Assembly: GCA_028819005.1 (NCBI GenBank)
Contig: JAPPMP010000011.1
Location: 6,100 to 70,099 of the forward strand
DNA: 64,000 nt
Direction of reading: 5' to 3'
DNA from: Acidimicrobiaceae bacterium
GTDB taxonomy: Bacteria > Actinomycetota > Acidimicrobiia > Acidimicrobiales > Aldehydirespiratoraceae
Shown: positions 1-64,000 of the stretch, one piece after another
Position numbering within the stretch: position 1 is the stretch's first letter
Layout: the number at the start of each line of letters is the position of its first letter
Position numbers and translations under genes: made by a program
Notes under the pieces: generated by a model
Told to the model about the DNA's origin: nothing
The model's database searches: none
What the model saw: the letters and a program-made list of their open reading frames with translations, nothing else

Positions 1-91
1 TTCAGCTGACCAGAATCGTTCGTCTCGTCGGAGTCGTTCAGCTGACCAGAATCGTTCGTCTCGTCGGAGTCGTTCAGCTGACCAGAATCGT
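1..91. repeat. 36-bp tandem repeat at the 3' end of the cyclophilin gene
   Basis: Two complete identical 36-bp units occupy 1-36 and 37-72, and a partial third copy covers 73-91. The array may continue left of the window. The minus-strand cyclophilin gene stops inside the third copy (TCA at 74-76), so each unit carries a copy of that gene's last codons (Ile-Leu-Val-Ser-stop) plus spacer. Copies are perfect, which suggests recent expansion. Confidence 0.9.
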
Positions 92-1006
92 CACTGAGTT
101 GACGGTGACCGGGTGCGACGGGCGGCCTCCGAGTCCGCTGTCGTCGGGTTGATGCAAGCCGATGATGTCCTGCATCACGCCGAGACCGGCCTGGTCGGTC
201 TGCCCGAAGACGATGTAGGTGCCCTGGCTGTCGAGCAGGGCGGTGTTGGGGCCGGTTGTGAAGAAGAACTGGGCCCCCGAGGAGTCAGGACCAGCACTCC
301 TGGCCATCACCAACTGTCCGGGAAGGTACCGGTAGGGCCCAGTGAGGACGCCGCCTTCGTCGCTGAACGTCGGCTCGTCGGGGATCGTGTAACCCGGCCC
401 CGGGTCGCTGGCCGTATTGGTGTGAGGCGACCCGCCCTGAATGATGTCGATGCTCGGATCGGTGCGGAAAAGGGTGGTGCCGTCGTAATACCCCCAGCGG
501 GCGAGCGTCACGAAGTTGTTGGTGGTGTTGGGTGTGTTCTCGGTGTCGAGATCGATGATGATCTCGCCCTCGGACGTGTCGAACACTGCGGTGTAACTGT
601 GAGCAGGATTGATGCACATCGGCTGCGGACCGGCGAAATCAAGGGTGCGAGGGCTGCTCTTGTCGGGTGCCGGGCAGTTCGGATCCGACGGCTCGGAGAT
701 CTCAACCGGCTGCGGGGCTGTCGTGGTGCTGTCGGGCTCGGTCGTGGCGGGCTCGGTCGTGGTGCTGTCGGGCTCGGGTGCGGCGGGCTCGGTGGTGGTC
801 GCCGTCGAAACAGGATCGAACTCCGGCTCGTCGTCCCCACCGTTCACGAGCCAGGCAAAACCGGCCAACACGACCACGACGACAGCAGCGAGCGCTCCCA
901 AGCGGATCACCCGACGCCGGGATCTGGCCTTCGCCTCGGCCGCCTGAGCCGCGGCGATGCGGCTGGCTCGGTTGAACTTCTGGCGGGCGCGTTTCTCGGT
1001 ACTCAC
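74..1006 (-). CDS. Membrane-anchored cyclophilin-type peptidyl-prolyl isomerase
   Basis: Predicted 310-aa peptidyl-prolyl cis-trans isomerase of the cyclophilin family, probably acting outside the membrane. A short Arg/Lys/Ala-rich cytoplasmic segment is followed by one transmembrane helix (about residues 34-54), a Thr/Pro/Glu-rich linker (about 60-105) and a C-terminal cyclophilin domain. Family features seen there are AVFDTSEGEIIIDL, NNFVTLARWGYYDGTTLFR, IQGGSP and SGAQFFFTTG. The GTG start at 1006 is chosen because the anchor begins there; the reading frame stays open further upstream, but that part looks like antisense of a neighbouring gene. The last four residues and the stop lie inside the 36-bp repeat. 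The cyclophilin call is firm from motifs; substrates are unknown. Confidence 0.88.
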   Translation of the reverse strand: MSTEKRARQKFNRASRIAAAQAAEAKARSRRRVIRLGALAAVVVVVLAGFAWLVNGGDDEPEFDPVSTATTTEPAAPEPDSTTTEPATTEPDSTTTAPQPVEISEPSDPNCPAPDKSSPRTLDFAGPQPMCINPAHSYTAVFDTSEGEIIIDLDTENTPNTTNNFVTLARWGYYDGTTLFRTDPSIDIIQGGSPHTNTASDPGPGYTIPDEPTFSDEGGVLTGPYRYLPGQLVMARSAGPDSSGAQFFFTTGPNTALLDSQGTYIVFGQTDQAGLGVMQDIIGLHQPDDSGLGGRPSHPVTVNSVTILVS

Positions 1007-1056
1007 AGCATCGCAGGTTATCGGCGGGTTCGGCCAACACCCGGCCGCAGCGGCCG

Positions 1057-1236
1057 CTAACCCAGCAGAGCGAAGATGATGCCCGCGGCCAGCGGCAGGA
1101 TCATCAAAACAGCCAGACCGAGGACCAACCAGAGTTGGAATCGTCGTCGGCGTTGCTCGTACCGGGACACCGCTTGGGCGTGGCGGGCCTGTCGGGCTTT
1201 GACACGCCGTTTGCGGGTGTTGGGATTGTTGGCCAC
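1057..1236 (-). CDS. Small single-pass membrane protein (59 aa)
   Basis: A GTG-started 59-codon frame with an Arg/Lys/Gln-rich N-terminal half (including KRRVKARQARHAQ and YEQRRRRF) and one C-terminal transmembrane helix (about residues 35-57). It lies 50 bp upstream of the cyclophilin gene on the same strand, so the two may be co-transcribed. Basic-then-hydrophobic layout suggests an N-in small membrane protein. No function is recognised. Support comes from the clean charge and hydrophobicity profile and from filling an otherwise empty gap; no homologue was checked. Confidence 0.6.
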   Translation of the reverse strand: MANNPNTRKRRVKARQARHAQAVSRYEQRRRRFQLWLVLGLAVLMILPLAAGIIFALLG

Positions 1237-1293
1237 TGCCGTTGAACATACCGTGTACCTGCACCGGCCCCAAGCGTTCTGTAGCCTCGGAAT

Positions 1294-1803
1294 GTGCGTC
1301 GGTTGCTCTGTCTGTTCGCCGTGTTCGCCGCAGGCTGTTCGTTGTTCGGTGATTCCGATGACGACAATGGCGCCGCTTCAGATGCCGAGGAGTTGTCTGC
1401 AAGCGGAACGACGATTCCGCACTCGGTGGGACTGGCGCGCGTCGGTCCCGCCGCATACGACCTGGTTTTTTCGTGTGTCGACGGCGGAGCCGGCGAGATC
1501 CTGGCCGCAGGGGTCGGCCGAGACGTCAACAACAAGCCGGTCCACGCCTTCGTCCAGGCCTACGTCGGCGAGCCTTACATTGGCTTGGAAGTCGGCGAAG
1601 AAGGAGAGGAAGTTCTCTTCGAGCCACGTCTGGGAGCGCTGCTCGACTTCACCTTCGAGCACGACGTCATCAGGTTCGACAACGTTGACTTCGTCACGGA
1701 ACTCGATATCGAAACCGGCGAATACACGCCCGCGGGGATCGGTTCGGTGGTCGTTGAATGCCGCAGCTACGAAACCAAGATCCCCGACGAGATCCTAGAG
1801 TAG
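1294..1803 (+). CDS. Secreted lipoprotein of unknown function
   Basis: A 169-aa protein starting at GTG 1294; the overlapping ATG at 1292 is out of frame. It has a lipoprotein signal: two Arg, a hydrophobic stretch and a lipobox (FAAGC, Cys at residue 15), followed by an acidic Asp/Glu/Ser-rich spacer. The mature part has no motif I recognise; alternating hydrophobic and acidic strands suggest a small beta-rich domain on the outer face of the membrane. It is divergent from the 59-aa gene, so promoters for both should lie in 1237-1293. Its 3' end is imperfectly duplicated just downstream. Confidence 0.75.
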   Translation: MRRLLCLFAVFAAGCSLFGDSDDDNGAASDAEELSASGTTIPHSVGLARVGPAAYDLVFSCVDGGAGEILAAGVGRDVNNKPVHAFVQAYVGEPYIGLEVGEEGEEVLFEPRLGALLDFTFEHDVIRFDNVDFVTELDIETGEYTPAGIGSVVVECRSYETKIPDEILE

Positions 1804-1841
1804 TCAGGCCGGGAGTCAGGCGAGATCCTGGAGTGTCAGGC
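1789..1841 (+). repeat. Imperfect duplication of the lipoprotein gene 3' end
   Basis: The segment spanning the last codons, the stop and a following TCAGGC (1789-1809) recurs at 1822-1841 as gagatcctggagtgtcaggc, with the TAG degraded. Further AGTCAGG copies occur at 1814 and about 1849. This looks like an older, decayed version of the stop-containing duplications seen elsewhere in the window. Confidence 0.6.
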
Positions 1842-1862
1842 AAAGCAAGTCAGGCCCGGTGA

Positions 1863-2648
1863 TCAGGCGCAAGGATCGTCCTGGAGGATCATCGGCATGC
1901 GACCCGACCTAAAAGTGGTCACCACGCCGTTCTCAACCGTGAACACAACCCGGAAGTCGGCGTCGGAAGCGTCTGACGGCACGAAGATCAAGTTGACCGT
2001 GTCGGCGTCGATCACCTGTCGCTCCAGCTTGTCTCCGAAGGTGTTGACCAGATGTTCGGCTGAGGTTCCGATCCCTATCCCCGAACGGGTCGTGATCGGA
2101 CCGTTGACAATGTCGACCCGCTCAATCGTCGACGCATGCACCAAGAAACTGATCCCACCAGGAGATGCAGCGGGGGACACGTAGTAGCACTCGCCCACCG
2201 GTTCGCAGGCGATCATCGCCGACCCGCTCGCCTCAGCCGCATTCGGCACCGTCAGTCCGAAGGAGACGACTCCCAGCCCCACCGTGCTGATCGACGAGTT
2301 GCTGCCCAACTGGGGGACCGCATCGTCGGCAACCCCGGCAACCACCTGGGCGCCGGCACTGTCGATCGTGCAGACAACCGGAACGTTGACCGGCACCGAG
2401 AGCGGGACTGAAGTCGTGGTGACCGCGGCGACCGTCGTCTCGGTCGGTTCGGCAGCATCGTCAGACCCGTCGTCGCCACCCGTGTCAGAAGGAGAGTCCG
2501 CCGGCGCCGTCGTGGGCGCGGCCGTGCTGCTTGTCGTTGTTGTCGCCTCGTCTGCGGAATCGTCATCGTCGCGACTGATGATGAGCAGGGCTGCTGCGAC
2601 GATGAAGATCAGGGCGACCAGAGTGATTGCAATCTGACGTGGTGACAT
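1863..2648 (-). CDS. Membrane-anchored protein with Thr/Ser-rich linker, unknown function
   Basis: A 261-aa protein with a single N-terminal transmembrane anchor (about residues 6-25, then an acidic RDDDDS patch), a long low-complexity Thr/Ala/Pro/Asp linker (about 30-85) and a C-terminal globular domain of about 170 residues. The layout suggests a domain held outside the membrane on a cell-wall-spanning tether, like the cyclophilin nearby. Paired cysteines (for example CEPVGECYY) may form disulfides. I do not recognise the C-terminal family. It is convergent with the lipoprotein gene. Confidence 0.72.
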   Translation of the reverse strand: MSPRQIAITLVALIFIVAAALLIISRDDDDSADEATTTTSSTAAPTTAPADSPSDTGGDDGSDDAAEPTETTVAAVTTTSVPLSVPVNVPVVCTIDSAGAQVVAGVADDAVPQLGSNSSISTVGLGVVSFGLTVPNAAEASGSAMIACEPVGECYYVSPAASPGGISFLVHASTIERVDIVNGPITTRSGIGIGTSAEHLVNTFGDKLERQVIDADTVNLIFVPSDASDADFRVVFTVENGVVTTFRSGRMPMILQDDPCA

Positions 2649-2755
2649 GGCTCAACCAAGCAACTGGGGGGTGGAACTTCGGACAGTTCGGAACTTATCA
2701 CACACAGCCATGCTTTTCATCGTAAGAACAGGCTTTTGGTTGCATGGACAACTCG

Positions 2756-2828
2756 TAGGCCGCCCGGGGCTCGAACCCGGCACCTTGAGATTAAAAGTCT
2801 CCTGCTCTACCCGATGAGCTAGCGGCCC
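2756..2828 (-). tRNA. tRNA-Lys (anticodon TTT)
   Basis: Read on the minus strand, a 73-nt cloverleaf is evident. The acceptor arm GGGCCGC pairs with GCGGCCT (one G-U at the end). A D-arm GCTC/GAGC, an anticodon arm GGAGA/TCTC with loop CTTTTAA (anticodon TTT) and a T-arm CCGGG-TTCGAGC-CCCGG follow. The 3' CCA is not encoded. Confidence 0.93.
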
Positions 2829-2865
2829 ACCAAGCAGGCTAGCGGCTGCGCCGGGAGCTACGGCC

Positions 2866-4344
2866 TCACACCCCCGCGTCGGCCTCGTACTTCAACAAAC
2901 GCTCGAAATTGTCCCGAAGCTCGTCACGCCGACTCCGATCATGAGCCAGATTCACCAACTCCAAAGGATCCTCGACGGTGTTGTACCACTCATGATCGTG
3001 GTCCTCGAAAGCAGCATCGACATCAAAGAGCTTGGGTGTGGGAGAACGCGTCCCGTCCCGCTCGATACCGCCGCCGATCCCGTAGTAGCGGGCGTATTTG
3101 GTGACACCGTCGAAGAAGCCGCGCACTGCGTAACGGCAGTTCCGAAGCAGTGGAGACTGGGCGCTGTCCTGGGAGAAGAGCACATGGTCACGCGGGCGAG
3201 CGCCCGAGTCGGCGAGCGCCGGCAGCAAGTCGACGCCCGACAACGAAGGGGTTTCGTCGAGGTCGACCCCGCCGAGTGCGCACAGAGTTGCGGCGAGATC
3301 GACATGGGTGGCCAGAGCATCGGTTGTCGCCCCAGCCTCGGTGACGCCGGGAACCTTGATGACCAGCGGCACGCCCATGACCTCCTCATAGACGCAGGGC
3401 AGCTTGGCGCGCAGGCCGTGGCTGCCGCAGGCATCTCCGTGATCCGACGTGTAGGCGATGACCGTGTCGTCGTAGACGCCGAGATCGTCGAGCGTGTCGA
3501 GCAACTCGCCGAGGTTCTGGTCGAGTTCCTCATGGAGGTACGCGTAGTAGTCGAGTTGCCGCAACCAGGCCCGCTCATCGGCGAGGTCCATCTGCCCGAC
3601 GAAGTGTTCGTGGTTGCGCACCTGGCGCCAGGCCCTCTGGATCTCCGGTTTGGAATGCAGATCATCGTGGAAGTTGGCGGGAAGATCGCTGAACCGCTCC
3701 GGGTAGTCCTCCGACATCGCCTCCACCGGCACACCCTCGAGGCGCAGGTTGCGCATGAAATCGAACACCTTGGCGTCTCTGGGGTGCTCGGCCTGATAGC
3801 TCGGATGGTCGATCGGGAACCACATGATGTCGTGCGGGTTCACCAGGGCCACGGTGAGATGCCAGGGAGTGTCGTCGTCGGCATGGTCGCGCAGCCACTC
3901 CATCGCATCGGCGGCGATGATCGGATCGAAGAAGCGCCCGCTCCAAGCCGACCCCGTGTAGTGCATGTCGTTCCCCCGGAAATCCTGGTAACCGTGGGCG
4001 GTCATCTCTGGGACGTGCTCGTGCGAAAGATGCCATTTGCCCAGGTAGGCGCTGTAATACCCGTGATCGGCCAGAAGGCTGCCGATGGTCGGAATCGCCG
4101 GGTCGAGAGCCGTGTGAACCGGGAACGAGACGTTGTCGACCACCCCGTGCTCGGCGAGATAGCTGCCGGTGTAGAGGCTCGCCCGTGAAGGCGAACAGGG
4201 AGAGGAGTGCGTGTAGTAACGGTTGAACGTCAACCCGTCGGCTCGCAGCCGATCATGGGCGGGGAGGTCGGCCTTGCCGGCCAGCCAGTCGTTGCGTCGC
4301 TCCTCATCGGAGACGATCAACAGAATATTGGGTTGTTTGACCAT
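2866..4344 (-). CDS. Sulfatase (alkaline-phosphatase superfamily)
   Basis: A 492-aa type I sulfatase predicted to hydrolyse sulfate esters. The formylglycine signature is at residues 50-54 (CSPSR, followed by ASLYTG), with Cys50 as the residue to be oxidised to formylglycine. The N-terminus (NILLIVSDEER) supplies metal ligands, and TSDHGD near residue 300 supplies further metal-site residues. GKWHLS is the usual conserved motif. No signal peptide is visible, so it may be cytoplasmic. Substrate cannot be read from sequence. ATG 4344 is the natural start. No maturase gene is adjacent. Confidence 0.9.
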   Translation of the reverse strand: MVKQPNILLIVSDEERRNDWLAGKADLPAHDRLRADGLTFNRYYTHSSPCSPSRASLYTGSYLAEHGVVDNVSFPVHTALDPAIPTIGSLLADHGYYSAYLGKWHLSHEHVPEMTAHGYQDFRGNDMHYTGSAWSGRFFDPIIAADAMEWLRDHADDDTPWHLTVALVNPHDIMWFPIDHPSYQAEHPRDAKVFDFMRNLRLEGVPVEAMSEDYPERFSDLPANFHDDLHSKPEIQRAWRQVRNHEHFVGQMDLADERAWLRQLDYYAYLHEELDQNLGELLDTLDDLGVYDDTVIAYTSDHGDACGSHGLRAKLPCVYEEVMGVPLVIKVPGVTEAGATTDALATHVDLAATLCALGGVDLDETPSLSGVDLLPALADSGARPRDHVLFSQDSAQSPLLRNCRYAVRGFFDGVTKYARYYGIGGGIERDGTRSPTPKLFDVDAAFEDHDHEWYNTVEDPLELVNLAHDRSRRDELRDNFERLLKYEADAGV

Positions 4345-4358
4345 GGCCGCAGCGTAGA

Positions 4359-4447
4359 ACGCCGGACTCGCGCGTAGGTAGGCGAGCCGTCGTCACCGCG
4401 ACCGCGACCCGCGGCGACGGACGCCGGACTCGCGCGTAGGTAGGCGA
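4359..4447. repeat. 27-bp direct repeat upstream of the sulfatase gene
   Basis: An identical 27-bp block (beginning acgccggactcgcgcgtagg) occurs at 4359-4385 and 4421-4447, a 62-bp period, in the gap between the sulfatase start and the acyltransferase stop. The first copy starts 15 bp upstream of the sulfatase ATG, so it overlaps that gene's leader. No gene is visible in this 185-bp gap. Confidence 0.8.
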
Positions 4448-4529
4448 AGGCGAGCTTTCGAGTTGCGGTCCGTTGTTCCCCGCTCTTGTTCACTTCGTTC
4501 ACCGGGCCGCTCGGGCCGCCGTCCCGCAA

Positions 4530-5225
4530 TCAGCTGTTCGCGCTCGGAAACCCGTCGCCCGTTTGCGGGGCCTCGGTCATCCGGGCTATGTGGGAGGCGA
4601 TAACCGACCGGACGGCTTCAAGGGCCTCGCGGTTGGTGAGGTCGTCGATGACCACGGTCTCACCGACATGGATCTGCACCAGCGGTCGGCCGCGCCAGGG
4701 AAGCCGGGGGAGCCGCCTGCCGGTCGGCCAAACCTCATCCGAACCGACCATGGCGACAGGCAGCACAACAGCGTCGGCTGCTCGGGCGATCTCCAGAAAC
4801 CCCCTGCGAACCTTACCGAGGCCCGATTCGTCACGCTTCTCGGGCGGCACGATCCGCCCCTCGAGCATCACCGCCACCGGGCGACCGGCCTCCAGCGTCT
4901 CAACAGCGGTATTGATCGTTGCCCGCCAGCCGCTGCCTGCGCTGATACAGCCCGCCGACCTGAGGAACCTCCCAACCAGCGGAACGTCGAAGTACTTGGC
5001 GCGCACCAGGATCCGAGCCCGCAAAGAGATGCTTTCGAGCAGAGCGAAGCCCACCGGCACGTCGAAGAAGCTCCTGTGGTTCGCCACCACCACGACCGGC
5101 CTGCCGAGAGCGTCGACCGGCCCGTCGAAAGTGTGAACCGCGCGGCACAGCAGTCGGCCTGCGAACCGCAGGAAGACGGCTCTGCGCGAGAAGCGACGCA
5201 GATCACGATCGAGGACTTGTGCCAC
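4530..5225 (-). CDS. 1-acyl-sn-glycerol-3-phosphate acyltransferase family (PlsC-like)
   Basis: A 231-aa membrane-associated acyltransferase. The catalytic NHxxxxD motif is NHRSFFD (His50, Asp55), block II is about KYFDVPLVGRFL and the substrate-binding block III is EGRIVPPE. These are the classic PlsC motifs for acyl transfer from acyl-CoA or acyl-ACP to lysophosphatidate, or a related lysolipid. Length matches the family. The divergent MFS gene starts about 100 bp away. Acceptor specificity is not readable from sequence. Confidence 0.87.
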   Translation of the reverse strand: MAQVLDRDLRRFSRRAVFLRFAGRLLCRAVHTFDGPVDALGRPVVVVANHRSFFDVPVGFALLESISLRARILVRAKYFDVPLVGRFLRSAGCISAGSGWRATINTAVETLEAGRPVAVMLEGRIVPPEKRDESGLGKVRRGFLEIARAADAVVLPVAMVGSDEVWPTGRRLPRLPWRGRPLVQIHVGETVVIDDLTNREALEAVRSVIASHIARMTEAPQTGDGFPSANS

Positions 5226-5328
5226 GGGTTGTGTCTAGCGCTGTTCAATCGCAGGGGCACACCACGAGGCACACAAGTTCGCGGCGCGGCGTGGAGAAAC
5301 CGCAGTTCTGAACTACCGTCGGCGGTTG

Positions 5329-6726
5329 ATGCCCGCTGCCGCTCCCGAAGAGATCAGCCGGGAGAGCTGGCTGGCGTTGATCGTCGTCACCGCGGCAGCG
5401 TTTCTGGTGGTACTCGACGTGTCGGTCGTCAACGTCGCCCTGCCGTCGATAGCACGCGACCTGAAAGCCACGTCGGCACAGCTGCCCTGGGTGATCTCCG
5501 GCTACAACATCGCCCTCGCCTCGCTGCTGCTGCTGGCAGGCCGAACCGCGGACCGCCGTGGTCGAAGGGCGACGTTCACCGCCGGGCTGTACCTGTTCCT
5601 GCTGGGCTCGTTGCTGTGCGGAATAGCCAACAGCCCTGTGACCCTGATCGTTGCCCGAGTCGTGCAGGCGACGGGCGGCGCGTTCCTTATGCCCGCTTCG
5701 CTGGCGATGGTCCTGCCGCAGTTCCCGCTCTCTCGACGAGGTGTGGCAATCGGCATCTGGGGCGCCGCCGGCGCGCTGGGCGCAGCCTTCGGTCCCTCCG
5801 TCGGGGCGGTGCTGATCAGCGTCTGGAGCTGGCGGGGGATATTCCTCGTCAACGTGCCGCTGGGGCTCATCGTCGCCGTGTTGGCCCGGCATCTGGTCGC
5901 CGAGACCCGTGATCAATCAGCCGCGGGACCACTGGACCTGATCGGCGTTCCTGTCGGCGTGGCGGGCGTGGCCCTGATCATGTACGGCATCGTTCGATCC
6001 GAACAGCACGGGTGGACCGACCAGAGCGTGCTCGGTTTGATCCTGGCCGGGATAGCGGTGGTTCCTTTCGTGGTGTGGAGATCAGCTCGCCACCCGGCGC
6101 CGCTGCTCGACCTCTCGCTGTTCGAGGGTCGCCCGTACTCGGCGTCGACCGCGGCGTTCTGGGTCTATTCACTGGCTTTCACCGCCGGATTCTTCCTCAA
6201 CTCGTTCATGTTCCAGGAGCTCTGGGGAATGAGCGTGCTCAAAACCGGGTTCGGACTCACCCCGGGCCCGCTGATCGCCGCGGTGACATCGGCCCGCCTA
6301 GGCGGAATGGCCGACCGGATCGGTCACCGCTGGATCGTGTCGATCGGCTGTTGGGTGAACGCCGCCGGCTACCTCTGGATACTGCTCACGTTCACGTCGG
6401 AGCAGGATTACGTCTTTGTCTACCTGCCCTCCGCGGTGCTGATCGGGGTGGGGGTCGGGGCGACCATCGCCGGTTATCAGAGCGCGGCGATGGCAGAAGT
6501 CGGAGTCGACCAGTTCGCCAGCGCCAACGCCACGCTTCGCACCTTCCAACAGGTCGGTTATGCGATCGGCATCAGCGTGGTGAGCACCCTCGCGGCCGGA
6601 TTCAGCTACGACGGCATCTATGACGGGTTCGTATGGGTGATGGCCTGCTTCGTCGTCTCCGGAGTGGTGATGCTGATCGGCTACCCCTCAGGCTCCGCCG
6701 CCTCCCGCCAAGCCTCGAGCCCCTGA
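5329..6726 (+). CDS. MFS drug/proton antiporter, DHA2 (EmrB/QacA-like) family
   Basis: A 465-aa multi-pass transporter. The first helix carries the DHA2 signature LDVSVVNVALPSI and the first cytoplasmic loop the MFS motif A form (GRTADRRGRR). The antiporter-type helix 5 region is seen as GIWGAAGALGAAFGPSVG. At least 12 and probably 14 hydrophobic segments are visible. It should export small molecules with proton exchange. TTG at 5326 directly precedes ATG 5329; the ATG is preferred. It diverges from the PlsC-like gene, with no regulator adjacent. Confidence 0.88.
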   Translation: MPAAAPEEISRESWLALIVVTAAAFLVVLDVSVVNVALPSIARDLKATSAQLPWVISGYNIALASLLLLAGRTADRRGRRATFTAGLYLFLLGSLLCGIANSPVTLIVARVVQATGGAFLMPASLAMVLPQFPLSRRGVAIGIWGAAGALGAAFGPSVGAVLISVWSWRGIFLVNVPLGLIVAVLARHLVAETRDQSAAGPLDLIGVPVGVAGVALIMYGIVRSEQHGWTDQSVLGLILAGIAVVPFVVWRSARHPAPLLDLSLFEGRPYSASTAAFWVYSLAFTAGFFLNSFMFQELWGMSVLKTGFGLTPGPLIAAVTSARLGGMADRIGHRWIVSIGCWVNAAGYLWILLTFTSEQDYVFVYLPSAVLIGVGVGATIAGYQSAAMAEVGVDQFASANATLRTFQQVGYAIGISVVSTLAAGFSYDGIYDGFVWVMACFVVSGVVMLIGYPSGSAASRQASSP

Positions 6727-6770
6727 CTGGCCCTATTCGACGTCCGGGGTCTCCACTGTTCGCAGTTGAA

Positions 6771-7712
6771 CTAACGGGGTCCCAAGAACCGATCACCGTT
6801 GAAGTGCACCAAGTGTGTGGGATGGTCTGCGGTCCAGGCCTCAGTTTCCCACGAGATATCGGTGAGGTATCTCTTCATTGTTGCTTGGTCTGTGAAGCAG
6901 GAAACGAAGACAAGCCCAGCTTCGCAGTTCCGAAACAGATGCTTGAGTTCGAGGTAACGGGTGTGGTCGACGGGTCCGTGGGTAGATGCTGCTTCCAACA
7001 GGACAATCCAGTTTCGATCCTCCATGTGGACCACAAGATCTGGCATCTTGCCGTGAGCGTCGACAACAACTCCGAGGGCTTCCAATTCGTCACTTTGACA
7101 AATGAGCCACTTCGCCCCGGCATCCCCGACGTAGAGAACTGAGCCACCGGGGGTGAATCTGGGACAGAACTCCTCGATCATGCTTTTCAGCAAGGGGTTC
7201 TGACCACCAGCAGACAACGTGATGCTGGACCCGTCCGGCAATGTGACCGGGATCTTCACCAACTCGCGCTCTTGCCGGTAAGTCGTCGCCAGCCCGGGCT
7301 TGTCGGCGAGATACCGTTCCAGGTTCTCCGAAAAGAAAGGGGTTCCCCGTGATTGAATGAGCTTGAGGGCTTCGTCGGTTACTTGGTAACGCCAGTTGGG
7401 AGAGTTGATGGGACGGGACGGGTCATCAGGATTCTCAATGATCAGGTGAGCTTGAATGAATTGGTGGAGGGTTTGGCGTCGAATTGTCTCGCGGGTGTTT
7501 GGCTTGTAATCGATGCCGTAGCGCTCCCGGATCCAATCCATGATTTCGACCGTCCTAAGTGGGACTGCCTTTGCATCGGACCACGAATCACCGGGAGCGA
7601 GAGCTAGAAGCGAAAGCAAGACGAGCGCCGAGCGCTGATTTCGACGCTCATGGTCTAGAACGAGATTGCGCAACAACAAACGACAATCATCGACCGAGGC
7701 GATAGTAGTCAT
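6771..7712 (-). CDS. Type II restriction endonuclease, BsuBI/PstI family
   Basis: A 313-aa endonuclease. The C-terminal half matches the BsuBI/PstI family: SVLYVGDAGAKW, then KMPDLVVHMEDRNWIVLLEA (PD...E-type catalytic core), ASTHGPVDHTRYLEL, FVSCF and a closing HLVHFNGDRFLGP. The N-terminal half is a winged-helix-like region. Characterised relatives cut CTGCAG, so the same target is expected by analogy. It starts at ATG 7712 and overlaps the methyltransferase stop by four bases, so methylase precedes nuclease, as usual for a stable R-M pair. Base composition is less GC-rich than the flanking genes, suggesting transfer. Confidence 0.93.
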   Translation of the reverse strand: MTTIASVDDCRLLLRNLVLDHERRNQRSALVLLSLLALAPGDSWSDAKAVPLRTVEIMDWIRERYGIDYKPNTRETIRRQTLHQFIQAHLIIENPDDPSRPINSPNWRYQVTDEALKLIQSRGTPFFSENLERYLADKPGLATTYRQERELVKIPVTLPDGSSITLSAGGQNPLLKSMIEEFCPRFTPGGSVLYVGDAGAKWLICQSDELEALGVVVDAHGKMPDLVVHMEDRNWIVLLEAASTHGPVDHTRYLELKHLFRNCEAGLVFVSCFTDQATMKRYLTDISWETEAWTADHPTHLVHFNGDRFLGPR

Positions 7713-9226
7713 TGCAATAGGTCAGCGGCATCAGCGAAAGACAATCGGTTCGCTGGATGAACTTCATGGTTTGAATCGGTGCTTTCCAATTGCGGGAAGC
7801 GCATTCGTCGCAGGTCTGAGGCGTTTATCTGGGTGCTTCCACTGAACATTCGGAAATACGTATCGACTAGTTCGCTGTTGAGGAAATCCACTAGTTGTGC
7901 CGCTTCGGACTCCTTGATCGGGCTTCGATTGCGGTGGACGACGTTCACATGGTTCTCAAACGCAATGTAGTCGTAGCCCTTGATGGGAAGATACACCCCC
8001 GCGACTACCCGCCGACGTTCTTCTTTTGCGGTGAAGCGCTTGATTAACACGTAGGGGCCATTGGGAAACAGCATCCTCTCGGTCTTGGCGCCGACGATGA
8101 AACCCTGAGGTTTTGTGGTCGGAACCGGCCACTCGACTCTAGGGGCCTTGATGTTCGTCGGGTAGATCAAGGGCACGGACCCTGACGCACCGGCCGACGT
8201 AAGCGCCTCACGGGATCGAAAATCGACGACAGGTCCTGTTGAGACACCCAAGCACAGCGATGTCAGGTCGGCTGGCAGTGATGCCACCTGGCTGGTTGCC
8301 AGTGTCTCAGCGGGGCTGGCCGGGAGGTTGATGTATTTCTGACTGTCTTGGAGAAATACGATCTTGTCGTGTGTGACATCGTGCACTCGGCGCGGCTCGG
8401 ATAGATGATCCGCGCGAGTTTCAACGCGTACCAAGTCGTTACGAAGGGGCCTGGTCATCTGAAGCGAGAAGATGATTGTTTCTTGGAGTACCGACGAAGC
8501 TTTGAAAAGCCGGTTTCGCCGGTCGAAGAGGATGACCCTGCGGAAAGCCGCCCTGTTCATCAACTCCTTGCGGAAATTCGCGAAATATAGCCCGTTGGTG
8601 AAGGACCGCGGCGTGATGGCAACCAGTTGCCCTCCCGCTTCCAACAGAGTGGTGGCGACACCCAAAAAGGCAGCGTAGAGATTGGGGCAGTCTATTCCAT
8701 GGCGATGAAGAATCGCCCGACGGCTAGGGTCTCCAGACCCGAGTTTCATATAGGGGGGGTTCATGACCACAACATCGAAGCGACGGTTGCCAGCCCACCT
8801 CGGAGCATCGCAGAAATCGCCCTCGACGATCCGAGTCTCGACTGAAAGTCCGTAAGCCGCAGCAGTGGTCTTTGCCTCTTGTGTGGCAGTTCGCAGCAAT
8901 CTGAGCGCAACTTCGTCGGTCTCGACGAGATCGATTTTGACAGGCACCGCAATATTCCGTTCGACAAGGCTCGCTATGAGACCGAGCATCAATGCGCCCG
9001 TACCAGCACCGGCGTCGACAACTCTGAGGGTTCGACCTTTGGGCTCGACCAACGATCCGATGGTACGAGCGACCTCCGAGGGAGTTGTGAACTGGCCAAT
9101 ACCAGACCGTCGGCCACGGTCGTTGGTTCGTTCCAACTCTTCGTTCAGGGAGTCGGCGAGACGGCGAAGCTGCTCGGCCGCGACGAGCCGACTCGAGTCG
9201 GTCCTTGTCGTTTCGATCGCGGTCAT
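7709..9226 (-). CDS. Adenine-specific DNA methyltransferase of the BsuBI/PstI-type R-M system
   Basis: A 505-aa N6-adenine methyltransferase partner of the adjacent endonuclease. SAM-binding motif I is VVDAGAGTGALM and the catalytic motif IV is VVMNPPYMKLG. The order (motif I first, catalytic motif later, C-terminal target recognition region) fits the gamma class, as in M.PstI/M.BsuBI. It should methylate adenine in the host target (CTGCAG by analogy). The start is ATG 9226, supported by a strong GGAGGAGAG site just upstream; the frame stays open further 5' but without family-like sequence. Confidence 0.92.
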   Translation of the reverse strand: MTAIETTRTDSSRLVAAEQLRRLADSLNEELERTNDRGRRSGIGQFTTPSEVARTIGSLVEPKGRTLRVVDAGAGTGALMLGLIASLVERNIAVPVKIDLVETDEVALRLLRTATQEAKTTAAAYGLSVETRIVEGDFCDAPRWAGNRRFDVVVMNPPYMKLGSGDPSRRAILHRHGIDCPNLYAAFLGVATTLLEAGGQLVAITPRSFTNGLYFANFRKELMNRAAFRRVILFDRRNRLFKASSVLQETIIFSLQMTRPLRNDLVRVETRADHLSEPRRVHDVTHDKIVFLQDSQKYINLPASPAETLATSQVASLPADLTSLCLGVSTGPVVDFRSREALTSAGASGSVPLIYPTNIKAPRVEWPVPTTKPQGFIVGAKTERMLFPNGPYVLIKRFTAKEERRRVVAGVYLPIKGYDYIAFENHVNVVHRNRSPIKESEAAQLVDFLNSELVDTYFRMFSGSTQINASDLRRMRFPQLESTDSNHEVHPANRLSFADAADLLQ

Positions 9227-9374
9227 GCCACTCTCCTCCGACCCAGCGCGGGTTGTTCGGAGCATAGACGACGCCTGTGACACCACCCGCGGCACACCAC
9301 CCTCTGCTGGCACTTGACCCGCCGCTGGCACTCGACGCCATCAGGTTCCGCCGCTGCCCGCTAGGCCTCCGCTG

Positions 9375-11321
9375 CTAGGTGAAGGTGTATTCGCTGGGGT
9401 CGGGGGCCTTGGTCCACTGCTGGTAGGTGTGGATCGGCCACGGCGACAGGGTGAACACATCGCCGTTGACGTTCTTGTAATGCGTGTGGGGGATCGACCA
9501 ATGGCTCCAGACCATCTGGTCGATCTCGCTTTTGCGATGGGCGTTGTAGGCGTCGTGCACCTCAGGCCGGGGCTCCATCAGGCGATGGTGTCCGGCGAGC
9601 AGCTGCTGCAAGCACCCCATGATGTAGGTGATCTGGCACTCCGAGTGGAAGATGAGGCTCCCGCCATGGGCCAGATTGGTGCCCGGACCGTACATGCAGA
9701 AGAGGTTGGGGAACTCCGGGACGGTTATGCCCAGATAGGCAGTCGGCTCCTCGCCCCAGAACTCGTTGAGGAGCCTGCCGCCGCGGCCGCGGATGTCCAT
9801 CGGCCACAGAAAACGGTTGTGGTGGAATCCGGTGGCGTAGCAAATCACGTCGACTTCGTGAAGCTCTCCGTCGACCGTGCGAACCCCGGTCGGCTCGATG
9901 CGCTCGATACCCGTGCGGATGAGGTCTACGTCGTCGCGTGTCAAAGCCTTGAGCCAGGAACCGTTGTCCTGCAGGGTGCGCTTCCCCGTCGCCGGATAGT
10001 CCGGAATGACCTTGGCCAACAGCTCCTCGTCGTCGCCGACCTGCTGCCGCAGCCAACCCTCGAAGAAGCCCCGGGTCGCCAGGTTCCGCTCGCTGACCGC
10101 GTAGCCGTCGCTGTCGTCGTAGTCGGGGTCGATGCGACTGCTGCTCAGATCCCCTCCAGAACCCGGCCAGAACTGCAGGAAACGGAACCAGCGACCGAAG
10201 AACGGCAGATGCCGGATCGCCCACTTCTGCCCTTCGGGGACCTTCTCGTGGTAGTTCGGGTTGGGGAACATCCATTGCGCGGTGCGCTGGAAGATCGACA
10301 GATGGCCTACCTGGCCGGCGATGGTCGGCGCGATCTGAAAACCGCTGGCTCCCGCCCCGATGAGCGCGAACCGTTTGCCGGTTATGTCGACTCTGTGGTC
10401 CCAGCGGGTTGAGTGGAACGAGGGCCCCTCGAAGTCTTCGATTCCGTCGATCTCAGGCATCTTCGCGCGGTTCAGGGAACCGACAGCGCTGATGATCGCA
10501 CGGGCCTGCAGCGTCTCGGTTCTGCCGTCAGCGGTGCGAATCGCAACTGTCCAGGTACCCGTCGACTCGTCGAGGGTGGCCCCGGTGACCTCGGTGTCGA
10601 AACGGCAGTGGTCGGTGATCCCGTGGCGCTTCAACACATCGACGAAGTACTGCTGCAGTTCGGGCTGCTGGGAGAAGTACTCCGTCCAATGGTCCGAGGG
10701 CTCGAAGGAGTAGCAGTAGAAGTGGCTGCCGACATCGACCCGGGCGCCCGGATAGCGGTTCTCCCACCAGGTCCCGCCAGGCCCGCCGTTCTTGTCGATG
10801 ATCGTGAACGGCAGACCGGCCTCGGCCAGACGAACACCGGCCAACACGCCAGATTCGCCGCAGCCGATCACAACGACCGGGAAATCATCCTTGGCGCTCT
10901 CGGGAATCTCGTCGGACCACGCAATGCGGTTGACGTCGGTATCTCCCAGACCCATCTCGTCGAGCATCATCGGCACGACGTCGGCGGGGATCTCAGCACA
11001 ACCGATGAAGTTCATCATCTCGTGCAGCAGGTCTGCGCCGGGCTGCGGCTCGGGCAGCACGCAGCCGCTGTCGCGGTAGGCGATGATCCCGGGCAGGGCC
11101 CGACGGCGGACATCGGCCTTCGACTCCTCGTCCATGTAGCCCTGGTACTCGTTGAGGAACAACCCGGCCGGTTTGATGTCGCCGCGAACCCAGTCGAGGT
11201 CCCCGGTGATGTGGACCATCGCGCACATGAGGGTCGGGATGCTGACCTCCTCGAGGGCCGCGGCGATCGTTTCGTCGTCGTCGCTGAACGGCTCGCCGGC
11301 ATGGGGGTGTCGGTTCTCCAT
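9375..11321 (-). CDS. Flavin monooxygenase, Baeyer-Villiger / 4-hydroxyacetophenone monooxygenase type
   Basis: A 648-aa FAD- and NADPH-dependent monooxygenase. An N-terminal extension of about 135 residues precedes the first Rossmann motif (VVIGCGESGVLAGVRLAEAG), as in 4-hydroxyacetophenone monooxygenases. GGTWWENRYPGARVD follows. The Baeyer-Villiger fingerprint FxGxxxHxxxWD is present as FEGPSFHSTRWD (about residue 296), and the NADPH Rossmann motif is ALIGAGASGFQIAP. It should oxidise ketones or aldehydes to esters; the substrate is unknown. ATG 11321 is chosen because the family-like N-terminus begins there. Confidence 0.9.
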   Translation of the reverse strand: MENRHPHAGEPFSDDDETIAAALEEVSIPTLMCAMVHITGDLDWVRGDIKPAGLFLNEYQGYMDEESKADVRRRALPGIIAYRDSGCVLPEPQPGADLLHEMMNFIGCAEIPADVVPMMLDEMGLGDTDVNRIAWSDEIPESAKDDFPVVVIGCGESGVLAGVRLAEAGLPFTIIDKNGGPGGTWWENRYPGARVDVGSHFYCYSFEPSDHWTEYFSQQPELQQYFVDVLKRHGITDHCRFDTEVTGATLDESTGTWTVAIRTADGRTETLQARAIISAVGSLNRAKMPEIDGIEDFEGPSFHSTRWDHRVDITGKRFALIGAGASGFQIAPTIAGQVGHLSIFQRTAQWMFPNPNYHEKVPEGQKWAIRHLPFFGRWFRFLQFWPGSGGDLSSSRIDPDYDDSDGYAVSERNLATRGFFEGWLRQQVGDDEELLAKVIPDYPATGKRTLQDNGSWLKALTRDDVDLIRTGIERIEPTGVRTVDGELHEVDVICYATGFHHNRFLWPMDIRGRGGRLLNEFWGEEPTAYLGITVPEFPNLFCMYGPGTNLAHGGSLIFHSECQITYIMGCLQQLLAGHHRLMEPRPEVHDAYNAHRKSEIDQMVWSHWSIPHTHYKNVNGDVFTLSPWPIHTYQQWTKAPDPSEYTFT

Positions 11322-11390
11322 CGGCGTAGCCTGCCGCGTGCGGTACTCCGCTGTCAGATTGAGCCGTGGAAGTTTGATTGGCCGACGATT

Positions 11391-11424
11391 ACACGTATGC
11401 TGAAAATAATATACGTATATGTGT
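11391..11424. promoter_or_regulatory. AT-rich imperfect palindrome upstream of the toxin-antitoxin pair
   Basis: ACACGTAT at 11391-11398 is mirrored by ATATGTGT at 11417-11424 (7 of 8 positions complementary). Between them lies a very AT-rich centre containing aaaataatatacgta, against a high-GC background. It sits 40 bp before the antitoxin ATG, where autoregulated TA operators and promoters normally lie. A -10-like TAATAT falls inside. The operator role is inference. Confidence 0.45.
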
Positions 11425-11463
11425 TGCAGTGCGGACGAGCGCAGAAGCAGAGAAGAACAGCTA

Positions 11464-11685
11464 ATGAAAAAGAAACTGACAGTCACTGTGGATGCGGAGG
11501 TGCTGCCCAGAGCCAAGAGCTACGCGCGCTCCCGCGGCGTGTCACTCTCATCGCTCATCGAGCAAGCGCTGAGAGAAGTGGCCGGGACCACAACTCAATC
11601 ATTCTCCGATCGCTGGCGAGGTCAGTTCGGCGCCGCGAACCGTGATGGCCCGCGTTGCGAAGCGCTGTCGGACAAGTACCTGTGA
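11464..11685 (+). CDS. VapB-like antitoxin (ribbon-helix-helix type)
   Basis: A 73-aa protein whose first 40 residues (KKKLTVTVDAEVLPRAKSYA, then SLSSLIEQALRE) form the beta-strand and two-helix pattern of a ribbon-helix-helix DNA-binding domain, like DUF6364-type antitoxins. The remaining tail should wrap around the toxin. ATG 11464 is used, preceded by a purine-rich site; the frame opens earlier only in the AT-rich operator. It overlaps the PIN toxin start by one base, implying translational coupling. The protein probably represses its own promoter at the upstream palindrome. Confidence 0.82.
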   Translation: MKKKLTVTVDAEVLPRAKSYARSRGVSLSSLIEQALREVAGTTTQSFSDRWRGQFGAANRDGPRCEALSDKYL

Positions 11686-12089
11686 TGCTGTTGGACACTG
11701 ATGTTCTCATAGACGTCGCGCTCGACCGGCAGCCTTACTCCGAACCGACCTCGGAACTTCTCGATCGGATTGAGCACGGCAACAGGAGGGCGTTCATTGC
11801 TTGGCACACCGTCTCGAACTTCTACTATTTGGTCGCCGCCTCGAGCGGCGGATCAAGCGCCAGCGACTTCCTAGTCGAGCTGACGGGGTTTGTATCGGTG
11901 GCAGCGACTGATACCGAATCGGTTCGCTACGCCGCCTCGCTGTCCATGAGCGACTTTGAAGACGCCTTGCAAGTTGCTGCTGCCCAAGCTTGCGGCGCCC
12001 GACATATCGTCACAAGGAACGTAAAGGACTACATGTATTCACCCATCCCCGCGATCACCCCTCAAGAGGCGCTCAATGAGTTGTTCTGA
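11685..12089 (+). CDS. VapC-like PIN-domain toxin ribonuclease
   Basis: A 134-aa PIN-domain protein. It opens with the first acidic motif (MLLDTDVLIDVAL, Asp4). It contains a central acidic helix and SMSDFEDALQVAAAQACGARHIVTRN, where the Asp/Glu pair completes the metal-binding site of PIN nucleases. Length and gene order (antitoxin first, one-base overlap) match VapBC modules. Expected activity is cleavage of tRNA or other structured RNA when free of antitoxin; the exact target is unknown. ATG 11685 is chosen over an upstream in-frame ATG that lies inside the antitoxin gene. Confidence 0.87.
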   Translation: MLLDTDVLIDVALDRQPYSEPTSELLDRIEHGNRRAFIAWHTVSNFYYLVAASSGGSSASDFLVELTGFVSVAATDTESVRYAASLSMSDFEDALQVAAAQACGARHIVTRNVKDYMYSPIPAITPQEALNELF

Positions 12090-12330
12090 GATCTCAGACG
12101 AACCCGATGTGGGAGTCATCGGCGATGGCAGGGCGGGTGACCGGGGATCCGATGTGGGAGTCATCGGCGAAGGCATGGCGGGTGACCGGGGATCCGATGT
12201 GGGAGTCATCGGCGATGGCAACGCGCTCGACCTTGTCGACCAAGCGCTGGAAGCGCTCGACCAAGACGACTTGGATCTGGCGGAGGAACTCGCGGATCAG
12301 CTGCAAGACCGACCCTCCGACGAGGGCTGA
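12076..12330 (+). CDS. Small acidic protein with N-terminal tandem repeats
   Basis: An 84-aa frame starting inside the end of the toxin gene (14-bp overlap). Residues 11-49 are two and a half copies of a 15-residue unit (DVGVIGDGRAGDRGS) made by a 45-bp DNA repeat. The last 35 residues are a strongly acidic, Leu-rich likely helix (LDLVDQALEALDQDDLDLAE). The kinase gene begins four bases after its stop. The acidic helix looks protein-like, but there is no family match and no clear ribosome site, so it may be a repeat-expanded leader ORF rather than a functional protein. Confidence 0.45.
   Translation: MSCSEISDEPDVGVIGDGRAGDRGSDVGVIGEGMAGDRGSDVGVIGDGNALDLVDQALEALDQDDLDLAEELADQLQDRPSDEG
12106..12222 (+). 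repeat. 45-bp tandem repeat between toxin and kinase genes
   Basis: Units at 12106-12150 and 12151-12195 are nearly identical, and a partial third covers 12196 to about 12222. Each begins gatgtgggagtcatcggcga. The period is a multiple of three, keeping the small ORF at 12076-12330 open. Confidence 0.9.
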
Positions 12331-12334
12331 GACT

Positions 12335-13912
12335 GTGCGCCGGGGTCGTCTGCTTGTGATCGCCTTGCTGGCCGTCGTCGCGGGTCTGATTCGTTTGCGA
12401 CACCCCGAACCGTCGGCTGCTTCGCCGATCGCGGCATTGAGCAGAAACCAGCGCAGAGCCGAGATGGCGCGCCTGATGGTCCGCCGAGCCTTGGACCGGG
12501 GCATGACCAGAGCACGTCTGAAACTCGCCGCGGACGGATCACGGCGACGCCTGCAGGCAGACCTCGAACGACGCGAAGCCGAAGACGTCGTGGCGGCCCT
12601 CGGAGAGATGAAGGGCGCGTTGATGAAGCTCGGACAGATGGCGAGCTACCTCGACGAAGGCATGCCCCCCGCCATGAGCCGGGCGCTGGCCAGTCTGCGC
12701 GCCGACGCCCCGCCGATGCCCTCGGACCTGGCCCTCACTGAAATCGAGCGATCGCTGGGGCGTCCTCTCCACGAGCTGTTCGCAGAGATCGACCCGAAAC
12801 CGATAGCCGCAGCATCGATCGGCCAGGTACACCGGGCCGTCACCAGCGAGGGCAAGGCGGTGGCGGTGAAGGTCCAGTACCCGGGGATCGCCCGTGCCAT
12901 CGCGGCCGATCTGGACAACAGCGAAACCCTGGCCCGGCTGTTGGGCATTGTCTACCCGGGACTCCACCCCGACGACCTCGTTGCCGAACTTCGCGCCCGC
13001 ATCAGCGAAGAACTCGACTACCGCCACGAAGCGGGGAACCAGACCCTCTTCGCCGAATACTACCGCGGCCACCCTCACATATGGGTGCCCGACGTCGACC
13101 CGCAGCGTTCGACGGATCGGGTTCTGACCACCGAATTCGTCGCAGGCCGGCCCTTCGAGTCGGTCTACGACGAAACGGACGAGGTGAAGGAGCGAGTGGC
13201 CGAAGTTGTCTACCGATTCGTGTTCCGCAGCTTGAACCGCCTGCACGTGTTCAACGGCGACCCCCACCCCGGCAACTATCTGCTCGCCGATGACGGCCGC
13301 ATCGCCTTCCTCGATTTCGGACTCGTCAAACACTTCGAACCCACCGAGGTGGAGCAGTTCGCCCGCCTGATCCGGGCAATGATCCAAAGAGACCCCGCTG
13401 AATTCCGCAGCACCGCCGAGGAGGTGAAGGTGCTGCGCGCCGACGCCCCGTTCGGGGACCAGGAGATCTTCGACTGGTTCGCCGCCTACTACGAGATGAT
13501 CCTCGACGACGCCGCAGTGACATTCACCTCCGACTACAGCACTGGACTGCTCCGCCAGACCTTCGACGCCAAGACCCACGCGATCCTCAAGCACACCAAC
13601 GTGCCGCCCACGTTCGCCTTGATTCAACGCATCAACCTCGGCCTGTTCTCCATCCTGGGCAAGCTCGGAGCCACGGCCAACTGGAGAAGGATCTCCGAGG
13701 AACTCTGGGAGTGGACCGACGCGCCGCCGAGCACGCCGATGGGCCATGCCGAAGCAGCCTGGCTGGCTGAAAAACCCGTCCAGGGCGTCGCAAGCACGGC
13801 CGGCGACCGCTTCGACGTCGAAGGGGCCGTCGCCGGCGCCGCGATGCAGGATTCGTCGCGTCCGCCGCCGGGCCGGGTCGGCGTGTCGGCTCGGGGGAGT
13901 CAGCCGGCCTGA
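12335..13912 (+). CDS. ABC1/UbiB (AarF-like) atypical kinase
   Basis: A 525-aa member of the ABC1/ADCK/UbiB family, linked in other organisms to isoprenoid quinone metabolism. Seen: KLGQMASYLDE (the KxGQ motif that blocks the canonical substrate cleft), AAASIGQVHRA, VAVKVQYPG (ATP-site Lys), EELDYRHEAGNQ, a catalytic NGDPHPGNYL and a metal-binding FLDFGLVKHF. A hydrophobic helix follows the N-terminus (LLVIALLAVVAGL). The GTG at 12335 is chosen because upstream codons in this frame derive from the 45-bp repeat. Its stop overlaps the convergent metallopeptidase gene by 13 bp. Confidence 0.88.
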   Translation: MRRGRLLVIALLAVVAGLIRLRHPEPSAASPIAALSRNQRRAEMARLMVRRALDRGMTRARLKLAADGSRRRLQADLERREAEDVVAALGEMKGALMKLGQMASYLDEGMPPAMSRALASLRADAPPMPSDLALTEIERSLGRPLHELFAEIDPKPIAAASIGQVHRAVTSEGKAVAVKVQYPGIARAIAADLDNSETLARLLGIVYPGLHPDDLVAELRARISEELDYRHEAGNQTLFAEYYRGHPHIWVPDVDPQRSTDRVLTTEFVAGRPFESVYDETDEVKERVAEVVYRFVFRSLNRLHVFNGDPHPGNYLLADDGRIAFLDFGLVKHFEPTEVEQFARLIRAMIQRDPAEFRSTAEEVKVLRADAPFGDQEIFDWFAAYYEMILDDAAVTFTSDYSTGLLRQTFDAKTHAILKHTNVPPTFALIQRINLGLFSILGKLGATANWRRISEELWEWTDAPPSTPMGHAEAAWLAEKPVQGVASTAGDRFDVEGAVAGAAMQDSSRPPPGRVGVSARGSQPA

Positions 13913-14484
13913 GGCAGTTCGCTGTCGTCGGACTGAACCGCAAGGCCGGCGACCGTGGGGAGCCCAGCGACCGGGTCGGCTCGATCATTGAGCGCCATCA
14001 GATATCCGATCGCCCGCTCCGCCAAGGGGTTGCGCTCAACCAGCGTGTCGAACTCAGCGGAGTGGTTCGGAACCACGAGATGCGCCAGTTCATGCACGAT
14101 CACGTGGTCCAACACCCAGGGCGGCACATCCACGAGCCGGTCCGAGACGCGGATGTGGCCGCTGTGGATGGAGCACGACCCCCAACGCTGGCGTTGCGTC
14201 TTGGACCAGCGGATCGAAACCGGCAGGGGAAGGTCGAACTTCTTCGCCAACACCCTCGCGCGCCCTTCAAGGTCGATGCCGCCCGAGCGGCGCTGCACCT
14301 CGATGCGCTCGACGATGTCGGTGACGAACCGGCTCTCCTCCTGGGCAGACATCCAGGAGGGAATCCGAACGCGGATCACCCCCTCAACGATGCGGGCTGA
14401 GACGGTCTTGACTCGGCGATCACTGCGGATCACCTCCACCGGGTAGCGCGATGACATCCTTCTTGTCGATCGAATATCGGTCAT
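13900..14484 (-). CDS. YgjP-like (DUF45) zinc metallopeptidase
   Basis: A 194-aa protein of the YgjP/WLM-like metallopeptidase family. The zinc motif HELAH lies in HVIVHELAHLVVPNHS, and WGSCS and RWSKTQRQRWGS are the usual family landmarks. It may cleave or chaperone cytosolic proteins; no substrate is known. The start ATG 14484 overlaps the stop of the histidine phosphatase gene by four bases, so the pair is translationally coupled. A second ATG nine codons in is an alternative. Confidence 0.82.
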   Translation of the reverse strand: MTDIRSTRRMSSRYPVEVIRSDRRVKTVSARIVEGVIRVRIPSWMSAQEESRFVTDIVERIEVQRRSGGIDLEGRARVLAKKFDLPLPVSIRWSKTQRQRWGSCSIHSGHIRVSDRLVDVPPWVLDHVIVHELAHLVVPNHSAEFDTLVERNPLAERAIGYLMALNDRADPVAGLPTVAGLAVQSDDSELPQAG

Positions 14485-15074
14485 AAGATCAGATCCTGTT
14501 TCTGAGGTTCCAGTTTCTGGGTGAGCGCTACCCGCTCGCCGAGGTTCCAAGAAGTGCCGTCGTGGTGCAGCCAACGGCCTTCGAGATTGGGGATCCGCAC
14601 GTATTCGCGGCCGAAATAGCGCTCCAAGGCGTAGATGACCCCGCCGTGGGAGACAACGAGCACGTCGCCCTCACCGCACCGCTGACGCAGGCTCTCCAAA
14701 CCGCCCAGAACCCGCTGCAACACCGACCCGTCGGCCTCCCAACCTTCGGGCCAGACACCGGCGTCGAGCTTGCCGGGAAACCGTTCCTCGATCTCCTGGT
14801 GGGTCAAGCCCTGATACAAGCCGACGTCACGCTCTGAGAAGGCTTCGTCGATGAGCACCGGACCGATACCCGTGGCCTCCGAGATCACAACAGCGGTCTG
14901 GCCGGCCCGTTGAAGGTTGCTGGAAATAATTGCGTCGAACGATCCGCAGTTCGCCGCCGCATCGGCCGCCTGAGCGAAACCGAACTCAGAAAGCTGAGGG
15001 TCGGCCTGGCCCTGCCAGCGCCCGAGTTGGTTCCATTCCGACTGCCCATGACGGGCGATCAACACGTTCAACAT
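14481..15074 (-). CDS. Histidine phosphatase / phosphoglycerate-mutase family protein
   Basis: A 197-aa protein of the histidine phosphatase superfamily. The catalytic RHG is in LIARHGQSEWN near the N-terminus, and the second catalytic His is in VVSHGGVIYAL. SSNLQRAGQTA supplies the phosphate-binding Arg, and the Glu acid lies in the SERDVGLYQG region. It is likely a small phosphoester hydrolase rather than the glycolytic mutase; substrate unknown. ATG 15074 places RHGQ at the usual distance. It leads a two-gene operon with the metallopeptidase. Confidence 0.85.
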   Translation of the reverse strand: MLNVLIARHGQSEWNQLGRWQGQADPQLSEFGFAQAADAAANCGSFDAIISSNLQRAGQTAVVISEATGIGPVLIDEAFSERDVGLYQGLTHQEIEERFPGKLDAGVWPEGWEADGSVLQRVLGGLESLRQRCGEGDVLVVSHGGVIYALERYFGREYVRIPNLEGRWLHHDGTSWNLGERVALTQKLEPQKQDLIL

Positions 15075-15171
15075 GATGGAGCCGACCGTACCGGTGTGGT
15101 GTGACAAGATCGGGGATACCACCCAAGCTGCGAAAGTGACCGGCAGCCCGACCAGCCGGTAGCGTGTGGAT

Positions 15172-15408
15172 ATGGCGACGATCCGGTTGTTTGCTTCTGC
15201 CCGGGAAGCGGCCGGGCGCCGCAGTGACGAGTTGGCCGGCTCCACCGTCGGCGACGTCCTCGACGCGGCGGTCGCCGGCTACGGAGCAGAATTCGCAGCG
15301 GTGCTCGAGACATGCACCGTGTGGCGCAACGGCGAGCCGGCCGAACGCGGCGAACACGTCACCGACAGCGACGAAATCGCTGTGCTGCCTCCTGTCTCGG
15401 GCGGTTGA
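15172..15408 (+). CDS. MoaD/ThiS-family sulfur-carrier protein
   Basis: A 78-aa ubiquitin-fold sulfur carrier. It begins with an IRLFASAREAAG strand, contains TVGDVLDA and ends in the obligatory PPVSGG diglycine, where activated carriers form a thiocarboxylate. MoaD-type (molybdopterin synthase small subunit) is favoured by the N-terminal sequence, but no moa genes are nearby, so a related carrier role is possible. ATG 15172 is preferred over GTG 15166. Its last codons and stop are duplicated about 75 bp downstream. Confidence 0.85.
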   Translation: MATIRLFASAREAAGRRSDELAGSTVGDVLDAAVAGYGAEFAAVLETCTVWRNGEPAERGEHVTDSDEIAVLPPVSGG

Positions 15409-15487
15409 CCGGTGTGGTGGGGTCTGCGGCGTTGTCCGCGGTTTGGGCGGTGTGCTGTGCTGCCTCCTGTCTCGGGCGGTTGACCGG
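15379..15487 (+). repeat. Duplication of the MoaD-like gene 3' end, including its stop codon
   Basis: A 34-bp block with gctgtgctgcctcctgtctc at 15379-15412, covering the last MoaD codons (AVLPPVSGG and TGA), recurs at 15454-15487. The spacer between copies contains a partly repeated gcggtt/gtccgcggtt sequence. The downstream copy is a non-coding fossil of the gene end. Confidence 0.85.
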
Positions 15488-15568
15488 CGTTGTCAGCGCA
15501 AAGGCTGGGTATCGTTCAACAAATGGATCGCCACCTGCATGCGTCATCAGGCCTATAGGGGTGGGATC

Positions 15569-16777
15569 GTGAGCAGGGTCGCAGTTCTCTCCCTTCACAC
15601 CTCGCCGCTGGTGCAACCCGGCGGCGGCGACGCGGGCGGCATGAACGTCTACGTCAGGGAGCTGGTGTCATCGTTGGCCCAGGCAGGGGCCGACGTCACC
15701 GTCTACGTCCGACGCTGGGCCGATGCTCTCCCCGAACATGTCGACGTGGAACCCGGGTTCCGGGTCGTCCATGTGCCCGCAGGCTCCGCCGGCCTCGCCA
15801 AAGAAGCTCTGCCGGGAATCGTCGACAGCTACGCCGACCGCCTACGGGACCACCTGCTGAGCGACCCGGTCGATGTGATCCACGCCAACTACTGGCTGTC
15901 CGGGATTGCGGGCCACCGGCTCAAGCACGAACTCGACCTGCCGCTGGTAGCAACCTTCCACACCTTGGCGCGGGTGAAAGCCGAAACCGGCGACCCCGAA
16001 CCGCAACTGCGCATCGACGCCGAGATCGAGGTGATCCGCTGCGCCGACGTGATCACCGCCAACTCCGTGACAGAACTGCACGAACTCGTGTCCCACTACG
16101 GGGCTGACCCCGACCGCATCGAGATCGTCCCCCCCGGAGTCAACCACGCCTTCTTCTCGGCCGGAGCGCAGCACGGCGCCCGCCAGGCCCTCGGGCTCCG
16201 GCCAGGCCCAGTGCTGCTGTTCGTCGGGCGCATCCAACCGCTGAAAGGCGCTGACGTCGCAGTTGAAGCGCTGGCCGAGCTCAACAACCCGGAAGCTCGA
16301 CTGCTGATCGTCGGAGGGGCCAGCGGTCCCGGCGGTGACACCGAGGTGCGCCGCCTCGAGAAGCTGATCGCCAACAACGGGCTCACCGAGCGGGTCGAGA
16401 TAGTCGAACCACAACCCCACCACCTGCTGTCGACTTATTACCGGGCAGCCGACGTCTGCCTGGTGCCGAGCCGTTCGGAGTCCTTCGGCCTCGTGGCCCT
16501 CGAAGCAGCCGCATGCGGGACGCCCGTCGTTGCAGCCGATGTGGGAGGGCTGCGCACGCTCGTCGAGCACGGCCGCACAGGATTCAGAATCGCCGGCCGC
16601 AACCCCGCCGAGTTCGCCGCCGCCGCCGGCTCGATCCTCGACTCACCGCTGCTCGCCGACGAGCTGTCACGCAACGCGGCGACCTCGGCCCGCTCCTACA
16701 CCTGGACGACCATGGCCGGCCGGTTGCGCCGCGTCTACGACGACATCGCGGCCCGCGTGCCGGTCGACTGCACGTGA
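15569..16777 (+). CDS. mshA: D-inositol-3-phosphate glycosyltransferase (mycothiol biosynthesis)
   Basis: A 402-aa GT-B glycosyltransferase (GT4 family) resembling MshA, which joins UDP-GlcNAc to inositol 3-phosphate in the first step of mycothiol synthesis. Seen: an N-terminal LHTSPLVQPGGGDAGGMNVY acceptor loop typical of MshA, IHANYWLSG, PPGVNHAFF, VGRIQPLKG and the EX7E-type SESFGLVALEAAACGTPVV. GTG 15569 is chosen because the family start (RVAVLSLHTSP) follows and a GGGGTGGG site precedes; an upstream ATG at 15539 is possible. The YbjN-like gene downstream is a common actinobacterial neighbour of mshA. Confidence 0.88.
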   Translation: MSRVAVLSLHTSPLVQPGGGDAGGMNVYVRELVSSLAQAGADVTVYVRRWADALPEHVDVEPGFRVVHVPAGSAGLAKEALPGIVDSYADRLRDHLLSDPVDVIHANYWLSGIAGHRLKHELDLPLVATFHTLARVKAETGDPEPQLRIDAEIEVIRCADVITANSVTELHELVSHYGADPDRIEIVPPGVNHAFFSAGAQHGARQALGLRPGPVLLFVGRIQPLKGADVAVEALAELNNPEARLLIVGGASGPGGDTEVRRLEKLIANNGLTERVEIVEPQPHHLLSTYYRAADVCLVPSRSESFGLVALEAAACGTPVVAADVGGLRTLVEHGRTGFRIAGRNPAEFAAAAGSILDSPLLADELSRNAATSARSYTWTTMAGRLRRVYDDIAARVPVDCT

Positions 16778-16803
16778 CCCCAGGGCCCTCCCGGTAGTGC
16801 CGC

Positions 16804-17265
16804 GTGGAGTCGCCTCTCGCCACACCCGCCGAGCTGGCCGCCGTTGAGCAGCGCATAGACGCCTGGCTCGAACAGGCCGCGGCTGCCAACCCGCTGATCG
16901 ATGCGGTGGAGCGCAGCACCGACGACATCGTGCGCTGGTTCGTGCGAGTCCTCGGAGAAGAGAAGGACGTTTGGACTGCCTGGTTGACGCTGCGCCAGCG
17001 CACCCTGCAGTTCGAGACCTACGTGATGCCCGCACCCGAGACCCACGAAGCCGAGTTCTACCGCCAACTGCTGCGGCGCAATCACAAACTGACCGGGCTG
17101 AGCTTCGAGATCGGCGACGAGGACGCAGTCTTTCTGGCGGGATCGCTGCCCGTGGCTGCGGTGACCGAAGCCGAGCTCGACAGAATCCTGGGATCATTGT
17201 GGGCGGCAGTCGAGCTCTGCTTCAGGCCGGCCCTGCGAATTGGCTTCGCCTCCCGCTTCCCTTGA
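16804..17265 (+). CDS. YbjN-domain protein
   Basis: A 153-aa protein from GTG 16804, 26 bp after mshA. It shows the YbjN pattern: a helical N-terminus, a central WTAWLTLRQRTLQFETYVMP strand region, RRNHKLTGLSFEIGDED and AVTEAELDRILGSL. YbjN proteins are chaperone-like or type III secretion chaperone-fold proteins of uncertain role, and homologues often sit beside mshA in actinobacteria. The functional link is by neighbourhood only. Confidence 0.75.
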   Translation: MESPLATPAELAAVEQRIDAWLEQAAAANPLIDAVERSTDDIVRWFVRVLGEEKDVWTAWLTLRQRTLQFETYVMPAPETHEAEFYRQLLRRNHKLTGLSFEIGDEDAVFLAGSLPVAAVTEAELDRILGSLWAAVELCFRPALRIGFASRFP

Positions 17266-17368
17266 GTTGTCTTTTATAATATTTCATGTATATTGGTGAT
17301 TGACCAGGCGGGAGCGGCGGAGTACTCGGGGAAGTGTGCATCGCCACTCCCGCCGGTCCCCCCTCTGC

Positions 17369-18286
17369 TTACGGAAGTGCGGCGCAGAGTTGCTGGTTCA
17401 TCTTGTCCAGCGCGGCACGGGCCGCGTCGACTGGGTCGGCGTCGGTTGCTGATTGCCAAGCGCCCAAAATCGCCCTGCTCGAATTGACGAGGATTCCCGT
17501 TCCCTGATCGGTGCAGCCGGCCACCGCCTGTGAAGCGTCAGCGCCCTGAGCACCGAACCCAGGCACCAAAAACAGCGTCTTGGGAAGCATGGCCCGCAAC
17601 TCCGCCGCCTCGGCAGGCCAAGTCGCCCCGACCACAGCCCCCACGTCGGAAAATCCGCTGGCACCCTGGCGGCCCCGCCCCCACTCATGAACCTTCGCGG
17701 CCACCGCCTTCAGCAGCGACCCGTCGCCGACCACCTGATCCTGGAAATCCTCAGCGCCCGGATTCGATGTGCGGACCAGCACAAAAACACCCTTGCCCTC
17801 CTCCGGTCCACCGATCAGCGGTTCGATCGAATCCCCCCCCAGGTACGGGTTCGCAGTGATCCAGTCAACGCCCAGCCCAGGGAGTTGCTGAGCGTCCACC
17901 AGCCCGGGGGCCGAGGTGAGCAGACCCTGCCGATAATGCACCGCAGTCGCCCCGATGTCGGAGCGTTTGGCATCCAGAATCACCGGCACACCGAGCCTGC
18001 GAGCCTCCGCCACAATCCGCTCCAACACCTGCCAGCCGACCGAACCGTAAGCCTCGTAGCAAGCAGCCTGCGGCTTCACGACCGCACAATGGCCCGCCAC
18101 AGCGCGCAAGATCGACGCCATGAACGTCTCGAAAGCAATCGCCACCTGCTTACGCGGGTCATCGGTCTGAGCGACCGCGGATCTGACGATCTCATCGGGA
18201 ATCAATTCAGGCCGGGGATCCAAGCCGACACAGGCAACCGAGCCCGTCGACTCACAAGACCCAGCCAACAAGTCCCCAGCATGCAT
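17369..18286 (-). CDS. pyrF: Orotidine 5'-phosphate decarboxylase (type 2)
   Basis: A 305-aa OMP decarboxylase making UMP, the last step of de novo pyrimidine synthesis. The type 2 (mycobacterial/myxobacterial) form is shown by CVGLDPRPELIP near the start, VKPQAACYEAYG and the catalytic LDAKRSDIG with Lys and Asp. VVGATWPAEAAELRAMLP and LVPGFGAQGAD close the phosphate site. It stands alone, away from other pyr genes, convergent with the YbjN gene across a 103-bp gap that has an AT-rich patch but no recognisable gene. Confidence 0.93.
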   Translation of the reverse strand: MHAGDLLAGSCESTGSVACVGLDPRPELIPDEIVRSAVAQTDDPRKQVAIAFETFMASILRAVAGHCAVVKPQAACYEAYGSVGWQVLERIVAEARRLGVPVILDAKRSDIGATAVHYRQGLLTSAPGLVDAQQLPGLGVDWITANPYLGGDSIEPLIGGPEEGKGVFVLVRTSNPGAEDFQDQVVGDGSLLKAVAAKVHEWGRGRQGASGFSDVGAVVGATWPAEAAELRAMLPKTLFLVPGFGAQGADASQAVAGCTDQGTGILVNSSRAILGAWQSATDADPVDAARAALDKMNQQLCAALP

Positions 18287-18550
18287 GTACGAACGCTACC
18301 TCCGCCAGCGCTGATCGGACGCGATGAACTCATAGACCGCTTTGGTGTGACGCTGTGCAGGAATGGGGATACCACGTATAGGGACGGATCACCGCGCAGC
18401 CCGATCACTGTGGATGACGCCAATTCGGGTCGGGCGGGCGTTATCGCGACGCTCGACGAGTTCCTGCTCCGAACCTTGAGTTGAACACATATCGGCGGTG
18501 CTTGGTTGCGTGTGGGCGAGTCGGGGCTCTGGTGGGGTACCGTTCGTCGG
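18287..18550. other. 264-bp gap between pyrF and proC with a possible 45-codon ORF remnant
   Basis: No firm gene is seen. On the plus strand a GTG at 18347 opens 45 codons ending at 18484, with protein-like composition (ITVDDANSGRAGVIATLDEF). There is no ribosome site, and the frame continues upstream as antisense of pyrF. It may be a decayed gene end or chance. Promoters for the divergent pyrF and proC genes should also lie here. Confidence 0.25.
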
Positions 18551-19336
18551 ATGAAGCTGCAGATGATCGGCGGCGGCAAGATGGCCGAAGCGCTGCTCGG
18601 GGGACTGGTAGATCGCGGCTGGGCCACAGCCGACGAGATGCATGTCGTCGAACCCGTCGCTGAGCGCCGAGAGCTGCTTGCAGCCGAGCATCCGTCGATG
18701 TCGGTCGGAACCGAACCGATAGCGCAGACCGATGCGCTCATCGCCGTGAAACCCGACGTGGTGGCCGCGGTCCTCGGCGGGCTTGCAGCCGCCGGAGCCC
18801 CCCGGATCCTGTCGATCGCCGCGGGAGTGCGCACCAAGGTGATCGAACAGCAACTTCCGGCGGGCACTGCGGTTGTGCGCTGCATGCCCAACACCCCCGC
18901 GCTGGTCGGCCTAGGCGCCGCAGCCATCGCCAAAGGAGCCGCAGCAGGCCCCGACGACCTCGACTGGGCAGCGGGGATCATGGGCGCGGTCGGCACCGTC
19001 GAGCTCGTCGACGAAAGCGACCTCGACGCGGTCACAGGATTGTCGGGATCAGGGCCCGCCTACCTGTTCCACCTGGCGGAGGCACTGACCGCAGCCGGAA
19101 TAGCCGAAGGGCTGGCACCCGAAACAGCCGACGCCCTCACCCGCCAAACCCTGCTCGGCGCAGCCGCGCTGCTCTCAGAATCGGGCGAAGACCCGGCGGT
19201 GCTGCGCAGCAACGTCACCTCGCCCGGAGGCACCACCGCTGCGGGCCTGGCAGTGTTCGTCGAAGCAGACCTGGTCTCGCTCGTGGGCAGGGTGGTGCAG
19301 GCGGCCGCACAGAGATCGCGCGAGCTCGGAAAGTAA
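18551..19336 (+). CDS. proC: Pyrroline-5-carboxylate reductase
   Basis: A 261-aa NAD(P)H-dependent reductase completing proline synthesis. The Rossmann motif is MIGGGKMAEALLGGL at the N-terminus. IAVKPDVV, RCMPNTPALVG and the substrate-binding LSGSGPAYLFHLAEAL follow, then LLSESGEDPAVLRSNVTSPG and GGTTAAGL. Length and order match ProC closely. ATG 18551 is the family start. It is seven bases upstream of the SAM hydrolase gene, so the two are likely one transcript. Confidence 0.94.
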   Translation: MKLQMIGGGKMAEALLGGLVDRGWATADEMHVVEPVAERRELLAAEHPSMSVGTEPIAQTDALIAVKPDVVAAVLGGLAAAGAPRILSIAAGVRTKVIEQQLPAGTAVVRCMPNTPALVGLGAAAIAKGAAAGPDDLDWAAGIMGAVGTVELVDESDLDAVTGLSGSGPAYLFHLAEALTAAGIAEGLAPETADALTRQTLLGAAALLSESGEDPAVLRSNVTSPGGTTAAGLAVFVEADLVSLVGRVVQAAAQRSRELGK

Positions 19337-19343
19337 CATCGCT

Positions 19344-20285
19344 GTGGCTGCTCGATTCGACACCGTCTCGTTCCTGTCCGACTACGGGCACGAAGACGAA
19401 TTCGTGGGAGTGGTCCACTCGGTGATCCGCTCGATCGCCCCGCACGTCGCGATCATCGACGTCGCCCATGGAATCACCCCGCACGACGCCCGGGCCGGGG
19501 GCCTGGCCCTCGCCCGAGCCGCCAACTACCTGTGCCCGGGCGTGGTGGTCGCGGTCGTCGACCCGGGCGTGGGAACCCGACGGCGAGCGGTGGCAATCGA
19601 GGTCGGCGACGGAGCGTCGTATCTGGTCGGGCCCGACAACGGACTGCTGGCCCCCGCAGTCGGTCTCGTCGGCGGTGCCACACGAGCCATCGAACTCACC
19701 TCGCCAGACCATCGACTCCCTCTGGCTGGAGGCGCAACCTTCGATGGCCGCGACGTGTTCGCCCCGGCCGCAGCACACCTGTGCAACGGGGTTCCGCTCG
19801 AAGAGCTCGGAGAGGCCATCGACACCGCCGGCCTGGTGCCCGGGGTGCTGCCGGTGAGCCAGATGGAAGGCGACGAACTCGTGGCTGAAGTGCTGTGGAT
19901 CGACCGCTTCGGCAACTGTCAGCTCAACGTCGACCCCGTAGACGTCGACCAGTTCGGCACAACAATTCTGGTAGTCATGCCGAACACGGAGAAAATCGGG
20001 ATGCGGACCGAGGCCTACGACCAGATCCCCACCGGACGTGCAGGCCTGATGGTCGATTCGAGCGGTCTGCTCTCGCTAGCGGTCGCCAGGGGATCAGCTG
20101 CGAGCGAATTCGACCTAGCCGAAGGCGACGAGATTCGCCTCGCCGTAGCCGACAGCCTCGCCGTAGCCGACAGCCGTGCCGTAGCCGACAGCCGTGCCGT
20201 AGCCGACAGCCGTGCCGGAACCGACAGCCAGCAGGGCGGTGTGTCAATCGCGGTTGAGATCCAAAGAAAGGGGCACGCCCAATGA
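19344..20285 (+). CDS. S-adenosyl-L-methionine hydrolase (DUF62 family) with repeat tail
   Basis: A 313-aa homologue of SAM hydroxide adenosyltransferases (DUF62), which convert SAM and water to adenosine and methionine. Seen: FLSDYGHEDEFVGVVHSV (active-site Asp and His region), VVAVVDPGVGT, LVGPDNGLLAP and the C-terminal DRFGNCQLN. GTG 19344 starts the family N-terminus. The family-like part ends near residue 265. Beyond that is a hydrophilic tail of five (A/L)VADS(R/L)-type hexapeptide repeats, then about 20 residues. Its stop overlaps a 27-aa membrane peptide gene. Confidence 0.88.
   Translation: MAARFDTVSFLSDYGHEDEFVGVVHSVIRSIAPHVAIIDVAHGITPHDARAGGLALARAANYLCPGVVVAVVDPGVGTRRRAVAIEVGDGASYLVGPDNGLLAPAVGLVGGATRAIELTSPDHRLPLAGGATFDGRDVFAPAAAHLCNGVPLEELGEAIDTAGLVPGVLPVSQMEGDELVAEVLWIDRFGNCQLNVDPVDVDQFGTTILVVMPNTEKIGMRTEAYDQIPTGRAGLMVDSSGLLSLAVARGSAASEFDLAEGDEIRLAVADSLAVADSRAVADSRAVADSRAGTDSQQGGVSIAVEIQRKGHAQ
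20140..20229 (+). repeat. 18-bp tandem repeat in the SAM hydrolase tail
   Basis: Five consecutive 18-bp units (core gccgtagccgacagc) run 20140-20157, 20158-20175, 20176-20193, 20194-20211 and 20212-20229; only the last diverges by a few bases. They encode in-frame hexapeptides close to LAVADS and RAVADS. Confidence 0.95.
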
Positions 20286-20365
20286 GAAGCGGAACCACTA
20301 TCGCGATCATCGTCTTGTTGGTGCTGATTCTGGGCGCCTCAGCGGTGCAGTTCCTTCTGCTGTGA
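20282..20365 (+). CDS. 27-aa single-transmembrane peptide
   Basis: ATG 20282 overlaps the SAM hydrolase stop (AATGA), giving a 27-residue peptide: a short polar start (MRSGTT), one hydrophobic helix of about 20 residues and no tail. AAAGAAAGG-like purines (ccaaagaaaggggcac) lie 6-18 bases upstream as a good ribosome site. Coupling, a clean helix and codon use support a real small membrane protein. Function unknown; it could modulate an integral membrane partner. Confidence 0.6.
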   Translation: MRSGTTIAIIVLLVLILGASAVQFLLL

Positions 20366-20419
20366 ACAACCACCATGGTTGCTTCGCTCGGCATCGGGGC
20401 GCGTGCCATCATTACGGTG

Positions 20420-20470
20420 ATCTCACTGTATTGATCTGACCGCGTGCTGATCCCACTGTGTTGATCTGAA
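20420..20470 (+). repeat. 21-bp direct repeat upstream of the acyl-CoA ligase gene
   Basis: atctcactgtattgatctga at 20420-20439 recurs as atcccactgtgttgatctga at 20450-20469, a 30-bp period, ending about 20 bp before the ligase start. Spacing near three helical turns is compatible with a paired regulator site, but the region also fits the general habit of repeats at gene junctions in this window. Confidence 0.65.
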
Positions 20471-20489
20471 CCCAGGGAGACCCGTCACC

Positions 20490-22007
20490 GTGAACATCGC
20501 CACTCTGCTCGAAGACCATCCCGGCAGCCGCACAGCCATCGTCTCGGGCAGCGACCGCGTCTCCTACGGAAGTCTCAGAGAGAAGATCGCCGCCGTCCGA
20601 GCCGTGCTCACAGGGCTCGGCCTCGAAACCGGAGACAGAGTCGCCATCCTCTGCGGCATCAACACACGGTTCGTGCAAGCGTGGTACGGGGCGGTCGGAG
20701 CAGGGATGGTGGCGGTTCCCCTCAACCCGCAGGCGCCCGCGGCTGAACTCCAACGTGAACTGTCGGTCGTCAATGCCAGAGCCGTGATCGCAGGCCCTGC
20801 AGGAGTGGCTGCTCTGGAGACTCTCGACTTCTCAGAGGTGCCCTCCCTCGATCATTGCCTTGTGCCCGCGGGAGCGGTGCTCGAAGGCGCCGTCGACCTC
20901 GACGCAGCCGTCGCACAGGCCGCCAACCAGGCCACCACCGCCCAAGAACTCGTCCCGATCGTCGACAGGGACGACGAACAGCTGGCGACCCTGCTGTTCA
21001 CCAGCGGAACCGCGGGCAGCCCCAAAGCCGCGATGCTCACCCACGGCAACCTGGCGTCGAACATTCGTCAAGTGCTGGCCCGGCCCGAACAGGTCGCCCG
21101 CCCCGACGACGTGACCGTCTGCGTTGTCCCGCTCTTTCATGTGCTGGGACTCAACTCGATCCTCAACCTCTCGCTCTGGGTCGGCGCGACGCTGGTGTTG
21201 GTCGAACGTTTCGATCCAGTGTCGATGGTCGAGCTGCTCGCGGCAGAACAGGTCAGCACCCTCGCCGGCCCGCCGACCATGTGGTCAGCGCTGACCAGCC
21301 TCGATGACGTCGACCCAGAAGCGTTCTCGCAGATTCGCCTGGCCGTCTCGGGCGCCGCGGCAATCCCGGACCGTGTGGTCGAGACGGCGCAGACCCGATT
21401 CGGTCTGCGGATCTACGAGGGTTACGGGCTGACCGAAGCGAGCCCGACAGTAACGCTCGCCACCGGAACCGACGCGCCGATCGGCTCGGTCGGTCGGCCC
21501 GTTCCCGGCGTGGAAGTGCGCCTGGTGGACGGCGGCGACGACGTGTACATCGGTGACCCGGGTGAAGTGCTGGTACGAGGCCCGAACGTCTTTCGGGGAT
21601 ACCTCGGCGACCCCGTCGCCACCGCCAGAGTCATCGACGAGGAGGGATGGCTCCACACCGGCGACATCGCGGTGGTCGACGACGACGGTTACCTCTACCT
21701 GGTGGACCGAGCCAAGGACTTGGTCATCGTCTCGGGATTCAACGTCTTCCCCGCCGAGGTCGAACGGGTGCTCGCAACGCATCCGGCGGTTCGCGAAGCA
21801 GGCGTGGTCGGGATCCCCCACCCCTACAGCGGCGAGACGGTCAAGGCATTCGCTGTGGCCGAAGACGGCTACATGGTCGAGGAGGATGATCTGGTCGCGT
21901 GGTGCGCCAACGAGCTGGCCCGCTACAAGTGCCCGACCAAGATAGATTTCGTCGACGAGATCCCGCGGGGCATGGGCGGCAAGGTGCTGCGTCGCGAATT
22001 GCGGTGA
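20490..22007 (+). CDS. AMP-forming acyl-CoA synthetase (fatty-acid-CoA ligase type)
   Basis: A 505-aa adenylate-forming ligase. The P-loop motif is LLFTSGTAGSPKAAMLTH. YEGYGLTEASP, the hinge region GWLHTGDIAVVDDDGYLYLVDRAKDLVIVSGFNVFPAE (described in parts) and the C-terminal catalytic-Lys motif RGMGGKVLRREL are all present. It activates a carboxylic acid, probably a medium- or long-chain fatty acid, as acyl-AMP then acyl-CoA. Substrate range is not readable. GTG-free ATG/GTG start at 20490 is preceded by AGGGAGACC. No pathway partners adjoin it. Confidence 0.88.
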   Translation: MNIATLLEDHPGSRTAIVSGSDRVSYGSLREKIAAVRAVLTGLGLETGDRVAILCGINTRFVQAWYGAVGAGMVAVPLNPQAPAAELQRELSVVNARAVIAGPAGVAALETLDFSEVPSLDHCLVPAGAVLEGAVDLDAAVAQAANQATTAQELVPIVDRDDEQLATLLFTSGTAGSPKAAMLTHGNLASNIRQVLARPEQVARPDDVTVCVVPLFHVLGLNSILNLSLWVGATLVLVERFDPVSMVELLAAEQVSTLAGPPTMWSALTSLDDVDPEAFSQIRLAVSGAAAIPDRVVETAQTRFGLRIYEGYGLTEASPTVTLATGTDAPIGSVGRPVPGVEVRLVDGGDDVYIGDPGEVLVRGPNVFRGYLGDPVATARVIDEEGWLHTGDIAVVDDDGYLYLVDRAKDLVIVSGFNVFPAEVERVLATHPAVREAGVVGIPHPYSGETVKAFAVAEDGYMVEEDDLVAWCANELARYKCPTKIDFVDEIPRGMGGKVLRRELR

Positions 22008-22205
22008 CCCGCACCGCGAGGCGCTCTCGGCAAGCGAGGCTTACTTCCCAGAGTCGGATGCGCGTCAAGCGATTGAGTTTGGAGCTTCCTTCAAGGTCCT
22101 CCACTGCTACATGCAAGATGGGCGGACGAGTTGGGAATTGCGGAAGACCTGGCTGAACTGCTCGACGAGCAGGCCGAACTAGGGCCAACCTCCAGCGGCT
22201 ACGGT
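22008..22205 (+). pseudogene. Possible frameshifted small gene remnant before rex
   Basis: Two plus-strand frames each look protein-like in turn. One reads SEAYFPESDARQAIEFG and FKVLHCYM to about 22110. The other continues ADELGIAEDLAELLDEQAEL to a stop at 22214-22216. A single frameshift around 22105-22115 would join them. No family is recognised and no start is convincing. This is a tentative reading of an otherwise empty 206-bp gap. Confidence 0.3.
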
Positions 22206-22213
22206 TGTGTGCA

Positions 22214-22897
22214 GTGAACGACCGCGAACCCATCCCAGAAGCCACCGTCGCCCGCCTGCCTGTGTACCTGAGGAGCCTCTTGGAGTTGGCTGCCACCGGC
22301 CCGACCACGGTCTCGTCAGTGGGTCTGGCCGAACTGGCCGGTGTCAACGACGCCAAGGTGCGCAAGGACCTCAGCTACCTCGGACCGCACGGAACCAGAG
22401 GCGTGGGATACAACGTCGACCACCTGATCGTTGCGATAAGCCGTGCGCTCGGAGTGACCAACACGTGGCCGGTCGTGGTTTGCGGACTCGGCAATCTCGG
22501 CCAAGCGCTCGCCAACCACACCGGCTTCACAGAGCGGGGGTTCCCGGTGGTCGCCGCAGTGGACACCGACCCCGAAAAGATCGGCGCCAGCATCGACGGA
22601 GTGACCGTTCACCACCCCAAGGACCTCGCCGAAGTCGTGACCGGCCACCAGGTCGCAATCGGGGTGATCACCACACCGGCCGAAGCCGCGCAGGAGACCG
22701 TCGACCTGCTCGTCGAAGCGGGGGTTCGCTCGATCCTCAGCTTCGCTCCGACTGTCCTCGTCGCCCCCGACGGGATCGACGTTCGCTCCGTGGACCTCTC
22801 CACCGAACTGCAGATTCTCGGATTCCACCTCCAGCGCCAGCTGCCACTTCAAAGAGGCAAGGCGCAAGACGCCGGCGGGGTCGCTGAATGCCCCTGA
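22214..22897 (+). CDS. rex: Redox-sensing transcriptional repressor Rex
   Basis: A 227-aa repressor that senses NADH/NAD+ and controls respiratory genes. An N-terminal winged helix (ATVARLPVYLRSLLEL, then LAELAGVNDAKVRKDLSYLG) reads DNA, and a Rossmann domain (VVVCGLGNLGQAL, VAAVDTDPEKIG) binds NADH. GTRGVGYNV links the domains as usual. GTG 22214 fits the family N-terminus better than TTG 22205. It precedes hemA, a common actinobacterial arrangement (rex-hemA-hemC), suggesting redox control of heme supply. A Rex-like operator is found before the cytochrome bc genes. Confidence 0.93.
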   Translation: MNDREPIPEATVARLPVYLRSLLELAATGPTTVSSVGLAELAGVNDAKVRKDLSYLGPHGTRGVGYNVDHLIVAISRALGVTNTWPVVVCGLGNLGQALANHTGFTERGFPVVAAVDTDPEKIGASIDGVTVHHPKDLAEVVTGHQVAIGVITTPAEAAQETVDLLVEAGVRSILSFAPTVLVAPDGIDVRSVDLSTELQILGFHLQRQLPLQRGKAQDAGGVAECP

Positions 22898-22918
22898 TCC
22901 CGGTACCGTTTTGCAGGT

Positions 22919-22952
22919 CTGGAGAATTGAGCGGTGAGCCACCGGGCTCCAG
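22919..22952 (+). promoter_or_regulatory. Nested stem-loop in the hemA leader
   Basis: CTGGAG (22919-22924) pairs with CTCCAG (22947-22952). Inside it, CGGTG (22932-22936) pairs with CACCG (22940-22944) around a three-base loop. The structure ends 24 bases before the hemA GTG and could influence hemA expression or terminate rex reads. It matches no riboswitch class I know. Confidence 0.35.
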
Positions 22953-22975
22953 TATCGGATTAGAGGAACCTGGCT

Positions 22976-24235
22976 GTGTCGATCGTCGCGATTGGTTGTA
23001 ATCATCGGTCGACTCCGATCGCCAAGCTCGAACAGATGACCGTCGCCGCCGACGAGCTGCCGAAGGCGCTGAGCGGGTTGGCAGAAGCAGACCATCTCTC
23101 GGAGGTGGTGGTGCTGTCCACCTGCAACCGTGTCGAGGTTTACGCCTTCGCTGAACGCTTCCACGGCGGCTACCAGGACGTTCGGGAATTCCTCGCCCGC
23201 CACGCCGGCCTGGCCCCCGAGGACGTGGCCGACCATCTCTACGCCTATCACGACGCTGACGCGGTCCGACACCTGTTCTCAGTCGCGGCAGGCCTCGACT
23301 CCGCCGTGGTCGGCGAACACGAGATCCTCGGGCAAGTACGCGACGCCTGGGACTGCTCGGTCGGCGAGCGAACTGTCGGCTCCGTGCTCGGCGGCCTCTT
23401 CCGCCACGCCATCGAAGTGGGCAAACGCGCCCGCTCGGAGACGTCGATCGGGCGCGGAATCGCCTCGGTGTCACAAGCCGCGGTGGCGCTGGCCGACGAA
23501 CGCAGCGGCGGCATAGCCGGGCGCAGCGTCCTGGTGATCGGCGCCGGGGAGATGGCTGAAGGGACGGTCAGGTCTCTGGCCAAGGCCGGCGCCTCAGAGA
23601 TAGTTGTCGCCAACCGCACGCAAGACCGGGCCGTGGAACTCGCTGCGGCGTGCGACGGCACAGCCGTGCACATCTCCGAACTCCCCGACGCCCTCTCGCG
23701 AGCAGCGGTGCTCGTGACCACCACCGGGGCCCAGGAACTGATCCTGCAGGCCACCGATGTGGCGTCTATCGCCGCTCGACGCGGCGACCTGCCGCTGGTG
23801 ATCGTCGACGTCGCCGTTCCCCGAGACGTCGACCCCGCCGCGGGCCGGCTCAAGGGCGTCACCCTGTTGAACATGGACGACATCGGCGACTTCATCGACG
23901 GCGGCCTTGAGAGCCGCAACCGCGAAGTGGCCGGCGTCGTGGCGATCGTCGACTCAGAAGTCCAGCGGTACCAGTCGATGACCTCAGCACGGGAGGTTGC
24001 ACCGCTGATCAGCGCGCTGCGCCGGCAGGCCGAGGAGATCAGGCTCGCAGAACTGGAGCGACTGGGCGCGAAACTGTCTGATCTCGACGCTGAACAGCTT
24101 GCGGCCGTCGAGGCCCTGACCAAGCGGATCGTCAACAAGATGTTGCACGGGCCCTCCACGCACCTCAAAGACGCCGCAGGACGGGCCCGCGGAGATCGTC
24201 TGGCTGAATCCCTGCGTGATCTCTATGACCTCTAG
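22976..24235 (+). CDS. hemA: Glutamyl-tRNA reductase
   Basis: A 419-aa NADPH-dependent reductase converting glutamyl-tRNA to glutamate-1-semialdehyde, first step of C5 heme synthesis. The catalytic Cys50 lies in VVLSTCNRVEVY. GCNHRSTPI near the start, SAVVGEHEILGQVRDAW and the NADPH motif VLVIGAGEMAEGTV follow; a C-terminal dimerisation helix region ends the protein. GTG 22976 is preceded by AGAGGAACC. Heme genes hemC, hemD, hemB and hemL follow in order, with one unrelated-looking GPP34 gene among them. Confidence 0.95.
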   Translation: MSIVAIGCNHRSTPIAKLEQMTVAADELPKALSGLAEADHLSEVVVLSTCNRVEVYAFAERFHGGYQDVREFLARHAGLAPEDVADHLYAYHDADAVRHLFSVAAGLDSAVVGEHEILGQVRDAWDCSVGERTVGSVLGGLFRHAIEVGKRARSETSIGRGIASVSQAAVALADERSGGIAGRSVLVIGAGEMAEGTVRSLAKAGASEIVVANRTQDRAVELAAACDGTAVHISELPDALSRAAVLVTTTGAQELILQATDVASIAARRGDLPLVIVDVAVPRDVDPAAGRLKGVTLLNMDDIGDFIDGGLESRNREVAGVVAIVDSEVQRYQSMTSAREVAPLISALRRQAEEIRLAELERLGAKLSDLDAEQLAAVEALTKRIVNKMLHGPSTHLKDAAGRARGDRLAESLRDLYDL

Positions 24236-24294
24236 GCCCGAGTCCGAGCGGCCCGCCTGTCGGCCCGAGCGGCCCGGTGAGCGCAGCGAACAAA

Positions 24295-24429
24295 GAGCGG
24301 GAAATGCAGCGCAGGGCGGACTTGAGCGGGAAATGCAGCGCAGCGAACAAAGAGCGGGAAATGCAGCGCAGAGCGGATATGAGCGGGAAATGCAGCGCAG
24401 GGCGGACTTGAGCGGGAAATGCAGCGCAG
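24295..24429 (+). repeat. 29-bp tandem repeat between hemA and hemC
   Basis: Five copies of gagcgggaaatgcagcgcag start at 24295, 24324, 24352, 24381 and 24410, separated by 8-9 bp spacers that alternate between ggcggactt-like and cgaacaaa-like sequence. Each copy includes an ATG. The array fills the 200-bp gap and ends about 20 bp before the probable hemC start. Confidence 0.92.
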
Positions 24430-24451
24430 TGAACACGAGCGCTTCAGCCGC

Positions 24452-25378
24452 GTGACGATGCTGGCTGCCACCCGCCGAAGCCCTCTGGCTCTGTGGCAGA
24501 CCCGCCATGTGGCATCGCTGCTGGTCGAGGCTGGCTTGGTGTCCAGCGTCGGCGAACTCGAGGTGTCGACTTCGGGTGATCGCCGAACAGACGCCCCGAT
24601 CCACGCGATGGGCGGCAAGGGGGTCTTCTCCAAAGAGGTGCAGCAGGCGGTGCTCGACGGTCGCGCCGACATCGCAGTCCACTCCGCGAAGGACCTGACA
24701 TCGTCTACACCCGAAGGGCTGGTGCTCGCAGCGGTACCGGCCAGGGGCGACGCGCGCGACGCGCTCGTCGGATCCACCCTCCGAGATCTGCGGGAAGGGG
24801 CCCGTGTCGCCACAGGATCGGTGCGCCGACGTGCCCAACTCGCCTGGCGCCGGCCCGACCTGGTGTTCTCAGAACTGCGCGGCAACATCGCCACCCGATT
24901 GCAGAAGGCCGAACAGTTCGACGCCATCGTGATGGCAATGGCAGCCATCCAACGCCTCGAACCGGACGTCGAAGCGGTTGAACCGCTCGAAGTTGAGGTG
25001 ATGGTTCCCCAGGTCGCCCAGGGGGCGTTGGCGATTGAATGCCGAGCCGACGATCAAGACACGATCTCCGCGTTGCGAACCATCGAAGACCCCCGAACAC
25101 GGCTTGTTGTGGACGCGGAGCGAGCGTTCCTGGCCGAACTGGGCGGCGACTGCACGATCCCCGCAGGCGCGTTCGGAAGGCTCAACGAGGACTCCGAAGG
25201 CAACCACCGGATCGAACTCGTCGGAATGCTGGCGTCGCTCGACGGTCAGAGGCTGGTCCGCCGTCGATGCCGGGGCAGCGACCCCGGCGAGGTCGGTCGC
25301 AGCGTCGCCCGCGACCTGCTCGACGATGCTGAAGGCCCCGGGGCGGCGTCAAGAACCCGATCGGAAGGCAATGGTTGA
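24452..25378 (+). CDS. hemC: Porphobilinogen deaminase (hydroxymethylbilane synthase)
   Basis: A 308-aa enzyme joining four porphobilinogens into hydroxymethylbilane. Seen: AATRRSPLALWQT at the start, KGVFSKEVQQAVLDG, AVHSAKDLTS, ATGSVRRRAQL, LRGNIATRL and the dipyrromethane-cofactor Cys in LGGDCTIPAG. GTG 24452 or ATG 24458 are both plausible starts. The frame opens from the repeat ATG at 24419, which would add an 11-residue repeat-derived leader. It overlaps hemD by eight bases. Confidence 0.93.
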   Translation: MTMLAATRRSPLALWQTRHVASLLVEAGLVSSVGELEVSTSGDRRTDAPIHAMGGKGVFSKEVQQAVLDGRADIAVHSAKDLTSSTPEGLVLAAVPARGDARDALVGSTLRDLREGARVATGSVRRRAQLAWRRPDLVFSELRGNIATRLQKAEQFDAIVMAMAAIQRLEPDVEAVEPLEVEVMVPQVAQGALAIECRADDQDTISALRTIEDPRTRLVVDAERAFLAELGGDCTIPAGAFGRLNEDSEGNHRIELVGMLASLDGQRLVRRRCRGSDPGEVGRSVARDLLDDAEGPGAASRTRSEGNG

Positions 25379-26192
25379 GCAGCCCGCACCTGGGCAGACC
25401 GCATTTGAGCGTCCCCTCACCGGCGTGCGGGTGGTGGTGACCAGAGCGCGCCGTCAGGCCGCGGGTCTGGCCGACGCACTGGAACAGCTCGGAGCCACAG
25501 CAGTCGTCGTGCCGGTCATCGAAATCGTGGATCCCCCAGACGGAGGAGCCGCTCTGCGTGGTCACCTCGCCGCGTTGGGTCCGGGTGACTGGCTGGTGGT
25601 CACCAGTCCCAACGGTGCGGACAAAGTCGCCGAAGCATTGGGCAGCCAGCCGCTTGACGAGCGCGTTTCGGTCGCGGTGATAGGCCCGGGCACGCGTGAC
25701 CGCGCCCAGAACCTGGGCATCAAGGTCGACCTCGTCCCGGATCGCTCAATCGCAGAAGGCCTGCTCGAATCGTTCCCCCGCCCCGACCAGGGCGGCGCGA
25801 CGGTTGTGCTGGCCCGTGCCTCGGAAGCTCGCAGGCTGCTTCCCGAAGGACTCCGCGAGCTGGGATGGGCCGTTCACGATGTTGCGGCGTACCGGACTGT
25901 CGCCGTGCCGGTCGAAGAAGCCGACGTCGTCGCCTGCCGAGAGAGCGACGTCGTGGCGTTCACATCGTCATCGACGGTAACCCGACTGCACGCAGCCGTC
26001 GGCCTGGGCAACCTTCCCGGAATAGTCGCCTGCATCGGGCCGGCCACGGCCGCTGCCGCATGTGAGTTGGGCTTGAATGTCGACGTTGTCGCCGAACCCC
26101 ATACCATCGACGGACTTGTGTCCGCGGTCGTCGACTGCCATGGCAGCACCCCGCTCCCGGGCGATAAAGTCGAGTCAGTCAAGGGCTGCTAG
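25371..26192 (+). CDS. hemD: Uroporphyrinogen-III synthase
   Basis: A 273-aa HemD, cyclising hydroxymethylbilane with D-ring inversion. Sequence is weakly conserved in this family, but GVRVVVTRARRQAAGLADAL at the N-terminus, VVTSPNGADKV, VAVIGPGTRDRAQ, VVLARASEARRLLP, a hinge near residues 35-170 and VAFTSSSTVTRL all match. Start ATG 25371 overlaps hemC. The product is shared by heme, siroheme and cobamide routes. Confidence 0.88.
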   Translation: MVEQPAPGQTAFERPLTGVRVVVTRARRQAAGLADALEQLGATAVVVPVIEIVDPPDGGAALRGHLAALGPGDWLVVTSPNGADKVAEALGSQPLDERVSVAVIGPGTRDRAQNLGIKVDLVPDRSIAEGLLESFPRPDQGGATVVLARASEARRLLPEGLRELGWAVHDVAAYRTVAVPVEEADVVACRESDVVAFTSSSTVTRLHAAVGLGNLPGIVACIGPATAAAACELGLNVDVVAEPHTIDGLVSAVVDCHGSTPLPGDKVESVKGC

Positions 26193-26249
26193 CCTCGGTG
26201 CGAGATCGTTCGAAGGCTGCGGAAACCAAGACAGGGGGTAAGTAAGGCC

Positions 26250-26906
26250 ATGTTGAGATTTGCCGAGGAAGTCGTTCTCCTGTTGTTGCGTGACGATGAT
26301 GGGAAGTTCGTGCATGTGCCGAGTTGGCTGCTGGACCGGATTCTTGCCGGTGCGGTGCTGATGGACTTGGCAATGGAATACCGCATCGACACAGACCCGG
26401 AGAGGCTGGTTCTGCTTGATGACACGCCAGTCGGCGACAGCCTGCTGGATCCGACGCTCGCTCGAATCGCTGCGGAGGGCGCCGAGCGTGACGCTCGCTA
26501 CTGGGTCGAGCAGGAAGCCGCCCACGCCGAAGGGATCCGCGAGGAGGCGCTCAGCCGTCTGGTCCAAATCGGGATCCTCGAGCGCGAGGACGACCGCTTC
26601 CTGTGGGTGTTCAAGTCACGCCGCTACCCGGTCATCGACGGCAAGGCCGAACGCGAGGTGAAGCTGCGCATCATGGGTGTGCTGTTCAGCGATGAGATCC
26701 CAGACCCCCGCGACGTAGTGATCATCTGCCTCGCTGACGCCTGCGGCCTGTTCCGAGAGCTGCTGCCGCGAAGAGAGCTCGAACAGGCCTCTGTCCGAAT
26801 CGAGCAGGTGCGCAAACTCGACCTCATCGGACAGGCGATGGCGCAGACCATCTACGACATGGGGGTGTGGTTGGCCGCGAGCCGCATCGAAGGCCGGATG
26901 TTCTAG
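26250..26906 (+). CDS. GPP34 (Golgi phosphoprotein 3-like) family protein
   Basis: A 218-aa protein of the GPP34/GOLPH3 fold, known in actinobacteria as soluble proteins of unclear, possibly phospholipid-binding function. The family opening FAEEVVLLLLRDDDGKF, the helical ILAGAVLMDLAMEYRI and the C-terminal VVIICLADACGLFRELL match. A GGGGGTAAGTAAGG site precedes ATG 26250. Its place between hemD and hemB is conserved-looking in layout only; no heme role can be inferred. Confidence 0.78.
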   Translation: MLRFAEEVVLLLLRDDDGKFVHVPSWLLDRILAGAVLMDLAMEYRIDTDPERLVLLDDTPVGDSLLDPTLARIAAEGAERDARYWVEQEAAHAEGIREEALSRLVQIGILEREDDRFLWVFKSRRYPVIDGKAEREVKLRIMGVLFSDEIPDPRDVVIICLADACGLFRELLPRRELEQASVRIEQVRKLDLIGQAMAQTIYDMGVWLAASRIEGRMF

Positions 26907-26944
26907 CGGGCGGGCGGAAGCACCGCACCCCCTAGGCTGACAGG

Positions 26945-27925
26945 GTGCCATTTCCTCAGCGTCGTCTGCGCCGCCTGCGCCGAACCCCGGCAATGCGGCG
27001 GCTCGTGACTGAAACGCATCTTCAAATCGACGACTTGGTCGCCCCGCTGTTCGTGCGTGAAGGCGTCGACGAGCCGCAGCCGATCCCGTCGTTGCCCGGC
27101 CACTGTCAGCACTCGCGGGAGTCGCTGCGAGCTGAAGTTCGGCAACTCCGCGACCTCGGAGTCAGTGCGGTTCTGCTCTTCGGGATCCCCGAAACCAAGG
27201 ACGCCGAAGGTTCAGAAGCCTGGAACCCCGACGGCATCGTGCAGGTCGCCCTCGCAGAGCTGCGTGAGGACCACGGTGACGAGATGGTGCTGATCGCCGA
27301 CTTGTGTCTCGACGAGTACACAGAGCATGGCCATTGCGGGGTGCTCGACGCCACGGGTCAACCGGACAACGACGCCACCCTCGACCTCTACGCGCAGGTG
27401 GCTGCAGCCCAGGCACGAGCCGGCGCCGACATCGTGGCGCCGTCGGGAATGATGGACGGCCAAGTAGCCGCCATCCGCAACGCCCTCGACGAAACCGGCT
27501 TCGAGCAGACCGCCATCCTCGCCTACTCCGCGAAATACGCGACCGCTCTCTACGGCCCGTTCCGCGACGCGGTCGACGTGACCATCGTCGGAGGCGGAGA
27601 CCGGCGCGGTTACCAGCAGGACGTCGCCAATGTCCGAGAAGCAGCCGAGGAGATTCGCGAGGACGTCGCTGAGGGCGCCGACATGGTGATGGTCAAACCC
27701 GCGCTGCCGTACCTCGACGTGATCGCTCGGGCCCGAGCCGAATTCGATGTTCCGATAGCGGCATACCACGTGAGCGGCGAATACGCGATGGTCCACGCCG
27801 CCGCGCAGCTCGGCTGGCTGGAACTCGAACCGGTGGCCTTCGAGCACACGCTGGCCATCAAGCGAGCCGGAGCCGACCTGATCTGCAGCTATTTCGCACG
27901 TTCGCTCGCCGAGAGGCTTCAGTGA
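26945..27925 (+). CDS. hemB: Delta-aminolevulinic acid dehydratase (porphobilinogen synthase)
   Basis: A 326-aa enzyme condensing two 5-aminolevulinates into porphobilinogen. The Schiff-base lysines lie in YSAKYATALYGPFRDA and MVMVKPALPYLD. The metal-site segment is DLCLDEYTEHGHCG: two of the three usual zinc cysteines remain and the middle one is Asp, an actinobacterial-looking hybrid. GTG 26945 is used, and its stop overlaps the hemL GTG by three bases. Confidence 0.94.
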   Translation: MPFPQRRLRRLRRTPAMRRLVTETHLQIDDLVAPLFVREGVDEPQPIPSLPGHCQHSRESLRAEVRQLRDLGVSAVLLFGIPETKDAEGSEAWNPDGIVQVALAELREDHGDEMVLIADLCLDEYTEHGHCGVLDATGQPDNDATLDLYAQVAAAQARAGADIVAPSGMMDGQVAAIRNALDETGFEQTAILAYSAKYATALYGPFRDAVDVTIVGGGDRRGYQQDVANVREAAEEIREDVAEGADMVMVKPALPYLDVIARARAEFDVPIAAYHVSGEYAMVHAAAQLGWLELEPVAFEHTLAIKRAGADLICSYFARSLAERLQ

Positions 27926-29205
27926 GCAACACCCCCGCAAACAGCCCCCACACGAACAGCGCGCTGTTCGACCGCGCACGGGCAGTCATCCCAGGAGGAG
28001 TCAACTCGCCGGTGCGAGCCTTCGGGTCTGTGGGCGGGACCCCCTACTTCGTTGCTCACGCGAGCGGACCGTACGTCTACGACGTTGAAGGCAGCCGCTA
28101 CATCGACTACGTGCAGAGCTACGGCCCGACGATTCTGGGCCACGCGCACCCCGCTGTGACACAGGCGGTGCAAACCGCCGCTGCATCGGGCACAAGCTAC
28201 GGCGCGCCGACCCTCGACGAGGTTCGGTTGGCAGAAGAGATCGCTCGCCGCGTCACCGGTTTGGAAATGGTGCGGCTGGTGTCGAGCGGCACCGAAGCGA
28301 CCATGACCGCCATCCGCATAGCACGCGGAGCAACCGGACGCGACCGCATCGTTAAGTTCGCCGGCAACTACCACGGCCACAGCGACGCGCTGCTGGTGGC
28401 AGGCGGATCGGGGGTGGCCCAGCAGGGGCTGCTCGCCTCGTTGGGAGTGACCGCCGGTGCCGTGGCCGACACGGTCGTCGCGCCCTACAACGTTGTCCCC
28501 GACCTAGATGAAACGGTCGCAGCGGTCGTCGTCGAACCCGTCGCCGCCAACATGGGCCTCGTAGAGCCCGCCGAGGGCTTCCTCGAAGGCCTGAGACAGG
28601 CCTGTGACGAAGTCGGAGCACTGCTGATGTTCGACGAGGTCATCACCGGGTTCCGCCTCTGTTTCGGGGGAGCGGCCCAATGGTTCGGCGTGACCCCCGA
28701 CGTCTGGTGCTTCGGCAAGGTGATCGGCGGCGGCCTGCCGATGGGAGCGATCGGCGCCACAGCCGAGATCATGGGCAATCTCGCCCCGCTCGGCGGCGTC
28801 TACCAGGCCGGGACGCTGTCGGGAAACCCGCTGGCCACCGCAGCGGGACTGGCCGTCCTCGAACAGCTGACCCCCGACTCCTACAACCGACTGACCGACG
28901 TCTCGGTGCGCCTGCAGACAGGCCTGGCCGCAGCATTCGACGAAGCGGGAGTTGAGGCCTGCATCCCCAGGGTGGGACCGCTTTTGGGTTTGTTCTTCGG
29001 CAGTGAGCCCCCGACCGATTTCGACTCCGCCAAGAAGATCTGCGACAACGGCATGTACCAGAAGTTCTTCGCCGGGATGCTCAGCCGTGGCGTGGCCTTC
29101 GCTCCGGGCGCCTACGAGGCGGTGTTCACATCCTTGGCCCACACCGACGTGGAAATCGACGCCACGATCGAGGCATGCCGAGAAGTCGCCGAGGAGATGG
29201 CTTGA
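27922..29205 (+). CDS. hemL: Glutamate-1-semialdehyde 2,1-aminomutase
   Basis: A 427-aa PLP enzyme forming 5-aminolevulinate. The N-terminal FDRARAVIPGGVNSPVRAF, SSGTEATMTAIRIARG, NYHGHSDALLV, FDEVITGFR and the PLP-Lys motif FGKVIGGGLPMGAIG are all present. GTG 27922 overlaps the hemB stop. The enzyme acts just after HemA, so its position at the end of the cluster completes the C5 pathway to uroporphyrinogen III. Confidence 0.95.
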   Translation: MSNTPANSPHTNSALFDRARAVIPGGVNSPVRAFGSVGGTPYFVAHASGPYVYDVEGSRYIDYVQSYGPTILGHAHPAVTQAVQTAAASGTSYGAPTLDEVRLAEEIARRVTGLEMVRLVSSGTEATMTAIRIARGATGRDRIVKFAGNYHGHSDALLVAGGSGVAQQGLLASLGVTAGAVADTVVAPYNVVPDLDETVAAVVVEPVAANMGLVEPAEGFLEGLRQACDEVGALLMFDEVITGFRLCFGGAAQWFGVTPDVWCFGKVIGGGLPMGAIGATAEIMGNLAPLGGVYQAGTLSGNPLATAAGLAVLEQLTPDSYNRLTDVSVRLQTGLAAAFDEAGVEACIPRVGPLLGLFFGSEPPTDFDSAKKICDNGMYQKFFAGMLSRGVAFAPGAYEAVFTSLAHTDVEIDATIEACREVAEEMA

Positions 29206-30059
29206 GGAAGAAGCTGCTGATTGCCCTAGCGCTTCTGGTTGCGCTGGCAGTGGCGCTGTGGCTGTTGTTCTTCCGTGACGATGCACCTGAAGCGGTGAGC
29301 ACTGAAGCAGGCTTGGAGCAACTCCAACAAGACCTCGCCGCCAGCGACGAGCAGGACGACGCCGCTTCGCGACCCGATGAAGACGCCGCCCCAGAAGACG
29401 CCGGCTCCGAAGACGCAGGCACGGAGGTCGATGACGAGCCCGAGCCGGACGAAGAACAAAACCCTGAACCGACCGTCGAGCAGAGGCCCTTTGTCGGCGC
29501 CGCCAACGGGGTATGGACCGTTGATGACGAATTCGGCGACTTCGACTTCGACACAGCCAGCGGATCGTTCGCCGGGTTCCGCGTGGCAGAGGAACTGACA
29601 GTCGGCAAGGTCACAGCCGTCGGACGCACCGGCGGGGTCGCCGGATCGCTCACCATCGAAGACGGAGCCCTCGTTGAGGCTGAGATCACCGTTGACATGA
29701 CGACGATCGTGTCCAACGACGCGCGTCGCGAGCACGCCATCGTCAATGCTCTGGATTCGCGCAACTTCCCGACAGCGTTGTTCACGCTCACCGAGCCGGT
29801 ACCGCTCGACGTCGAAACCCTCGAATCAGGCTCCACGCTCACCGCCGACGTGGTCGGAGACCTGACCGTCAAAGGCACCACGAATCAGGTGACCTTCTCC
29901 CTGCAAGCCACGATCGCCGAAGCCGGCATCGGTCTCATCATCGGATCGACCGAGATCATATGGCAGGACTTCGGCGTGACTCCGCCGCGCGCGCCGATCG
30001 TCGTTTCAGTGGAAGACCGGGGCATCGTCGAGTTCCAGCTGATCGTCCGCACGAGCTAG
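29202..30059 (+). CDS. Membrane-anchored YceI-family protein
   Basis: A 285-aa protein with an N-terminal anchor (about residues 4-22), an acidic Glu/Asp/Ala linker (about 30-100) and a C-terminal YceI lipocalin-like beta-barrel (WTVDDEFGDFDFDTASGSFAG, MTTIVSNDARREHAIVNALD, PTALFTLTE, DLTVKGTTNQVTFSL). YceI barrels bind isoprenoids such as quinones. TTG 29202 overlaps the hemL stop and starts the basic-hydrophobic anchor; this unusual start is supported by coupling. A role in heme traffic or quinone handling is possible but unproven. Confidence 0.85.
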   Translation: MRKKLLIALALLVALAVALWLLFFRDDAPEAVSTEAGLEQLQQDLAASDEQDDAASRPDEDAAPEDAGSEDAGTEVDDEPEPDEEQNPEPTVEQRPFVGAANGVWTVDDEFGDFDFDTASGSFAGFRVAEELTVGKVTAVGRTGGVAGSLTIEDGALVEAEITVDMTTIVSNDARREHAIVNALDSRNFPTALFTLTEPVPLDVETLESGSTLTADVVGDLTVKGTTNQVTFSLQATIAEAGIGLIIGSTEIIWQDFGVTPPRAPIVVSVEDRGIVEFQLIVRTS

Positions 30060-30093
30060 CGCGCCACGCGGCCCACCGGCTGACGCGGCCCGC

Positions 30094-31350
30094 TCAGTTG
30101 ACCGAGCAGGGCAGGTGTTTGATGCCGTTGATGAAGTTGGACCGCAGGCGCTCAGGCGGGGCCGTGCCCCCGATATCGGGGAAACGCCCCAGCAGCTCGC
30201 GGAACATCACTCCGATCTCCCGCCGCGCCAGGTGGGCGCCCAGACAATAATGCGGACCCGGGCCGCCGAAGCCGATGTGCTCGTTGGGATGCCGACTCAG
30301 ATCGAACCGCTGGGGCTCTTCGAAAACAGACTCGTCGCGGTTCGCGGAGTTGTACCACAGCACGACTTTCTCGCCCTTGGAGAACTCGTGGTCTCCGAGC
30401 CGCGCGCCGTCGGTGGTGACCGTGCGTCGAAAATGGATCACCGGGGTCGACCAGCGAACGATCTCCTCGACCGCAGTCGCAGTGTTGCCCTCAAGATCGC
30501 TCAGCCAGAACTGGCGCTGCTCGGGATGATCCGTCAGAGCCGCCAACCCGTGGCTGATGGCGTTGCGGGTGGTCTCGTTGCCGGCCGCGCACAACAGCAC
30601 AAAGAACGAAGCCAGCTCCTGGTGGGTGAGCCGCTCTCCGTCGATCTCCGCATGGAGCAGAGCCGAAGTGAGGTCGTCACCGGGTTCGTTCGCGCGGAAC
30701 GCCGCCAACTCGGTCATGACCCCGGCCAAAGACGCAGCTGAATTCAGAAGCGCCTCAATCACGTTCGTTCCCTCCGGGACGTACTCGGGGTCGCCTGCCG
30801 ACAACAAGATGTTCGTCTGATCGAACACTTCCTGGTAGAGACTCGGCGGGATTCCCATCATCTCGCAAATGATCTGGAGCGGCAGACGTGCGGCCACATC
30901 CGGCACGAAATCGCATTCACCGACCTCGGCCAGGTCATCGACAATCTCAGCAGCGACCCGAGTCACCTGCTCTTCAACACGGGCCAGCATGCGCGGCGTG
31001 AAACCGCGCGACACCAGCCGCCGCAGACGCGCATGGCGAGGATCGTCCATGTTGATCATCGAGCCGAGAAACTCGTTGAACTCGGTCGGTAGATCCGTGA
31101 TCTGGGTGCCTTGACCTGAACAGAACAAATCGGCTCGGCGACTGGCCTCAATGACGTCGGCATGCCTGGTGATCGACCAGAACCCCGGACCGGCCCGGGT
31201 GATCACCTCACCGTCGAGAATGTAGTCGCGCTCCTCGCAGAAACGGATCGGATCGGTGGTCCTCAACAATGCGAACGCCTCCTGAACCTCTGCTTCAGGA
31301 CGAGTCCAGAACTCGAGGATGTTCCCCAAGTCGATCTCGTACAGTTCCAT
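30094..31350 (-). CDS. Cytochrome P450
   Basis: A 418-aa soluble bacterial P450 monooxygenase. The I-helix is AGNETTRNA, the K-helix ExxR lies in VEEIVRWSTP, and the heme-thiolate loop is FGGPGPHYCLGAHLAR. DDPRHARLRRLVSRGFTPR is a typical C-helix. It resembles steroid- or fatty-acid-active actinobacterial P450s (CYP125/142-like by feel), without certainty. ATG 31350 follows a GGAGGTGG site. No ferredoxin partner adjoins it. Confidence 0.92.
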   Translation of the reverse strand: MELYEIDLGNILEFWTRPEAEVQEAFALLRTTDPIRFCEERDYILDGEVITRAGPGFWSITRHADVIEASRRADLFCSGQGTQITDLPTEFNEFLGSMINMDDPRHARLRRLVSRGFTPRMLARVEEQVTRVAAEIVDDLAEVGECDFVPDVAARLPLQIICEMMGIPPSLYQEVFDQTNILLSAGDPEYVPEGTNVIEALLNSAASLAGVMTELAAFRANEPGDDLTSALLHAEIDGERLTHQELASFFVLLCAAGNETTRNAISHGLAALTDHPEQRQFWLSDLEGNTATAVEEIVRWSTPVIHFRRTVTTDGARLGDHEFSKGEKVVLWYNSANRDESVFEEPQRFDLSRHPNEHIGFGGPGPHYCLGAHLARREIGVMFRELLGRFPDIGGTAPPERLRSNFINGIKHLPCSVN

Positions 31351-31484
31351 GAACCACCTCCGATCACGATCACACCGGCAATGCCGCCCCAAATCCGCAC
31401 CTGCGCCGACCGAGCAGCGCAAGGATAACCGCAGCGAACTCGGTAGATTCGCGAACCAGCGGCAAAACCAGAAGGAAAGCACCA

Positions 31485-31934
31485 ATGCTCACCTCAGGAC
31501 TCGACCATGTGGCGGTCATCACCAACGACTCCGACCGGATGCAGAGCTTCTACATCGACATGTTCGACGCCACCGTCGAAAGCGACGGTGAGGAATTCCC
31601 CGGCGGACCCCGCATGACCGTCATCAACATCGGCCCGGCCACCGAATTGAACGTCTTCGAGATCGACGGCAACGAACAAGCGGACCATCAAACACCGATG
31701 TTCGGACGCGGACGGCTCGATCACATCGGCCTGCACGCGGCCAGCCTCGACGACTTCGACCAGATCCGCGCGCGGTTGATGGCTTCGGGGGCGACCGACG
31801 GCATCGTCACCGACTTCGGCCGCAAGCTCAGCCTGTTCTTCCGCGATCCCGACCAGATGGAATGCGAAGTGCTGGTGGCCAACCCCGAACCGGGCCGGGT
31901 GTCGATAGGCAGCGCCTCACATCTCTACCAGTAG
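31485..31934 (+). CDS. VOC-superfamily (glyoxalase/dioxygenase fold) protein
   Basis: A 149-aa vicinal-oxygen-chelate protein. The first metal His is in GLDHVAVITNDSDRMQSFY, a second in LDHIGLHAASLDDFDQIR, and a Glu ligand lies in FRDPDQMECEV. Two beta-alpha-beta-beta-beta modules are visible. It could be a glyoxalase, dioxygenase or binding protein. It diverges from the P450 gene, and the 134-bp gap may hold both promoters. Confidence 0.82.
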   Translation: MLTSGLDHVAVITNDSDRMQSFYIDMFDATVESDGEEFPGGPRMTVINIGPATELNVFEIDGNEQADHQTPMFGRGRLDHIGLHAASLDDFDQIRARLMASGATDGIVTDFGRKLSLFFRDPDQMECEVLVANPEPGRVSIGSASHLYQ

Positions 31935-32094
31935 GAACCGACCGCTGATCTGGCGCGTCACCGCAGAGCAGGTCATTCTTCACGGATGGAGAACGTGCTG
32001 GCTTTGGAATCGCGAAACCAATCCGAGACCGCCGTGTGCTCCGCAGCACATCGACGAGGCATCGATTCTGGGCCTCGGCTCGCCCCCGACCGGA

Positions 32095-32275
32095 GTTCCC
32101 CACCGCGGCGGATTTCGTGCCAGGCAAGAGCAAGGTTGCCGTGTTCGTCAACGCTGCTACCAGCACGGCTGCCCCGAACACCACATCTCAGTTTGCGACC
32201 GACGCAAACAGATCTGGTTGGTCCGTCGGCTGTGGCGGCATGAGCCGTCTTGCCCGGTCACGGACACCGATCGTT
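32095..32275 (+). pseudogene. Probable ISL3-type transposase remnant (N-terminal zinc finger)
   Basis: In one plus-strand frame a short zinc-finger-like stretch appears: RCYQHGCPEHHISVCD, then RKQIWLVRRLWRHEPSCPV. The second part resembles the RxRWRCxEPxCP region of ISL3-family transposases. No start, catalytic domain or terminal repeats are seen, so this is at best a fragment. The surrounding 425-bp gap (31935-32359) shows nothing else I can support. Confidence 0.35.
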
Positions 32276-32359
32276 TTGAATTCCCCGGCATGGGTAGGGG
32301 AAGGAAACCTTGCTCGTGCCATCCGAGGCAGCCTTCCATTCCCAAGGGTCTGCGCCGGC

Positions 32360-34039
32360 TCAGGCGCCCGGCCCGCCGGACCTGCCGGTCAGCTCGCGGT
32401 AGCGGGTGATCAGGGCGTTGGTGGAGGGGTCGTGGGCCAGGGTCGGGGGCTCGGGGGCGCCCAACTCGGGAGCGATCGCGGCGGCTAGGGACTTGCCCAA
32501 CTCGACCCCCCATTGATCGAACGGATTGATTCCCCAGACCACACCCTGGGTCAGGGTCTGGTGTTCGTAGAAGGCAATGAGCTGACCCAGCACCGACGGG
32601 GTCAGCCGCGGCGCCATGATCGTGGTGGACGGCCGGTTCCCCGGAAACGTCCGATGCGGCGCCAAGCCGGGGTCGATCCCCGAGACCGCGACCTCCTCTG
32701 CGGTTCTGCCGAAGGCCAGAGCCTCGGCCTGGGCGAGACAGTTGGCCGCGAGCAGCTCGTGGTGACGGGTCGCCTCCGCGCCGGTCGCCTCGTCAGAATC
32801 ACCGCTGTCCGGGTTCGCGAAGACGATGAAATCGCAGGGCACGACCGTGGTGCCCTGATGAAGCAGCTGATGAAACGAATGCTGTCCGTTGGTTCCGGGC
32901 TCACCCCACACAATCGGACCCGTCTGGTAATCGACCGGTTCGCCGTCGAGGCGCACCCGCTTCCCGTTGCTCTCCATGTCGAGCTGCTGCAGATAGGTGG
33001 TGAAACGGCGCAGGGCCTGCGAATAGGGCAGCACGGCCCGGGTCGGCAACCCACAGAAAGTGCGATACCAGACCGCGATCAGCCCGGCCAGAACCGGCAC
33101 GTTGCCAGACAGCGGCTCAGCAGCGAAGTGCTCATCGATGATCCGCATCCCGCTCAACATCTCCTCGAAGCGCTCCGGCCCGACGGCAGCCATCAACGAC
33201 AGACCGATGGCGGAGTCCAACGAGTAGCGGCCCCCGACCCAATCCCACATCTCGAACATGTTCGCTGCGTCGATGCCGAACTCGGTGACCGCTGCCCGGT
33301 TGGTCGAAACGGCCACAAAGTGCCGGGCGACCGCGTCGTCGCCTAGAGCGTCGGTCAGCCAGCGCCGTGCCGAGACGGCATTCGCCAGCGTTTCAGAGGT
33401 GGTGAAGGTCTTGGATGCAACAACGAACAGGGTCGTGGCGGGATCAAGATCCGACAGAGCGGTAACCAGATCACTGCTGTCGACGTTGGAGACGAAGCGG
33501 CAGCGCAGACGCTCATCGCGGTACGCGGCCAACGCCTCATAGGCCATCGACGGTCCCAGATCCGAACCGCCGATCCCGATATTGACGACCGTCTCGATAG
33601 GCGCGCCCGTGTCGCCGACCCAGTCACCGTCGCGCACCCGCTCACAGAAGACGGCCATGCGCTTCCGCATGGAATGAACCGCAGCAACCACATCGACCCG
33701 ACCCCCAAGATCGCCGTCGACCTCGATCACAGTGCCCGCCGGCGCCCGCAGAGCGGTGTGCAGCACCGCTCTGTCCTCGGTGCTGTTGATCCGCTCGCCC
33801 TGCATCATTGACTGCACCCGCCGGTCCAGACCGGCCCGCTGCGCCAGAGCCACCAGCGCAACCAGAACCTCCTCAGTGACCCGATGCTTGGACAGGTCGA
33901 CCAGAAGATCACCGACGCTGAAGCTCAGACGCTCGACTCGACCGGCGTCGTCTGCGAACAGGCGGCGAAGCCCGAGATCGTCGAAGGTCTCGGCCAAAGC
34001 CGAAACCGTGCCCCATTCGCTAGTGCCTGCGATGTCCAC
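32360..34039 (-). CDS. pgi: Glucose-6-phosphate isomerase
   Basis: A 559-aa glycolytic isomerase of the classic PGI family. Seen: [30 protein letters not shown], the family signature around [32 protein letters not shown] with the catalytic Glu and His, and [18 protein letters not shown] near the C-terminus with a catalytic Lys. Length matches. It starts at ATG 34039 and is downstream of, and same strand as, the cytochrome c gene, with a duplicated 27-bp block between. Confidence 0.94.
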
Positions 34040-34120
34040 CGAACTCCCTCGGCTAGTTCTGCTCAGAAGATTGTCGCACCGGTCGCGCCCGCGCTGCTGA
34101 CAATTCTCCCAGATCGCAGT

Positions 34121-34174
34121 GCCCTGCTAACCGGCACCGACCTCGTCGCCCTGCTAACCGGCAGCGACCTCGTC
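34121..34174. repeat. 27-bp duplication of the cytochrome c gene 3' end, including its stop
   Basis: Two adjacent 27-bp units (34121-34147 and 34148-34174), starting gccctgctaaccggcaccga or the same with one change, differ at one base. The second contains the stop (CTA at 34154-34156) and last codons of the minus-strand cytochrome c gene. The first repeats them beyond the gene. Confidence 0.9.
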
Positions 34175-35008
34175 GTGCGCAGCGGCGACAACGGCACGAG
34201 CCTCGTCAAGTTGGGCGCTGACCTCGGCCACGGACACACCCAGAGCCAGATTGCCGACGCCGGCGGCATCGTTGATGTGGACGAACTCCTCGAGCACCTC
34301 AAGCTCGAGGGCGGCAGCCTCATCGTCGAGATCGCCGTGAGCGACACGCTCGTAATAGACGACTGCGGCCAACTCCTCAACGGTCAGAGACTCAGCGAAA
34401 TTGCCCATCGCCGCACCGAAGCTGCCGACTGTGCGGGGACTGTCGGCACCGACTCGGGCCGGATCGCCATAGACAGGGCCCTCAGTGATCTCGGTCTGGT
34501 CCGAACCGTTCGCGACCCAGGCGATATGGCCCGCGAGACCGTCGTAGCTCGCCGCGTCGCCGGGGAAAGTCAACAGCACCTCACCGCCGTTGAGCTGGCG
34601 ACCTGTGCCGCCCGAGCCGGTGCCGCCGTGACAGGACGCACACACTTCGGCGTAAACCTCGCCGCCCTCGAACAACAGACCCTCAGGGTCGGCGGGCGGG
34701 CGCTCAAGGTAACCGACGTAGTAGATCGCCCAGATCGGCAGGAACAAAAGGACCGGCATGACCCAATAGGGGATCGTCTTGCGATTCAGCGCTGCGGTCA
34801 CATAGGGAGGCACGGGCGCGGGGACCTTGACGACCGGTTGGGCCGGCGCCGGTGCAGCAGCCGGAGCCGCAGGCACTGCGGGGGTCGGTGCAGCAGGCGC
34901 GTCCGCGGGTGCAGCCTGCGTGTCGTCGTCGCCCGCGGCGGATGCACCGGTGAGGCGAGCGCGTGCCTCGGCTGACCTCTGTAGAAGGTGCTCGGGTACT
35001 TCGACCAA
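34154..35008 (-). CDS. Membrane-anchored monoheme cytochrome c
   Basis: A 284-aa protein. An N-terminal VPEHLLQRSAEARA segment and an Ala/Pro-rich linker lead to one transmembrane helix (about residues 78-97). A c-type heme domain follows (CASCH; the Met ligand may be in AAMGNF). The C-terminal 60 residues are acidic and helical. It resembles the c-type subunits of cbb3-like or bc-associated complexes. It diverges from the bc genes across 222 bp and shares its N-terminal motif with the cytochrome b C-half. A role as electron carrier for the bc complex is inferred. Confidence 0.82.
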   Translation of the reverse strand: MVEVPEHLLQRSAEARARLTGASAAGDDDTQAAPADAPAAPTPAVPAAPAAAPAPAQPVVKVPAPVPPYVTAALNRKTIPYWVMPVLLFLPIWAIYYVGYLERPPADPEGLLFEGGEVYAEVCASCHGGTGSGGTGRQLNGGEVLLTFPGDAASYDGLAGHIAWVANGSDQTEITEGPVYGDPARVGADSPRTVGSFGAAMGNFAESLTVEELAAVVYYERVAHGDLDDEAAALELEVLEEFVHINDAAGVGNLALGVSVAEVSAQLDEARAVVAAAHDEVAAG

Positions 35009-35179
35009 CGTCGTCTCCGGTGAGGGTTCAGAAACTGAAAGGGTTTGCTGCGTGGCGCGTCAAACTCTAGGGGAACTTCGGGGAAGGATAGAGCGATTGC
35101 TCCGAGATTCGACAAACCCGCGCGGAATCTCAGAAGAACCATGCGCCGAACTGAGCGGTTTCGTCGCTCGGGACTACAC

Positions 35180-35197
35180 TTGTGCGAGGATTCACGA
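35180..35197. promoter_or_regulatory. Candidate Rex operator before the cytochrome bc genes
   Basis: TTGTGCGAGGATTCACGA matches the general Rex consensus TTGTGAA-N4-TTCACAA at 11 of 14 fixed positions, with both TTGTG and TTCAC halves exact. It begins where a -10-like TACACT (35175-35180) ends, about 50 bp before the first gene, a good position for repression. Rex is encoded at 22214-22897. Binding is inferred. Confidence 0.45.
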
Positions 35198-35230
35198 AGT
35201 GCTTAGAGTCAAGACTCCAACGGAGCGGAG

Positions 35231-35683
35231 ATGGTTGCCCTCACCCTGTCTGTCATCGTTACTCTCGCAGGCACCGCTGGAATCCTCGCGTACGCGAAAC
35301 GGCGCCCCGCGGACGCTCCCCACACCTGGGGCGAAGCGATGTTCGGCGCGATGTTCGTGTTCTTCCTGCTGTTCATGGCCTACGGAGTCGTGCCCCACCA
35401 ATGGCTCACCTGGGCGGAGAACGAACTGGCGTGGCGCAGCGACAAGTACTTCATCGGCTGGGGCGGCTTCCTCAAGCCGCAACCCGCAGGCGGCTGGAAC
35501 CCGTTGACGATCAACTACCTGCACATCGAGCACATCATCGCGGTGTTGATCTACGGCATCGTTCTGGTCGGCAACGTCTGGCTCTGGAAAGTCTGGCAGG
35601 CGAGAGGCGCCAAGCCCGCAGAGACCGCCCCGGCGCGTTCGGCCTTCGGTCGTCCGCTAGTGAAGGAGGGTTCGTCGCTGTGA
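35231..35683 (+). CDS. Small membrane protein of the cytochrome bc locus
   Basis: A 150-aa protein with three likely transmembrane helices (about residues 3-20, 36-58 and 97-118). Between the second and third, an aromatic loop (WLTWAENELAW, WGGFLKPQP) probably faces the periplasm. HIEHIIAVLIYG in the third helix has His residues in a membrane helix that could bind a cofactor, but this is speculative. No family name is recognised. It opens the operon, and its stop overlaps the ferredoxin GTG by four bases. Confidence 0.75.
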   Translation: MVALTLSVIVTLAGTAGILAYAKRRPADAPHTWGEAMFGAMFVFFLLFMAYGVVPHQWLTWAENELAWRSDKYFIGWGGFLKPQPAGGWNPLTINYLHIEHIIAVLIYGIVLVGNVWLWKVWQARGAKPAETAPARSAFGRPLVKEGSSL

Positions 35684-36096
35684 CCACAACCGACGCGAAC
35701 CCGCCGATGCCGGAGTTCCGCGACGACTACGTGTTGCAGGAAGTCGATGCAGCCTGGCTCAGCGCGGCGGTCAAACCCAAGCAGTTCATCCACATCGATC
35801 AGTCCGAGTGCATCATGTGCGAAGGCTGCGTGGACATCTGCCCATGGAAGTGCATCCACATGGTGCGCCCGGACGCCATCGATGAAGCGATCGGCACCGA
35901 ACAACCGGGCCTCGACCCGAGCGACCATGTGATCTTCACGATCGACGACGATGTCTGCACACGCTGCGCGCTCTGCGTCGACCGTTGTCCGACAGGCGTC
36001 ATCATCATGGGCAAAGTCGGCGATCCTTCGATAGAAGGTGACGCCCACCAGCGAACCAATACCCACGGCTACGGATACGGAATGCGCCTCGGCTAG
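35680..36096 (+). CDS. 2x[4Fe-4S] ferredoxin in the bc operon
   Basis: A 138-aa protein with two complete CxxCxxCxxxCP motifs: CIMCEGCVDICP and CTRCALCVDRCP, with about 40 residues between the clusters (longer than in compact 2[4Fe-4S] ferredoxins). The N-terminal 40 and C-terminal 25 residues extend the domain. It should be soluble and cytosolic. GTG 35680 is supported by GAAGGAGGG just upstream and the overlap. Placed immediately before cytochrome b, it may feed or drain electrons at the cytoplasmic face of the complex, which is unusual. Confidence 0.88.
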   Translation: MTTTDANPPMPEFRDDYVLQEVDAAWLSAAVKPKQFIHIDQSECIMCEGCVDICPWKCIHMVRPDAIDEAIGTEQPGLDPSDHVIFTIDDDVCTRCALCVDRCPTGVIIMGKVGDPSIEGDAHQRTNTHGYGYGMRLG

Positions 36097-36125
36097 AACC
36101 GGGCAACGCAGGAGAGATTGAACAC

Positions 36126-36923
36126 ATGGCAATTGATACCGACGACGACATCAAACCGCCGCTCAAAGAGCGGTTGTCGGCGCAGATGTCGAAGCTTGGC
36201 AATGACATACAAGGCAGCCAAGCCTGGAGCTCGATCTTCAGGCCCGGGTCAATATTCCGCAAGGGCTATACCGACAGCCCCCGCAACCGCAGCTATGTGA
36301 TCATGAACAGCGTGATGTACCACCTCCACCCGGTGAAGGTGAAGCGTCACGCCGTCAAGGTCTCCTACACCCTCTGCCTCGGCGGGCTGACCTTCTTCCT
36401 GTTCATTCTGCTGACCATCACCGGCATCTTCTTGATGTTCTTCTATCGACCCACCGCGGCCGCGGCCTGGGACGACATCTACACGTTGCAGACCTCTGTC
36501 ACCTTCGGACTCCTGGTCCGCAATATGCACCGCTGGGCCGCGCACCTGATGGTCCTGACCGTGTTCCTGCACATGGCACGGGTCTTCTACCACGGGGCCT
36601 ACAAACCGCCGCGCGAGTTCAACTGGGTGATCGGCGTGATCCTGCTCACGTTGACGCTGCTGCTGTCGTTCACCGGCTATCTGCTGCCCTGGGACCAGCT
36701 GGCCCTCTGGGCGGTGACCGTCGGAACCAACATGATGGGGTACACACCGGTGTTCGGCGACCAAGTTCGTTTTGTGCTGCTAGGAGGGTTCGATATCGGA
36801 ACAGACACGTTGTTGCGATGGTATGTGCTGCACGTCCTCATGCTCCCGTTCGTGGCTGTCATATTCATGGCGATCCACTTCTGGCGCGTGCGAAAAGACG
36901 GCGGCATCTCGGGTCCGCTGTAG
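36126..36923 (+). CDS. Cytochrome b, N-terminal (b6-like) half
   Basis: A 265-aa diheme cytochrome b core. Four transmembrane helices are visible. Heme-ligand histidines lie in RNMHRWAAHLMVLTVFLHMARVF and in the fourth-helix LRWYVLHVLMLPFVAVIFMAIHFWR. The Qo-side LLPWDQLALWAVTVG matches b6 proteins. An N-terminal cytoplasmic extension of about 75 residues precedes. The C-terminal half is a separate gene, as in b6f-type complexes. Confidence 0.9.
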   Translation: MAIDTDDDIKPPLKERLSAQMSKLGNDIQGSQAWSSIFRPGSIFRKGYTDSPRNRSYVIMNSVMYHLHPVKVKRHAVKVSYTLCLGGLTFFLFILLTITGIFLMFFYRPTAAAAWDDIYTLQTSVTFGLLVRNMHRWAAHLMVLTVFLHMARVFYHGAYKPPREFNWVIGVILLTLTLLLSFTGYLLPWDQLALWAVTVGTNMMGYTPVFGDQVRFVLLGGFDIGTDTLLRWYVLHVLMLPFVAVIFMAIHFWRVRKDGGISGPL

Positions 36924-36942
36924 GTCGTGAGGAGATCAGGAG

Positions 36943-37740
36943 ATGGTTGAAGTCCCCGAACACCTTCGCAAAAGAGCAGAGGAAGCGCGGGCCAAAGCGG
37001 AGGCTGCAAAAGCAGCTGCGCCCGGCGGTGACGCTGCAGCGAGCGATGAGCCCGAGACGACCGAAGCACAGGCTGCCACGACCCCCGATTCCGGGGACGC
37101 GGCTTCGAAGATTCCGGCCCATCTGCTCGAGCGCTCCAGAGCAGCCAAAGCCGCAGCGGCCGGGCAAGCCGACGCACCCGCCGCGGCAGCTCCCGCGGCC
37201 GCACCCGCCGCTGCAGCCGCCGCGTCGGCGGCGACCGGTCCCGGCGGGCACACTCAGCGGCTGCTGACAGTCGTCAAGTCCGGTTCGATCCAGGACGTCA
37301 AGTCGATGCCGCAGGACAAAGTGCATGTCTGGCCGCATCTGCTCGTGGTCGAATTCGCGGCAGCCCTGTTCATCACGGCCTTCTCGACCATCTTCTCGAT
37401 ATTCGTGAACGCGCCGCTGTTGGAGCTCGCCAACTTCAACGAGACGCCCAACCCGTCAAAAGCACCCTGGTACTTCCTAGGCCTGCAGGAACTGCTCACG
37501 ATGTTCCACCCGATGGTTGCAGGTGTGACCATCCCCGGAATCGGAATCTTCCTGCTAATCCTCGCCCCCTACATCGACAAGAACCCGTCCAACAAACCCG
37601 AGGACCGCAAGTTCGCCATCTCGTTGATGACCATTCACCTCATGTTCTGGGCGGTTCTGGTGATGATCGGCTCGTTCTTCCGGGGACCCGGATTCAACTT
37701 CGTCTTCCCCTGGGAAGCCGGCCTCTTCTTCGAACTGTGA
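36943..37740 (+). CDS. Cytochrome b C-terminal half (subunit IV-like) with extended N-terminus
   Basis: A 265-aa protein. The last about 150 residues are subunit IV-like: NPSKAPWYFLGLQELLTMFHP carries the PEWY-like Qo motif in the form APWYFLG, followed by three helices. The first 105 residues are Ala/Lys/Glu-rich and low complexity. They contain two copies of a short motif, VPEHLRKRAEEARAKA at the start and IPAHLLERSRAAKAAA near residue 45. The same motif starts the divergent cytochrome c. ATG 36943 follows AGGAGATCAGGAG. Confidence 0.9.
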   Translation: MVEVPEHLRKRAEEARAKAEAAKAAAPGGDAAASDEPETTEAQAATTPDSGDAASKIPAHLLERSRAAKAAAAGQADAPAAAAPAAAPAAAAAASAATGPGGHTQRLLTVVKSGSIQDVKSMPQDKVHVWPHLLVVEFAAALFITAFSTIFSIFVNAPLLELANFNETPNPSKAPWYFLGLQELLTMFHPMVAGVTIPGIGIFLLILAPYIDKNPSNKPEDRKFAISLMTIHLMFWAVLVMIGSFFRGPGFNFVFPWEAGLFFEL

Positions 37741-37750
37741 TCGAACTCTG

Positions 37751-37906
37751 ATGACCAACCACACTCTGACCCACCACACTCTGACCCACCACACTCTGGC
37801 CAACCACACTCTGGCCAACCACACTCTGGCCAACCACACTCTGGCCAACCACACTCTGGCCAACCGAGGCGCCACGAGCGCAGAACAGCCGGCGAGCACG
37901 CCATGA
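37751..37906 (+). CDS. 51-aa pentapeptide-repeat ORF coupled to the Rieske gene
   Basis: ATG 37751 opens 51 codons ending in a TGA that overlaps the Rieske ATG (ATGA at 37903-37906). Residues 2-38 are seven THHTL/ANHTL-type pentapeptides from a 15-bp DNA repeat. There is no clear ribosome site. It could serve as a translated leader that couples the Rieske gene to the gene before it, with repeat number tuning spacing. A functional peptide is not implied. Confidence 0.4.
   Translation: MTNHTLTHHTLTHHTLANHTLANHTLANHTLANHTLANRGATSAEQPASTP
37756..37865 (+). repeat. 15-bp tandem repeat between cytochrome b and Rieske genes
   Basis: Seven 15-bp units run from 37756 to 37860 (last four identical caaccacactctggc), with a trailing caacc. 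Upstream units are variants (ctgac in place of ctggc). The array begins 15 bp after the cytochrome b stop. Confidence 0.95.
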
Positions 37907-38787
37907 CCATCACGATCGCCATAATCGTCTTGGGCGCACTGGTCGTGCTGTCCGCCTTCGCGGCCATGCGCGGCCGGCAGAACTCCGATGCGGTCGGCAT
38001 GCTCTCACGCGAGACCCGCAAACGAGACAGCGCCAGCGACTCGCTCGACCCCGCCAAGGAGCTCACCGGGCGCGAAGTCGAGAAGGCAGTCGTCGCTCAA
38101 CGGGAAGCCGCGAGCAGAGAACTCGTGCTGGCGAGCCGCCTGCCCGCTCCGCCGGCCCCCTACGTGCCGCCGGACCCCGAGACCCTCGGAGTGACCCGAC
38201 GCCAGTTCTTCAACCGTTCAATCGTGTTGATGTTCGGCCTCGGCCTGTCCGGCTTCGGGGTCGCCTGCATCGCCTTCCTCTGGCCGCAGATCGGCGGTGG
38301 GTTCGGGTCTGCCATCAAAGTCGGGCTTGTATCAGACATCCTCGCGGAGATCCGCAACAACAACGGGTTCCTGTACCGCGCCGACGGCCGAATGTGGATC
38401 ACCGAATATCCCAACGGCGCTGTCGAGAAGGCCCGAGCCGTCTACTCGGGCCCCGAACTGGCCGGAATGGAAGCCGGGTTCACCCTCGGGCTTGACGCAG
38501 GGGTTGTCGCGCTTTATCAGAAATGTCCACACCTTGGCTGCCGGGTTCCGGAATGCCCGACCTCACAATGGTTCGAGTGCCCGTGCCACGGTTCCCAATA
38601 CAACCAGGTGGGCGAGAAACGCGGCGGTCCAGCCCCGCGAGGCATGGACCGTTTCGCCATGTCCATCGGTATCGACGGCTCTCTCACTGTGGACACCGGA
38701 ACAATCATCCAAGGCCCCGCCATCGGGATCAACACCACCGGGCAGGAAGCCGAAGGGCCCAACTGCATCGGTCAAGCCAGCCACTAG
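37903..38787 (+). CDS. Rieske iron-sulfur protein
   Basis: A 294-aa membrane-anchored [2Fe-2S] protein. Cluster ligands are in CPHLGCRVPEC and CPCHGSQYN. A hydrophobic start and a second anchor with a twin-arginine-like lead (TRRQFFNRSIVLMFGLGLSG) precede a long soluble domain. It takes electrons from quinol at the Qo site of cytochrome b and passes them to cytochrome c. ATG 37903 is used. Confidence 0.92.
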   Translation: MTITIAIIVLGALVVLSAFAAMRGRQNSDAVGMLSRETRKRDSASDSLDPAKELTGREVEKAVVAQREAASRELVLASRLPAPPAPYVPPDPETLGVTRRQFFNRSIVLMFGLGLSGFGVACIAFLWPQIGGGFGSAIKVGLVSDILAEIRNNNGFLYRADGRMWITEYPNGAVEKARAVYSGPELAGMEAGFTLGLDAGVVALYQKCPHLGCRVPECPTSQWFECPCHGSQYNQVGEKRGGPAPRGMDRFAMSIGIDGSLTVDTGTIIQGPAIGINTTGQEAEGPNCIGQASH

Positions 38788-38805
38788 TAACCTCTCTGCG
38801 TCCTT

Positions 38806-40125
38806 ATGCTGCTCGCCGCTTCCACCCAGCGAACTATCGGCTTCGTCATTTTGGCGATCGTCTTCATCGGTGGGCTCGTCTATCTGTTCTTCAACATCCG
38901 AGCCGCCAAAGGCGAGGTCGGCTCTGAGATCGAACTTGCCGCAAACCGGCGGGATGACGTCCGCGACGAAGACCTTGAAGGCAAACGCCTCGATTTCGCC
39001 CTGGGCGCCAACCTGGTGATGCTCACGATCATCGGGGTGTCGTTGCCGTTGTACTGGCTCGGCGAACCGGGGCGTCAAGCCGGACGGGACGTCGACACCG
39101 CCCGCATCTTCACCAACCGCGGCGAAGAGATCTACCTCGAAGGCGCCGAGTGCGTCACCTGTCACGGGGCTGAGGGGTCCGGGGGGTCGACCAGCGTGGC
39201 GCTGACCTCCGAATCGGGAGAGTTCATCGCCCAGGTCTCCTGGGACGCTCCTGCCCTCAACACCGTGCTGTCCCGATTCTCAGAAGACGAGATCCTGCAC
39301 ACGCTCAACTACGGCCGCAACGGAGTGATGCCTGCGTGGGGCGCTCCGGGCGGTGGTCCGTTGACCGATCAACAACTCGAAGAAGTCATGTTCTACCTGC
39401 GGAGCATCCAGATCAGTCCCGACCGCATCGCTGATCAGGTCGAAGCGGGTGCACTGCAAGCCGTGCGAGCGCATCTCGCCGCCTCGGGCGAGGATGCGAC
39501 CGACGATCAGGCCAGACAATGGATTGACGACGCACAAGCTGTGGCCGAAAAAGCCCGGCAAACAGCAATCGAGCAAAACGCCTCGCTGGCACTCGAACAG
39601 AACGCAGAAGACCTGAGATGGGCGGCACTCGACATCCTGGTCAGCGGCGAGGGGCTTGACCCGGATGCCTGGGAGCAATACAAAACCTACGGAGCGCTGC
39701 TGTTCGCCAACCCTGGAACCGCCGGAACCTACAGCTGCGCCAGATGCCACACCTACGGATTCAGCTTCGGCGGGGCCGAGGAGATGACCATGCGCGTCAA
39801 CGGGCGGGACACGCCGATCGAGGGCTTCGAAGACGGGCTCAACCAGGCCGGCGGGTTCTTCGGACCCAACCTGCAGGGAGGCTCGACGCTGGCCCAGTTC
39901 GAATCCGCGAAGAGCCACGCCGAGTTCATCGAGGACGGTCAGGCGATCGGCGCAACCTACGGCAGGGGCGGATCGGGCGGCAACGGTCAGATGCCAGGCT
40001 TCGGGCCCCGAGTTGAGGCCGACGCCGTCGGACCCGGCATCCCCAACGATCTCGAAACCCCCTACCCGGCGACCCTCACAGCGGAGCAGATCGACGCCAT
40101 CGTCGCCTACGAGAGGAACCTCTGA
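38806..40125 (+). CDS. Diheme c-type cytochrome of the bc complex
   Basis: A 439-aa protein with two N-terminal transmembrane helices (about residues 10-30 and 63-82) and two c-heme motifs: CVTCH near residue 110 and CARCH near 310. They are separated by an Ala/Glu/Gln-rich coiled-coil-like linker (about 215-270). The second half is a cytochrome domain with a Gly-rich stretch (TYGRGGSGGNGQMPGFG) that likely supplies a Met ligand. In actinobacterial bc complexes a diheme QcrC serves the same role, but domain order here differs. Its stop overlaps the next start by one base. Confidence 0.85.
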   Translation: MLLAASTQRTIGFVILAIVFIGGLVYLFFNIRAAKGEVGSEIELAANRRDDVRDEDLEGKRLDFALGANLVMLTIIGVSLPLYWLGEPGRQAGRDVDTARIFTNRGEEIYLEGAECVTCHGAEGSGGSTSVALTSESGEFIAQVSWDAPALNTVLSRFSEDEILHTLNYGRNGVMPAWGAPGGGPLTDQQLEEVMFYLRSIQISPDRIADQVEAGALQAVRAHLAASGEDATDDQARQWIDDAQAVAEKARQTAIEQNASLALEQNAEDLRWAALDILVSGEGLDPDAWEQYKTYGALLFANPGTAGTYSCARCHTYGFSFGGAEEMTMRVNGRDTPIEGFEDGLNQAGGFFGPNLQGGSTLAQFESAKSHAEFIEDGQAIGATYGRGGSGGNGQMPGFGPRVEADAVGPGIPNDLETPYPATLTAEQIDAIVAYERNL

Positions 40126-41204
40126 TGGAGGCGGTTGATCTCATTGCAGGCCTCGCCTGGGACCCGGAGATCCGGGGCTTCCTCGCGGTCCTCACCGGCG
40201 TCGTGGTGCTCATGGGCTCGGTGTGGCTCCTGCTCGCCACCAATTCCGGGATACGGCTGGGCACGCTCATAGCACTGGCCGGCTTCTTCGGCTGGATGGT
40301 GATCATGGCGGCGATCTGGTGGATCTACGGCATCGGCTACCGCGGCGACGCCCCCCGCTGGGAACAAGTGGAGATAGTCGAGGGCTTCGGCGGCGAGGGG
40401 CATCTGAGCTTCGCCGCGCTCGACGAAGCCGAGCTGCTCAGATCCGAGAATCTGCGGACCGCGCACGATCTGGTCGTCGAAGCCTACGCAGGGCTCGGCA
40501 GCGTGACGGACCCCGAACTGCGCACCGAGATCGAAGTGGCGAACGAGGAGTTCGGGGTCATAACCGTCGCCGATCTCACCGCGGATGCGACCGAAGGCCT
40601 GACAGCCCAAGAACAAGAGGCGCTGGCCGAGGAGGAATACGCCAAGAACCGGGCGACGACACTGAGCGAGTTGGCCGCCGTCGCACCGAGCCTTATCAAC
40701 CAGAACGACGATTCCCTCGGCGGCTGGACGCTGCTGTCGACAGCCCAAGCAGGCGAAGCCCAGGCATCGGCGATCGCCATGCTGCTCGCCAGCGGCGACT
40801 TCTCATTCAGCTCCCAGAACGAGTTCAAGATCCTCGACTCCTTCACCATCGGCGGCAAGCGCGGCCTGCCATCGGACCCGAGCCGTTGGGACCGGATCGA
40901 AACGCAGATTCGCACCGCGCTCACGTTGAAGCATCCGACCCGCTACGGAATCGTGCAGATGCAGGCGGTCCTGCCCGAGTCGATCGACAACCTTCCAGGT
41001 CAGGTCCCCAAGCGCCCGATCGCCGATCCCGACGAACCGGTCGTTTCGGTGGTGATGATCCGCAACCTCGGCAACCTTCGGCTGGTGCCGGCGCTGGTGA
41101 CGCTCGGATCGCTCTTGATCTTCCTGGCTCTGTGCTACATGCTCCACGAACGGGACAAAGTGGTGATGGCCCGCGTAGCCGAGTTCAACAAAGGGTCGGG
41201 ATAG
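40125..41204 (+). CDS. Membrane protein linking the bc operon to nuo, unknown function
   Basis: A 359-aa protein with two N-terminal helices (about residues 16-38 and 48-67), a large hydrophilic loop rich in Glu/Ala (about 75-305) and one C-terminal helix (about 325-343). No cofactor motif is seen. It overlaps the cytochrome gene by one base and lies three bases before nuoA, so it belongs to one continuous respiratory transcript. The function is unknown; a scaffold role in the bc complex or a supercomplex is conceivable. Confidence 0.78.
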   Translation: MEAVDLIAGLAWDPEIRGFLAVLTGVVVLMGSVWLLLATNSGIRLGTLIALAGFFGWMVIMAAIWWIYGIGYRGDAPRWEQVEIVEGFGGEGHLSFAALDEAELLRSENLRTAHDLVVEAYAGLGSVTDPELRTEIEVANEEFGVITVADLTADATEGLTAQEQEALAEEEYAKNRATTLSELAAVAPSLINQNDDSLGGWTLLSTAQAGEAQASAIAMLLASGDFSFSSQNEFKILDSFTIGGKRGLPSDPSRWDRIETQIRTALTLKHPTRYGIVQMQAVLPESIDNLPGQVPKRPIADPDEPVVSVVMIRNLGNLRLVPALVTLGSLLIFLALCYMLHERDKVVMARVAEFNKGSG

Positions 41205-41207
41205 CAC

Positions 41208-41783
41208 ATGATCGGTCAGTACCTCCCACTTTTTGCGCTCTTCGTGCTGGCCGCCCTGTTCGCCGCAGGAAGTTTCGTCGCATCGGGCCTGCTGGCGCCC
41301 CGCCGACCGACCGGGCCGAAGAGGGCGCCCTATGAATGCGGGATCATCCCCACCCGGGAGACACCCGAGCGCTTTCCCGTCCGTTTCTTTTTGGTGGCGA
41401 TGATCTTCGTCGTGTTCGACATTGAGATCGTCTTCTTCTATCCGTGGGCGATCGCACAGGGCGGACTCGGCCTGTTCGGGTTGGTGCTGATCATGATCTT
41501 CTCGTTCGCGGTGTTCGAGTCGTTCGTGTACCTGATCGGCAACGGCGCGCTCGAATGGGGTCCGCTCAAGCAGGTGGCCGGCCCCGCGGGCGCGACCTCG
41601 GCTGAACGGACGATCACCTCGACGGTGCGCAGGGTCGGACTGGAGGATCGAGGCCCAGCCGATGCGCTCACGCCGCCTGCCGCCGCTCACGCCGCCGCCA
41701 CGCACAATGTCGCCACGCACAATGTCGCCACGCACAATGTCGCCACGCACAATGTCGACGACGGTGCAGGAGAAGCGGCCTGA
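41208..41783 (+). CDS. nuoA: NADH-quinone oxidoreductase subunit A, with repeat tail
   Basis: A 191-aa NuoA, a three-helix membrane subunit; helices at about 5-27, 63-88 and 92-110. The family motif PYECGIIP is present, as are [20 protein letters not shown] and FYPWA. NuoA normally ends near 120-130 residues. Here a 60-residue hydrophilic tail follows, including four ATHNV pentapeptides and ending in an acidic stretch. The stop overlaps nuoB by one base. Confidence 0.93.
41697..41756 (+). repeat. 15-bp tandem repeat in the nuoA tail
   Basis: Four identical gccacgcacaatgtc units at 41697-41711, 41712-41726, 41727-41741 and 41742-41756, in frame, encoding ATHNV four times. Confidence 0.95.
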
Positions 41784-42391
41784 TGCGTATCCCCGGCCTA
41801 GGGCAAGCCGGTGAGATCGCCGATGACGGCCTGGCAGGCCTCGAACACAATTTCATAACCAGCAACGTCGAAGCGCTTGTCAACTGGGCGCGAATGCGCA
41901 GCTGCTGGCCCGCTACGTTCGGACTGGCATGCTGCGCCTTCGAGATGATGGCCGCGGGAGCGGCACACTACGACCTGGGCCGCTACGGCATGGAAGTGTT
42001 CCGTGCTTCTCCCCGCCAGGCCGACCTCATGATCGTCGCCGGCCGGGTGTCCCAGAAGATGGCGCCGGTGCTGCGTCAGGTGTACGACCAGATGATGGAA
42101 CCCAAGTGGGTGATCTCGATGGGAGTCTGCGCATCGAGCGGCGGCATGTTCAACAACTACGCGATCGTGCAGGGCATCGATCAGGTCGTGCCGGTAGACG
42201 TCTACGCCCCCGGCTGTCCCCCGGGGCCCGAGACCCTGATGCATGCGATCTTGACGCTCCACGACAAGATCCACGCCGGTGAACTGTTGAAGCGCCGCGA
42301 GGCCACAGGCACCGGTGAGACCGCCACAGGGGCGGGGATCATGGTCCAACAACGCGATGGGCAAACTGCCGGTCTCACCATCCGGAGCTGA
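41783..42391 (+). CDS. nuoB: NADH-quinone oxidoreductase subunit B
   Basis: A 202-aa NuoB carrying the N2 [4Fe-4S] cluster that gives electrons to quinone. Cluster cysteines lie in [25 protein letters not shown] and [10 protein letters not shown]. The N-terminus [17 protein letters not shown] is typical. ATG 41783 overlaps the nuoA stop by one base. Confidence 0.95.
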
Positions 42392-42393
42392 TC

Positions 42394-42918
42394 GTGCCGG
42401 AACTGACTGAACCGGAACCGACCAAGCCCGAACTGGCTCAGACAGAGCGCTACGGGGCGTCGGCATCGGAAATATCGTCGCAGACGGTGCTGTTCGTGAC
42501 TGTCGAGGAGTATCTCGAAGTGGCGAACGCCGCCCGTGAAGACGGCTTCGACCAACTCATCGACCTCACCGCCGTCGACTATCTCGACTACCCAGGGACG
42601 CGGGTCCGGCCCGCGGAGGTGAAACCCGAACGTTTCGAAGTGGTCGTTCAACTCATCAACCACACGTCTCGAGAGCGGTTGGGGCTGCGAGTCCAGGTGC
42701 CGGCCACCGAACCGACTGCTCCGTCCCTGTTCGACCTCTGGCCGGGAAGCGAGAATCTCGAACGCGAAGTGTTCGACATGTTCGGCATCGAATTCGCCGA
42801 ACATCCCGACATGAGCCGGATCCTGATGCCCGAAGACTGGATCGGCCATCCTCTCCGCAAGGATTTCGCGGTCGGCGAGGTGCCAGTTCAATTCTCCGAA
42901 GCGAGCGCTCCGCGGTGA
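42394..42918 (+). CDS. nuoC: NADH-quinone oxidoreductase subunit C
   Basis: A 174-aa NuoC of the peripheral arm. It starts with a Glu/Pro repeat (PELTEPEPTKPELAQTE). It contains the 30-kDa subunit signature: FDLWPGSENLEREVFDMFGI, then PDMSRILMPEDWIGHPLRKDF. GTG 42394 lies two bases after nuoB, and its stop overlaps nuoD by four bases. Confidence 0.94.
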   Translation: MPELTEPEPTKPELAQTERYGASASEISSQTVLFVTVEEYLEVANAAREDGFDQLIDLTAVDYLDYPGTRVRPAEVKPERFEVVVQLINHTSRERLGLRVQVPATEPTAPSLFDLWPGSENLEREVFDMFGIEFAEHPDMSRILMPEDWIGHPLRKDFAVGEVPVQFSEASAPR

Positions 42919-44183
42919 CCGCCGAACGGGTGATGCGACGCGGCAACGACTCCGCGGTGCTGCGACTCTCCGAAGCCGAAGCCGCGCGTATCGGCGGCGA
43001 TGCGTCCGATCCCGACGACGACGAACGGGTGATGCTCAACATGGGCCCCGCCCATCCCTCCACCCACGGTGTGCTGCGCCTGATGTTAGAGATGGAAGGC
43101 GAAACCGTGCTGAGGTCCAAACCGGTGATCGGCTACCTCCACACGGGGATGGAGAAACAGGGCGAGAACCTCACCTACCTCCAGGGCTGCACCAACGTGA
43201 CCCGCATGGACTACGCATCGCCGCTGTTCTCCGAGCTGGCCTTCTCGCTCACCACCGAGAAACTGCTCGGCGTCGAGGTACCCGAACGCGCCACCTGGAT
43301 TCGGATGCTGATGTGCGAACTCAATCGCATATCGTCGCACCTGCTGTTCCTTGCCACCAACGGCATCGACCTCGGCGCCGTCTCGATGATGATCTACGGC
43401 TGGCGCGAACGCGAGGAGGTGTTGCGCTTCTTCGAGAAGGTCACCGGACTGCGCATGAACCACAACTACATCCGGCCCGGCGGCGTCGCCGCGGACCTTC
43501 ACGACGGATGGCAGGGAGATCTGAGCGAACTGCTCGAACTCATAGAACCAAGGCTCGACGAATACGAAGTGTTGATGACAGGCCAGCCCATCTGGCGTGA
43601 ACGCCTGCAGGGTGTGGGGGCGATCAACGCGGACGAGGCGATTGCGTTGTCAGCCACGGGGCCGCTGCTGCGTTCCACCGGTTACGCTTGGGATCTGCGC
43701 CGAGACGAGCCCTACCTCGCATACGACGAGGTTGACTTCGACGTCATCGTCGGCACCTACGGGGACTGCTACGACCGCTACGCGATCCGCATCAACGAGA
43801 TCCGCGAATCGATGAGGATCGTGGAGCAGGTCATCGACCGCATGCCCCGCGGCGACTATCGCATGCAGGACAAGAAGGTCACGCCACCGCCGCGGCTGCG
43901 CATCGACGAGTCGATGGAAGCGCTGATCCATCACTTCAAGATCTTCACCGAGGGTTACCAGGTGCCCAGGGGCGAGGCTTACACGGCGGTTGAATCGCCC
44001 CGCGGCGAACTGGGCGTCTACATCGTCAGTGACGGCACCTCCACTCCCTACCGGATGCGGGTCCGCCCGCCGAGCTTCATCAACCTCCAGACGCTGCCGC
44101 ACCTCATGCGCGGCGGCCTGATCGCCGACGGGGTCGCCATCATCTCCAGCGTCGATCCGATCCTGGGCGAGGTCGACCGATGA
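42915..44183 (+). CDS. nuoD: NADH-quinone oxidoreductase subunit D
   Basis: A 422-aa NuoD (49-kDa) subunit forming the quinone site with NuoB. NMGPAHPSTHGVLRLML, PVIGYLHTGMEKQGENLTY and the closing SFINLQTLPHLMRGGLIAD and SVDPILGEVDR are all typical. GTG 42915 overlaps nuoC. The first 45 residues precede the family core. Confidence 0.96.
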   Translation: MTAERVMRRGNDSAVLRLSEAEAARIGGDASDPDDDERVMLNMGPAHPSTHGVLRLMLEMEGETVLRSKPVIGYLHTGMEKQGENLTYLQGCTNVTRMDYASPLFSELAFSLTTEKLLGVEVPERATWIRMLMCELNRISSHLLFLATNGIDLGAVSMMIYGWREREEVLRFFEKVTGLRMNHNYIRPGGVAADLHDGWQGDLSELLELIEPRLDEYEVLMTGQPIWRERLQGVGAINADEAIALSATGPLLRSTGYAWDLRRDEPYLAYDEVDFDVIVGTYGDCYDRYAIRINEIRESMRIVEQVIDRMPRGDYRMQDKKVTPPPRLRIDESMEALIHHFKIFTEGYQVPRGEAYTAVESPRGELGVYIVSDGTSTPYRMRVRPPSFINLQTLPHLMRGGLIADGVAIISSVDPILGEVDR

Positions 44184-44818
44184 GCTTCTTCACCTCGGCC
44201 AACCTCGACACTGCACGCGAGATCGTCTCCCGCTACCCGGTGCCGCGCTCGGCGCTCATTCCGCTGCTGCACCTGGCTCAGGAACAGCACGGCTGGATCA
44301 CAAGCGAGGCCATGCGTCAGATCGCCGACCTGTGCGACGTCACCGCCGCCGAAGTCAAGGGCACCGGCAGCTTCTACGAGATGTTCAAGTTCCATCCGGT
44401 CGGCAGCTATCTGATCAACGTCTGCACCAACATCTCCTGCATGCTGCTGGGAGGCGAGGAACTGCTCGGCCACGCCCAACAACGACTCGGCGTCAAGACC
44501 GGGGGGACCACCGACGACGGCATGTTCACCCTCGAAGACGTCGAATGCATCGCGGCCTGCACCGAAGCGCCATGCCTGCAGGTCAACTACCGCTACCGGC
44601 TGCGGGTCACCAACGACGAATTCGACGAGATGATCGACGACATCCGCTCAGGGCGTGTCGATGATCTGCCCCAGCATGGAACGCTCGCCCGGGTCCGCCA
44701 GCGCATCCCGTCAGACCGGCTTGCAGGGATCGTGCCCCCATCCGCCGCCCGCGAAGCGCCCGTATGGCTGCAGCGCAACGAGACCGCAGCTGATGCGGCA
44801 GATCCGGTGGTGGGCTGA
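44180..44818 (+). CDS. nuoE: NADH-quinone oxidoreductase subunit E
   Basis: A 212-aa NuoE with one [2Fe-2S] cluster (N1a). Cysteines are in VCTNISCMLLGG and ECIAACTEAPC. It forms the NADH-oxidising module with NuoF. The C-terminal 50 residues after NDEFDEMIDDIRSG extend beyond the usual size and look flexible. ATG 44180 overlaps nuoD by four bases. Confidence 0.94.
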   Translation: MSFFTSANLDTAREIVSRYPVPRSALIPLLHLAQEQHGWITSEAMRQIADLCDVTAAEVKGTGSFYEMFKFHPVGSYLINVCTNISCMLLGGEELLGHAQQRLGVKTGGTTDDGMFTLEDVECIAACTEAPCLQVNYRYRLRVTNDEFDEMIDDIRSGRVDDLPQHGTLARVRQRIPSDRLAGIVPPSAAREAPVWLQRNETAADAADPVVG

Positions 44819-46221
44819 TGGCAACCAACGACTATGTCGCACACGCACCGGGTTATGTCGACAACGAGGGACCCAAAATCGTCAGCGAACGCTTCAACCA
44901 CCCAGACTCGTTCACCCTGGCCCGCTTCGAAGCGACCGGGGGATACGAGGGCCTGCGTGCCGCGCTCGCCAAACGGCCCGCGGACGTCCACGACGAGGTT
45001 CGCAGCGCCACCGTGCTGGGGCGAGGCGGCGCGGGATTCCCGGCGGGCGTCAAATGGGGATTCCTGCCGCCCCAGAAGTTCCCCTACTACCTGGTCGTCA
45101 ACGGCGACGAGAGCGAACCCGGAACATACAAGGACCGCCTGCTCATGGAGCGCGATCCGCACCAGCTCATCGAAGGCTGCCTCATCACCTGCTATGCGCT
45201 CGGCCTGACCCAGTGCTTTCTCTACGTGCGCGGCGAGATGGCGCTCGCCCAGGAGCGGATCGCAAACGCACTCAATGAGGCGTACGAGGCCGGATACGTC
45301 GGCCGCAACATCCTCGACACCGACTTCTCGGTGGACATCGTGCTCACCTGGGGCGCCGGCGCCTACATCGTCGGCGAAGAGACAGCGCTGATCGAAAGCC
45401 TCGAAGGCAACCGGGGCATGCCCCGTCTCAAGCCCCCCTACTTCCCGGCCGCGATCGGGCTCTACGGCCAGCCGACCATCGTCAACAACGTCGAAACGCT
45501 CGCCAATATCGGCTGGCTGATGGTCAACGGCGCCGAGCAGTACAGGAGCTACGGTTCGGAGGCGTCGCCCGGAACAAGACTGTTCGCGGTCTCAGGCCAC
45601 GTTCGCAGACCGGGCGTGTACGAAGTCGAGCACGGCGTCACCACCTTCAGAGAATTGATCTACGGGGAGAACTTCTGCCAGGGAATACGCGACGGCCATG
45701 ACTTGAAGATGTTCATCCCGGGCGGGGGCTCGGCCCCCTGGTTCTTCGAAGAACACCTCGATCTCCCCCTGGAAGCAGGGCCTGTCGGCGCGGCCGGATC
45801 GATGCTCGGGTCGGGAGCCATCGTGGTGATGGACGACACGACCGACGCGGTCAAAGCCACGCTGCGAGTCGTCAGGTTCTTCGCCCGCGAGTCGTGCGGC
45901 AAATGCACACCCTGTCGCGAGGGGACCACCTGGGAAGAAAGGATCCTGCAACGGATCCTCGACGGCGAGGGTCGGCACAGCGACATCGACATGCTGCTCG
46001 ACGTCGGCGACAACATCAGCCCCGGCCCCTACCCGGTCGCAGCAAACCCAACCGAGGGCCTTGATGCGGTGCCCTTTCCGCCGAAACAGACGACGATCTG
46101 CCCTCTCGGCCCCTCGTCGGTCGCGCCGATCGTGTCGACGATCCGGCGGTTCCGTCACGAATACGAAGCGAAGATCACCAGACGTGACTCGATTCCTGTA
46201 CGCGCCGAGGTGCTCCAGTGA
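44818..46221 (+). CDS. nuoF: NADH-quinone oxidoreductase subunit F
   Basis: A 467-aa NuoF binding NADH, FMN and the N3 cluster. Seen: GRGGAGFPAGVKWGF (NADH/FMN site), NGDESEPGTYKDR (FMN), GAGAYIVGEETALIESLEG and ESCGKCTPCREGT with a further Cys in TTICPLGPS for the [4Fe-4S] cluster. ATG 44818 overlaps the nuoE stop by one base. Confidence 0.96.
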   Translation: MATNDYVAHAPGYVDNEGPKIVSERFNHPDSFTLARFEATGGYEGLRAALAKRPADVHDEVRSATVLGRGGAGFPAGVKWGFLPPQKFPYYLVVNGDESEPGTYKDRLLMERDPHQLIEGCLITCYALGLTQCFLYVRGEMALAQERIANALNEAYEAGYVGRNILDTDFSVDIVLTWGAGAYIVGEETALIESLEGNRGMPRLKPPYFPAAIGLYGQPTIVNNVETLANIGWLMVNGAEQYRSYGSEASPGTRLFAVSGHVRRPGVYEVEHGVTTFRELIYGENFCQGIRDGHDLKMFIPGGGSAPWFFEEHLDLPLEAGPVGAAGSMLGSGAIVVMDDTTDAVKATLRVVRFFARESCGKCTPCREGTTWEERILQRILDGEGRHSDIDMLLDVGDNISPGPYPVAANPTEGLDAVPFPPKQTTICPLGPSSVAPIVSTIRRFRHEYEAKITRRDSIPVRAEVLQ

Positions 46222-48896
46222 CCGACATGCGCCCCGCCGACACAGCAGCTGACCACTCGACGGTCAGTGTCGTCGTCAACGGCCAACAGATTCAGGCCCG
46301 CCCCGGCGAACTTCTGATCGACGCCTGCGAGCGCAACGGCACCTACATCCCCCGGTTCTGCCATCACCCCCGGATGAACCCGGTGGGAATGTGCCGGATG
46401 TGCCTGGTAGAGGTGGACACTGGACGAGGGTCGAGCCTGCAACCGAGCTGCATGGTCCCCGTGAGCGACAACATGGCGGTGGAGACCGAGTCTGAGGTCA
46501 CCAAGAAAGCCCAGGACGGGGTGCTCGAGTTCCTGCTGATCAACCATCCCCTCGACTGCCCGGTCTGCGACAAGGGCGGGGAGTGCCCGCTGCAGGACCA
46601 GACGATGGCCTACGGCCCCGGCGAGTCACGCTTCATCGAGGAGAAGCGCCACTTCGAAAAACCCATACCGATCAGCGATGCCGTCTACCTCGACCGCGAG
46701 CGCTGCATTCTCTGCGACCGCTGCACCCGCTTCGCCGACGAGGTGGCGGGCGACGCGCTTATCCACTTCATGGATCGGGGTTCGAGCACCCAGGTCAACA
46801 CGTTCCCGGACGAACCGTTCGCCTCCTACTTCTCGGGCAACACGGTGCAGATCTGTCCCGTCGGAGCGCTGACCGCCAAGCCCTACCGCTTCAAGGCACG
46901 CCCCTGGGATCTCGAAGAGACGATTTCGACCGCTTGGACCGACTCGGTCGGCTCGCGCATCACCGTCCAGTCGTCGCGCGATCAGGTGTTGAGGGTCCTC
47001 GGCGTCGACGCCGATCCGGTCAACTGGGGTTGGCTCTCAGACAAGGAGCGGTTCGCTTTCGAGGCGCTCAACAGCGAGAGTCGGCTGGTCGCGCCGATGG
47101 TGCGCAACGATGGCCGACTCGAAACAGTCGGTTGGGCTGTGGCCTTCGAACGGGCGGTGGCAGCGCTCGACGGCGTCGATCCCAACCGAGTGGCGGTGAT
47201 AGGCGGTGCTCGTCTGAACAACGAAGCTCAGTACGCCTGGGCTAAGCTGGCCAAGGGTGTGATCGGAACCGACCACGTCGACGCCCAACTCGGTGACGGC
47301 CTTCCTGCCGAAGTCGTGCTCGGTCTGCCGAGGGCCACGATCGACGACGCCTGCCGCGGCGGCGGAACCATCATCCTGTGCGGTCCCGACCCCAAAGAAG
47401 ATCTGGGAGCGCTGTACCTGCGTCTGCGTCATGCCGTGGTGCAGGACGGGGCGACCCTCATCGAACTCACCCCCAAGCGCACGGGCCTCAGCAACATCGC
47501 CAAGCACTCGCTGCACCCCCGACCAGGCGAGGTCGGCGAGTTGGCCGCAGCCCTCGTAGCCGCTGCCACCAGCCCAGACTCGGAGGCCGCCCCCAACACA
47601 GATCTGGAGGGCTCCGCGTCCTCGGCCGATCTGGTGGGTTCCGCGTCCTCGGCCGATCTGGTGGGTTCCGCGTCCTCGGCCGATCTGGTGGGTTCCGCGT
47701 CCTCGGCCGATCTGGTGGGCTCCGCGTCCTCGGCCGATCTGGAGGGCTCCGGCTACGCCCGGCGTGAGCAGAGCGGCTCCGGCTACGCCCGGCAACTGCA
47801 ACGCGCAGCGAGCGATCTTTCTGGTCCCGTGACGGTGGTGTTGGGTCGGGCCTCGCTCAGTGAGTCGGCTGCAGCCACGATCGACGCGGCGGTCGCCCTG
47901 TCGGCTCTCGATGACGTCTCGTTCCTGTCGGCGCTTCGGCGCGGCAACGTCCACGGGGCGCTCGACGCCGGTCTGGCACCGGGCCTGCTCCCGGGTCGTA
48001 CCACCTTGGAACGTGGCGCACACCGGTTCGCCGACGCTTGGCCGAGTGTCCCCGAAAACGTCGGCCACGACGCCGCCGGTATTCTGCGAGCCTCCAAAGC
48101 AGGAGAAATCGACACGCTGATCCTGCTCGGAGCTGATCCGTTGAACGACTTCCCAGACGCTGAGCTGGCGCGTGAGGGGATGGCCGGCGCCGGGACCGTC
48201 ATAGCAGTCGACCTGCTGCCCAACGACACGGTCATGGCCGCGGCGGATGTGATCCTGGCTGCTGCGGGGCCCACAGAATCAGCCGGAACCTTCACCAATC
48301 TCGAGGGCCGGGTCAGCGTTTGCGGCCAGATAGTCACAGCCGCGGGCATCTCGCGGCCCGATTGGATGATCGCGTCCGAGATTGCAATCCGCATGGGATC
48401 CGACCTCGGCTTCGACTCTGTTGCAGCGATCCGGGCGGAGCTAACCACCGTCTCTGAGCTACACGCACCGCTCACCGAGGAAGTCCTCGGCAACTCCCAG
48501 GTCGACGGGGTGCTGCTCAACGGCAACGGCGATATCGAGCCGCCAGATCCAGCAGAGGCCACCAGCCCGGTGAACGACCGCTACTCGTTGCGACTGTTGA
48601 CGACCCGACGGATGTACGACGACGGCACCGCGCTCCGCCACAGCCCCGCAAGCAGCGGGCATGCCTCGCCTCTCGAACTGCGACTGAACCCGGTCGACTT
48701 CGACAAGATCGGCGTTCAGGAAGGCACAGTCGTGCGGGTCGAATCGGCGAAGGACCATCTCGACATGCCTGTGCGGGTCGACCCCGGTGTTCCGGTCGGT
48801 TCGGCGGCCGTCCCGTGGCGGACGCTCGGCGCAGATTGCAGGCCGCTGATCGACGCGTCCGCAGTGGTCACCGATGTAAGGGTGGAGCGGCTGTGA
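46218..48896 (+). CDS. nuoG: NADH-quinone oxidoreductase subunit G, with internal repeat insertion
   Basis: An 892-aa NuoG. N-terminal clusters: a [2Fe-2S] group (CHHPRMNPVGMCRMC), then CPVCDKGGECPLQD and CILCDRCTRF, closing with CPVGALTAKPY. A molybdopterin-oxidoreductase-like domain without Mo function follows. Residues about 462-511 are five DLVGSASSA nonapeptides and a variant, inserted in that domain by a 27-bp DNA repeat. A Gly/Tyr/Ala/Arg motif then repeats twice. The C-terminus resumes the fold. GTG 46218 overlaps nuoF. Confidence 0.94.
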   Translation: MTDMRPADTAADHSTVSVVVNGQQIQARPGELLIDACERNGTYIPRFCHHPRMNPVGMCRMCLVEVDTGRGSSLQPSCMVPVSDNMAVETESEVTKKAQDGVLEFLLINHPLDCPVCDKGGECPLQDQTMAYGPGESRFIEEKRHFEKPIPISDAVYLDRERCILCDRCTRFADEVAGDALIHFMDRGSSTQVNTFPDEPFASYFSGNTVQICPVGALTAKPYRFKARPWDLEETISTAWTDSVGSRITVQSSRDQVLRVLGVDADPVNWGWLSDKERFAFEALNSESRLVAPMVRNDGRLETVGWAVAFERAVAALDGVDPNRVAVIGGARLNNEAQYAWAKLAKGVIGTDHVDAQLGDGLPAEVVLGLPRATIDDACRGGGTIILCGPDPKEDLGALYLRLRHAVVQDGATLIELTPKRTGLSNIAKHSLHPRPGEVGELAAALVAAATSPDSEAAPNTDLEGSASSADLVGSASSADLVGSASSADLVGSASSADLVGSASSADLEGSGYARREQSGSGYARQLQRAASDLSGPVTVVLGRASLSESAAATIDAAVALSALDDVSFLSALRRGNVHGALDAGLAPGLLPGRTTLERGAHRFADAWPSVPENVGHDAAGILRASKAGEIDTLILLGADPLNDFPDAELAREGMAGAGTVIAVDLLPNDTVMAAADVILAAAGPTESAGTFTNLEGRVSVCGQIVTAAGISRPDWMIASEIAIRMGSDLGFDSVAAIRAELTTVSELHAPLTEEVLGNSQVDGVLLNGNGDIEPPDPAEATSPVNDRYSLRLLTTRRMYDDGTALRHSPASSGHASPLELRLNPVDFDKIGVQEGTVVRVESAKDHLDMPVRVDPGVPVGSAAVPWRTLGADCRPLIDASAVVTDVRVERL
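47601..47747 (+). repeat. 27-bp tandem repeat inside nuoG
   Basis: Five full 27-bp units run 47601-47735 (core gatctggtgggttccgcgtc), with the first and last carrying ggagggctcc. A partial sixth follows to 47747. The next 30 bp hold a second duplication of ggctccggctacgcccgg. Confidence 0.95.
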
Positions 48897-50209
48897 TCGG
48901 CGCCACCGATCCGCTGTTCGCCGACCCGTTCGGCCTGCCCGAAGTCGGCGTCGTGCTGCTCAAAGTGTTTGTCGCCTTCGTTTTCCTGCTGGTAGCGGTG
49001 ATGTTCAACATCTGGTTCCTGCGCAAGGTCATTTCAGACATGCAGAACCGGATCGGCCCCAACCTAGCGGGGCCGTGGGGGATCCTGGTCACACTGGCAG
49101 ACGGCATAAAGCTGTTCTTCAAAGAGGACCTGATCCCGGAGAAGTCCCACCGGTTCGTGTTCAAACTGGCCCCGTACCTGTCGCTCATCCCGGCTTTCCT
49201 GGTGTTCGCGATCGTGCCGATCGGGGGAGACTTCAACCGCACCGACGGTCCCGGCATCATCTCGATCTTCGGCCACGAGACCCTGCTGCAGGTGGCCGAC
49301 CCGCCAGTCGGCATTCTCTTCTTCCTGGCGATGTCGTCTCTCGCGATCTACGGGGTGATGCTGGCGGGCTGGGGTTCAGGTTCGAAGTACCCGCTGCTGG
49401 GATCGGTGCGGGCTTCGGCCCAGATGGTCAGCTACGAGGCTGCGTTGGGCCTTTCGATCGCCTCGGTCGTGCTGGTCAGCGGCACACTGTCGATGCATGA
49501 CATGGTGCTGACCCAAGCGGGCCCCGGCTTCAACAGCTTCGTGCCCAACTGGAACATCATCGTCACCGGTTTCATACCCTTCTTCATCTTCCTGGTCGCG
49601 GGGACTGCCGAACTCAACCACCCGCCATTCGACCTGGTCGAAGCCGAACAGGAACTGGTGGGCGGCTTCCACACCGAGTACTCGTCGATCCGCTTCGCGC
49701 TGTTCTACCTGGCGGAGTTCATGAACCAGATAACGATGGGAGCGATCATCGTCACACTCTTCCTAGGCGGACCCGCGGGTCCAGCACTGTTCGTGCCCAA
49801 GGGGTGGTGGGTCGGCGTCTTCTGGTTCTTCTTCAAACTGATGCTCTTCCTGTTCGGGTTCGTGTGGCTGCGGGCGACGCTGCCCCGGCTCCGCTACGAC
49901 CAACTCATGGACTTGGGCTGGAAGCTGCTGATTCCCGTGTCTCTGGCGTGGTTCCTGGTTCTCGCAGGCATCCAGATCGGACGGGACCGAGGCTGGAGCA
50001 GCGTCGAAGTCGGCGCTTTCGCTCTAGGTTTCGGCGTCGTCTGCATGTTGTGCGGTGCTCTGCTGATGATGGCGTTGAGCTCGGCCCGCGCGCAGCGCCT
50101 CACCGATCTCGAACAAGCCAGTGCCGATTCTGGGCAAGCCAGTGCCGATCTTGGCCAGAAAAGAGCGGACCTGGGCGAGACCCCGACAAAAGGGGTGCTC
50201 CGTGGCTGA
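48893..50209 (+). CDS. nuoH: NADH-quinone oxidoreductase subunit H, with repeat tail
   Basis: A 438-aa NuoH, the membrane subunit at the quinone channel, with eight or nine helices. Family motifs: MQNRIGPNLAGPWG, LADGIKLFFKED, AELNHPPFDLVEAEQELVGG and FHTEYSSIRFALFYLAE. GTG 48893 overlaps the nuoG stop by four bases. The cytoplasmic tail (about residues 400-438) has three QASADLG-like heptapeptides, two of them exact at DNA level but for two bases. Confidence 0.95.
   Translation: MIGATDPLFADPFGLPEVGVVLLKVFVAFVFLLVAVMFNIWFLRKVISDMQNRIGPNLAGPWGILVTLADGIKLFFKEDLIPEKSHRFVFKLAPYLSLIPAFLVFAIVPIGGDFNRTDGPGIISIFGHETLLQVADPPVGILFFLAMSSLAIYGVMLAGWGSGSKYPLLGSVRASAQMVSYEAALGLSIASVVLVSGTLSMHDMVLTQAGPGFNSFVPNWNIIVTGFIPFFIFLVAGTAELNHPPFDLVEAEQELVGGFHTEYSSIRFALFYLAEFMNQITMGAIIVTLFLGGPAGPALFVPKGWWVGVFWFFFKLMLFLFGFVWLRATLPRLRYDQLMDLGWKLLIPVSLAWFLVLAGIQIGRDRGWSSVEVGAFALGFGVVCMLCGALLMMALSSARAQRLTDLEQASADSGQASADLGQKRADLGETPTKGVLRG
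50114..50155 (+). repeat. 21-bp tandem repeat in the nuoH tail
   Basis: caagccagtgccgattctgg at 50114-50133 recurs at 50135-50155 with two changes; a degenerate third unit follows. All are in frame. Confidence 0.85.
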
Positions 50210-50927
50210 ATTGACCGACTACATCAAAGGCTTCGCCGTCACCTTCAAGAAGCTCTTCGAGGAGCGGGTCACCGGCGACTATCGAGGGGGAATGGCCAAA
50301 GCCGGCCAACCCGACGAGAAGCGTCCCAAAGTCGAACGCCTGCACGGGAGGCATGTCCTGAATCGTTACGAGGACGGCATGGAGAAGTGCATCGGCTGTG
50401 AACTGTGTGCAGGCGTGTGCCCAGCCAAGTGCATCCATGTGCGAGGCGCCGACAATGATCCCGACAACCCGACATCTCCCGGTGAGCGCTTCGGCTACGT
50501 CTACGAAATCAACTATCTGCGGTGCATACACTGCGACCTGTGTGTGGAGGCGTGCCCGACACAGGCCATCACAGAATCGAAACTGTTCGAGTTCTCATTC
50601 ACCAACCGCGACGACGCGATCTACACCCGCGACGAGCTGCTCGTCGGTGACGACGGCAAACCCCGGCAACTTCCGTGGGAGGATTGGCGCGAGGGTGAAG
50701 ACGAAATGACTTCGGGCTGGATGCGCGCAACGTCGCCGTCGGGGGATCATCGCTACGAAGGCATCGTGCAGTGGTCCGGTGAGCTCGGCTACGGCGTGAG
50801 GGCGCCCGAGCTCGGCCAGTCTGCCGACGCTGCCGACGCTGCCATCGCTGCCGGCGCAGAGCTCGACGCTGACCCTGCCGTCGGCGCCGATGCTGATGCG
50901 GAGACTTCGAGCGGAGGTGACAGGTGA
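50202..50927 (+). CDS. nuoI: NADH-quinone oxidoreductase subunit I
   Basis: A 241-aa NuoI with two [4Fe-4S] clusters: CIGCELCAGVCPAKCI and CIHCDLCVEACPTQAI. The N-terminus KGFAVTFKKLFE is the usual amphipathic membrane-docking helix. The last 50 residues are an Ala/Asp-rich acidic tail with short DAADAA-like repeats. GTG 50202 overlaps nuoH by eight bases. Confidence 0.94.
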   Translation: MAELTDYIKGFAVTFKKLFEERVTGDYRGGMAKAGQPDEKRPKVERLHGRHVLNRYEDGMEKCIGCELCAGVCPAKCIHVRGADNDPDNPTSPGERFGYVYEINYLRCIHCDLCVEACPTQAITESKLFEFSFTNRDDAIYTRDELLVGDDGKPRQLPWEDWREGEDEMTSGWMRATSPSGDHRYEGIVQWSGELGYGVRAPELGQSADAADAAIAAGAELDADPAVGADADAETSSGGDR

Positions 50928-51610
50928 GCGAGGTAATCGTCTTTGCTGTTGCTGCGATCATCGTGTTGAGCGGCGCCGTTGGCGTGGTGATCTCTCGCAA
51001 CCCCGTGCATTCGGCCCTCTTTCTGATCCAGACGCTGTTCGGCGTCGCGGTGCTGTTCGTCCTGCAAGAAGCACATTTCTTGGCGGCCGTGCAGATCGTC
51101 GTCTACGCCGGCGCGATTGTCATCCTGTTCCTCTTCGTCATCATGCTGCTCGGCGTGGACACTGCCGATGATTGGTCGGTGGAACCGATCGCGGGTCAAC
51201 GCCCGTTGACGGTGATAGCCGGGGCGGCGCTTGGTGGTCTCGGCCTGGCTCTGGTGGTGGTTGCATCCGACGTACTCACCGGCAAGGTGCGAAGCGGCGG
51301 TGAACGTGCCCTCGACGAACGGGCCCTCGACAATGGGTTCACCGATATTGAACGCATCGGGCGTGTGCTGTTCTCGGACTACGCGTTGTCATTTGAGATA
51401 ACTGCCGCCTTGTTGACGGTAGCGGTGATCGGTGCGGTGGTGCTGACCCGCCGACAGCTCCGCAGCGAACTCCTCGAAGACCTCGAAGCTGTCTCGATGG
51501 ACCTCCCACCCGCAGCTCCGGCCACGTCCGGTTCGGAGGCTCCGACGCCGCCCGGCGAAGGCAACACCACCGCGGCTCCGGTTGCGCCCGGCGAAAGCAG
51601 AGCGCGCTGA
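50924..51610 (+). CDS. nuoJ: NADH-quinone oxidoreductase subunit J
   Basis: A 228-aa NuoJ with five helices, including NPVHSALFLIQTLFGVAVLF and QIVVYAGAIVILFLFVIMLLG, which carries the pi-bulge region. The loop GGERALDERALDNGFTD has a small internal repeat (ERALD/ERALD). The C-terminal 50 residues are a flexible Pro/Ala tail. GTG 50924 overlaps nuoI, and the stop overlaps nuoK by one base. Confidence 0.93.
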   Translation: MSEVIVFAVAAIIVLSGAVGVVISRNPVHSALFLIQTLFGVAVLFVLQEAHFLAAVQIVVYAGAIVILFLFVIMLLGVDTADDWSVEPIAGQRPLTVIAGAALGGLGLALVVVASDVLTGKVRSGGERALDERALDNGFTDIERIGRVLFSDYALSFEITAALLTVAVIGAVVLTRRQLRSELLEDLEAVSMDLPPAAPATSGSEAPTPPGEGNTTAAPVAPGESRAR

Positions 51611-51915
51611 TGGAACTGACCAATGACTGGTATCTGGTGCTGTCGGTGGCCATGTTCGTCATCGGTGCTGTGGGCCTGTTGGTGCGCCGCAATCCGCTCG
51701 TGATGTTCATGTGCGTGGAGTTGATGCTCAATGCCGTCAACGTCAGCTTCGTGTCGCTAGGCACCGAGCTCAACGACGTGTCCGGACAGATAGCGGTGTT
51801 CTTCGTCCTGGTCGTGGCCGCGGTCGAAGTCGTGGTCGGACTGGCACTGGTGGTAGCCATCAACAGGCGGCGAGCGGATGCCACGGCCGACGATATTTCG
51901 GTATTGAGGGGCTGA
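51610..51915 (+). CDS. nuoK: NADH-quinone oxidoreductase subunit K
   Basis: A 101-aa NuoK, three helices. Conserved membrane Glu lies in FMCVELMLNAVNVSFV and in AAVEVVVGLALVVAINRR, as in the proton-transfer chain. ATG 51610 overlaps nuoJ. Length is standard. Confidence 0.95.
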   Translation: MELTNDWYLVLSVAMFVIGAVGLLVRRNPLVMFMCVELMLNAVNVSFVSLGTELNDVSGQIAVFFVLVVAAVEVVVGLALVVAINRRRADATADDISVLRG

Positions 51916-51916
51916 C

Positions 51917-54340
51917 GTGGACCAGTTGCTCGACTTGGCTTGGCTTATCGTCGCATTCCCGCTCGTCGGGTTCGCACTGATTCTGCTGTTCGGACGCCGT
52001 CTCGGAGAACCCGCGGCCGGTTGGCTCGCAACTGCCGCGATGGCCGGCTCCTTCGTTGCCTCGGTGGCAGTGTTCGTGGGCTTGCAGGATCGCCCCGAAG
52101 ACGACCGCCGATTCGTTCAGACCCTGTTCGAATGGGTTCCGGCCGGCGACTTCTCAGTCGACGCGGGATTCCTGGTCGATCCGCTGTCGGTCACGATGAC
52201 GCTGTTCATCACCGGTGTCGGCGCCCTGATCCACCTCTACTCGATCGGTTACATGCACGGGGACTCCGACTTCTCGAAGTTCTTCATGTACCTGAACCTG
52301 TTCGCCTTCTCGATGTTGATGCTGGTGCTCGGCGACAACATGCTCCTCACCTTCCTGGGTTGGGAGGGCGTGGGTGTCTGCTCCTACTTCCTGATCTCGT
52401 TCTGGTTCACCGACGAATACAACGCATCAGCGGGCAAAAAGGCCTTCGTAACGAACCGCATCGGTGACTGGGGCTTCATGGTCGCCATGTTCCTCACCTT
52501 CACAACGCTGGGATCGATCCAGTACATCGACGTACTCGACAACGCGGGCGGCCTGGAACAGTCGACGGCAACGGCGATCACCGTGCTGCTGCTGGTCGGC
52601 GCCGCGGGCAAATCGGCACAGATTCCGCTGTACGTGTGGCTGCCCGACGCGATGGCCGGCCCCACACCGGTGTCTGCGTTGATCCATGCGGCGACGATGG
52701 TCACGTCCGGGGTGTACCTCCTGACCCGGGTCAATCCGATAATCGCCGAATCGGCGGTGTGGGCTCCTTCGCTGATCGCCTGGGTGGGGGCCATCACCGC
52801 GCTGCTGGCGGCGACCATCGCCGTGGCTCAGAACGACATCAAGAAGGTGCTGGCCTATTCGACCATCAGCCAACTCGGCTACATGTTCCTGGCCGTAGGT
52901 TCGGGAGCGTATGTCGCCGCCATCTTCCACATGGTCACCCACGCCTTCTTCAAGGCGCTGCTGTTCCTGGGGTCGGGGTCTGTGATCCACGGCATGGACA
53001 ATGACCAGGACATGCGCCACTACGGCGGTCTCCGCAAGCTGATGCCGATCACCTCGGCCACGTTCATTGTCGGCTGGTTGGCGATCGCCGGTGTACCGCC
53101 CTTCTCAGGCTTCTGGTCCAAAGACGAGATCCTGGCCTTCGCCTGGGAGGAGAACGTGCTGCTGTGGCTGATCGGATTGATCACAGCGGTACTCACGGCC
53201 TTCTACATGAGCCGCCAGGTCTTCATGACGTTCTACGGCCGCTACCGCTTCGCCGACGTGAGACCGGAGGAGATCTCTGCGGCTTGGTCAGTGCGGGTGG
53301 CCAACGCGTCGGCGGCCGTTGACGAGGCTCAAACACAACTCGCCTCAGCCGAAGAGGCGATCGCCAAAGCCAACGAGAAGCACGAATCGGCCCGTGCAAA
53401 GTTGGATTCTCGCAACGCGGAGATGTCAGAAGCCGACACAGCCGATGAACGGGCCGTAGCGAAAGCAACGAAGAATCTTGAGCGAGCAAGCGGCGCTGTC
53501 GAGACCGCAGAGGCGGCCGTTGCCGCTGCAGTTGAAGCGCACGCCGAAGCGCAGCGAGCGGTTTTAGCTGCTCAAACACAACAAGAGCAGGTGCTGAGCG
53601 CGGCTGCGGCCGTCGGCGATGGCACCGACGGTTCAATCTTCGACGAACCCGACACCGGCGACCTCGACGAGGCTGACTTCGGTGTTGAGGTGAAGGCTCG
53701 CCGCGAATATCACCCACATGAGTCACCGTGGTTGATGACGCTGCCGCTGGTCGTGCTGGCAGCCGGTGCTGTTGTCGCGGGGGTGATGAACCTTCCGTTC
53801 AGCAAGGACCTGCATTTCCTGGGCAACTGGCTCGAACCGTCTCTGTATCACAACGAAGCGCATCTGAGTTCCGGCGCGGGAGCCAAATGGGCGCTGGCAA
53901 TCGTGGCCGTGATCGGCGGTGCCGTGGGCATCGCCGCCGCAGTTCGCATCTACGTACAGCGCGCTGCTGTCGCCGGCCGCAGCCGGAGCCCACAAACCGG
54001 TAGCGCCGTTGCGGGACGTGACGGAAGCCCACAAGCCGAGGCCGCGAAGCCCAAGTACTGGGCATCGCGGGTTGAGCTGCCGTTGTTCGCGCGTGGCTGG
54101 TTTGTGGACGAGTCGATCACCAACTTCATGGGCGGCCCGGGCCGCAAGAGCTTCGACGCTGTCGTTCGTTTCGACACCACGGTGGTCGACGGCACGGTCA
54201 ACCGTGTCGGTCGTTGGGTCCGCTTGGCTGGCAACGCAGTGCGCCGGGTCCAGAGCGGCTTTGTCCGGTCCTATGCGCTGATGGTCGCCATAGGTGCCGT
54301 AGCCCTGTTCGCGTGGTTCCTGTCGAGAGCGAGTTGGTGA
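51917..54340 (+). CDS. nuoL: NADH-quinone oxidoreductase subunit L with coiled-coil insertion
   Basis: An 807-aa antiporter-like NuoL, longer than the usual 610-660. Family motifs: FLGWEGVGVCSYFLISFWF, LPDAMAGPTPVSALIHAATMVTSGVYLL (described in parts) and LAYSTISQLGYMF. Between residues about 455 and 590, after MSRQVFMTFYGRYRF, lies an Ala/Glu/Lys/Gln-rich insertion with heptad spacing (ANASAAVDEAQTQLASAEEA, AKATKNLERASGAVETAEAA). The normal PHESPWLMTLPL loop follows, then the final helices and an unusual AVAGRxxSPQ repeat before the C-terminal lateral helix. GTG 51917. Confidence 0.94.
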   Translation: MDQLLDLAWLIVAFPLVGFALILLFGRRLGEPAAGWLATAAMAGSFVASVAVFVGLQDRPEDDRRFVQTLFEWVPAGDFSVDAGFLVDPLSVTMTLFITGVGALIHLYSIGYMHGDSDFSKFFMYLNLFAFSMLMLVLGDNMLLTFLGWEGVGVCSYFLISFWFTDEYNASAGKKAFVTNRIGDWGFMVAMFLTFTTLGSIQYIDVLDNAGGLEQSTATAITVLLLVGAAGKSAQIPLYVWLPDAMAGPTPVSALIHAATMVTSGVYLLTRVNPIIAESAVWAPSLIAWVGAITALLAATIAVAQNDIKKVLAYSTISQLGYMFLAVGSGAYVAAIFHMVTHAFFKALLFLGSGSVIHGMDNDQDMRHYGGLRKLMPITSATFIVGWLAIAGVPPFSGFWSKDEILAFAWEENVLLWLIGLITAVLTAFYMSRQVFMTFYGRYRFADVRPEEISAAWSVRVANASAAVDEAQTQLASAEEAIAKANEKHESARAKLDSRNAEMSEADTADERAVAKATKNLERASGAVETAEAAVAAAVEAHAEAQRAVLAAQTQQEQVLSAAAAVGDGTDGSIFDEPDTGDLDEADFGVEVKARREYHPHESPWLMTLPLVVLAAGAVVAGVMNLPFSKDLHFLGNWLEPSLYHNEAHLSSGAGAKWALAIVAVIGGAVGIAAAVRIYVQRAAVAGRSRSPQTGSAVAGRDGSPQAEAAKPKYWASRVELPLFARGWFVDESITNFMGGPGRKSFDAVVRFDTTVVDGTVNRVGRWVRLAGNAVRRVQSGFVRSYALMVAIGAVALFAWFLSRASW

Positions 54341-55971
54341 TGGGAACTCTGCTGACCAATAACGTGCTGGCCAACAGCATCTTCGCCGCTGAAGCGGGCT
54401 CCGCCGGGGGCACATTCCCAGTGCTGAGCGCCATCGTGGTCACTCCGATGATCGGCGCTCTGGTGCTGCTGTTTCTGCCCAACAACCGACCCGAGTATTT
54501 CAAGCAGATCGCGTTCCTGTTCAGCGCCACGGTGGGTGCCATGTCGGTGTGGGTACTCACCGATTTCAGCACCGCCGGGGCAGCGGAGTTTCAGCTGACG
54601 GACCAACACACCTGGATCGAGAGTCTGGACATCTCCTGGTATCTGGGAGTGGACGGGATCTCGCTCTGGTTAGTGGTATTGACCGGGCTGATCTTCCCGC
54701 TGACCATCGTCGGAGTCGACGCCGAACACGGCCCCAAGGCCTACTACTCGTGGCTGCTGGTTCTTGAAGCCGGCTGCATGGGAGTTTTCCTGGCCCTCGA
54801 CCTCTTCGCCTTCTTCACGTTCTTCGAGATCGTGCTGGTGCCGATGTACTTCCTCATCGGCAAGTGGGGTCACGGCGAGCGAGCATACGCGGCGACCAAG
54901 TTCTTCATCTTCACGATGTCCGGATCGGCGCTGATGCTGGTGGGGATCCTGTCGCTGGCGTTCCTCAACCAGGCCGAGACCAGCGTTCTCACCTTCGACC
55001 TGGAGACGTTGGCCAACTCCCAGGAGATAGCCACAAACACCGCACGCTGGATCTTCCTGTCGTTCGCGTTGGCCTTCGCAGTGAAAGTGCCGCTGTTCCC
55101 GCTCCACACCTGGCTGCCTGACGCCCACACCAACGCCCCGACCGCAGGGTCGGTGATCCTCGCTGCGGTGATGCTGAAACTCGGCGCCTACGGTTTCCTG
55201 CGCTTCGGTATCTACCTGTTTCCAGAAGCGGCGGTGTGGTTCGCCCCGACGCTGGTCACGTTGGGGACCATCGGCATCATCTACGGGGCGATAGCGGCAA
55301 CGATGCAGCGCGACCTGAAACGCCTGGTCGCCTACTCCTCGGTGGCACATCTCGGTTTCATAATCATCGGCTCGTTCGCCTTGAACACCTACGGGCTCGA
55401 GGGCGGGTTGCTGCAGATGGTCAACCACGGCCTGTCGACGGGTGCGCTGTTCCTGCTGGTGGCGATGATCTACGACCGTCGCCACACCCGGGTGATCTCC
55501 GAGCTGGGGGGGTTGCAGAAACCGGCCCCGAAGCTGGCCGGGGTCTTCATTCTGGTGACGTTGTCCTCGGTCGGCCTCCCCGGGCTCAACGGCTTCGTGG
55601 GTGAGTTCCTCACACTGCTCGGCGCGTTCGCGGCTCACCGCTGGTGGGCCGTGGTCGCAGCCGGCGGCGTGATCCTCGCAGCTCTCTATCTTCTGTGGGC
55701 CTACCAGCGGGTGTTCCACGGCCCCGCGGAAGGCGCGAATGCCGAGATCAGCGACCTCAAGCTGCGTGAGGGGCTGCTGCTGGCGCCGTTCGTGGTCGGC
55801 ATCGTCTTCATGGGGGTCTATCCCAAGCCGGTGATCGAGAGGATGGAACCGGCTGTGAAAGCTCTTATCGCGCATGTCGAGGAGCATGTACCGGACTTCT
55901 CCGAGCCGGTGGCAGACGTGATCATCTTCAACGACCACGACAGTCCGGCTGAGAGCGGGGAGGGCCACTGA
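54340..55971 (+). CDS. nuoM: NADH-quinone oxidoreductase subunit M
   Basis: A 543-aa antiporter-like proton-pumping subunit with about 14 helices. Seen: ISWYLGVDGISLWLVVL, FEIVLVPMYFLIGKWG, PLHTWLPDAHTNAPTAGSVI and LVAYSSVAHLGFI. ATG 54340 overlaps the nuoL stop by one base; GTG 54337 is a weaker alternative. Its stop overlaps nuoN by one base. Confidence 0.95.
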   Translation: MGTLLTNNVLANSIFAAEAGSAGGTFPVLSAIVVTPMIGALVLLFLPNNRPEYFKQIAFLFSATVGAMSVWVLTDFSTAGAAEFQLTDQHTWIESLDISWYLGVDGISLWLVVLTGLIFPLTIVGVDAEHGPKAYYSWLLVLEAGCMGVFLALDLFAFFTFFEIVLVPMYFLIGKWGHGERAYAATKFFIFTMSGSALMLVGILSLAFLNQAETSVLTFDLETLANSQEIATNTARWIFLSFALAFAVKVPLFPLHTWLPDAHTNAPTAGSVILAAVMLKLGAYGFLRFGIYLFPEAAVWFAPTLVTLGTIGIIYGAIAATMQRDLKRLVAYSSVAHLGFIIIGSFALNTYGLEGGLLQMVNHGLSTGALFLLVAMIYDRRHTRVISELGGLQKPAPKLAGVFILVTLSSVGLPGLNGFVGEFLTLLGAFAAHRWWAVVAAGGVILAALYLLWAYQRVFHGPAEGANAEISDLKLREGLLLAPFVVGIVFMGVYPKPVIERMEPAVKALIAHVEEHVPDFSEPVADVIIFNDHDSPAESGEGH

Positions 55972-57758
55972 TGCTCGCCCAACTCACCCAGAACAGCGTT
56001 CCTGTGGAACTGCCGCAGTATTCGCTCGCCGGGTTGAGCCCGCTGATCATCTTGGCGGTCGGGGCGTTCCTGCTCATCATGGTCCGCTCGGTCGTAAAAC
56101 GGCTGCCCGCAACCGCGGAACGCTTCGCGACCATCGCCGTAGGGCCGGCCACGGTCCTGGTCGCCTGGATTGTGGGTGGTCTGGTCGGCGATGAGATGCC
56201 GTTGGCGAACGTTCAATCCGACGTCGGCACGCTGTGGTTCGCGCTGCTCTTCGCCCTCGTTCTGGTGGTCGCCGGGCTCTTCGTGAGCACGATGCGCGCC
56301 GGTTTCGACGCGATCTTCACGTCCGGCACTGGTCTGGTCGCATTGGCTGCAATCGCCGAGTTATGGAACGACCATCACCGGGCGGCGTGGCCGGCGGAAT
56401 TCGGTGAACGGCCCGTGGGCCTGCTTGGCAATCCGGTGACCGCCATCGACGATCAGTTCTCCTTCGATGGATTCAGCCTGGTGATGGCAGGGGTGATCTT
56501 GTCGGCGGTTGTCCTCTGCGCGCTGCTGCTCGACGAGTACCTGCGCCGTGAACGCATCGATGGACCCGAGATGTACGTGCTGATGATGCTGTCGGCGGCG
56601 GGCGGCGTGGTGATGGCCGGCGCTGGTGACCTGATCGTCTTGTTCCTCGGTTTGGAGACGCTGTCGATCTCGGTCTATATCATGGCCGCCCTGCATGTTC
56701 GCAGAAGCGAGTCGCTTGAAGCAGGTTTGAAGTACTTCGTGCTCGGGGCCTTCTCGTCGGCCTTCCTGTTGTACGGGATGGCTCTGGTCTATGGCGCGAC
56801 CGGTTCATTGAACCTCCACGAGATCCGGCTCCACCTTGCTTCGGTCGTGATCCTGAAGGACGCCATGCTGTTGGCCGGACTTGCGATGATGCTGGTCGGA
56901 CTAGGTTTCAAGGTCGCAGCTGTGCCGTTCCATACGTGGACGCCGGACGTGTATCAGGGCGCTCCCACCCCGGTCGTGGCTTTCATGGCCTCGGCGGTCA
57001 AGGCCGCGGGTTTCGCAGCACTCGTGCGGGTGTTCGTGGTGACCTTTGGTCCTTCATTGAACGACACCGGTTTTCTCGCGGGCGATTATCGGCTCGACTG
57101 GCAACCCGCGGTTTTTGTTCTGGCAGTGCTGACGTTGTTGGTTGGAGCGGTGCTGGCGATCGTGCAACGCGACGTCAAACGCATGTTGGCGTACTCCTCG
57201 ATCTCCCACGCCGGGTTCATTCTGGTGGGGGTGCAGGCGGCCTCTGCTCGCGGTACAGCAGCGGTGGTCTTCTACGTGGCCGCCTATGCCTTCATGGTGA
57301 TCGGCACCTTCGGCGTGCTCACGGTCGTTTCGGGCCCCGGCGACCGCAAGACCAGCCTCGATGATCTCGATGGTCTGGCTGCTCGCCGCCCGGCTCTGGC
57401 CCTGGCCTTGACGATCTTCCTGCTGGCCCAGGCGGGTGTGCCGTTGACGACTGGATTCGTGGCGAAGTTCGAGATCATCGGCGCGGCGGTTGAAGCGCGT
57501 TCCTTCTGGCTTGCGGTGATAGCCATGGTTTCGGCGGTGGTGTCCGCTTTCCTCTACCTGCGCATCGTGCTCTCGGTGTATCTGGGGTCGCCCGCCGATG
57601 ACTCCGAGATCTCCGAAGGGCCTGCTGAGCGGGTACACCCAGCGGCCGGTCTCGCCATCGGTATTGCCCTGGCGGTCACGATCGGTTTCGGCCTCATCCC
57701 CGGCCCCATCGACCAACTGGCCACCGAAGCCATCCCGCAACTGTTCGCCAGCGGCTGA
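55971..57758 (+). CDS. nuoN: NADH-quinone oxidoreductase subunit N
   Basis: A 595-aa antiporter-like subunit closing the operon. Seen: YVLMMLSAAGGVVMAGAGDLIVLFLGLETLS (in parts), ALHVRRSESLEAGLKYFVLGAFSSAF, VPFHTWTPDVYQGAPTPVVAF and MLAYSSISHAGF. Length is at the upper end for NuoN. No terminator-like hairpin with a U-run is seen after its stop, but transcription meets a convergent remnant. Confidence 0.95.
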   Translation: MLAQLTQNSVPVELPQYSLAGLSPLIILAVGAFLLIMVRSVVKRLPATAERFATIAVGPATVLVAWIVGGLVGDEMPLANVQSDVGTLWFALLFALVLVVAGLFVSTMRAGFDAIFTSGTGLVALAAIAELWNDHHRAAWPAEFGERPVGLLGNPVTAIDDQFSFDGFSLVMAGVILSAVVLCALLLDEYLRRERIDGPEMYVLMMLSAAGGVVMAGAGDLIVLFLGLETLSISVYIMAALHVRRSESLEAGLKYFVLGAFSSAFLLYGMALVYGATGSLNLHEIRLHLASVVILKDAMLLAGLAMMLVGLGFKVAAVPFHTWTPDVYQGAPTPVVAFMASAVKAAGFAALVRVFVVTFGPSLNDTGFLAGDYRLDWQPAVFVLAVLTLLVGAVLAIVQRDVKRMLAYSSISHAGFILVGVQAASARGTAAVVFYVAAYAFMVIGTFGVLTVVSGPGDRKTSLDDLDGLAARRPALALALTIFLLAQAGVPLTTGFVAKFEIIGAAVEARSFWLAVIAMVSAVVSAFLYLRIVLSVYLGSPADDSEISEGPAERVHPAAGLAIGIALAVTIGFGLIPGPIDQLATEAIPQLFASG

Positions 57759-57790
57759 CGGTGCAAACAAATAGTGGGCGTGTAGTCGGT

Positions 57791-57949
57791 TCAGCTGCGG
57801 GGCTTTCTCTCTCTCTCTCGGTACTGCGCATGCTTGAGGTAGTCCTCGAACCACTCCTTGGTACTCGGGTCGGCGATCGCGTCGAGCCGCCGCTGCAGGT
57901 CGGCAATCACCGCCTGCCCAGTCTCTGCGGGAATGCTGCTCTCGTTCAT
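57791..57949 (-). pseudogene. Truncated N-terminus of an AlkD-like DNA alkylation repair protein
   Basis: ATG 57949 opens 52 codons reading RRLDAIADPSTKEWFEDYLK and HAQYR. This resembles the first helices of HEAT-repeat DNA glycosylases of the AlkD type (DPxxKxWFxxYLKGA-x-YRG). The frame then runs into a CT dinucleotide run (about 57808-57820) and stops. The rest of the gene is absent because nuoN abuts. This is a fragment at the border between the nuo operon and the defence-like operon, not a working enzyme. Family match from memory. Confidence 0.4.
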
Positions 57950-58139
57950 AGTCCGAACGCCGACCGATAGCGGGCGTGTCACCGTACCCGGCTTCTCCCG
58001 ATTCCGATGGATGCACGGCGTCTCGCTGCCGAGAGGATCCATACGGACCAGTTCTTCGCAGCGACGTTTGCGAAGCGATCTATCCGTGACATAGAGAATC
58101 TGGGTGGCCTGGGACAAAACCGCCTACGCTTTGCGGACT

Positions 58140-59369
58140 ATGGCGACGGCTCCTGGATATCTGCCTCAGTTGGACTCGCGCAAGGCGTTCGTCGACTACC
58201 TCGAGGGCTACGCCGAACCCACTGTGGAGGAATTAGAAGACGGCAAGCTGAATCGAAAACTGCTCAAGACTTACATGCTGGAGACAGCACGACACGAGAG
58301 CGCGACGCCAAGTATGGATTCGCTGTTTCCTGGGCACGTTCGGTTGCAGCGCCTCGATGACACGCTGTACCGCGTTGAAGACAGCGAGCACGAGGGTCGC
58401 GTTGTCGGTCTGCTGGAGGTGCTCGAAGAGCGCCATCCGGTCTGGTACACGACGCTCGACGCAAAAATCAGCAACAAGTGGGTTCGACAAGTTGTGGACC
58501 GCAACCCCTGGCTGGACCGGCTCTGGCTGTCGTCGCCGATCCTCTTTGAGTTGTGGAATTACGTGAAGCGCACGACTCCGGCACATCGGTACGTGCGTCT
58601 AGGTTTTGAGCACGAAGCCTGGTACGAGGCCACACATTGGTTTGCTGAAGCCGACGAGGAGGACTTCGACAATAACGAACCACAAAATGACGATTCGGTT
58701 CGGGGACTCGCAGAGCGCCGCCGGTCACGGGTGACGCTAACCGAGCAGCTTGGTGTGCTCGAGGAGAAGTTGCCCAGCTTCCGCTCTCTGTACGACCCGA
58801 TGCACTCTTTGGTGAGTTTGCAGATCCCGAGTGGAAACCGCGGCGGACACTTGCTTTTCTTTGACGGCCACGCGACGAATCGGAGCGATTCGTTCGTTGA
58901 GCACCGTCGAGAGATTGCAAAGGTGCTGAAGCTGTACCGCGCCGTCACCGAATACTCCGAGGACCAGCTCTGGTTAGAAACGACCGAAGTCGGTGACGAC
59001 GCTTTCACGGTCAAGGGCGCTCCAGTCACGATTCGGTTCAGCCGACCCCTCCATGAGGACACTTTCGCGCGTTTTGTCGACCTTGGCTTGAAACGTCGGA
59101 CGAGCAAGCTCCGCATAGGCGGTTACGTCACAAGGCGTGGTCCCACCAAAGTTCACGTTGCAGCCATTGATCGGCATCTCTGGCAGCCCTTTCTGCTCGA
59201 GGCTACAAGTCGGCAGCTCACCGCTGTGCTGCCTCGCGGCACCTGTGGCAACACGATTCACCGTCTTGTGACCAACGTCCAGCGATTGCTTGATCCGAAC
59301 GTTGAGGTCTGGCTCGGCAGTGAACTGTATGAGACCGCTGTTGCGAACTCCATGCAAACCGCCGCATGA
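58140..59369 (+). CDS. Unrecognised protein leading the DISARM-like operon (409 aa)
   Basis: A soluble 409-aa protein I cannot place. The N-terminal part is helical and acidic (AFVDYLEGYAEPTVEELEDG). A middle region is rich in aromatic residues (PILFELWNYV, FEHEAWYEATHWFAEADEED). The C-terminal half looks like alpha/beta with SLQIPSGNRGGHLLFFDGHA and GGYVTRRGPTKVHVAAIDRHL. No nuclease, kinase or SAM motif is visible. ATG 58140 is preferred; GTG 58104 would add 12 residues. A weak promoter may lie at 58066-58097. It overlaps the next gene by four bases, so it belongs to the operon. Codon use is less GC-biased than nuo. Confidence 0.75.
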   Translation: MATAPGYLPQLDSRKAFVDYLEGYAEPTVEELEDGKLNRKLLKTYMLETARHESATPSMDSLFPGHVRLQRLDDTLYRVEDSEHEGRVVGLLEVLEERHPVWYTTLDAKISNKWVRQVVDRNPWLDRLWLSSPILFELWNYVKRTTPAHRYVRLGFEHEAWYEATHWFAEADEEDFDNNEPQNDDSVRGLAERRRSRVTLTEQLGVLEEKLPSFRSLYDPMHSLVSLQIPSGNRGGHLLFFDGHATNRSDSFVEHRREIAKVLKLYRAVTEYSEDQLWLETTEVGDDAFTVKGAPVTIRFSRPLHEDTFARFVDLGLKRRTSKLRIGGYVTRRGPTKVHVAAIDRHLWQPFLLEATSRQLTAVLPRGTCGNTIHRLVTNVQRLLDPNVEVWLGSELYETAVANSMQTAA

Positions 59370-60445
59370 CCGACGAATCCGCTCTGCTCTCGGATCAGGT
59401 CTTCCAGCTGAACACGTTCTTGTGGGCATTGGAGGAGCTTCCCGAAAATAGCGATGCACGACCGGTGCTACGGGAAGCTGGATACTACCTCGTAGCTATC
59501 GAGAGAAACGTGCTTGTGCCTACCGATGAAACAACGCTGGCAGCGCTTGCAACCTTGGCTGAGATCACTGATCGAAGTCCTTGCCGCCCAGACCTCTGGC
59601 TCAGGCACGCGACCGATGCCTTCGAACCGCTCATTGAGCTCAAGGCTCATGGATTTTCGCCGGAATCGTCGAATCGAAGACAAGCGTTGAAGCTCATCGC
59701 ATCGGTGTCTGACCTTGCCCCATCACTCGGTGAGACGGATGTACGACCGGGGCATGTGATATACGCGACCGGAGTCGACGACGCCAACGACATGGCCTCG
59801 ACTCTAAGCACCTTGGCAGCGGAACTAGATTCGGAAGGAGTCAACCCTGCACCGACCGGAGCGATCGGACTAGCCATTGAAGACAAGGGAGTTGTCCTGT
59901 CAAGTCCAGACACTACCGATTTACCGGGACCACTTGGTAACGCGCTAGCGAACCGTCCAACCGTTCTCCATCGAGATGGCGAGAACGATCTTCAGCCCCT
60001 GTATTTCATTCCGTGGATTCCAGGAATCAAGGACAGCCAAGATGCAGAATTGCACTCTGCTGGACTTCGCGAACTCACCGCTCGTGTGCTAACCAATCTG
60101 CTCGCTGCTGTCGGCCAAGCGCTGCCACCGACCACGGTTGTCCTGCGCGGTGACACCCTGCTCAGGGATGCAACATTTGGCATATCCGACCGGTGGAGAG
60201 ACAAAGATAGGCGGACGTTCAGCGACTCGGTTGTCAAGGTCGTGGAAAGAACCCTCAAGTCTGTCGTCGATCTGAACCGTCCCTCTACTGATTCTCGCGA
60301 GTTCGATCTTCCGGACCTCGAAACCAAAGATGCGGTAATCGACCGCATTGAGAACGCGGACCCGGCTGATCCTTCAACGAACTTGCAAGCGATCACCGAA
60401 GAACCACCAAGCTTGTTCGACGAGTTCACGGACGGGTCCAAATGA
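59366..60445 (+). CDS. Unrecognised second protein of the DISARM-like operon (359 aa)
   Basis: A soluble 359-aa protein, second of four overlapping genes. Its N-terminus is helical (LNTFLWALEELPENSDARPV), the middle alternates strands and loops (VIYATGVDDANDMASTLSTL, GAIGLAIEDKGVVLSS), and residues about 210-270 read as a helical bundle (GLRELTARVLTNLLAAVGQA). The C-terminus is acidic and ends SLFDEFTDGSK. No catalytic motif is evident, so a structural or adaptor role is possible. It starts with ATG 59366 and overlaps drmD by four bases. Confidence 0.75.
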   Translation: MTDESALLSDQVFQLNTFLWALEELPENSDARPVLREAGYYLVAIERNVLVPTDETTLAALATLAEITDRSPCRPDLWLRHATDAFEPLIELKAHGFSPESSNRRQALKLIASVSDLAPSLGETDVRPGHVIYATGVDDANDMASTLSTLAAELDSEGVNPAPTGAIGLAIEDKGVVLSSPDTTDLPGPLGNALANRPTVLHRDGENDLQPLYFIPWIPGIKDSQDAELHSAGLRELTARVLTNLLAAVGQALPPTTVVLRGDTLLRDATFGISDRWRDKDRRTFSDSVVKVVERTLKSVVDLNRPSTDSREFDLPDLETKDAVIDRIENADPADPSTNLQAITEEPPSLFDEFTDGSK

Positions 60446-63400
60446 CGGTTCTCGAGTCGCAGTTGGCGGTGGCCGTACCGGAGCAGGGGAACCTTGTTCG
60501 TGCCCGGGATCGGTATTGGGTGGTTGAGTCTGTGCGACAGTCGTCGCGTCCGCTGGACCCGATGAGCTCCAACGGTTTGACGCGCCATCATCTGGTCCGC
60601 CTCGTGCCGATCGATGACAAAGGCGCCCCAGACCCGCTCAGTGTCTTCTGGGAGACCGAACCCGGTACTGAGGTCCGTCCACAAGCCGAGTTGCCCGACC
60701 CCAGGGAAGGTGTCGACGACGCTGACACCTTCGCCGCTTTCCTCGACGCGGCGCGTTGGGGAGCCATAGCCTCGGCTGACCCCAGAGCGTTCCAATCGCC
60801 GTTTAGGGCTGGTATCGACATCGAGGACTATCAGCTTCTCCCGCTGGTCCGATCACTGCGTATGCCACGGGTCAGCCTGCTGATCGCGGACGATGTCGGC
60901 TTGGGCAAGACGGTCGAGGCCGGCCTGATTGCCCAGGAACTCGTGTTGCGAAACCAGGCTCAGAAGATTCTCGTGATCTGTCCGCCGAACCTGTGCCGCA
61001 AGTGGCAACGTGAGATGCGCGAACAGTTCGGTCTCGCCTTTGAGATCGTCGACACCGACTATGTGCACAGACTTCGGCGAGAGCGTGGTGTTGGGGTCAA
61101 TCCGTTCCGGTCATATCCGCGGCTCATCGCGTCGATGGAGTGGATCAAGTTCGAATCGCAGATGCGCTGGTTCGACGAGTTCCTCCCACCCGATCCCAAC
61201 ACCTACCCGCGGGCGCTCGATTTGCTCATCGTCGACGAAGCACACCGGATCGCCCCGTCCGCCGTGGGTCGATACGCCAAGGAATCCTTGCGCACCAAGA
61301 CCATGCGCCGTCTGGCACCGCACTTCGAGCATCGTTTGTTCTTGACGGCGACTCCCCACAACGGCTTCGCCGAGTCATTTCAGGCGCTACTTGAGATGCT
61401 CGATCCAAACCGCTTCACCAAAGGCGTGCAACCGAGCGAGCGGGAACGGGACGCTGTGATGGTGCGTCGCCTGAAGTCGCACCTTCGCACGATGCTGCCG
61501 GACGGCGAGCAGCGATTCCCGAAGCGCAAGATCGGGGCCATCAGGGTGGCGTTCCCATCTGAAGAATGTGAACTGTTCGACATGCTGGACCAGTATGCTT
61601 CTCTTCGCAGGAGCGCTGCGGAGACACCGGCCGAGAGGGCTGCCTCGAGGTTCATTTCGCTGCTGCTCAAGAAGCGGCTGCTGTCGTCACCGGCTGCGTT
61701 CAAGCACACACTCGACCAGCACATCTCGACGCTCAACAAGGCCTCTCAGCGGAGGACAACCGAGCGAGCGATCACGGAGGCCGTGGCCGCTCTAGAAGAT
61801 GAGGCCGACGACACTGAAGCTGTGTCGGAGCAGGAGATTGAGGCTCTGGCGTTGGCCGCGGGTGCACTTCCCGACCGTGACGGCGCGCAGGAACAGATCG
61901 TTCTGGCACGGATGCGAGCGAGGACGGGCAACGTTGATTCCGCTGCAGCGATACTTGATCGATTGCGTCACCGGGCCGACGATTGCTGGCGCAGGCCAGA
62001 TGCCAAGACAGAGCGGCTAATGGACTGGATCGCCGAAACCTGTTTCCCCGACGGCGAATGGAACGACGAGCGGGTCATCGTCTTCACGGAGTACCGGGCG
62101 ACGCTCAACTACCTCGACGAGATTCTGACGGCGCCCCACCCCGACCGGCCCTCAATGGACGGACGAGTGGAGGTGTTCCACGGAAGTCTCGAATCTGAGG
62201 ACCGAGAGCGCATCATCCGCGAGTTCAACTACAACCCTCGCAAGACCAAGGTGCGGGTGTTGCTCGCCACCGATGCCGCATCTGAAGGGATCGACCTGCA
62301 CCGGCGGTGTCACCGGCTCGTGCATGCGGAAGTGCCGTTCAATCCGAATCGGATGGAGCAGCGCAACGGCCGGGTCGACCGACACGGCCAGAAGTCCGAC
62401 ACGGTCGACATCTTCCATTTCGCTTCGTTAACTGACGACCAGGATGACGCTCTCGGATACGACCATTCATTTCTGCTGCGACTGGCCCAGAAAGTGGACG
62501 ACATCCGTGACGACCTGGGATCGGTGTCATCGGTGCTGGCTGAGCAGGTCGAGGCTCGCATGCTGCGAGAAGGGTTCCGCGACCTCGATATCGACGCGGC
62601 GATTGCCGTCCGGCGAGATCAAGCCCGCGTCGATCTCGAGCGGATCAAGCAGCAGTTTTCGTCCGACATCAGCCGGGTGCGTGATCATTACCGCACAAGC
62701 GCAGATGAACTAGCGCTGAGCCCCGAAAACGTGCAGCGGGCCGTGCAAGTGGCGCTGCGGATCGAGGGTCAGCCGATGCTGCGCGAATTGACACTGGCGC
62801 GACCCGAAGGCGACGTTCCCGTGCTCGAAGTTGACGATCTCAGCGGCACATGGGGCGAGACCCTTGTCGGATTGTACAACGAGGTCGAGGACTATCGCCT
62901 GCCAGTCACCTTCGACCCGAACGTGGCGCGTGGGCAGGACGATGTCGTGTACCTCCATGTCGGCCACCCGTTCGTGGCCCGCTGCTTGCGGACCTTGCGC
63001 GCGCAGGTCTGGGGTTCGGCAGTGGACCGCAAGATCAACCGCGTCGCAGTTCGATACGCCGACATTGCGGAGCCCGTCGCAATCGCCCACGCCCGCGTTG
63101 TCGTCAATGGGGCCGACGGTTCGACACTCGACGAGGTCATAGAACCCGCCGCGGTTCGAGTCGGTGGTCGTCAAGGGCGGCTGAATGTGGGCGAGACCCG
63201 AGCGGCCGTCACGTCCGCCACCGCGGAATCTCCGCCAGATCATGTGCGCGGTCGCTACGTCGACCAGTGGCAGCGAGTGCAGCCGGCTGTCGAAACGGCC
63301 TTGCGGGTCAGAGCCGACGAGATGCGCGAGCAGCGGAGCAGGGCAATGGACGCGAAGCGTGACGCCGAGGAACGGCGCCTGCGCGGAACCCTCGCCGATC

Positions 63401-63648
63401 TCCAATCCAGCATCCAGCGTCGGCTTGACGAATTGGAGCAATCCGAAGACGTCGAGCAACTCCGACTGTTCGACACCGACGAGCGCAGGCAGTTCGACGC
63501 CGACATGCAAGCTCTGCGAAATCGCATCGAACGGATCAGTGATGACGTCGACGCCGAAGTCGAGGTGCTTCGACGCCGTTACGCCGTGCGCGATGTCAAT
63601 TGGTTCCCGGTCGCCGTCGAGTTCCTCGTGCCGCTCGGAGCCAAGTAG
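60442..63648 (+). CDS. SNF2-like helicase, DrmD-like (class 1 DISARM)
   Basis: A 1068-aa superfamily 2 ATPase/helicase of the SNF2 type. Motifs: Walker A IADDVGLGKTVEAGL (about residue 150), motif II LLIVDEAHRIAP (about 264), motif III LFLTATPHNGF, motif IV VIVFTEYRATLNYL, motif V VLLATDAASEGIDL (about 610) and motif VI NPNRMEQRNGRVDRHGQ (about 635). A long C-terminal region ends in a coiled coil (about 975-1035). The architecture and the methyltransferase start directly after match DrmD of class 1 DISARM, which restricts phage DNA. Related SNF2 proteins occur in other systems, so the assignment rests partly on context. Confidence 0.85.
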   Translation: MTVLESQLAVAVPEQGNLVRARDRYWVVESVRQSSRPLDPMSSNGLTRHHLVRLVPIDDKGAPDPLSVFWETEPGTEVRPQAELPDPREGVDDADTFAAFLDAARWGAIASADPRAFQSPFRAGIDIEDYQLLPLVRSLRMPRVSLLIADDVGLGKTVEAGLIAQELVLRNQAQKILVICPPNLCRKWQREMREQFGLAFEIVDTDYVHRLRRERGVGVNPFRSYPRLIASMEWIKFESQMRWFDEFLPPDPNTYPRALDLLIVDEAHRIAPSAVGRYAKESLRTKTMRRLAPHFEHRLFLTATPHNGFAESFQALLEMLDPNRFTKGVQPSERERDAVMVRRLKSHLRTMLPDGEQRFPKRKIGAIRVAFPSEECELFDMLDQYASLRRSAAETPAERAASRFISLLLKKRLLSSPAAFKHTLDQHISTLNKASQRRTTERAITEAVAALEDEADDTEAVSEQEIEALALAAGALPDRDGAQEQIVLARMRARTGNVDSAAAILDRLRHRADDCWRRPDAKTERLMDWIAETCFPDGEWNDERVIVFTEYRATLNYLDEILTAPHPDRPSMDGRVEVFHGSLESEDRERIIREFNYNPRKTKVRVLLATDAASEGIDLHRRCHRLVHAEVPFNPNRMEQRNGRVDRHGQKSDTVDIFHFASLTDDQDDALGYDHSFLLRLAQKVDDIRDDLGSVSSVLAEQVEARMLREGFRDLDIDAAIAVRRDQARVDLERIKQQFSSDISRVRDHYRTSADELALSPENVQRAVQVALRIEGQPMLRELTLARPEGDVPVLEVDDLSGTWGETLVGLYNEVEDYRLPVTFDPNVARGQDDVVYLHVGHPFVARCLRTLRAQVWGSAVDRKINRVAVRYADIAEPVAIAHARVVVNGADGSTLDEVIEPAAVRVGGRQGRLNVGETRAAVTSATAESPPDHVRGRYVDQWQRVQPAVETALRVRADEMREQRSRAMDAKRDAEERRLRGTLADLQSSIQRRLDELEQSEDVEQLRLFDTDERRQFDADMQALRNRIERISDDVDAEVEVLRRRYAVRDVNWFPVAVEFLVPLGAK

Positions 63649-64000
63649 TGGCCGCCCGCCGACGCGTCGCCGAACAGCACGAAGACTGGCTCAATCTTGC
63701 CGACGCCGAGGCTCCGTGGTTCTCGTTGCCGGTACTCAAGCGGGCGTTTGCGAACGGTCTCGATCCGACCCCGCCCGAGATCCGAGCTGAGCACAAAGCC
63801 CGGTGGTACGGCGACGAGCAAGTCGAATCGGCGCGAATTGCCGAGGACCGCACCGAGTACATCGACTGGCTCCTACGGGATGTCCTGAACTGGAAGGCCG
63901 ACTACCTGACGGGCACCGAGTTGCCCGAAACGCTTGCCGGCGGTGTCTCTCATCACGATGTCACCGTCACACCCACAGGCGTGTACCGACCGACGTCTGT
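63648..64000 (+). CDS. DrmMI-like DNA adenine methyltransferase, N-terminal part (runs off the window)
   Basis: A GTG at 63648 overlaps the last base of the helicase stop and opens 117 codons to the window edge. The start (AEQHEDWLNLADAEAPWFSL, then PVLKRAFANGLDPTPPEIRA) resembles, from memory, the N-terminus of class 1 DISARM adenine methyltransferases. The SAM and catalytic motifs lie beyond the window, so the call rests on this segment and on gene order after DrmD. It would mark host DNA to protect it. Confidence 0.65.
   Translation, partial: MAARRRVAEQHEDWLNLADAEAPWFSLPVLKRAFANGLDPTPPEIRAEHKARWYGDEQVESARIAEDRTEYIDWLLRDVLNWKADYLTGTELPETLAGGVSHHDVTVTPTGVYRPTS

Follow-up and report, generated by a model that had tools for sequence, protein, structure and literature searches.

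A class 1 DISARM variant that carries an undescribed, separately existing gene pair with a predicted nuclease

DISARM can do without its nuclease DrmC, which many loci lack; the recruitment of other nucleases in its place, and the mixing and matching of DISARM components, have been proposed (Bravo et al., PMC9142583). Class 1 DISARM comprises drmD, drmMI, drmA, drmB and drmC, and the locus described here differs from this set in that drmC is absent, drmMI is frameshifted, and two extra genes, g1 and g2, stand at the front and overlap into drmD. What are these two genes, and do they belong to DISARM? We find that the locus is a class 1 DISARM variant carrying an undescribed, separately existing gene pair, one member of which is, from its sequence, a predicted PD-(D/E)XK nuclease. 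Its intact g2, in a DrmC-free DISARM operon, is a concrete candidate for the DNA-destroying activity. The window, by which we mean the whole stretch of 64,000 nucleotides that was analysed, is C44:6100-70099 of a 3.06 Mb assembly that is 98% complete.

The locus is preceded by a nuo operon, in which nuoN ends at position 57758. A preliminary description of the window had proposed a class 1 DISARM-like locus and called for the contig to be extended. Read beyond position 64000, the contig gives the order g1, g2, drmD, drmMI, drmA, drmB (Table 1), which confirms the proposal and supplies drmA and drmB, with drmC absent. The four DISARM genes are in canonical order and score above the curated cut-offs where these exist: drmD reaches 1100.6 bits against NCBIfam DISARM_DrmD NF038317 (cut-off 610), drmA 1252.9 bits against NF038325 (cut-off 950) and drmB 656 bits against NF038324 (cut-off 240), while drmMI, an adenine methyltransferase gene, reaches 1318 bits against PADLOC DrmMI. 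The leading genes, of 409 and 359 residues, are joined to drmD as had been described. The junctions, read directly, are ATGA at 59366-59369 (g1/g2) and at 60442-60445 (g2/drmD), each a 4-base overlap, and TAGTG at 63646-63650 (drmD/drmMI), a 1-base overlap; ATGA overlaps also occur at drmA and drmB. A promoter scan upstream of the locus gave no match.

Table 1. Features of the g1-g2-DISARM locus, in window numbering (the window ends at 64000)
Feature	Position	Strand	Remarks
g1	58140-59369	+	409 aa from ATG; PHROG 22469 family; partner protein, fold unassigned
g1 C-terminal signature	59238-59294	+	residues 367-385
g2	59366-60445	+	359 aa; predicted PD-(D/E)XK nuclease
g2 PD-(D/E)XK motif (predicted)	59588-59644	+	P75-D76 ... 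E91-L-K93
g2 C-terminal PPSLF	60404-60418	+	found by eye; putative
drmD	60442-63648	+	1068 aa; SNF2-like helicase of class 1 DISARM
drmMI	63648 to about 67825	+	methyltransferase; only the start, to 64000, lies in the window
drmA	67822-71484		past window end; profile match
drmB	71481-73343		past window end; profile match

No drmC was found in the locus or anywhere in the assembly at E 0.001, using a DrmC model that, as a control, had matches in 9 of 14 genomes. The locus is a class 1 DISARM without drmC, and its class 1 membership stands because drmC is regarded as dispensable and often missing (PMC9142583). Downstream of drmB lie a small antitoxin-like ORF, a PemK-type toxin gene (PF02452, E 3e-25), an aminoglycoside-phosphotransferase-like (APH) gene and a second nuo operon. 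The PemK/MazF-type toxin gene and the small ORF that overlaps it occupy L002:15997-16589 (window 73397-73989), the site expected for drmC; a drmC hidden among the ORFs 3' of drmB was ruled out, these being the toxin gene and the antitoxin-like ORF upstream of it. A frameshift near L002:9750 (window about 67150; range L002:9700-9800, window about 67100-67200) breaks drmMI into two frames, between the methylase part and the end of the target-recognition part. This frameshift may be real decay or an assembly error, and the window copy is possibly decaying.

Neither g1 nor g2 has a Pfam, NCBIfam or PADLOC match at E 1, in agreement with the earlier statement that they lack counterparts in the described class 1 set. 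A housekeeping family, which had been named as an outcome that would speak against a DISARM role, is ruled out for both by the Pfam and NCBIfam results. We regard g1 and g2 as real genes because their relatives are conserved over the full length and because g1 shows a dN/dS of 0.08-0.17 in nearly all pairs compared, including those between copies without g2. Strong constraint on g1 is seen also where g2 is damaged, with constraint before and after the loss being inseparable. The ATG start of g1 is preferred to a GTG at 58104, which would give 421 aa, because it agrees with relatives such as L014. g1 matches PHROG 22469 (function unassigned) at E 1.6e-7, and the Halobacterium g1 does so at E 2e-53; the best conserved part of g1 across bacteria and archaea is the C-terminal GTCGNTIHRLVTNVQRLLD. 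The likely role of g1 is target binding or control of the nuclease.

For g2, the motif PD-x14-ELK is kept in eight Acidimicrobiia sequences, and every intact copy in the Acidimicrobiia alignment has P75, D76, E91 and K93. Equivalents are present in distant relatives of about 16-23% identity, namely PDVIL...FECK in Methanocaldococcus jannaschii, PDVVL...VDCK in Halobacterium, PEVVL...IECK in Metabacillus and YDICL...IEIK in Lysinibacillus; Metabacillus has PE instead of PD, and Lysinibacillus lacks the P and keeps the D and ExK. Judged by sequence, this motif is a PD-(D/E)XK signature. The same stretch of the M. jannaschii protein gives weak Pfam matches, all below cut-off, to HSDR_N_2, L_protein_N and DUF234 (E 0.01-0.07), which we take to be members of the PD-(D/E)XK superfamily. 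Together, these features suggest that g2 is a nuclease. What counts against this assignment is that no significant family or fold match was obtained: profile searches of the PDB gave no match, the AlphaFold models are poor (mean pLDDT 46 for g1 and 52 for g2), and Foldseek searches with these low-confidence models gave no informative match. The Halobacterium g2 matches PHROG 27163 (function unassigned; E 1.9e-8), and the window g2 does not. Many g2 proteins end in [Q/P]-x-[ST]-L-F (QLSLF in Lysinibacillus), which resembles sliding-clamp-binding peptides and is only a lead.

The pair also exists without DISARM. It is found on four unrelated plasmids, of Metabacillus, M. jannaschii, Lysinibacillus irui and Halobacterium hubeiense, in the same order, with overlapping ends and with no DISARM nearby. 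Among the Acidimicrobiia, where one contig scan and searches of whole genomes were used to seek relatives, loci L011-L016 hold an intact pair with no adjoining DISARM. Defence-type neighbours of the pair include type I restriction-modification genes (L012, L014), Gabija-like genes (L011) and an OLD-like ATPase gene (M. jannaschii). The best reading of these loci is that g1-g2 would be an autonomous, mobile and as yet unnamed two-gene module whose range extends from Bacillota to methanogens and haloarchaea. A scan for g1 across the phylum with a close-relative profile recovered the query alone. Viral contigs and phage records yielded no relative, which disfavours a virus-borne origin, yet PHROG 22469 shows that there are viral or proviral members.

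The preliminary description had raised the possibility that g1 and g2 are an unreported core component of class 1 DISARM. Operon coupling in the query's genus favours this, as does co-occurrence with DrmB in the query's family: among 51 genomes, DrmB is over its cut-off in 11 and g1 is present in 11, with both in 9, so that 9 of the 11 DrmB genomes carry g1 (Fisher p 9e-7, or 3e-4 without the query's genus, kinship being ignored in both). In one of these nine, G673, the two lie far apart. However, the sister DISARM loci have no pair beside drmD (ordinary genes precede it in G673, a GmrSD_N gene in G660 and other genes in G680 and G240), g1 is found in none of the 29 plasmid records with a drmD match, and the pair occurs without DISARM in archaea and Bacillota. 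The pair is missing from most DISARM loci examined, and a role as a DISARM core gene, rejected on account of its absence from the sister loci and from plasmid DISARM, appears highly improbable. Among Acidimicrobiia the pair does show linkage to DISARM. The gene overlaps had also been taken to imply a fixed stoichiometry with the helicase, which is not borne out, since g1 and g2 overlap in relatives too and the coupling to drmD is confined to the query's genus. Across the class, linkage is seen in the query's genus only; G240 has both the pair and DISARM, on different contigs.

Where pair and DISARM are linked, two arrangements are seen. The first, g1-g2-drmD-drmMI-drmA-drmB, is that of the window's genome (G000) and is present in damaged form in G655 and G295. 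The second, drmD-drmMI-(other genes)-g1-g2-drmA-drmB-drmC, is found in G662, G663 and G672, with remnants in G671 and G654, and has both g1-g2 and drmC. Between the two types drmA is about 37% identical and g1 58% identical. The closest relative of the window-clade g1 is L011, a copy without adjoining DISARM, and a tree in which all DISARM-linked g1 group together fails the AU test (p = 0.001); the association therefore arose more than once. An accessory module fits the two operon positions and the family-wide co-occurrence, and to that extent has partial support.

The surroundings of these loci vary. The block from g1 into DISARM lies at different genomic places in G295 and in G000/G655. At the nuoN-APH site (compared from window 57758-58140), which is variable in the genus, the window's genome has g1-g2-DISARM and G246 has a solute-binding-like gene (L075:598-2994). 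The GmrSD_N (DUF262) gene of G660, at L096:1747-3447, is directly upstream of drmD, the position of g1-g2 in the window. In the second DISARM lineage, the slot between drmMI and g1 holds a ThsB-TIR-like gene and a small putative membrane protein gene in G672 (L089:11410-12307), an AAA ATPase gene in L087 and DUF7380 in L088; it looks like a cargo site because other loci hold different genes there.

Such variation could mean that g1-g2 is a mere passenger: a defence or toxin-antitoxin-like module in its own right, which came to join the operon by chance within a defence island and does no joint work with DISARM. This would suit the common stand-alone copies, the other cargo in neighbouring slots (GmrSD_N before drmD in G660, ThsB-TIR between drmMI and g1 in G672) and the deletion of g2 in most DISARM-linked copies. 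It sits poorly with the module having been captured twice independently, both times immediately upstream of a gene for a DISARM helicase, with the different genomic places of the block and the G246 site without it, and with the strong constraint on g1 even where g2 is damaged, though constraint before and after the loss is inseparable. We consider it rather unlikely.

The history of g2 bears on this further. Nine copies of the pair are DISARM-linked, and g2 is intact in two of them (the window and G662) and deleted or truncated in the other seven, where most of the breakpoints differ; a shared first break in g2 is possible for G295 and G654:C204. At the same loci g1 is intact in 7/9 (p = 0.057 for the difference from g2), drmA, drmB and drmD are disrupted in 3/22 gene copies from ORF lists read by eye (p 0.001 against g2), and drmMI is disrupted in about 2/6. 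Among stand-alone copies, which were located by g1 and not by g2, four are clear cases, and three of these have an intact g2. With small samples of related genomes, drawn from metagenome assemblies, the pattern of g2 loss is suggestive only. In G295, g2 is gone while g1 and the four DISARM genes are all present, and DISARM apparently persists there without it. In G654:C204, g1 and the first parts of g2 and drmD remain beside an APH gene, a deletion scar of a whole DISARM. In G655 (L076) a deletion fuses drmMI residue 665 to drmA residue 527 and drmD is split too; this DISARM copy is probably dead.

These losses could also indicate that g1 is the part useful to DISARM, as a DNA- or modification-recognition subunit (a 'sensor'), with g2 dispensable or harmful and being lost. 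The excess of intact g1 over intact g2 and the low dN/dS of g1 between copies lacking g2 are as this would predict, but g2 may have been lost recently, the searches showed g1 as a DISARM gene in Acidimicrobiia alone, and the difference between the two genes has a p of 0.057. We find this distinctly unlikely.

The explanation that we prefer, with a probability of about 0.6, is that g1-g2 is a self-contained nuclease module that stands alone in some genomes and near restriction systems in others, and that class 1 DISARM operons of Acidimicrobiia have taken up on at least two occasions as an alternative to DrmC. The two proteins would make up a two-component nuclease, with g2 doing the cutting and g1 acting in recognition or restraint. 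DrmAB/DrmD would engage unmethylated phage DNA first, and g2 would then cut the DNA in the role usually given to DrmC; since the window's DISARM has no DrmC, g2 would be the likely DNA-cutting activity. Frequent loss of g2 would fit a costly DNase. The motif kept in divergent relatives, the same pair order on four plasmids, the two DISARM arrangements, the AU rejection, the absence of drmC and the restriction or defence genes near other copies support this explanation. The gene set, its overlaps, the conservation of pair and motif, the separate existence of the pair, its repeated linkage and the repeated loss of g2 are observed; nuclease activity, a recognition or regulatory role of g1 and cooperation with DISARM are what we infer. 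The disruption of g2 in most DISARM-linked copies, the presence of drmC alongside g1-g2 in the second lineage and, unless it is an assembly error, the frameshift in the window's drmMI count against this explanation. A broader proposal, that the pair is an undescribed antiviral nuclease system of bacteria and archaea, annexed independently by class 1 DISARM and replacing DrmC in the window's lineage, with DISARM as a mix-and-match effector platform, is tentative and falls short of even odds.

Among the closest known groups, the two PHROG families matched here, 22469 (window g1) and 27163 (Halobacterium g2), are unnamed, and the window g2 has no match to the latter. Two-gene nuclease defence or toxin-antitoxin pairs such as Hachiman HamAB likewise consist of adjacent genes, one for a predicted PD-(D/E)XK-type nuclease, a fold that we presume for HamA; unlike in these, the window g1 is no helicase, nor does it match any family of antitoxins. 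HamA of Hachiman is a nuclease (PMC12278908). BRIGADE and TALON (PMC12458937) are YprA-family helicase operons that also have a PD-(D/E)xK nuclease gene nearby, whereas the window holds a true DISARM with separate drmA and drmB and an upstream predicted nuclease that has g1 as its partner; deazaguanine and TOTE genes were not seen. In genome G006 the order is reversed, with a nuclease-like gene ahead of a distant g1-like gene. A run of genes at L082:5451-19899 leads into these two, with a SNF2-like helicase, a DrmMI-like methylase, a GmrSD_N-Schlafen fusion, a calcineurin-like phosphoesterase and an SMC-like ATPase, and is possibly a further undescribed defence operon.
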